Origin: a bacterium
Lineage (GTDB): Bacteria > Spirochaetota > UBA4802 > UBA5550
Assembly (NCBI GenBank): GCA_024224995.1
Contig: JAAENB010000905.1
Coordinates: 1-21,371, forward strand
Direction of reading: 5' to 3'
DNA: 21,371 nucleotides
Made by a program: the position numbers and the translations under genes. The notes under the pieces are model-generated. The model searched no databases. It saw only the letters and a list, made by a program, of their open reading frames with translations, and was not told the origin of the DNA. Shown piece after piece: positions 1 through 21,371 of the stretch; the stretch's first letter is position 1; every line of letters starts with the position of its first letter.

Positions 1-53
1 AGTTTCTTCCGTATTTTTTCCCCGTTCGACGGGGTCCGCACTCTTAAGAAACT
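1..53. repeat. Hairpin repeat C, copy 1
   Basis: Terminal inverted repeat AGTTTCTT (1-8) and AAGAAACT (46-53) encloses a T-rich stretch and a tight hairpin, CCCCGT-TCG-ACGGGG, at about 20-34. The same outer parts recur at 189-264 around a different, longer hairpin. The sequence following the right arm (GAATTTTG) also resembles the second copy. The copy may extend to the left of the window. No gene is visible in 1-273. Confidence 0.6.
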
Positions 54-71
54 GAATTTTGCTTGTGCGCG

Positions 72-165
72 GGCCTGGAAGTAGTATGGGCTCTTTGGAT
101 TGCTCCGGAACTCGCTCCGCTCAAACAGTCCTCACAACCCAAAGAGCCCATACTACTTCCAGGCC
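72..165. repeat. Long hairpin element, type A, copy 1
   Basis: A perfect 27-bp inverted repeat (72-98 against 139-165) encloses a 40-nt core (99-138). The core matches 36 of 40 positions of the core at 10561-10600, while most of the arm sequence differs between the two copies. The arm starts near GGAAGTAG and ends CTTTGG, resembling the arms of the other three long hairpins in this window. It lies between the two C repeats, beyond the 3' end of the minus-strand lipoprotein gene. There is no T-run after the stem, so a simple intrinsic terminator is not obvious. Known family: none that I recognise. Confidence 0.8.
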
Positions 166-188
166 AGATGCAGCTCGCAATATTATTT

Positions 189-264
189 AGTTTCTGACCT
201 ATTTTTCCCGGCCATCCGGTCCCTGAGCGGAGCCGAAGGGCCGGGCCTACACTCTTAAGAAACT
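189..264. repeat. Hairpin repeat C, copy 2
   Basis: AGTTTCT (189-195) and AAGAAACT (257-264) frame a hairpin with stem CCCGGCC (207-213) and GGCCGGG (239-245). The loop carries CTGAGCGGAGCCGAAG (223-238), a palindrome-like motif. Its near reverse complement occurs at 4441-4456, and motifs of this general form are common in bacterial intergenic DNA. The outer parts match copy 1 at 1-53. The element starts ten bases beyond the stop codon of the minus-strand gene, so it may help end that transcript. Confidence 0.6.
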
Positions 265-273
265 TGATTTTGA

Positions 274-2067
274 TTACTCTACCCTCAGAAGATCTCCCGC
301 TCCTCCGCTATCCTTCTTCGGCGGTGCAGCCACCTGGAATTTCTGTATCATGTTTTTGATGCCAATGAGGAAGGAGCTGGAAAAGTTTGTTTTGATGAGC
401 AGTTTTCCATACCCCGTTGTTCCCTCAAGCCAGCGGCTAATGAGCAGGTAATCAAATTTTCGAATTGCCGCTTTGTGCTGTTCGGTGAGACTCCTGCTTA
501 CGGGCGGAAAATTATTCAGCGCCTTGAGCACCTCGTCCACTTTCACGTATAATACATCGGTTTTTCCTTTTAAGGCTTCGGCCAGTTTCTTATCTTTTAT
601 CGCCGTTAAAAATCCCGTTGACGGGTCTCCTTTTATTGCTTTTTCATACATAAACTTACCCATGGAAACAATAAGATTTTTGTCTTTTATGCCAACATAG
701 ATCTGGATAACTCCCAGAACATATACATAGGTATATACATTGGCGATCTCTCCCTGCCATATCTGTCCGGGCGGAAATGTCTGAAGCACCTTTCCTATAA
801 GCTCTTTCATTTTCGCTTCATCTTTCAGGTTCACCGTTAGCAGGGCATTATAGTTAAGCATATTGATCGTAGTTCCGTCAAATATACCGGCATTTAAATT
901 TCCGGCCAGGTTCCCTAAAAGGTCTTTTTCCAGATCAATACCAAATTGTTCTTTTATCATCTCCAGGTTCTGCCTGATCATTCCGGCTCTGAATTTTGGT
1001 GACGTAGAGAGCATATACTTAAAATATTCTTGAGCGTTTGCGGCAAAGGAGAATAACACTGCCGGATTATCCTTTATTGCCAGGATCTTTGTTTTGTCAT
1101 ATTCGGCTCCCTTTACCAGGTCAAGCCCCTTTGAGTTCTTTTTCATAGTATACACAACATCAAGTTCAAAATCTTTACTATCGAGATCAAGAGCAAGCCC
1201 TATTCCCCTGTAATCTTTGAGTACTGCTATGGAAGGGGTCTCACTCTGTAATTCCATGCCGCCGCCTAAAGCTGCCCTGCTCATTAAATTCTTGATGATA
1301 TCAAAATTTTTATCCGTGAACTCTTTCATATTCATGAACGCGAATATATTTTTTTTGCTGTTTATCTTTGATGCCACTTCCTTATATATTTGTGTTTCCG
1401 CCAGAACGGGCGCGGGTTTTACAGAAGGATCTCCCTCAGATGCCGGTCCCAGAAGCTTTTTCATAAAGGGTTTTGCATCGCCCGCGGGATTCATTCCGGC
1501 AAAAATATACCCGTCCTTCAGGGTGATATACAATATAATATCGCTTCCCTCTCTTTTTATCACCGTAAGTCCTTCTTCTTCACTTACTTGAAAAGATTCA
1601 TCCGTGCCCCGGAATACCTTGAGAACCCGTTCCAGTGCCTTTTGGCCGTCGGCTACTGAGGCGAACAATACCAGGTCAAAAACCGGTTCCGGTTCAGATC
1701 CCATTTCCCCAATACCAATATTTGCCATAAAAAAACCGGCTTCTTTTTGGGTATCAAACCCATTTGCCTGTAGTTCTGCCAATATAAAGGGATTAAAGCC
1801 GATCTTGTTTTTTAGCTCCGAAATATCTCCCAGGGGCTGTCCAAAGACTGAAGAACCCGTTACTGAAAAATTTTTATATATCGTGGCAATTGAAGAACTC
1901 TTTACCAGGAGAGCGGTTTCTCCCGGTATAATGCTCGCAATATCCGCTGCTCCCGACGGCGCCGTTTTCTTGACCTGCTTCTTGTCGGCACAACTGCTCA
2001 TGGTCAGTATTACCGGTAGTGCCAGCAGCACTATTGCCGCTAAAAATATTCTTCTATAAAAAAACAT
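274..2067 (-). CDS. Large lipoprotein of unknown function (DUF3352-like)
   Basis: This is a predicted secreted lipoprotein of 597 residues. The N-terminus has two arginines, a hydrophobic stretch (about 8-22) and a lipobox-like MSSC with Cys26, so it should be lipid-anchored in the envelope. The body starts near 45 with a phrase (IIPGETALLVK) reminiscent of DUF3352-type proteins, which bind no known ligand. This family assignment is weak. No catalytic motif is visible. A TTG three bases upstream (2068-2070) could also start translation. I chose ATG at 2067, with AGGAG nine bases before it on the minus strand; for TTG the spacing would be six. The gene is alone on its strand and divergent from the CotH gene at 2635. 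Confidence 0.85.
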   Translation of the reverse strand: MFFYRRIFLAAIVLLALPVILTMSSCADKKQVKKTAPSGAADIASIIPGETALLVKSSSIATIYKNFSVTGSSVFGQPLGDISELKNKIGFNPFILAELQANGFDTQKEAGFFMANIGIGEMGSEPEPVFDLVLFASVADGQKALERVLKVFRGTDESFQVSEEEGLTVIKREGSDIILYITLKDGYIFAGMNPAGDAKPFMKKLLGPASEGDPSVKPAPVLAETQIYKEVASKINSKKNIFAFMNMKEFTDKNFDIIKNLMSRAALGGGMELQSETPSIAVLKDYRGIGLALDLDSKDFELDVVYTMKKNSKGLDLVKGAEYDKTKILAIKDNPAVLFSFAANAQEYFKYMLSTSPKFRAGMIRQNLEMIKEQFGIDLEKDLLGNLAGNLNAGIFDGTTINMLNYNALLTVNLKDEAKMKELIGKVLQTFPPGQIWQGEIANVYTYVYVLGVIQIYVGIKDKNLIVSMGKFMYEKAIKGDPSTGFLTAIKDKKLAEALKGKTDVLYVKVDEVLKALNNFPPVSRSLTEQHKAAIRKFDYLLISRWLEGTTGYGKLLIKTNFSSSFLIGIKNMIQKFQVAAPPKKDSGGAGDLLRVE

Positions 2068-2134
2068 CAAAATTTGCTCCTCTTGTTTATTTCAGGGCTC
2101 AATCCCCCCGATCTTCAACTTTATATTTGGATAT

Positions 2135-2140
2135 ATTATA
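2135..2140 (-). promoter_or_regulatory. Possible -10 box for the minus-strand lipoprotein gene
   Basis: A perfect TATAAT on the minus strand lies about 68 bases upstream of the ATG, in AT-rich DNA. No good -35 hexamer is found at the usual 16-18 base spacing, so the call is weak. Confidence 0.3.
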
Positions 2141-2221
2141 AAGCAAGAATATTATTTAAATGTTCATTATCTGAATTGTATGTGCTCATTTTTCAGGGGG
2201 TGCAATTTACCGAATGTATCA

Positions 2222-2360
2222 GGGAATAAGCCCCTGCGGGATGCGGGCCCCTGCTTTCCGGAACAGGGACCACGGATGGTCCTGCCCTGGTGCAATCCAG
2301 GACGGATTTTCACCAGGGTGGAGGAAAGCAGGGGGCCGCATCCCGCGGGGGCTCATTCCC
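2222..2360 (+). repeat. Long hairpin element, type B, copy 1
   Basis: Arms 2222-2259 and 2323-2360 pair at 35 of 38 positions and enclose a 63-nt core (2260-2322). The core aligns without gaps to the reverse complement of the core at 15814-15876, with 46 of 63 identical. It contains its own hairpin, CCCTGGTG (2285-2292) with CACCAGGG (2311-2318), extended by AATCC/GGATT. The arm begins GGGAATAAG and ends CTTTCC, as in the other copies. It lies in the intergenic region between two divergent genes, upstream of the first CotH promoter region. No open frame across it has a credible ribosome site. Confidence 0.8.
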
Positions 2361-2402
2361 CGGCACGCCAACTCTAAATTTATCTAATTTTTTTATTTTT
2401 TT

Positions 2403-2432
2403 TGGCCGGTTTTGCCCGGATATATGTATTAC
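2403..2432 (+). promoter_or_regulatory. Putative promoter/operator P1 (TGKCCGGT-N14-TGTA motif)
   Basis: TGGCCGGT (2403-2410) is followed after 14 bases by TG and TATTAC (2427-2432), preceded by a T-rich tract. The same 30-bp arrangement occurs at 7849 and 12933. The downstream hexamer is a poor -10 on its own; the recurrence is the main evidence. If it drives the first CotH gene, the leader is about 200 nt and holds the hairpin at 2468-2532. Confidence 0.5.
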
Positions 2433-2467
2433 TATATAACGCGACTAGCGTTGCAAACTTTTTAAGC

Positions 2468-2532
2468 CGTGAAACGTGCCCTTTGTGCCTGCAAAAAGTG
2501 ATTATTAATCTCTTTTATGGGCACGTTTCACG
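2468..2532. repeat. Leader hairpin upstream of the first CotH gene
   Basis: Fourteen perfectly complementary bases, CGTGAAACGTGCCC (2468-2481) and its complement (2519-2532), enclose a 37-nt AT-rich loop. Both arms are flanked outside by TTGCAA (2451-2456 and 2539-2544 or nearby). A smaller hairpin, AACGC-GACTA-GCGTT, lies just upstream at 2438-2452. It resembles the long hairpins in form but lacks their GGAATAAG start and known cores. It could be a leader RNA structure or another repeat. Confidence 0.5.
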
Positions 2533-2634
2533 CAGGAGTTGCAAGAGTAAAAAAAATAGATCGTACACGGTAAGAGATTCAGGATTCCTCAATTCGCAAA
2601 TCATATATCATATATCTATAGACCGGAGGTTTTC

Positions 2635-4416
2635 ATGAACCTGTATAATAAAATACGCAGCCTTGACTATGTCAAACTGATTACAATGTTTTTTATCTTC
2701 CTCATCGTATCCCTGGTTCTCTCTTCTTTTGCCGGATGCGGCTCCAATGAAAACAGCTCAAACAGCACTTCTACCGAATATATTCCCCATATCGCCGTTA
2801 ATGAAATTGTTGCCAAAGACGCAAATAGCGGCAATGACTGGATAGAACTCTATATTAACGCCTCAGAAGCTGTCAATCTGGGTGAATACTCCCTGATTGA
2901 TGATGATGAAGACGGGGAAGCACAGGCTTTGCCGGATATTACCGTAAATCCGGGTGAATTTGTTATTATTTATGCCGCTGATGAGGACCCTGGCGACGGT
3001 TCCTATTATGTTCCTTTTAAATTGGGTTCCGATGACTCTGTTTCCCTGCTCCATAATGGTGAGGTGATCCACTCCCTTGACTGGGAAGACGGCGATGCCG
3101 CAAGCGGGTACAGTTACGGTCTGCTTACCGACGGCACCGGTGACGCTCAAAAACTCCTTCCTTCTATTGGTACAAACAACTTCGGTGTTTTTGCCGCGGA
3201 CAAAGTCGTGAAAGTTGAACTTGAACTGGCCGATTCCGCGTGGCAGGCCATTCTGGATGATCCCACTGCTGAAGAGTACCAGGAAGCCAATATCACCTTT
3301 GACGGGTATACGGTGAATACTGCTGCTGTCCGTACCAAGGGCAATTCAAGCCTCACTTCCGTTGCCAATTCCACTTCCGAACGGTACAGCCTTAAGGTTG
3401 ATTTGAATTATTATGTAGACGGGCAAGACCTCGTTGGCAACCAGAAACTCAATTTAAATAACGGCCATAATGATCCTTCTTTTATGCGCGAGTACCTTGC
3501 CTATGCTCTTATGAGAGGCATGGGGCTGCCTGCTCCCCGTACTGCCTTCGCGGACCTCTATATTAACGGGGATCACTTTGGGCTGTATACTGTTGTGGAA
3601 CAGGTGGATGATGAATTTGTTGAAAATAACTTTTCCGTTGATGACGGCGACCTGTATAAACCCGACGGCACCGGCAGTGACCTGGTTTACATCAGCGATG
3701 ATTTTAGCGACTATGATGGTATTGAACTGAAGACCAATGAAGATACCAGCGATTACAGCGCTTTTATTTCCTTTATCAATGAATTAAATTTCGGCAGTGA
3801 TTATGATTCGGTCCTCGATTCTGAGGCCTTTCTCAAGTACCTGGCCGTGAGTACCATCCTCACCAACCTGGACAGCTACCAGGGCGCTCTTGCTCATAAC
3901 TACTACCTCTATGAACAGGACGGTATTTTCACGGTCATTCCCTGGGATTTCAACGAGGCCTTTGGCACCTTTTGCATGAGCGGCTGCTCCGATGATGAAC
4001 TGCTCAATTTTCTCATTGACGAGCCAACCTCATCCACCTTAAGCGACAGGCCCCTGATCGATAAGATCTTAAGCAAATCCGCCAATGTTGCCGCGTATCA
4101 CGAATACCTCGAAGAATGTATCTCCGGTCCCTTTGCTCTTGCCTCCATGGAAACAAAGATTTCCGCTGCCGCGGATCTTATTCGTGATTATGTGTATAAC
4201 GATCCCACTAAATTTTTCACCACTGATGAGTTCGAATCGGCCATCTCCACTTCCTCAAATGTGGACGGCACCTTTGGACTTCTTTACTTTATTGAACAAC
4301 GTATTTCCAATGTCTCCGGCCAGCTCAACGGCTCTTCCTCTTCCAGCGGCGACGGGTCGGGCAGTTGTTCCGGCACCACTTCAGGTCCCGGGGGCGGAGG
4401 GGGGCCTCCTTTTTAA
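2635..4416 (+). CDS. CotH-kinase family lipoprotein with N-terminal lamin-tail domain
   Basis: A 593-residue lipoprotein, with lipobox FAGC at Cys35. Residues about 51-185 form a lamin-tail (LTD) domain: VNEIVAKD, DWIELY, PGEFVIIYA, FKLGSDDSVSL, GYSYG. Residues about 190-565 are a CotH-type domain: RTKGNSS, YSLK with Lys254 as the probable ATP-site lysine, LDSYQG with Asp413, HNYYLY and IPWDFNEAFG with Asp438. CotH proteins are atypical protein kinases, first studied as spore-coat kinases; the substrate here is unknown. The tail is Ser/Gly-rich and ends in GPPF. GGAGGT four bases before ATG supports the start. Paralogous to the gene at 5951. Export past the membrane raises the question of where ATP would come from. 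Confidence 0.92.
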   Translation: MNLYNKIRSLDYVKLITMFFIFLIVSLVLSSFAGCGSNENSSNSTSTEYIPHIAVNEIVAKDANSGNDWIELYINASEAVNLGEYSLIDDDEDGEAQALPDITVNPGEFVIIYAADEDPGDGSYYVPFKLGSDDSVSLLHNGEVIHSLDWEDGDAASGYSYGLLTDGTGDAQKLLPSIGTNNFGVFAADKVVKVELELADSAWQAILDDPTAEEYQEANITFDGYTVNTAAVRTKGNSSLTSVANSTSERYSLKVDLNYYVDGQDLVGNQKLNLNNGHNDPSFMREYLAYALMRGMGLPAPRTAFADLYINGDHFGLYTVVEQVDDEFVENNFSVDDGDLYKPDGTGSDLVYISDDFSDYDGIELKTNEDTSDYSAFISFINELNFGSDYDSVLDSEAFLKYLAVSTILTNLDSYQGALAHNYYLYEQDGIFTVIPWDFNEAFGTFCMSGCSDDELLNFLIDEPTSSTLSDRPLIDKILSKSANVAAYHEYLEECISGPFALASMETKISAAADLIRDYVYNDPTKFFTTDEFESAISTSSNVDGTFGLLYFIEQRISNVSGQLNGSSSSSGDGSGSCSGTTSGPGGGGGPPF

Positions 4417-4424
4417 GAGTTTAA

Positions 4425-4474
4425 AGTTTGAAGTTTCATACTTCGACTTCGCTCAGCACAAGAGTTTGAAGTTT
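4425..4474. repeat. Short direct repeat with CTTCGACTTCGCTCAG motif
   Basis: AGTTTGAAGTTT occurs twice (4425-4436 and 4463-4474) around CTTCGACTTCGCTCAG (4441-4456). The inner motif is the near reverse complement of 223-238. The whole lies between a stop codon (4416) and the next ribosome site. It looks like a dispersed intergenic repeat rather than a terminator, since no T-run follows. Confidence 0.5.
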
Positions 4475-4504
4475 AGAAAAATTATCTATAAGAGAGGTTT
4501 ACCC

Positions 4505-5845
4505 GTGAAAGTTTTTATACATATTTTATTTATGACAGTATTAGTGTTCGCTGCTGCGGGCTGCGGTTCGGATGAGAGCGGTTCAGATGACGGTTCTTCG
4601 GCCAGTGCTTCGGAGTGGCTGGTGATTAATGAAGTTGCGGCAGATGCTGCCGATGGCGGGAATGATTGGATTGAGCTCTTTGTTATTGATGATGACAGCG
4701 CTGAAGCTGTTGACCTGGGCGATTATTCTCTTTCCGATGAGAGCGGTGAAGTTTCCGCGCTCCCTGCTGTTTCGCTCAATCCCGGTGAATATCTTATTAT
4801 GTACGCTTCAGGTGATGCCGGTGACAGCGATTATTCCCTTTCATTTAAATTAGGTTCAAGTGACTCCGTTTCTCTTTTGTTTAACGGCTCCGCTACGGGT
4901 ACTTCCCTCTCCTGGGAAAAAGATGAGGCTGCCATTGGCTATAGTTACGGCCTCTTTCCCAACGGTTCCGGCTCCGCGCAATCACTTGCCCCTACTAAAG
5001 GCGCCGCGAACGAAGAGCTTCCCTCTTCCTCGTCCCTTATTATTAACGAGATCCTTGCTGCTGATGTTTCGGGAGGCAATGACTGGATTGAGCTCTATGC
5101 CTCGGAAGATACGGATCTCTCGAATTACTCCCTGGTTGATGAAGACGGTTCCGCCCAGAGCCTGCCGGAAATTTCAGTTTCCGCCGGCTCCTATACCGTG
5201 ATCTACGCTGCCGAAGATGATCCTGGCTCCTACTATGTTCCGTTTAAACTGGGCGGAAATGACGCGGTTACCCTTCTCTACAACGGTACCCGTATTGATT
5301 ACATGGACTGGGATTCAAATGACGCCACTGCCGGTTTCAGCTTTGGCTGCCTTCCCGACGCCAGCGGCGGCAATGGCACGCTCACTCCCACGCAGGGAGC
5401 CGTTAACGAATCCGTTCCCGACTCCTTCCTGGTTATAAACGAGATCGTATCCAACGCCTCCGGTGACGGCGACGACTGGTTTGAGCTCTATGTTAAATAC
5501 GACAACGAGGCCAGTACCACGGTTTCCATTAGCAATTATTCTATTATGGATGACAGCGGCGCCATTGTTGCCCTGTCCGATGTTATTACGGACGCAAGCA
5601 GCTTTTCATCGGGGGACTACATTCTCATCTACGCCACCGATACCGATCCGGGTTCCTATTATCTCTCTTCATTCAAGCTGGGCTCAAACGACAGCCTTAC
5701 CCTGCTCTACAACAGCGCCGGTGTTGACTTCCTTGAATGGGATTCCGGTGACGCGCCCGAAGATTACAGCTATGGACTGCTTCCCGATGGTTCCGGTGAC
5801 GCGGATACGCTCTCGCCTACTCCGGGGGCGGCGAATGCCGAATAG
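4505..5845 (+). CDS. Lipoprotein with three tandem lamin-tail domains
   Basis: I start this 446-residue protein at GTG 4505, because AGAGAGG lies seven bases upstream and the next residues form a lipoprotein signal peptide with lipobox AAGC at Cys20. The open frame extends upstream to 4085, but that part overlaps the CotH gene in another frame and has no signal. Three lamin-tail domains follow: about 38-170, 177-303 and 308-446. Each shows V/I-INE, DW(I/F)EL, a PG-Y-I-IYA segment, FKLG--D-(L/V) and a Y/F-S-(Y/F)G segment. LTDs are immunoglobulin-like folds, in bacteria often found on surface or secreted enzymes and taken to mediate binding. No CotH or other catalytic domain is present. It probably shares surface partners with the CotH proteins on either side. 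Confidence 0.88.
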   Translation: MKVFIHILFMTVLVFAAAGCGSDESGSDDGSSASASEWLVINEVAADAADGGNDWIELFVIDDDSAEAVDLGDYSLSDESGEVSALPAVSLNPGEYLIMYASGDAGDSDYSLSFKLGSSDSVSLLFNGSATGTSLSWEKDEAAIGYSYGLFPNGSGSAQSLAPTKGAANEELPSSSSLIINEILAADVSGGNDWIELYASEDTDLSNYSLVDEDGSAQSLPEISVSAGSYTVIYAAEDDPGSYYVPFKLGGNDAVTLLYNGTRIDYMDWDSNDATAGFSFGCLPDASGGNGTLTPTQGAVNESVPDSFLVINEIVSNASGDGDDWFELYVKYDNEASTTVSISNYSIMDDSGAIVALSDVITDASSFSSGDYILIYATDTDPGSYYLSSFKLGSNDSLTLLYNSAGVDFLEWDSGDAPEDYSYGLLPDGSGDADTLSPTPGAANAE

Positions 5846-5870
5846 GGATGTTTGTAGGGAAGAGTTTGTA

Positions 5871-5906
5871 ATTTGTAAGGGAGAGGCATGCCTCTCCCCT
5901 ACAAAT
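5871..5906. repeat. 36-bp near-perfect palindrome
   Basis: ATTTGTA, one mismatch, then the 20-bp perfect palindrome GGGAGAGGCATGCCTCTCCC (5879-5898), then the closing TACAAAT (5900-5906). It lies between the LTD lipoprotein and the second CotH gene. A-rich DNA follows rather than a T-run, so it is not a standard terminator in the plus direction. It resembles dispersed hairpin repeats known from many bacterial intergenic regions. Confidence 0.65.
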
Positions 5907-5950
5907 AAAAATACAACAAAAAAACAAGGAGAAAAATAAGGAGAAAGATC

Positions 5951-7684
5951 ATGAAAAAAACCACCCTTTTTACATTACTTATTTCTATCATATTTTTATT
6001 TTTTATAACCGCCTGCGGTTCAAGCGATAGCGGTTCACCAGGCGATGCCGGTTCCGCCGCTCTCATCATAAACGAGATCGTGGCTAAAGACGCCGACGGC
6101 GGCTATGACTGGATTGAACTCTACTCGTCGGGCTCGGCCGCGGTAGACCTGTCCGCGTACACGCTCCGGGACTCCGCCAATGATCCCGCGTCTTTCTCCG
6201 ACGCGACCCTGGCGCCCGGCGAATACCTTATCGTGTACGCCTCCGATGACGACCCGGGCGATAACTCCGCTTACGTTTCCTTTAAACTCGGTTCCCATGA
6301 CAGTGTTACCCTCCTGCAAAACGGAGAGTCTGTTGACTCCTTTGACTGGGACGACGGTGACGCGCCCGAAGGCTCCAGCTACGGCCGGCTGCCGGAGAAC
6401 AGCGAAAACATGGGTGAACTCTACCCCACTCCCGGCGCCGCCAATGCTGTTGCCGCAGAAATGTTCCCTTCGGACGAGGTAATTGAAGTACGCCTGGAAC
6501 TGAGCAATGCCGATTGGCAGGATATCCGGGCCAATCCCCTGGATGAAGAATTTCACCCGGGTACTATTGTTTATAACGGTATTACCGTTAACAATGTGGC
6601 CATCCGCACAAAAGGGAATTCAAGTCTCCGGAGCGTCGCCGAAGACCCGGACTCCGACCGGTACAGCCTCAAGATCGATTTTAATTATTATACCGATGGC
6701 CAGGATCTTATGGGATACCAAAAAATTGTCCTGAATAATAATTACATGGACCCTTCTTACCTGCGCGAAACTATCGCCTATAATCTTATGCGGGAAATGG
6801 GTCTGCCGGCGCCTCAAATCACCTTTGCCAACCTCTATATCAATGATGAACTCTTTGGCCTGTATACGGCGGTTGAAGCTATTGATGACGAATTCATTAA
6901 AGCCAATTTTGAGAACAGCGACGGCGACCTGTATAAACCGGACGGCCTCGGCTGTGACCTGTTATATGAAACCGGTAATGACAATTACTATTCCGGTCTC
7001 TGGGACTCCTGGATTGAATTAAATGAAGATACTACCGACCACGGCGCCATGCTTAACCTGGTCTATGAATTTAACTATGGCTCATCTTATGAGTCCGTCC
7101 TCGACATTGACTCCTTTCTCAGGTACCTGGCTGTAAGCACGGTCCTGGTTAATCTCGACAGTTACCAGGGCAGTTCCGGGCATAATTATTATATCTATGA
7201 ACCGGAAGACGGTGCTTTTCATATCCTTCCCTGGGATCTTAACATGGCATTTGGCACCTTTAGCAGCGGCTGTTCCCGCGATGAGCTTATCGCTTTTAAA
7301 ATTGACGAACCTACGGGCTGCGACCTTTGCGACAGGCCCTTAATCGAAAAGGTGCTTCAAAACGCCACATACCTGGCTGCCTATCACGGCTATATTGAAG
7401 ACCTGGTTGATGGCTCTTTCAGCCCCGCTGCCATGAAGGAAACCATTGAATCTTTTGCGGATCTGATTCGTGAACATGTCAATGCCGACCCTACTAAATT
7501 CTACTCCTTTGCTGAATTCGAACAATCCCTTTCAGAAGACGTGGGCTCCATAATCGGCCTGGAGGCTTTTGTTGACGAACGCTCCGCCAATCTCTCCGCC
7601 CAGCTCTCCGGCTCCGCCTCATCCTCCGGCGACGGCTCCGGCAACTGCAACTGCTCCTCCGGCGGACCCGGCCCCCCAAGGTAA
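5951..7684 (+). CDS. CotH-kinase family lipoprotein with N-terminal lamin-tail domain (paralogue)
   Basis: A 577-residue lipoprotein, lipobox ITAC at Cys22. It has the same architecture as the protein at 2635: one lamin-tail domain (about 38-167), then a CotH domain (about 172-555) with RTKGNSS, Lys241 in YSLKIDF, NLDSYQG with Asp403, HNYYIYE, and LPWDLNMAFG with Asp429. The two proteins match along their length, so this looks like a duplication. The Ser/Gly/Cys-rich C-terminus again contains SSSGDGSG and ends GPGPPR. AAGGAGA six bases before the ATG supports the start. The three lipoprotein genes 2635-7684 all run the same way with gaps of about 90-105 bases and may be one transcript. Kinase activity is inferred from family only. 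Confidence 0.92.
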   Translation: MKKTTLFTLLISIIFLFFITACGSSDSGSPGDAGSAALIINEIVAKDADGGYDWIELYSSGSAAVDLSAYTLRDSANDPASFSDATLAPGEYLIVYASDDDPGDNSAYVSFKLGSHDSVTLLQNGESVDSFDWDDGDAPEGSSYGRLPENSENMGELYPTPGAANAVAAEMFPSDEVIEVRLELSNADWQDIRANPLDEEFHPGTIVYNGITVNNVAIRTKGNSSLRSVAEDPDSDRYSLKIDFNYYTDGQDLMGYQKIVLNNNYMDPSYLRETIAYNLMREMGLPAPQITFANLYINDELFGLYTAVEAIDDEFIKANFENSDGDLYKPDGLGCDLLYETGNDNYYSGLWDSWIELNEDTTDHGAMLNLVYEFNYGSSYESVLDIDSFLRYLAVSTVLVNLDSYQGSSGHNYYIYEPEDGAFHILPWDLNMAFGTFSSGCSRDELIAFKIDEPTGCDLCDRPLIEKVLQNATYLAAYHGYIEDLVDGSFSPAAMKETIESFADLIREHVNADPTKFYSFAEFEQSLSEDVGSIIGLEAFVDERSANLSAQLSGSASSSGDGSGNCNCSSGGPGPPR

Positions 7685-7690
7685 GGCAGG

Positions 7691-7831
7691 GATCAGGGGC
7701 CAGAGGCCTGGGCTTCGAGCACCGGGCCTCTTTCCCCGGAAGCTTCTGCCGGTTCCCGGGTATGTTAACCGCAACTCCTCTAAACTTTTCACTTAACCAA
7801 TAACCTCCCCCTCTTTCCCTGACCCCTGAAC
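7691..7831. repeat. Intergenic inverted repeats after the second CotH gene
   Basis: This stretch between genes holds a 10-bp hairpin with one wobble pair, AGAGGCC (7702-7708) with GGCCTCT (7725-7731), loop around 7712-7721. An outer imperfect inverted repeat is built from TCAGGGGCCA (7693-7702) and TGACCCCTGA (7820-7829). A T-rich run (about 7834-7849) follows the outer arm. The whole could act as a terminator for the lipoprotein operon. Confidence 0.4.
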
Positions 7832-7848
7832 CCTTTTTTTCTTTTTTT

Positions 7849-7878
7849 TGTCCGGTTTCCCCTCCTCCGCTGTATAAT
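7849..7878 (+). promoter_or_regulatory. Putative promoter P2 (TGKCCGGT-N14-TGTA motif)
   Basis: TGTCCGGT (7849-7856), 14 bases, TG, then a perfect -10 TATAAT (7873-7878), preceded by a long T tract. The ATG of the DUF4956 gene is 33 bases downstream, so this is the most convincing of the three related sites. TTGTCC could serve as -35, but with a long 19-base spacer. Confidence 0.65.
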
Positions 7879-7911
7879 ATTATATACACAAAAAAAAACC
7901 TGAGGTTTAAC

Positions 7912-8595
7912 ATGCTCGATTTCTTAACATTACAGACTACTTCACAAAATCCTACTGCCATTACTATCGTTTATACTGTTTTACTCTCTTTTGTTCTCGC
8001 GACCTCAATCGCCGTGACCTATGAGAAAACCTTTCGAGGATTATCGTATTCACGGAATTTTCTTCAAGCCCTTGTTCTCGGCGCTATTGTGGCCGGGATC
8101 ATTATGCAGGCCATTGGAGACAGCCTGGCCCGGGGCCTTGGCATGCTGGGCGCTCTTGCCATTATCCGGTTCAGGACCAATTTTAAAGATCCGCGAGATA
8201 TTATTTTTATGTTTGCCGCCCTGGCTGTGGGTATTGCTTCGGGAGTGTATGCCTTTACCATTGCCGCCATTGGTACCCTGGGCTTTTGCGCTGCCGCGTT
8301 TGTTCTTCATTATCTCCCAATTGGTTTTACCACCTATTACGACGGCATGCTCCGGTTTAATATTGAAAATACCATTGAAGATAAATCATTACTCGAAGAA
8401 ATTTTACTCGATCATTGCAAACTCTTCGCGCTCATTACCCTGCGGGATGTTTCCCAGGGCAAACGGCTGGACTACGCGTACCATGTTAAACTTAAAAAAA
8501 ATAAAAGAAGTGAAGATCTCATTCATGAGCTCAATTCCATCAGTTCTATTAAAGGAGTTAACCTGCTTCTCCAGGAAACTACCGTAGAACTGTAA
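7912..8595 (+). CDS. DUF4956 family inner-membrane protein
   Basis: A 227-residue membrane protein. Hydrophobic segments lie at about 15-36, 50-68, 72-86 and 97-135. The family signature is RFRTNFKDPRDIIFMFAALA (86-105) followed by VGIASG. The region from about 147 to the end is soluble and could be an ACT/ferredoxin-like domain, a layout recalling MgtC-type proteins (inference). No enzymatic function is established for DUF4956. I know the family as a frequent neighbour of CotH and VTC-domain genes, both present here, so it is a candidate membrane partner or conduit for the VTC enzyme at 12017. TGAGG lies before the ATG, and promoter P2 is just upstream. The next gene starts after 22 bases, indicating an operon. 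Confidence 0.9.
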   Translation: MLDFLTLQTTSQNPTAITIVYTVLLSFVLATSIAVTYEKTFRGLSYSRNFLQALVLGAIVAGIIMQAIGDSLARGLGMLGALAIIRFRTNFKDPRDIIFMFAALAVGIASGVYAFTIAAIGTLGFCAAAFVLHYLPIGFTTYYDGMLRFNIENTIEDKSLLEEILLDHCKLFALITLRDVSQGKRLDYAYHVKLKKNKRSEDLIHELNSISSIKGVNLLLQETTVEL

Positions 8596-8617
8596 GAGAA
8601 CTCGAAAGGTAAACGCT

Positions 8618-10549
8618 ATGCGAAATATTATAAAAAACACATTTTATCTTCTGCTGAGTATAAAAAAAATATACCTGGTATGCTTCTGCGCTCTCGTTAT
8701 TATTGTTGTAATAAATATCACCCATCGTTCGGAGCACGACAATTTCTTCGGTATTGCCGAAAGCAGGGAGATTGTTATTAATTTCGACAAAGCCGTGGAA
8801 ATTAAAAAAATTCACAAAACTCCGGGTCAGACCATCAAAGACGGTGAACTCCTTATTGAACTTGACAGGCCCGAGCTCACAAAGATGATCAGTGACATAT
8901 CTCACCAGCTTGAAGAACTCGAAGCGCAGCTTATTGTTAACACCAATACCATCAAAAACCGGATTAACCAGCTCCGGGTCGAGTTTAAGATTAACAAACA
9001 GCTTCTTGCCGGACTGCAAAGCCTGTCCGGTAAAGAAAACGCTCCCGCTATAAACACCGCCAACCTGCCCAGTCCCATTAAAATCAGGATTAGCAGTCTG
9101 CGGAAAGAATTAGAGCTCCTGGTTACTCCCATTAAGGTAAACATCCGCATGCTTGAAAAACAATTAACCTTGCTCATGGAAGAAAAAGAAAAACTGAATA
9201 TCTTTGCCGCCAGTTCCGGTCTTATTGGTTCCATCAATTTCAAAGAAGGCGAAAAAGTCGCTCCCTTTACTCCCATCATTACTGTCCATACGCGTTCTCC
9301 TTCTTTTGTGAAAGGATATATTCATGAAAATGTTTATAATAAAGTCCGCATCGGCCAGAAAACCACTATTATCTCCATGGCAAACAGGAATATCCGGGCC
9401 ACGGGCGAAGTGATTGGCGTTGGTTCACGGATCATTGAATACCCGGAACGGCTGCGGTTCCGTCCGGAGTTTAAAATCTGGGGGAGAGAAGTTCACATCC
9501 GCATTCCCGGCTCCACGGGTTTTCTTCTGGGGGAAAAAGTTCTTATTAACCCCGCGGGTCTTTCCGCTTCCCATAATTCAAATTTCTTTTTTTCCAAAAC
9601 CGGGTTTGCCAGTGAGAACAGGGATTGCCGCCCCAGGGATATTTCCACGCGGGGGACAACAGTAAGCTGCCCTGTTGAAGCTTCAGGTATTCTCTACCTG
9701 GCGGATATTAAAAAGTACCTGCTCATTAGCGACGAAACCCATAAGAATAAAGCGCTTCTGCATCTTATGGATTTAAACGGCACCATTGTTAAGGAAATCC
9801 CCATAAAAGGCTTAAAGAAAATCAATGATATGGAAGCGGTTTGCAAAGACGGCAAGGGGAATATTTTCCTCATTGCTTCTCAAAGCCGCAACAAAAAAGG
9901 GAAGCGTTCCAAAAAAAGAAAACTCTTTGTATGGCTGAAAAGGAATGGCCAGCAGTTTCAGCTCCATAAAAAAATCGCGCTGTATGATCTTCTCTCGAAA
10001 GCTTCGAGTGATTACAAATACCGGGAATGGGCCCGTTTTCTCTCGGGTTCAATAAAGAACAGTCAGGGTGATATTGACCTTAACATTGAAGGCATGTTTT
10101 TTTACCAGGGCGCTATTATCCTGGGTTTAAAACGCCCGTTCAAAGACGGTTATAAATCGGTTACGCTTAAATTGAATGATATCAAGAGCATTTTTTCCCG
10201 GAAAAAACTTTCCAAAGAGAGTGTTGAGCTGTGGAAAGAATTTTATTTAAAAGATCCCGTTACGGGAAAACCGGCTGCTATTTCCGACCTGTATTACGAC
10301 GGTTCTACCGTTTATATTCTTTCTTTTGTAAAAGGCCCGGCTGCGAAACGCTCAGGTTCTCTCTGGGCCTATTCGATGACAAAAGACAGGGTACGGCATA
10401 TTATGCCGTTTGAGGATATGCAGCCCGAAGGTATTACGGGGAACAGTGATACTGGCGAATTAGTGATAACGTTTGATAATGGTTCGGCAAAACCGTCACA
10501 GGTTTTGCGGATGAAGAAACCAGGGGTTACTGAGCGGGCAGTGGAATAA
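8618..10549 (+). CDS. HlyD-type membrane-fusion protein fused to a DUF3616/phytase-like beta-propeller
   Basis: 643 residues in two parts. N-terminal half: membrane anchor (about 17-34), first half-lipoyl motif (about 48-85), helical coiled-coil region with interruptions (88-195), second half-lipoyl motif around AASSGLIGSINFKEGE (198-213) and a beta-barrel to about 312, typical of periplasmic adaptors of tripartite export systems. C-terminal half (about 350-635): repeated beta phrases DMEAVCKDGKGNIFLI, NIEGMFFYQGAIILGLKRPF, ISDLYYDGSTVYIL and MQPEGIT, resembling DUF3616 or 'esterase-like activity of phytase' propellers. That half should lie in the periplasm. Such a fusion is not a standard adaptor layout. 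The last three codons and the stop lie inside hairpin A2. Same operon as DUF4956. Confidence 0.8.
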   Translation: MRNIIKNTFYLLLSIKKIYLVCFCALVIIVVINITHRSEHDNFFGIAESREIVINFDKAVEIKKIHKTPGQTIKDGELLIELDRPELTKMISDISHQLEELEAQLIVNTNTIKNRINQLRVEFKINKQLLAGLQSLSGKENAPAINTANLPSPIKIRISSLRKELELLVTPIKVNIRMLEKQLTLLMEEKEKLNIFAASSGLIGSINFKEGEKVAPFTPIITVHTRSPSFVKGYIHENVYNKVRIGQKTTIISMANRNIRATGEVIGVGSRIIEYPERLRFRPEFKIWGREVHIRIPGSTGFLLGEKVLINPAGLSASHNSNFFFSKTGFASENRDCRPRDISTRGTTVSCPVEASGILYLADIKKYLLISDETHKNKALLHLMDLNGTIVKEIPIKGLKKINDMEAVCKDGKGNIFLIASQSRNKKGKRSKKRKLFVWLKRNGQQFQLHKKIALYDLLSKASSDYKYREWARFLSGSIKNSQGDIDLNIEGMFFYQGAIILGLKRPFKDGYKSVTLKLNDIKSIFSRKKLSKESVELWKEFYLKDPVTGKPAAISDLYYDGSTVYILSFVKGPAAKRSGSLWAYSMTKDRVRHIMPFEDMQPEGITGNSDTGELVITFDNGSAKPSQVLRMKKPGVTERAVE

Positions 10550-10623
10550 GACCTTTTCGGATTGCTGCGGAACTCACTCCGTTCAGACAGTCCTCACAAC
10601 CCGAAAAGGTCTTATTCCACTGC
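10538..10623. repeat. Long hairpin element, type A, copy 2
   Basis: A perfect 23-bp inverted repeat (10538-10560 against 10601-10623) encloses a 40-nt core (10561-10600) that matches the core at 99-138 in 36 of 40 bases. The left arm covers the last three codons and TAA stop of the adaptor gene, so the element supplies that gene's 3' end. The arm contains GGAATAAG and ends TTTTCGG. The rest of the intergenic stretch to 10717 shows nothing else. Confidence 0.82.
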
Positions 10624-10717
10624 TGATGCTGTTGCTAATCTATAGCTGGTGAGGAATGTGCTTAGGGTTTGCGGGGATGGGGAACTGATTAATTGAGTAT
10701 ATGAGGAATTAACAAGA

Positions 10718-11986
10718 ATGAATAGACCTAAAAATATATCGAAACACTTACTTATTTCTTTCGCATTAGGGGTGTTGTTTTCAGTCAGCACGGGCGCTGA
10801 AGAGAAGGCTAATAAAATATCGTTGAGTGATTTTATTGGTACGGCGAAAAAGGATTTCGCGCTGGTTGCTAATAAAGAAAAAAATTCTTATTTGAGTAAG
10901 GCAGGGGGGAATACTCCCTTTATTGGCAATGTGGAGCTGCGGGGCGGGGTTGATGAAATGGACCTGGAGAAGCAAAAGTATTCGCTGCGGGTTAATCCCC
11001 TGGGTTGGGGTGAGACCGAAAGCCAGGGCAGGCTTTGCGCGGGTACCAAAAATTTTTACCGGACTCAGAAAGAGATTCTCCTGAGTACTGCCTTAAAGGA
11101 CCGGTACCTGCTTGCTCTTGACCTGGTTCACCAGGAGAAACTGTTGGGGATAAACAAAAAGCTGCTGGCCATACATTCGGATATTGTTACGGTATATAAT
11201 TCAAGGGCAAAAAGCACCGGTTTTAATATTGGCGACCTGGTTAAAGCGCGGCAGGATCTTTCCCGGTTAAAACTGGATATCCTGGACCTGGAAAACAGCA
11301 ACAAAAAAGCCGCTTCCCATATTGCCGCCTACCTGGACAGGAAGGGCCCTGTTCTTTTTAACACGGCATCTTTCGTTAGCGAAAAAGAGCTGAAAGAGCG
11401 GGTCTCGGGAAACAGCTTTTCGATTGATAATAAAAACATCTTTCTGGCGCATAACAGGAATTTAGTTAAACTCAAAAAAGGGAAGCTCGATTATGAAATT
11501 TCCGAAGGACGGCGCTACCTCAGCTTTGTTGAACTTTCTTACGAAACCAAAAACAGTTTTAGTTCCCGGGAGAATTATTCCGTTCAAATGGGCCTTACCC
11601 TTCCTTTTGTGAGCTCCGGCACGCTGAAAATTAACAGCAGAAAGCTCAGTTTAATAGAAGAAAAAAGAAAACTCCGGAAATTGAAATGGGACCTGGAAAG
11701 AAATTCAGGGATTATTAAACATGACATGAATACCCTTTTTCGCCAATACGAGCTTCTTTCCCCGGAACCGGGAAAGGCGAATCCTGCGGCGCCCTATTTA
11801 AAACTCGAGGGGATTGACCCGATGACTGTTCTTCTGGTTAAAAAGAAATCCGTGGAATTGGAACTGTCTCTTGAAAACACCAGGCACACTCTTTTTACCC
11901 GGTATGTGGATCTCCTGGAGATCTCGGGATACCTGGTTAAAAAACCCCTGAAGAATTATCTTCTTTCGGGCAGCCGGGAATTATAA
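10718..11986 (+). CDS. TolC-like outer-membrane efflux protein (divergent)
   Basis: 422 residues with a signal peptide (about 1-27, ending near STGA). Long amphipathic helices (about 100-205 and again 235-330) alternate with short beta-prone stretches such as FVELSYETKN and YSVQMGLTLPF, the pattern of the outer-membrane efflux (TolC) family. It is a little shorter than typical TolC proteins and the sequence is divergent, so the assignment rests on pattern and on context: it directly follows a membrane-fusion protein. Expected role: trimeric outer-membrane duct joined to the adaptor. GAGG lies 11 bases before ATG, a loose spacing. The 168-base gap from the adaptor gene contains hairpin A2; the VTC gene follows after 30 bases. 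Confidence 0.65.
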   Translation: MNRPKNISKHLLISFALGVLFSVSTGAEEKANKISLSDFIGTAKKDFALVANKEKNSYLSKAGGNTPFIGNVELRGGVDEMDLEKQKYSLRVNPLGWGETESQGRLCAGTKNFYRTQKEILLSTALKDRYLLALDLVHQEKLLGINKKLLAIHSDIVTVYNSRAKSTGFNIGDLVKARQDLSRLKLDILDLENSNKKAASHIAAYLDRKGPVLFNTASFVSEKELKERVSGNSFSIDNKNIFLAHNRNLVKLKKGKLDYEISEGRRYLSFVELSYETKNSFSSRENYSVQMGLTLPFVSSGTLKINSRKLSLIEEKRKLRKLKWDLERNSGIIKHDMNTLFRQYELLSPEPGKANPAAPYLKLEGIDPMTVLLVKKKSVELELSLENTRHTLFTRYVDLLEISGYLVKKPLKNYLLSGSREL

Positions 11987-12016
11987 AGAGAATTATAAAT
12001 AAGGAGAAAATTTAAT

Positions 12017-12862
12017 ATGAATACTCTACACAGATCTGTACGGACAAAAACAAAAAAAAGAAAACCCGATATGGAACGGTATGAGCTGAAATATACCATT
12101 CCCGAATATATGATCAATCCCATTAGCGACTATCTCTCTATTTACTGCTCTCCTGATGAATACTCGGAAAAATCAAAGGACGGATTTTACCGTATCAATA
12201 ATCTCTATTTCGACTCCGATTCCTTTCTCTTTCTGAGAAGAAAACTCAATGAAGTTCCGGACCGCTTTAACATGCGCATTCGGTCCTACGGCGAACATCC
12301 CCGTCCTCCCTATTTCCTGGAGATCAAAAATAAATCAATCGATATTGTAAAAAAATACCGCGCCAAAACCTATACCAAACAACTGGAAAACCTGTTCAGT
12401 GAACCCGGCACGCAAACATCCGGCTCCTGCTGCGGAGATATCACCCCTGGTATTCTTCAATTTGTTTCCCTTGCCCAGACCTATAATGCCACTCCCAAAA
12501 TACTTACCCAATACGACCGCCGGGCTTTTGTCTCTACTGTGGACGACTACGCCCGCGTTACCTTTGACAAAAACCTCTGTTACCAAAACCATCAAAACTA
12601 CTCTGTGGTCCCTAACAATAGTTTGATGATACCCTATGATAATACTACCCTTTTTGATTCCGGCTCCACTGTTATCCTGGAACTTAAATGCCCCTCTCTC
12701 CAGGTTCCCTACTGGATGATAGATCTGGTTAAAACTTTTAATCTTAAACGGCGAGGGTTTTCCAAATACGCTACCGGTGTTGCTGAAGTTCTCAATCAAT
12801 TTCAATACGATAAAAGCGACAGAGACTCCATTACCGGGCGACAAAGGCTCAACATTCGTTAA
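12017..12862 (+). CDS. VTC-domain polyphosphate polymerase
   Basis: 281 residues, almost entirely one VTC domain of the triphosphate-tunnel superfamily. Visible signatures in order: RYELKY (21-26), LYFDSD (63-68), MRIRSYG (86-92, the paired tunnel arginines), FLEIK (100-104), KKYRAK (112-117), YDRRAF (166-171), ARVTFD (179-184), LELKC (221-225) and FSKY (248-251). In eukaryotic VTC4 this fold makes polyphosphate from ATP on a metal-bound tunnel lined by such Arg, Lys and Glu residues. Here the protein has no membrane segment, so coupling to the membrane would need a partner, plausibly DUF4956. The start uses AGGAG ten bases upstream; Met19 is an alternative without a clear ribosome site. It ends the run begun at 7912. 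Confidence 0.9.
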   Translation: MNTLHRSVRTKTKKRKPDMERYELKYTIPEYMINPISDYLSIYCSPDEYSEKSKDGFYRINNLYFDSDSFLFLRRKLNEVPDRFNMRIRSYGEHPRPPYFLEIKNKSIDIVKKYRAKTYTKQLENLFSEPGTQTSGSCCGDITPGILQFVSLAQTYNATPKILTQYDRRAFVSTVDDYARVTFDKNLCYQNHQNYSVVPNNSLMIPYDNTTLFDSGSTVILELKCPSLQVPYWMIDLVKTFNLKRRGFSKYATGVAEVLNQFQYDKSDRDSITGRQRLNIR

Positions 12863-12932
12863 GGTTGATTTCATAAATTTTCCTCAAATATCCCTTTTTT
12901 TATGATTTTTGCCTGTTTTTCTTTCATTTTCC

Positions 12933-12962
12933 TGTCCGGTATTTTTTTTCCGGTTGTAATAT
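12933..12962 (+). promoter_or_regulatory. Putative promoter P3 (TGKCCGGT-N14-TGTA motif)
   Basis: TGTCCGGT (12933-12940), 14 bases, TG, TAATAT (12957-12962), with T-rich DNA upstream. It has the same arrangement as the sites at 2403 and 7849. It would start a transcript with a leader of about 90 nt into the PqqD-like gene. Confidence 0.5.
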
Positions 12963-12971
12963 ACAGGGTGG

Positions 12972-13023
12972 GAGAAACAAGGAAAGCTATCGCTTTTCAA
13001 TAGAATTACTTCTTGTTTTTCTC
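12972..13023 (+). promoter_or_regulatory. Possible leader RNA hairpin before the PqqD-like gene
   Basis: GAGAAACAAG (12972-12981) can pair with CTTGTTTTTCTC (13012-13023) with a two-base bulge. A small hairpin, AAAGC/GCTTT (12983-12996), lies inside. It sits between P3 and the ribosome site. The function is unknown, and no riboswitch class is recognised. Confidence 0.3.
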
Positions 13024-13058
13024 GCCAGTGCATATAGAATGCCATTCAGGAGGTTTTC

Positions 13059-13310
13059 ATGAACGTTGAACAGGCATACGCCAACCTGGCTTTAAGCGAA
13101 AACGGGTTTCTTTTTGATGCCCTTACGGGCAATACCTTTTCTCTGAATAAAACCGGCAAACTGATCCTGCAAGGTCTTATTAAAGGCGAATCCCGGGACC
13201 AGCTTACTGCCGATATTATTGACCGGTTTGAAATTACGGAAGATATTGCCCATAAAGATATTCAGCAGTTTATTCATCACCTTAAAGAAATGGGCGTTAT
13301 TCCAAAATGA
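13059..13310 (+). CDS. PqqD-like small protein
   Basis: 83 residues resembling the PqqD family: an N-terminal beta part, LSENGFLFDALTGNTFSLN (12-30), then NKTGKLILQGLIKGESRDQL, a winged-helix-like helical part, and a C-terminal helix with FIHHLKEMGVI. PqqD domains usually bind a peptide substrate and hand it to a modifying enzyme. No precursor peptide or radical-SAM protein is seen nearby, so here it may instead bind a protein partner. AGGAGGT four bases upstream is a strong ribosome site, and the 16 bases GGAGGTTTTCATGAAC are identical to those at the first CotH start. The stop overlaps the next start by four bases (ATGA). Confidence 0.75.
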   Translation: MNVEQAYANLALSENGFLFDALTGNTFSLNKTGKLILQGLIKGESRDQLTADIIDRFEITEDIAHKDIQQFIHHLKEMGVIPK

Positions 13311-14404
13311 AAAAAAATATTCGCATTGCTGTTACCGGTTTAAACGCCGGTGACAATCCCGGCCCTGGTGTTCCTGTTATTCGGGGTATTCGTGCCGCTG
13401 GTGAGTTTTCTAACCTGCCCGGCTCCGAAATCGTTGGGCTTACGTATGATCCCCTTGATCCCGGGATCTTCCTGGAAAATATATGCGATCATGCCTACCT
13501 CATGCCCTACCCTTCGGAAGGCGCCTTTTCCTTACTGGAAAGAATTAAAGAGATCCATGCCAAAACCCCGCTCGATGTTATTATCCCTACTCTTGACTCG
13601 GAACTGGCTGCTTTTATTACTATTGAACAGGATATGGCTGCCCTTGGTATTAAATCCTTTCTTCCTTCCAAAAGCGCTCTTGAACTCCGTTCCAAAGCCC
13701 GGTTCAGTGAACTGAGCACGGAGCTGAATATCCCTGTTCCCCGGGGACAGGCCATTAGCGATCCTTCTGTGCTGAGAACTATTGATAAAGATTTTAACTT
13801 TCCAATCATGATCAAAGGCCAGTTCTATGACGCCTATGTTGCCTACTCTCCTATGGAAGCTGAGCATTTTTTTCGTAAGATCAGCTCTGAGTGGGGTCTT
13901 CCCATTATTATCCAGGAATTTATTGTTGGTGATGAATACGATGTGGCCGCTCTCGGTGACGGTTCCGGTAAGTGCATTGGTGCTGTTCCCATGAAAAAAT
14001 TACAGCTTACGGAAAAAGGGAAAGCCTGGGGCGGCGTTACCATTCTGGACCCCGAAATGAACCATTTCGTTAAAGAAATTATGGCTAAAATAAAATGGAA
14101 AGGGCCATGCGAACTGGAGATTATGAAAAGTAAAAAAGATAATTCTTTCTATCTCCTGGAGATCAATCCCCGCTTCCCTGCCTGGTGCTTCCTGGCTGTT
14201 GGCGCGGGCCAGAACCTCCAGTGGGCTACGGTGAAACTGGCCCTTGGTGAACCGGTTTCTCCTTTTGAAAATTATTCGGTTGGTACCATGTTCATTAGAA
14301 GCTCCATTGATCATATTTACCCTTTAAGCGATTACCGGGAAATTACCACTTCCGGTGAATTGCACCGCCCCCCTGCCCGGAAGTCCGGAGGCTCAGATGC
14401 CTAA
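13307..14404 (+). CDS. ATP-grasp domain protein (carboxylate-amine ligase type)
   Basis: 365 residues. N-terminal pre-ATP-grasp domain with VTGLNAGDNPGPGVPVIRG (9-27), like the carbamoyl-phosphate-synthase-large-chain type. The ATP-grasp fold spans about 115-310: IMIKGQFYDAY with Lys170, PIIIQEFIVGDEYDV (199-213) as hinge and nucleotide site, and GPCELEI...LLEINPRFPAW with Glu285 and Asn287 as probable magnesium ligands. These residues suggest an active enzyme that joins a carboxylate to an amine using ATP. Substrates are unknown. It is translationally coupled to the PqqD-like gene (ATGA overlap) and overlaps the decarboxylase gene by eight bases, so the three products are probably made together and used in one pathway. 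Confidence 0.85.
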   Translation: MKKNIRIAVTGLNAGDNPGPGVPVIRGIRAAGEFSNLPGSEIVGLTYDPLDPGIFLENICDHAYLMPYPSEGAFSLLERIKEIHAKTPLDVIIPTLDSELAAFITIEQDMAALGIKSFLPSKSALELRSKARFSELSTELNIPVPRGQAISDPSVLRTIDKDFNFPIMIKGQFYDAYVAYSPMEAEHFFRKISSEWGLPIIIQEFIVGDEYDVAALGDGSGKCIGAVPMKKLQLTEKGKAWGGVTILDPEMNHFVKEIMAKIKWKGPCELEIMKSKKDNSFYLLEINPRFPAWCFLAVGAGQNLQWATVKLALGEPVSPFENYSVGTMFIRSSIDHIYPLSDYREITTSGELHRPPARKSGGSDA

Positions 14405-15752
14405 AGAAACATATGAAAGACCCGTTATAATTAAACATCAAAGCGGCCCGGGCAATAAATTCGGCAGAAGCAGGGTTACCAGGGTCATGTCCCATATTGA
14501 CGGGTTCGCGGTTAAGGATCTCGCCCGTGATTTCGGCTCTCCCCTGTTTGTTTTTAGTGAAAAAACAATCCGGCAAAATTACCGCGATGCCTTTCGCAGT
14601 TTCAATCTCCGCTACCCGAAAGTGAGCTTTGCCTGGTCATATAAAACAAACTACCTGGACGCGGTTTGCGCGGTCTTTCACAGCGAAGGTGCCCGGGCCG
14701 AAGTGGTGAGTGAATACGAATTTGCCATGGCAAGGAGAATTGGTGTTCCCGGGAATTCCATTATTTTCAACGGCCCCTATAAACCGTACCATGCCCTTGT
14801 TACTGCCGTTTCCGAAGGCGCCTGTATCCATATTGACCACTACGATGAACTCTTTTTGCTGGAACAGATTGCCGGGGAAATGAACCGTACTATTGACGTT
14901 GGTATTCGCCTTAACATGGATACCGGGATCTATCCCTCCTGGGACCGGTTTGGCTTTAACTTTGATAATTCCGAAGCCCTGGATGCTGCCAGGAGAATGT
15001 TTGCCGGGGGCAAGCTCAGGATCAATGGCGTCCATACCCACATTGGTACCTGCGTGCTGGAACCCGCGGCCTTCGGAAAAGCGGTTGAAAAACTGGTGCT
15101 CTTTACCAGGCAGGTTGAATCGGAACTGAATTTCAAAATTGAATATATTGACATTGGCGGCGGGTTTCCCTCATGCAGCACCCTGCACGAGCAGTATGCT
15201 CCGGGTGAAGAATCTAATCCGCCCATTGACGCCTATGCTGAGGCTATTACCTCTTCGCTGCTTGCCGGAGGGTTTTCCCCGGACAGGCTCCCTACCCTGG
15301 TGCTGGAAACCGGGCGTGCCCTTATTGATGACGCGGGGTTTTGCGTGACCTCGGTTGTGGCAAACAAACGCCTGGCAAACGGGAGCCGTTCTTTAGTGAT
15401 CGACGCCGGGGTTAATTCGCTTTTTACCTCTTTCTGGTATAAACACGCGGTTTACCCGGTGGATGAAAAAAACGGTATGTTCGAAGAGACTGCTATTTAT
15501 GGTCCGCTGTGCATGAATATCGATGTTGTTCGCCCGTCAATGCGGCTGCCGGCGCTGGACCCGGGCGACTTGCTGGTTATTGGGCCTGTTGGCGCGTATA
15601 ATGTGAGCCAGTGGCTGCAGTTTATTCGGATGAGGCCGGCTGTTGTTATGATTGGTGAGAATGGTGAGGTGGCGAAGATTAGAGACGAAGAAAATATTGA
15701 TGCCATAAAAAACTGGGAACATGTTCCCGCGTGGTTAAAGGAGAAGAAATGA
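14397..15752 (+). CDS. Fold-III PLP-dependent decarboxylase (LysA/Orn-DAP-Arg type)
   Basis: 451 residues from the ATG at 14397, which has GGAGG five bases upstream; an in-frame ATG at 14355 lacks this and lies deep in the previous gene. Alanine-racemase-like barrel with the PLP lysine in SYKTNY (Lys83), HTHIGT (213-218), the phosphate-binding DIGGGF (252-257), ETGR (304-307), and, from the other subunit in known dimers, GPLCMNID with Cys372. Close relatives decarboxylate diaminopimelate, ornithine, arginine or carboxynorspermidine. SYKTN replaces the commoner Y-x-x-K-AN form and the spacing is unusual, so I do not assign a substrate. As last gene of the PqqD/ATP-grasp trio it may prepare or trim an amino acid for the ligase rather than serve lysine synthesis. 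Confidence 0.87.
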   Translation: MPKETYERPVIIKHQSGPGNKFGRSRVTRVMSHIDGFAVKDLARDFGSPLFVFSEKTIRQNYRDAFRSFNLRYPKVSFAWSYKTNYLDAVCAVFHSEGARAEVVSEYEFAMARRIGVPGNSIIFNGPYKPYHALVTAVSEGACIHIDHYDELFLLEQIAGEMNRTIDVGIRLNMDTGIYPSWDRFGFNFDNSEALDAARRMFAGGKLRINGVHTHIGTCVLEPAAFGKAVEKLVLFTRQVESELNFKIEYIDIGGGFPSCSTLHEQYAPGEESNPPIDAYAEAITSSLLAGGFSPDRLPTLVLETGRALIDDAGFCVTSVVANKRLANGSRSLVIDAGVNSLFTSFWYKHAVYPVDEKNGMFEETAIYGPLCMNIDVVRPSMRLPALDPGDLLVIGPVGAYNVSQWLQFIRMRPAVVMIGENGEVAKIRDEENIDAIKNWEHVPAWLKEKK

Positions 15753-15792
15753 TTTCGTTGTGCGGGAGCAGTTGATTATATTTGGTGCGTGC

Positions 15793-15897
15793 GGGAATTA
15801 GTCCTGTCTTTCCTCCACCCCTGTGATAATACATCGTGTATTGCACAGGGGTGTCGCCATCCGTGGCTCCGGTTCCGGAAAGACAGGACTAATTCCC
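15793..15897 (-). repeat. Long hairpin element, type B, copy 2 (inverted)
   Basis: A perfect 21-bp inverted repeat (15793-15813 against 15877-15897) encloses a 63-nt core. The core's reverse complement aligns gap-free with the core of copy 1 at 2260-2322. The internal stem here is CCCCTGTG/CACAGGGG plus AATAC/GTATT, differing from copy 1 but remaining fully paired. The arm reads GGGAATTAG ... CTTTCC. It fills much of the 204-base gap after the decarboxylase gene. No promoter is clear in the remaining sequence to 15956. Confidence 0.82.
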
Positions 15898-15956
15898 TGA
15901 CGGCGCGATAGTATCATAGTAATTTAAACTGCTAACGCTGTGCAGGGAACGTTGTT

Positions 15957-18134
15957 ATGGAAAACACAATTGTAAATAATAGATATGCGGGACAAAAGAA
16001 AACTTTTCCTTCGCTGAAGATGGCTGCCGGTTTTCCGGAACATATTCTTGTTGGGTATGCGCAGGTTTATTTTTCACGGAAATGGTATGTGGGGATTTTC
16101 TTTTGCGCGGCTACTTTTGTTATTCCTGCGGTGGGCGCGGCAGGTCTCGCGGGGCTGCTCCTTTCGAACCTGTTTGCGTGGCTGCTGGGTCTTTCGCGAA
16201 AACAGATCAATGATGGTTTTTTTGCCTATAATGGGCTTTTGACCGCTCTTGCGCTGGGTCTCTTCTATAGAATAAGTCTTCCCTTTGCTGCTATGCTTTG
16301 TATCGCTTCTTTCCTGGGTGTTCTTATTGCTGCCGGAGTACGGTCTTTGTGCGACCGGTACTTATTTGTGCCGGTGCTCTCGACTCCCTTTGTTCTTACT
16401 ACCTGGATTATTATCGCGGCAGGAGAAAAATTCGACGGGCTCATTTACGCGACAGAGTCCTTTGAGGTTTCCCTGTTGAGCGGTCTTCTGCCGGAGAGTG
16501 CTGCGTTTATGGTCCGGTCTTTTGGGGCCGCTTTTTTTCAGCTCAGTGTTCCGTCCGGCATTCTTGTCGCTTGCGGTATCCTCATATTCTCCCGGCAGGG
16601 CTTTATGCTGGCCGCGGGCGGGCTTTTTATTGGCGCTGCTTTTTATTCCTTTCTTGGCGGTGAGCAGTTCGATCTTCATAACCAGTGGATTGGGTTCAAC
16701 TTTGCCCTTACGGCGATTGCCGTTGGCGGCATGTTTGTTGTTCCGGGGTGGCGTTCGTTTCTCCTTGCTTTCGCCGCCGCTCTTCTTGCCGCTGTTATTT
16801 CCGCGGCTGCCGCCATTGTGCTTGCCCCTTTGAAACTGCCTCCCCTGGCGTTTCCTTTTATTGCCGCCACGTCCATTGTTATATACGCGCTCAAAAACCG
16901 GGTTTCTCCCCGTTTCCTGGAAACTATTAATTTCCCCCAGGATTCTCCGGAAAAAAATCTTGAACGGTCGAGAAATAAACAGGTCCGGTTTGTTTTTGGC
17001 GATATTCCTTCTTTTGAACTGCCCGTCTCCGGCGAGTGGTCCGTTTCCCAGGGCTTCAATGGAAAACATACTCACCAGGATCTCTGGGCTCACGCGTGGG
17101 ATTTTGAAATTCCCGGGTCCGGGGGGGCTTCTCTTGATGATTACTCCGCGTGGAAAAAACCCGTTTTCGCTCCTGGCGACGGCACTGTTGTACGGGTTAT
17201 TAATCATATTGAAGACAATACTCCGGGCCAGGTAAACTTGAAAGATAACTGGGGTAATACCATTGTGCTCCGGCACTATGGCCTGGTCTATTCCGCCCTC
17301 TCGCATCTCGCGCTGAATTCTATTAGCGTTAAAGAAGGCGATTCCGTTAAAAAAGGCCAGCCCCTTGCACTGGTGGGCAATAGCGGCAGAAGTCCCGTTC
17401 CCCACCTCCATTTCCAGGTCCAGTACAGCCCGGAACCGGGCGCTCCTACCGCTGACTCCAGACTTCTTCATTACCTGCTGCGGGAAGATGATTCCCGGAC
17501 ATGGATTACCTCGGGCGTTCCCGCTGCCGGTTCAAGAGTTATGCCGGTTTTCAGTGATTCGAAATTCTTTGATGCCGCTTCTTTTCCCGTTGGCGGCAAA
17601 TGGTCTTTTTCTGTTTTTAACGGAAAAAAAAGATGGGCCGAAACCTGGGAAACCAGGATCGATTTTGCCGGTAACCGGTCCCTGGTATGCCGCGAGAAAA
17701 AAACCAAAGTCGATTTTTTTGTTAATAAAAACTTTTTGCTCCTCCTGGATTACTCCGGTCCTTCGAACTCCGCCCTTGAGTGGTTCTTCCTGGGGCTTCC
17801 CCGGCTGCCCTTTTCCGGCAACCCGCTTTGCTGGTCCGATGAAATTCCGGCAAAAAAAATGATGAATCCTTTTCTTAATATTCTATTTGATATTATTGAA
17901 CCCTTTTATTCCCCGGCCGCGATTGTTTCCTCATCTCGCGCTACGAATACCCCTCGCAGGGGTCGCACCCCTCTTAACGGTTTTGCCGTTTGTTCTGTTC
18001 TTCACCTCAAACCCCGGGAAATCACTATTGAAACGTCCTTTGAGTTTAACAAGGGGCTTTCTTCTATCCTGGTTAAAAAAGGCGATGAACTAATTTTTGA
18101 AATTACACAGGAGAATACCAATGGCTATTCCTGA
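15957..18134 (+). CDS. Urea-transporter family protein fused to M23 peptidase domain
   Basis: 725 residues. Residues about 25-315 are hydrophobic with about ten membrane segments in two similar halves, including NGLLTALALG (92-101) and FNFALTAIAVGG (247-258), matching the urea transporter (UT) family. After a linker comes an M23/LytM-type domain (about 355-500): THQDLWAHAWDFEIP with His373, His379 and Asp382, PGDGTVV, SHL (His450), VKKGQPLALVGNSGRS and HLHFQ (His483, His485), so the zinc ligands appear present. A C-terminal region of about 200 residues is unassigned. The peptidase should face the periplasm. I recall similar UT-M23 fusions in other bacteria, so the join is probably real. The ribosome site (AGGGA) is weak. 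It overlaps the next gene by 14 bases. Confidence 0.82.
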   Translation: MENTIVNNRYAGQKKTFPSLKMAAGFPEHILVGYAQVYFSRKWYVGIFFCAATFVIPAVGAAGLAGLLLSNLFAWLLGLSRKQINDGFFAYNGLLTALALGLFYRISLPFAAMLCIASFLGVLIAAGVRSLCDRYLFVPVLSTPFVLTTWIIIAAGEKFDGLIYATESFEVSLLSGLLPESAAFMVRSFGAAFFQLSVPSGILVACGILIFSRQGFMLAAGGLFIGAAFYSFLGGEQFDLHNQWIGFNFALTAIAVGGMFVVPGWRSFLLAFAAALLAAVISAAAAIVLAPLKLPPLAFPFIAATSIVIYALKNRVSPRFLETINFPQDSPEKNLERSRNKQVRFVFGDIPSFELPVSGEWSVSQGFNGKHTHQDLWAHAWDFEIPGSGGASLDDYSAWKKPVFAPGDGTVVRVINHIEDNTPGQVNLKDNWGNTIVLRHYGLVYSALSHLALNSISVKEGDSVKKGQPLALVGNSGRSPVPHLHFQVQYSPEPGAPTADSRLLHYLLREDDSRTWITSGVPAAGSRVMPVFSDSKFFDAASFPVGGKWSFSVFNGKKRWAETWETRIDFAGNRSLVCREKKTKVDFFVNKNFLLLLDYSGPSNSALEWFFLGLPRLPFSGNPLCWSDEIPAKKMMNPFLNILFDIIEPFYSPAAIVSSSRATNTPRRGRTPLNGFAVCSVLHLKPREITIETSFEFNKGLSSILVKKGDELIFEITQENTNGYS
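17949..17990. repeat. Small hairpin repeats inside the UT-M23 gene
   Basis: ACCCCT-CGC-AGGGGT-CGC-ACCCCT (17949-17972) allows two alternative hairpins and is followed by AACGG-TTTTG-CCGTT (17976-17990). It is read in frame as a Thr/Pro/Arg/Gly-rich patch (around TNTPRRGRTPLNG) that looks unlike the surrounding protein. It may be an inserted repeat that kept the frame. Confidence 0.45.
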
Positions 18135-19473
18135 TAAATTTTGTTTCCGGACTCATAAACTACTCCGGGCTACCCTGGTATCGGCCTTAATTCTTCTTTT
18201 CTTTTCCGTGCCGCTTTTGGCGATGGACCTGGCCGCGTATAACAGGCTCATTGGCGATGGTTCCCGGGCTCGTGAGAAAAAAGATTTTAAGGCTGCCGAA
18301 GCCGCGTACCGGGGGGCGCTTAAAGAAGTTCCCCGTTCGGAAGAAGCTATGGTTGGGCTGCTGTATACCTTCATTGAAAAAGAAGATTATATTCAGGCCG
18401 AAAAAGTGCTGGCCGAAATCCGCGCGATTAATCCCTTAAATATCCGGATCAGGAAAGGCGCCGCCTGGACCTTTTATATGCGCGGCCGCTATGCCGATGC
18501 CGTGGATGAATACCGTTTTATTCTCGATGAAAGCGGCAACAACAGCGAGATCCGTCTTGGCCTGGGCCTCTCTCTCCTTATGTCCGGCAAGGCCGATGAA
18601 GCCCATGAAGAATGTTTAAAATGCAAAGACGATTTTAAAAATGACTCACGCATGGAAGTGTGCCTGGCGGAACAGCCGTCTTCCTGGACGCTTAAACCGC
18701 AGCTGTATCTTTCTTATATGAACTATACCGATGCCGTTAAAAAAACGTATTCCTTTTCCGTTTCCGGCCTCTTTGAAATTTTTCACTCTTCCGGATTTGG
18801 CATGCTGGGCGGCGGTTCGCTCCTGGTTTACCCGGAAGAATTTCCGGACAACAGTGTCTCGCCCCCGCCGGGTGAGTCGCCTCCCAGGATCACTACCGTA
18901 AACACCCAGTTTTCATCGGACCTGGCTTTTTATTATATTCAAAAAGAGTATTTTTTATGGAGCCATTGGTCCTTTCTTGCGGACAACTCCGGCGGTGACG
19001 CCAATGTCTTTTCTTTGTACGGAAACGTTCGCTTTGGGTTCCTCCATGCCGGTTCCGGTTTTAGCACGGGGCTCTACAACGATTTTGACACGTTCCAGTT
19101 TTCTCCGGAGCTTGGTATTTATTTTGCCGGGAATTTTTTAATCAAAGGCTCTTTGATGATCCAGCAAAGTACTAACTCAAGAGACATTCGCTACTCCCCG
19201 GCTCTCGATCTCGAAGCCCGGTTCAAAAAGCTGACGCTCCTTTCATCGTTTTACCTGGGCAAACGCTGGCATACGGTGGAAGACAACGGGCTTGTTGTGT
19301 GGAACAGTGATGAAGAATTTACCTGGGGCGGCAAGGTTAAAACCTTCTTTCTGCCCGGTGAAAAATATTCGCCCTTTCTTTCTCTCAGGCTCGATAAAGC
19401 CTGGAGACAGGATGGCGAGGAACAGGTTTCTTACACTTCCGGGATTACTGCCGGGATTATTTTTAATTTTTAA
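18121..19473 (+). CDS. TPR protein with C-terminal outer-membrane beta-barrel
   Basis: 450 residues from ATG 18121, chosen because AGGAGA lies six bases upstream; an upstream in-frame ATG at 18097 has no such site. A signal peptide (about 8-33, ending LLA) is followed by about four TPR-type helical repeats (about 35-175): AEAAYRGALKEVP, AEKVLAEIRAINP, YADAVDEYRFILDE and ADEAHEECLK. From about 195 the sequence alternates aromatic beta-strands and glycines and ends GIIFNF, with the terminal aromatic residue usual for outer-membrane barrels. Probable location: outer membrane with TPRs in the periplasm. Function unknown; an assembly or export role is an inference. The 14-base overlap with the UT-M23 gene implies coupled translation. 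Confidence 0.82.
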   Translation: MAIPDKFCFRTHKLLRATLVSALILLFFSVPLLAMDLAAYNRLIGDGSRAREKKDFKAAEAAYRGALKEVPRSEEAMVGLLYTFIEKEDYIQAEKVLAEIRAINPLNIRIRKGAAWTFYMRGRYADAVDEYRFILDESGNNSEIRLGLGLSLLMSGKADEAHEECLKCKDDFKNDSRMEVCLAEQPSSWTLKPQLYLSYMNYTDAVKKTYSFSVSGLFEIFHSSGFGMLGGGSLLVYPEEFPDNSVSPPPGESPPRITTVNTQFSSDLAFYYIQKEYFLWSHWSFLADNSGGDANVFSLYGNVRFGFLHAGSGFSTGLYNDFDTFQFSPELGIYFAGNFLIKGSLMIQQSTNSRDIRYSPALDLEARFKKLTLLSSFYLGKRWHTVEDNGLVVWNSDEEFTWGGKVKTFFLPGEKYSPFLSLRLDKAWRQDGEEQVSYTSGITAGIIFNF

Positions 19474-19505
19474 TTTTGATATACGTTTACTACGGGAGAC
19501 TTTTT

Positions 19506-20159
19506 ATGAACATGATACTGAATTTTTTTATACAATCAACACCTTTGTCCCTTGCTGTTATGCTCTTCTTGCTTATTTCTTCTTCCCCGGCTTCGGCGAG
19601 AGAAGATGTTCCTCTTTTGTATGAAACCTCCTTTGCCCTGGAAACCCAGGGGAAATACGCGGCCGCGCTTAAGAATGTGCTCAAAATCGTGCGGGAAAAT
19701 CCTGAGGAGTATACCGCTGTGCTCCGGGCAGGGTGGCTGTGCTACCTGAATAAAAATTATTCTGCTTCTGTTGAATATTATGAAAAAGCCGGGGATCTTT
19801 TTCCCGATTCTATTGAACCGGTTCTGGGGATTTATTATCCCCTTCTGGCTTCTAAAAAATTCGATGACGCGGAAGATGCCATGCGTAAGGTTATTGCCAT
19901 TGACGCGAAGAACTATACCGCAGGCAGCCGCCTGGCGTACCTGCTGTTTCTACAGGGCCGCTATGGTGACGCGAAAAAACACTATGAACGGATGCTTGCC
20001 CTGTTTCCCGGGAATCTCGAAATGAAACTGGGGCTGGGGTGGACCTTTGTTCGTATGGGGAATAAAAAGAAAGCGGTTGAGCTTTTTAGTGAAGTGCTGC
20101 GGGTGAGCAGGTCGAACGCGAACGGGAAAGCCGGGTTGGCTGCTGCCGGAAAGATGTAA
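19506..20159 (+). CDS. Secreted TPR protein
   Basis: 217 residues from ATG 19506 (GGGAG seven bases upstream). A signal peptide (about 1-31, ending SPASA) precedes about five TPR repeats that fill the rest: KYAAALKNVLKIVRENP, NYSASVEYYEKAGDLFP, KFDDAEDAMRKVIAID, RYGDAKKHYERMLALFP and NKKKAVELFSEVLRV. It is similar in kind to the TPR half of the preceding protein but lacks a barrel. It probably scaffolds partners in the periplasm. The gap to the preceding gene is 32 bases, suggesting the same operon. Downstream, 20160-20244 separates it from the convergent regulator gene; only a weak 5-bp stem (GGGCA/TGCCC near 20169-20187) is visible there. Confidence 0.82.
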   Translation: MNMILNFFIQSTPLSLAVMLFLLISSSPASAREDVPLLYETSFALETQGKYAAALKNVLKIVRENPEEYTAVLRAGWLCYLNKNYSASVEYYEKAGDLFPDSIEPVLGIYYPLLASKKFDDAEDAMRKVIAIDAKNYTAGSRLAYLLFLQGRYGDAKKHYERMLALFPGNLEMKLGLGWTFVRMGNKKKAVELFSEVLRVSRSNANGKAGLAAAGKM

Positions 20160-20244
20160 GTCCGGGCTGGGCATAGCGGTCCCTGCCCCTTCCGTTTAGG
20201 GTGCGGTTCTTTGTGAATTTTTCGTTTTTGGGGCTTGCTTCTGC

Positions 20245-20712
20245 TTACGTAAAGCACTCTTCCAGTTGAGTCATTTCCGGAAATCCCCAATATATGACGA
20301 ATTTCTGCAATCCGCCGGATTCCTGCGCCGAGAAAAAATATTGAGATGGATAACTATCCAGATCAACAGGATCTTCGGCAGCGGAAAGCTCCTCTACCAG
20401 CTGGTCCAGGTGCTCGTTTATGGCAATGGCGACAATCAGGGAAACAGACCGTTTAAAAAACTTCCGCATATCCAGGAACCGTTCATAAATATGGGCTTCC
20501 GGGTACACATGAATCCGTTTCCAGTTCGAAGCAAGATCCCGGAACTGGTACTTTATCTGCTTAAACGACTCGAGCGGAATTTCTTTTCTCTCCATAACAC
20601 GGTTCAAAAGCAGGATAATAATATCGCTCCTGGACATGTTCAGCTGCTTCGAAGCAGCTTCCACTTTTCCCAAAAGTTCGATGTTAATGTTAATTGTGGT
20701 ATTTATAAACAT
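20245..20712 (-). CDS. Probable tandem ribbon-helix-helix DNA-binding protein
   Basis: 155 residues. Residues about 5-42 read as a ribbon-helix-helix: strand TININIE, helix ELLGKVEAASKQLN, turn MSRSD, helix IIILLLNRVMER. Residues about 64-105 give a second, similar pattern: WKRIHVYPEA, IYERFLDMRKFFK, RSVSLIVAIAINEHLDQL. Two such units in one chain could form the DNA-binding fold that normally needs a dimer. The last 50 residues are acidic then aromatic and unassigned. GGAGG stands four bases before the ATG on the minus strand. It is a likely transcription regulator. Its target is unknown; the divergent lipoprotein gene at 20992 is one candidate. An antitoxin role is possible, but no toxin gene is adjacent. 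Confidence 0.72.
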   Translation of the reverse strand: MFINTTININIELLGKVEAASKQLNMSRSDIIILLLNRVMERKEIPLESFKQIKYQFRDLASNWKRIHVYPEAHIYERFLDMRKFFKRSVSLIVAIAINEHLDQLVEELSAAEDPVDLDSYPSQYFFSAQESGGLQKFVIYWGFPEMTQLEECFT

Positions 20713-20811
20713 AAGGCCTCCGGGGTTTTATTTGAAACTTTTTTCACCCCTTACTATTAGGACGAACGGGAAGTCCTTTTCATTAAAAAAAAATTTATTT
20801 TTTTGCGATTT

Positions 20812-20829
20812 TTTGAAAAAAAATTCAAA
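20812..20829. promoter_or_regulatory. Possible operator in the divergent intergenic region
   Basis: TTTGAA (20812-20817) and TTCAAA (20824-20829) form an inverted repeat with six A residues between, in the 279-base AT-rich region between the regulator gene and the RCC1 lipoprotein gene. Half-sites of this size suit a ribbon-helix-helix protein, but such repeats also arise by chance in AT-rich DNA. GTGAG/CTCAC (20833-20850) is a second small inverted repeat here. Confidence 0.25.
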
Positions 20830-20920
20830 TTCGTGAGAAATGCTCCTCACAGAAACCGTCCGGAAGGTCAATCTCAGCAAAATAAATTAATTTAAAAAAA
20901 ATAAAAAATTTTCAACGGAT

Positions 20921-20949
20921 TTTCCAGCTTCCTCTCACTTATATATAAT
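20921..20949 (+). promoter_or_regulatory. Putative promoter of the RCC1 lipoprotein gene
   Basis: TTTCCA (20921-20926) as a weak -35 and perfect TATAAT (20944-20949) as -10, spaced by 17 bases, with A/T tracts upstream. The ATG lies 42 bases downstream of the -10. It does not match the TGKCCGGT-type sites. Confidence 0.5.
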
Positions 20950-20991
20950 TACTTCGGTAATAGAATAATAAATATTTTAGAGGATGTATAT

Positions 20992-21371
20992 ATGAAAAAG
21001 AAGCAAAGCAATATGTTAAGGAAAGCGAAAGCGTTACTGCTGTTTTTCTTAATAGCAATTGTTGGAATAGCATGTGAGGTTGAGGAATCGGCTCTTCAAA
21101 ACGGTTTTCAAGCCGGGAAAAATACTCAGAGCGGCGCCCATAGCGGTGCCAGGATCAAGAGTATAGCGGCAGGCGGGAGTCATACCATAGGACTAAAAGC
21201 TAATGGTACAGTGCTGGCTGCCGGTCTGAATAGTTACGGTCAGACAAATATAAGTGCCTGCGATGATGTTGTACAGGTTTCAGCGAATCTCTATCATTCA
21301 GTAGCGCTGAAATCGGACGGTACGGCTGCAGCTACGGGGTGGAACGGTTATAACCAGTGTAATGTTACCGG
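20992..21371 (+). CDS. RCC1-repeat lipoprotein, 5' part (runs off window)
   Basis: The first 126 residues are present; the frame is open to the last base. The start at ATG 20992 is supported by AGAGGA seven bases upstream. Translation gives a basic N-terminus, a hydrophobic stretch and a lipoprotein-like GIAC (Cys28), then two units of an RCC1-type propeller: KSIAAGGSHTIGLKANGTV, AAGLNSYGQ and VQVSANLYHSVALKSDGT, ATGWNGYNQC. RCC1-like repeats usually build a seven-bladed propeller, so most of the protein lies beyond the window. In bacteria these are mostly surface or secreted proteins of unknown binding partner. This gene is not in the longer open-frame set because it is truncated at the edge. 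Confidence 0.85.
   Translation, partial: MKKKQSNMLRKAKALLLFFLIAIVGIACEVEESALQNGFQAGKNTQSGAHSGARIKSIAAGGSHTIGLKANGTVLAAGLNSYGQTNISACDDVVQVSANLYHSVALKSDGTAAATGWNGYNQCNVT

Follow-up and report, generated by a model that had tools for sequence, protein, structure and literature searches.

How could a protein resembling a polyphosphate polymerase serve an envelope-spanning export apparatus in whose operon no pump is recognised? This question is raised by a 21,371-nt stretch of DNA (the window; contig JAAENB010000905.1, assembly GCA_024224995.1) from a bacterium of the Spirochaetota (UBA4802; UBA5550). In the ORF listing, four core genes follow each other on the plus strand, with spacings of 22, 168 and 30 bp, and encode a DUF4956 membrane protein (7912-8595, 227 aa), an adaptor (8618-10549, 643 aa), a TolC-like outer-membrane protein (10718-11986, 422 aa) and a VTC-domain protein (12017-12862, 281 aa). 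This gene content, together with two CotH lipoproteins and an LTD lipoprotein encoded upstream, had been reported in a preliminary description and is borne out by Pfam matches and, for the TolC-like protein, by its family. The reading given there, of polyphosphate synthesis and outward transport with DUF4956 replacing the pump, is partly supported. We propose, with a probability of about 0.55, that the module formed by the four genes is a synthase-driven, pump-less trans-envelope exporter of the VTC product, most likely polyphosphate.

The four genes are one co-inherited, conserved module, which occurs in several bacterial phyla and of which Bdellovibrio bacteriovorus kdesi carries a compact copy in its complete genome (L029). 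Among the well-flanked adaptor loci, i.e., those flanked on either side by 5.5 kb or more (31, window counted, about a third of them from one closely related rumen group and hence not independent), a six-frame scan finds all four genes in 29 and, in all 31, the TolC-like gene no farther than 5.5 kb from the adaptor. When cut contigs are included, the complete set is present in 39 of 51 adaptor loci; one locus (L047) is without DUF4956. Gaps of -4 to 0 bp separate the genes in many loci. Chance clustering is ruled out by this recurrence, and the possibility raised at the outset, that adaptor and TolC-like genes would not accompany VTC and DUF4956 in relatives, is contradicted by it as well as by VTC phylogeny. 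In a survey of 48 VTC loci, 23 carry the adaptor, of which 22 also carry the TolC-like gene and 21 DUF4956, whereas this TolC-like gene is found in none of the 25 loci lacking the adaptor. On an 80-row tree, the module VTC proteins occupy one side of a single branch (57 versus 23 rows; SH-aLRT 92), with one change as compared with 20.3 in shuffles, none of 500 being as low. Pieces shorter than 200 aa (such as those of L006, whose VTC gene is in two pieces), identical sequences and L008, L094 and L124 are absent from this tree, which was built, like the operon-neighbour lists used below, on ORFs filtered to the longer of overlapping ones, so that a masked neighbour could be absent.

The export half of the module is composed of the adaptor and the TolC-like protein. 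The N-terminal half of the adaptor (residues ~1-312; 8618-9553, plus strand) comprises a membrane helix, a barrel-sandwich domain, an alpha-hairpin (85-136/153-191) and a beta-barrel; it matches HlyD_D23 (PF16576, 7e-9; 35.7 bits for a cut-off of 30) as well as EmrA and, in its fold, MacA. The membrane-fusion protein of the preliminary description is therefore confirmed as far as this half is concerned, but the C-terminal half had been overlooked and is a predicted YjiK-like beta-propeller (residues ~346-634; 9653-10519, plus strand). The propeller fold rests on the model, as the solved-structure profile search returned YjiK only at an E-value of 0.47; every Pfam score of the window propeller, that of the SdiA-regulated profile included, falls below cut-off. 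When 26 sequences of the 36 eligible loci are aligned, Glu, Ser and Asp positions of the propeller are invariant or nearly so. The adaptor ORF reaches at least 560 aa, propeller included, in 37 of the 51 loci; L039 and L043 encode each half in an ORF of its own. The module propeller differs from YjiK/SdiA-regulated, DUF3616 and Phytase-like propellers in being fused to an export adaptor; a search of the YjiK/CANT1 literature gave CANT1 papers only among the matches listed.

The 422-aa protein of the window matches no Pfam family, not even at E<=10, and comparison of the family profile with solved structures gave nothing useful; it is TolC-like as judged from its relatives and from its co-occurrence in the loci. 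OEP (PF02321) is matched at E<=1 by 20 of 32 aligned relatives (best 1.1e-6), and a match above the curated cut-off is positioned in the module gene in two of five genomes searched, in one of them only in a frame that also takes in its neighbours.

The DUF4956 protein is recognised above cut-off (PF16316, 7.2e-10; 39.3 versus 30.6 bits). A low-confidence model (pLDDT 63.8) and a fold search suggest an MgtC-like membrane part (residues ~14-134) followed by a ferredoxin/ACT-like domain (~144-220), the listed rows of the fold search all matching this C-terminal part and none at E<=0.001; the sequence itself gave no match to solved structures. MgtC (PF02308) stays below cut-off in the window protein (10.7 versus 31.4 bits), and 29 of 34 relatives match it weakly at E<=1 (best 8.6e-5), as does, by position, the module gene of one genome searched (G002; 2.0e-4, below cut-off). 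Basic residues are strongly conserved: the R86-F87-R88 motif is invariant in module DUF4956 proteins, R86 and R88 are kept in all 77 proteins compared, and positions 39, 92 and 95 are K or R in 58 of 58 module proteins. No paper joining DUF4956 with polyphosphate was found among the open-licence papers searched.

In line with the preliminary description, no ABC, RND or MFS gene was recognised in the operons, whereas ABC-like ORFs occur in their wider surroundings. The second possibility raised at the outset, a dedicated pump that goes with the adaptor and TolC-like genes in other loci, found no support among the co-directional operon neighbours. None was recognised by Pfam in ten window proteins scanned, and among co-directional operon neighbours, none of 134 carries a Walker A together with an ABC signature; no pump family appears among the matches listed (25 of 73 families) for 91 of these 134, a set restricted to proteins of at least 150 aa and omitting nine rumen-group loci together with L090. 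By contrast, a motif scan of 938 frames of at least 150 aa, from -6 to +8 kb of the adaptor in 74 loci, finds ABC-like ORFs outside the operon in seven of them, either on the opposite strand (L029, L097, L098 and L100, of the Bdellovibrio group, B. bacteriovorus kdesi included) or on the same strand, kilobases upstream (L037, L048 and L112). At least seven transmembrane segments are predicted in 30 frames, 12 of which are a polytopic protein (7-9 predicted segments, no Pfam family) that follows DUF4956 in the rumen group. Frames of 441 aa with 11 segments lie upstream in L016, L017 and L114, and a 1056-residue, RND-sized frame, also with 11 predicted segments, lies beside the module of L099 on the opposite strand; the 784-aa protein of L116 has no Pfam family. 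Pairs resembling, by their size, an ATPase and a permease in L001, L010, L012 and L046 are in fact response regulators and histidine kinases. CstA was matched in one of the 91 neighbours. As for the 112 proteins that neighbour adaptor-less VTC genes, the matches listed (25 of 109 families) include MFS_1 in two proteins and neither OEP nor HlyD.

Such surroundings bear on an alternative explanation, in which the adaptor and its TolC-like partner carry some other cargo outward, be it a polysaccharide, a lipid or a lipoprotein, and work with a pump whose gene lies elsewhere. VTC and DUF4956 would then do no more than regulate or modify this cargo or the phosphate around it, a role that the CotH-VTC-DUF4956 genes next to the Gram-positive pel operon may also have. 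The ABC-like ORFs of the seven loci favour this alternative, as do polysaccharide deacetylase genes near some modules (6 of 91 neighbours) and two loci where adaptor and TolC-like genes have no VTC gene beside them, one with DUF4956 (L040) and one, on a short contig, without it (L012). The ABC-like ORFs and these two loci also weigh against our own proposal, as do L047, the rumen-group protein, the L099 frame and the 25 VTC loci that lack the adaptor. According to the available text of PMC7112168, pel clusters have genes for CotH, a polyphosphate polymerase and DUF4956 next to them. The DUF4956 protein of pel clusters has, like that of the module, an MgtC part and an ACT domain. In Streptococcus intermedius, according to the accessible portion of PMC12345266, a VTC mutant (SIR_1593) has no reported difference in aggregation or Pel, a DUF4956 mutant (SIR_1592) aggregates less and makes more Pel, and Pel levels are altered in both DUF4956 and CotH mutants; as these phenotypes differ, VTC and DUF4956 need not share one pathway there, which counts against our proposal. 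VTC and CotH genes are also found together in Clostridium perfringens NELoc-2 (PMC2879425, in part). These Gram-positive arrangements nevertheless differ from the module in that pel genes adjoin and no adaptor or TolC is named in the available text of these sources, while in the module the adaptor/TolC pair is core and CotH optional. Moreover, the module is tied almost without exception to a single VTC subclade, and the matches listed for operon neighbours show no recurring polymer synthase or pump family, which makes export of another cargo a possible but rather unlikely explanation.

Is the VTC protein, then, likely to make polyphosphate? Its VTC domain (PF09359, 3.6e-42; 145 bits for a cut-off of 23) spans residues 21-257 of 281; Pfam matched no other domain, SPX being absent, and no hydrophobic or predicted membrane segment was detected. 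No NCBIfam match was obtained among 32 VTC proteins. The best solved relative of the family profile is yeast Vtc4 (3g3q, 4.4e-8), with Vtc2/3 ranking behind, and the positions aligned to Vtc4 R264, R266 and E426 are invariant in all 32 VTC relatives, window protein included. Against a polymerase, the relatives retain an N-terminal R-x-E-x-K, whose Glu would, by TTM numbering, be one of the acidic-patch residues of TTM phosphatases. In the window protein, R10 is basic and E12 acidic at the presumed patch positions, which were mapped by TTM numbering because the HMMER alignment starts later; the first of them would be basic, as in Vtc4. Kinship with the polymerase Vtc4 ahead of Vtc2/3, the retained polymerase residues and this basic R10 all argue against a phosphohydrolase or phosphotransferase with another product, in a system moving or degrading phosphate polymers inward or in the periplasm, and we hold such an activity to be improbable. 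In the available parts of the literature, the acidic patch is described as absent from Vtc4 (PMC4641920), and a Vtc4 R264/R266/E426 triple mutant served as a catalytically impaired complex (PMC9911596). A PPK1 match, which is what the search covered, was not found in 11 of 16 module genomes, some being incomplete drafts, so that in these bacteria polyphosphate may come from the module instead.

Alginate, cellulose and Pel undergo synthase-dependent secretion, in which passage through the inner membrane, a periplasmic part and an outer-membrane channel is driven by the polymerase. By analogy, polymer synthesis by the VTC enzyme may be what forces the chain out of the cell, along a similar path. 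The VTC protein would polymerise ATP-derived phosphate at the cytoplasmic face, and the anionic chain, while still growing, would thread outwards through an inner-membrane channel made up of MgtC-like DUF4956 proteins; it would then be taken up by the adaptor, with the propeller perhaps lying close to the membrane and binding either metal or the polymer, and leave through the TolC-like duct. No pump would be needed, because polymerisation would supply the drive, as proposed for synthase-dependent secretion and for the eukaryotic VTC complex, where polymer formation is tied to a membrane channel bearing basic residues (PMC9911596, in part).

Compared with the eukaryotic complex (Vtc1/3/4), the proposed exporter shares a polymerase domain of the VTC/TTM kind whose catalytic residues are conserved, a separate small membrane subunit, membrane-adjacent basic residues and a proposed coupling of synthesis and translocation. 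It differs in its 281-aa polymerase, nearly all VTC domain and without SPX, in a membrane partner that is MgtC-like plus ACT-like instead of the three-helix Vtc1, and in the added envelope-spanning adaptor and TolC-like protein. With MacAB-TolC and EmrAB-TolC, it has in common an HlyD-type adaptor (membrane helix, hairpin, barrel) and an OEP-like outer-membrane partner, but its adaptor carries a propeller and no ABC, RND or MFS component is recognised in the operons. Synthase-dependent systems differ from it by polymerase fold, product and the type of duct, here TolC-like. Our search of the open-licence literature brought up no bacterial polyphosphate exporter built in this way. If our proposal is true, the module would be a bacterial counterpart of the yeast VTC complex and an adaptor/TolC system working without a pump, and a role open to testing would follow for DUF4956, this VTC subfamily and the fusion of adaptor and propeller; the compact copy of the complete B. 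bacteriovorus kdesi genome opens the question to genetics.

The three lipoproteins encoded upstream on the plus strand all contain LTD domains (PF00932) and appear to be accessory. The first (2635-4416, 593 aa; lipobox FAGC; PF00932 7.4e-10) and the third (5951-7684, 577 aa; lipobox ITAC) have CotH kinase-like domains above cut-off (PF08757, 5.1e-67 and 2.9e-71, respectively); the third matches the solved spore coat protein H (5jd9/5jda, 1.4e-15), and the first carries the active-site-type motif NLDSY..HNYYLY..PWDFN, including residues that we take to be catalytic. Between them, a protein with three LTD stretches (4.8e-27) is listed as an ORF from 4085, but its lipobox (AAGC) follows a GTG at 4505 which, as read from the sequence, is probably the true start (4505-5845). 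As 227 bp separate the second CotH gene from DUF4956, the CotH genes may be on a separate transcript. CotH is outside the module core and optional: it is present at 13 of the 31 well-flanked adaptor loci and at 2 of the 23 adaptor-bearing VTC survey loci, both of the Desulfonema phylum, and at none of the 21 of the Bdellovibrio phylum. Although the window has CotH and LTD genes next to the module and CotH recurs near those 13 loci, a type I-like secretion of these proteins through the duct is very improbable, since the lipoboxes of both window CotH proteins make a Sec/Lol route the expected one, CotH is absent from all 21 Bdellovibrio loci and no ABC ATPase motif occurs in the operons. A doubtful extension of the pump-less exporter is that polyphosphate, driven across both membranes through an MgtC-like pore, propeller adaptor and TolC-type duct, would donate phosphate, where surface CotH lipoproteins are present, to these kinases in an ATP-free compartment. 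In the open-licence literature, CotH kinase and polyphosphate come together in one paper, which concerns C. perfringens genomes.

The clustering of the DUF4956 (window 7912-8595), adaptor (a beta-propeller fusion; 8618-10549), TolC-like (10718-11986) and VTC-domain (12017-12862) genes, proposed in the preliminary description, is real. Among the 31 well-flanked adaptor loci, i.e. those with at least 5.5 kb on either side of the adaptor gene, the TolC-like gene is found in all 31, DUF4956 in 30, VTC in 30 and the complete four-gene set in 29, these counts not being independent because about one third of the 31 loci belong to one close group of rumen bacteria. The two incomplete sets lack VTC (locus L040) or DUF4956 (locus L047). 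When contig ends are counted in, the complete set is present in 39 of the 51 loci of the whole sample, which is composed of 50 public genome loci and the window. The short contig of one of them, L012, bears adaptor, TolC and CotH genes, VTC and DUF4956 being absent from it; VTC genes are present elsewhere in the genomes of both L012 and L040. By record name, the loci come from Desulfobacterota and relatives, Fibrobacterota, Bdellovibrionota, Spirochaetales and rumen bacteria and also, on cut contigs, from Planctomycetota and Cytophagales. The sequence search with the window adaptor listed 91 homologues, 24 of which (rows P0068-P0091) are 353-407 aa long with a query coverage of 45-53%, that of the remaining rows being 70-100%.

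The association also holds when VTC genes, rather than adaptor genes, are taken as the starting point. VTC matches were found in 8 of the 247 genomes searched in the phylum of Desulfonema magnum and in 38 of the 191 searched in that of Bdellovibrio bacteriovorus; 48 loci were fetched, and a VTC frame was found in each. An adaptor gene lies nearby in 23 of them, together with TolC in 22, DUF4956 in 21 and CotH in 2. Among the 25 loci devoid of adaptor, none has a TolC gene of the module type, DUF4956 being present in 21 and CotH in 12. The VTC proteins are separated in the same way: in an 80-protein tree, a single branch (SH-aLRT 92) sets the 57 proteins of the module apart from the others, with one change observed against a mean of 20.3 after shuffling and none of 500 shuffles as low, a test that is inflated by near-copies. 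The outer placement in this tree is unsure, because of long branches among the non-module proteins. The VTC gene of Desulfamplus magnetovallimortis (L006:13582-14402) is in two pieces in the record. The four genes almost certainly work together.

As for what the module may make, the best match of the VTC profile to a solved structure is yeast Vtc4 (4.4e-8), and the residues aligned with Vtc4 R264, R266 and E426 are invariant in 32 of 32 VTC relatives. These three residues are replaced in a catalytically impaired yeast VTC complex (PMC9911596). E12, in the N-terminal R-x-E-x-K of the VTC protein, calls for caution as to a polymerase function. In the DUF4956 membrane protein, R86 and R88 are conserved throughout the comparison, in 58 module and 19 non-module proteins (77 in all), and positions 39, 92 and 95 are K or R in 58 of 58 module proteins. 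In yeast VTC, basic residues are reported in the channel wall (PMC9911596); those of DUF4956 would be compatible with a path for an anionic chain.

We favour a pump-less export. The probability that a VTC product leaves the cell through the predicted adaptor/TolC-like duct is put at roughly 0.6. That this product is polyphosphate and that its synthesis drives the export, taken as one joint prediction, is about an even bet. The foremost evidence against such a mechanism comes from S. intermedius mutants: no difference is reported for the VTC-gene mutant, and clear differences are reported for the DUF4956 and CotH mutants (PMC12345266).

The preliminary description noted the absence of any ABC, RND or MFS gene, and no pump is recognised in the operons. 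No protein combining Walker A and ABC signature was detected by motif scan among 134 operon-neighbour ORFs, and for 91 of these 134 no ABC, RND or MFS family occurs among the matches listed, which are the best 25 of 73 Pfam families. Outside the operons, however, 7 of 74 loci have ABC-like frames from -6 to +8 kb around the adaptor gene; in four of these loci, all from the Bdellovibrio group, the frame is on the strand opposite to the module. These four frames, of about 250 aa, resemble ABC ATPases (L029:13574-14326 and kin in L097, L098 and L100); the one of L029 converges directly on the VTC gene, and those of the three other loci lie one gene farther away. A further caveat to pump absence is a conserved polytopic protein of 303-321 aa with 7-9 predicted TM segments, whose gene immediately follows DUF4956 in 12 loci of the rumen group (L024, L027, L028, L030, L031, L033, L034, L036, L037, L038, L042 and L046); no Pfam match was obtained for the two members scanned singly (L042, L037).

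The two CotH proteins of the window are lipoproteins by motif and both carry NLDSY...HNYY...PWD[FL]N, the one encoded at 5951-7684 matching spore coat protein H (1.4e-15). As CotH genes are near the adaptor in 13 of the 31 well-flanked loci, they are placed outside the module core. It is speculation on our part that exported polyphosphate could feed surface CotH kinases.

The hairpin region of the window adaptor (8618-10549) has two stretches that are each 18 residues shorter than in most relatives, as if the hairpin had been shortened on both arms. Genes for response regulators and histidine kinases run in the same direction as the module at L001:14256-16375, L010:7314-10222, L012:1959-3916 and L046:6470-9887, which hints at a regulated expression. 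A large protein, of 1109-1150 aa where complete, is also encoded co-directionally at L016:13722-17051 and in the related loci L014, L017, L111 and L114, the L016 member having no Pfam match. Further along the window, the ORF at 13058-13306 (about 83 aa), which may encode a PqqD-like protein, precedes the ATP-grasp and PLP-decarboxylase genes, with which it may form a separate biosynthetic unit. Finally, a 725-aa protein encoded at 15957-18134 combines a urea transporter domain with a fused M23 peptidase domain.
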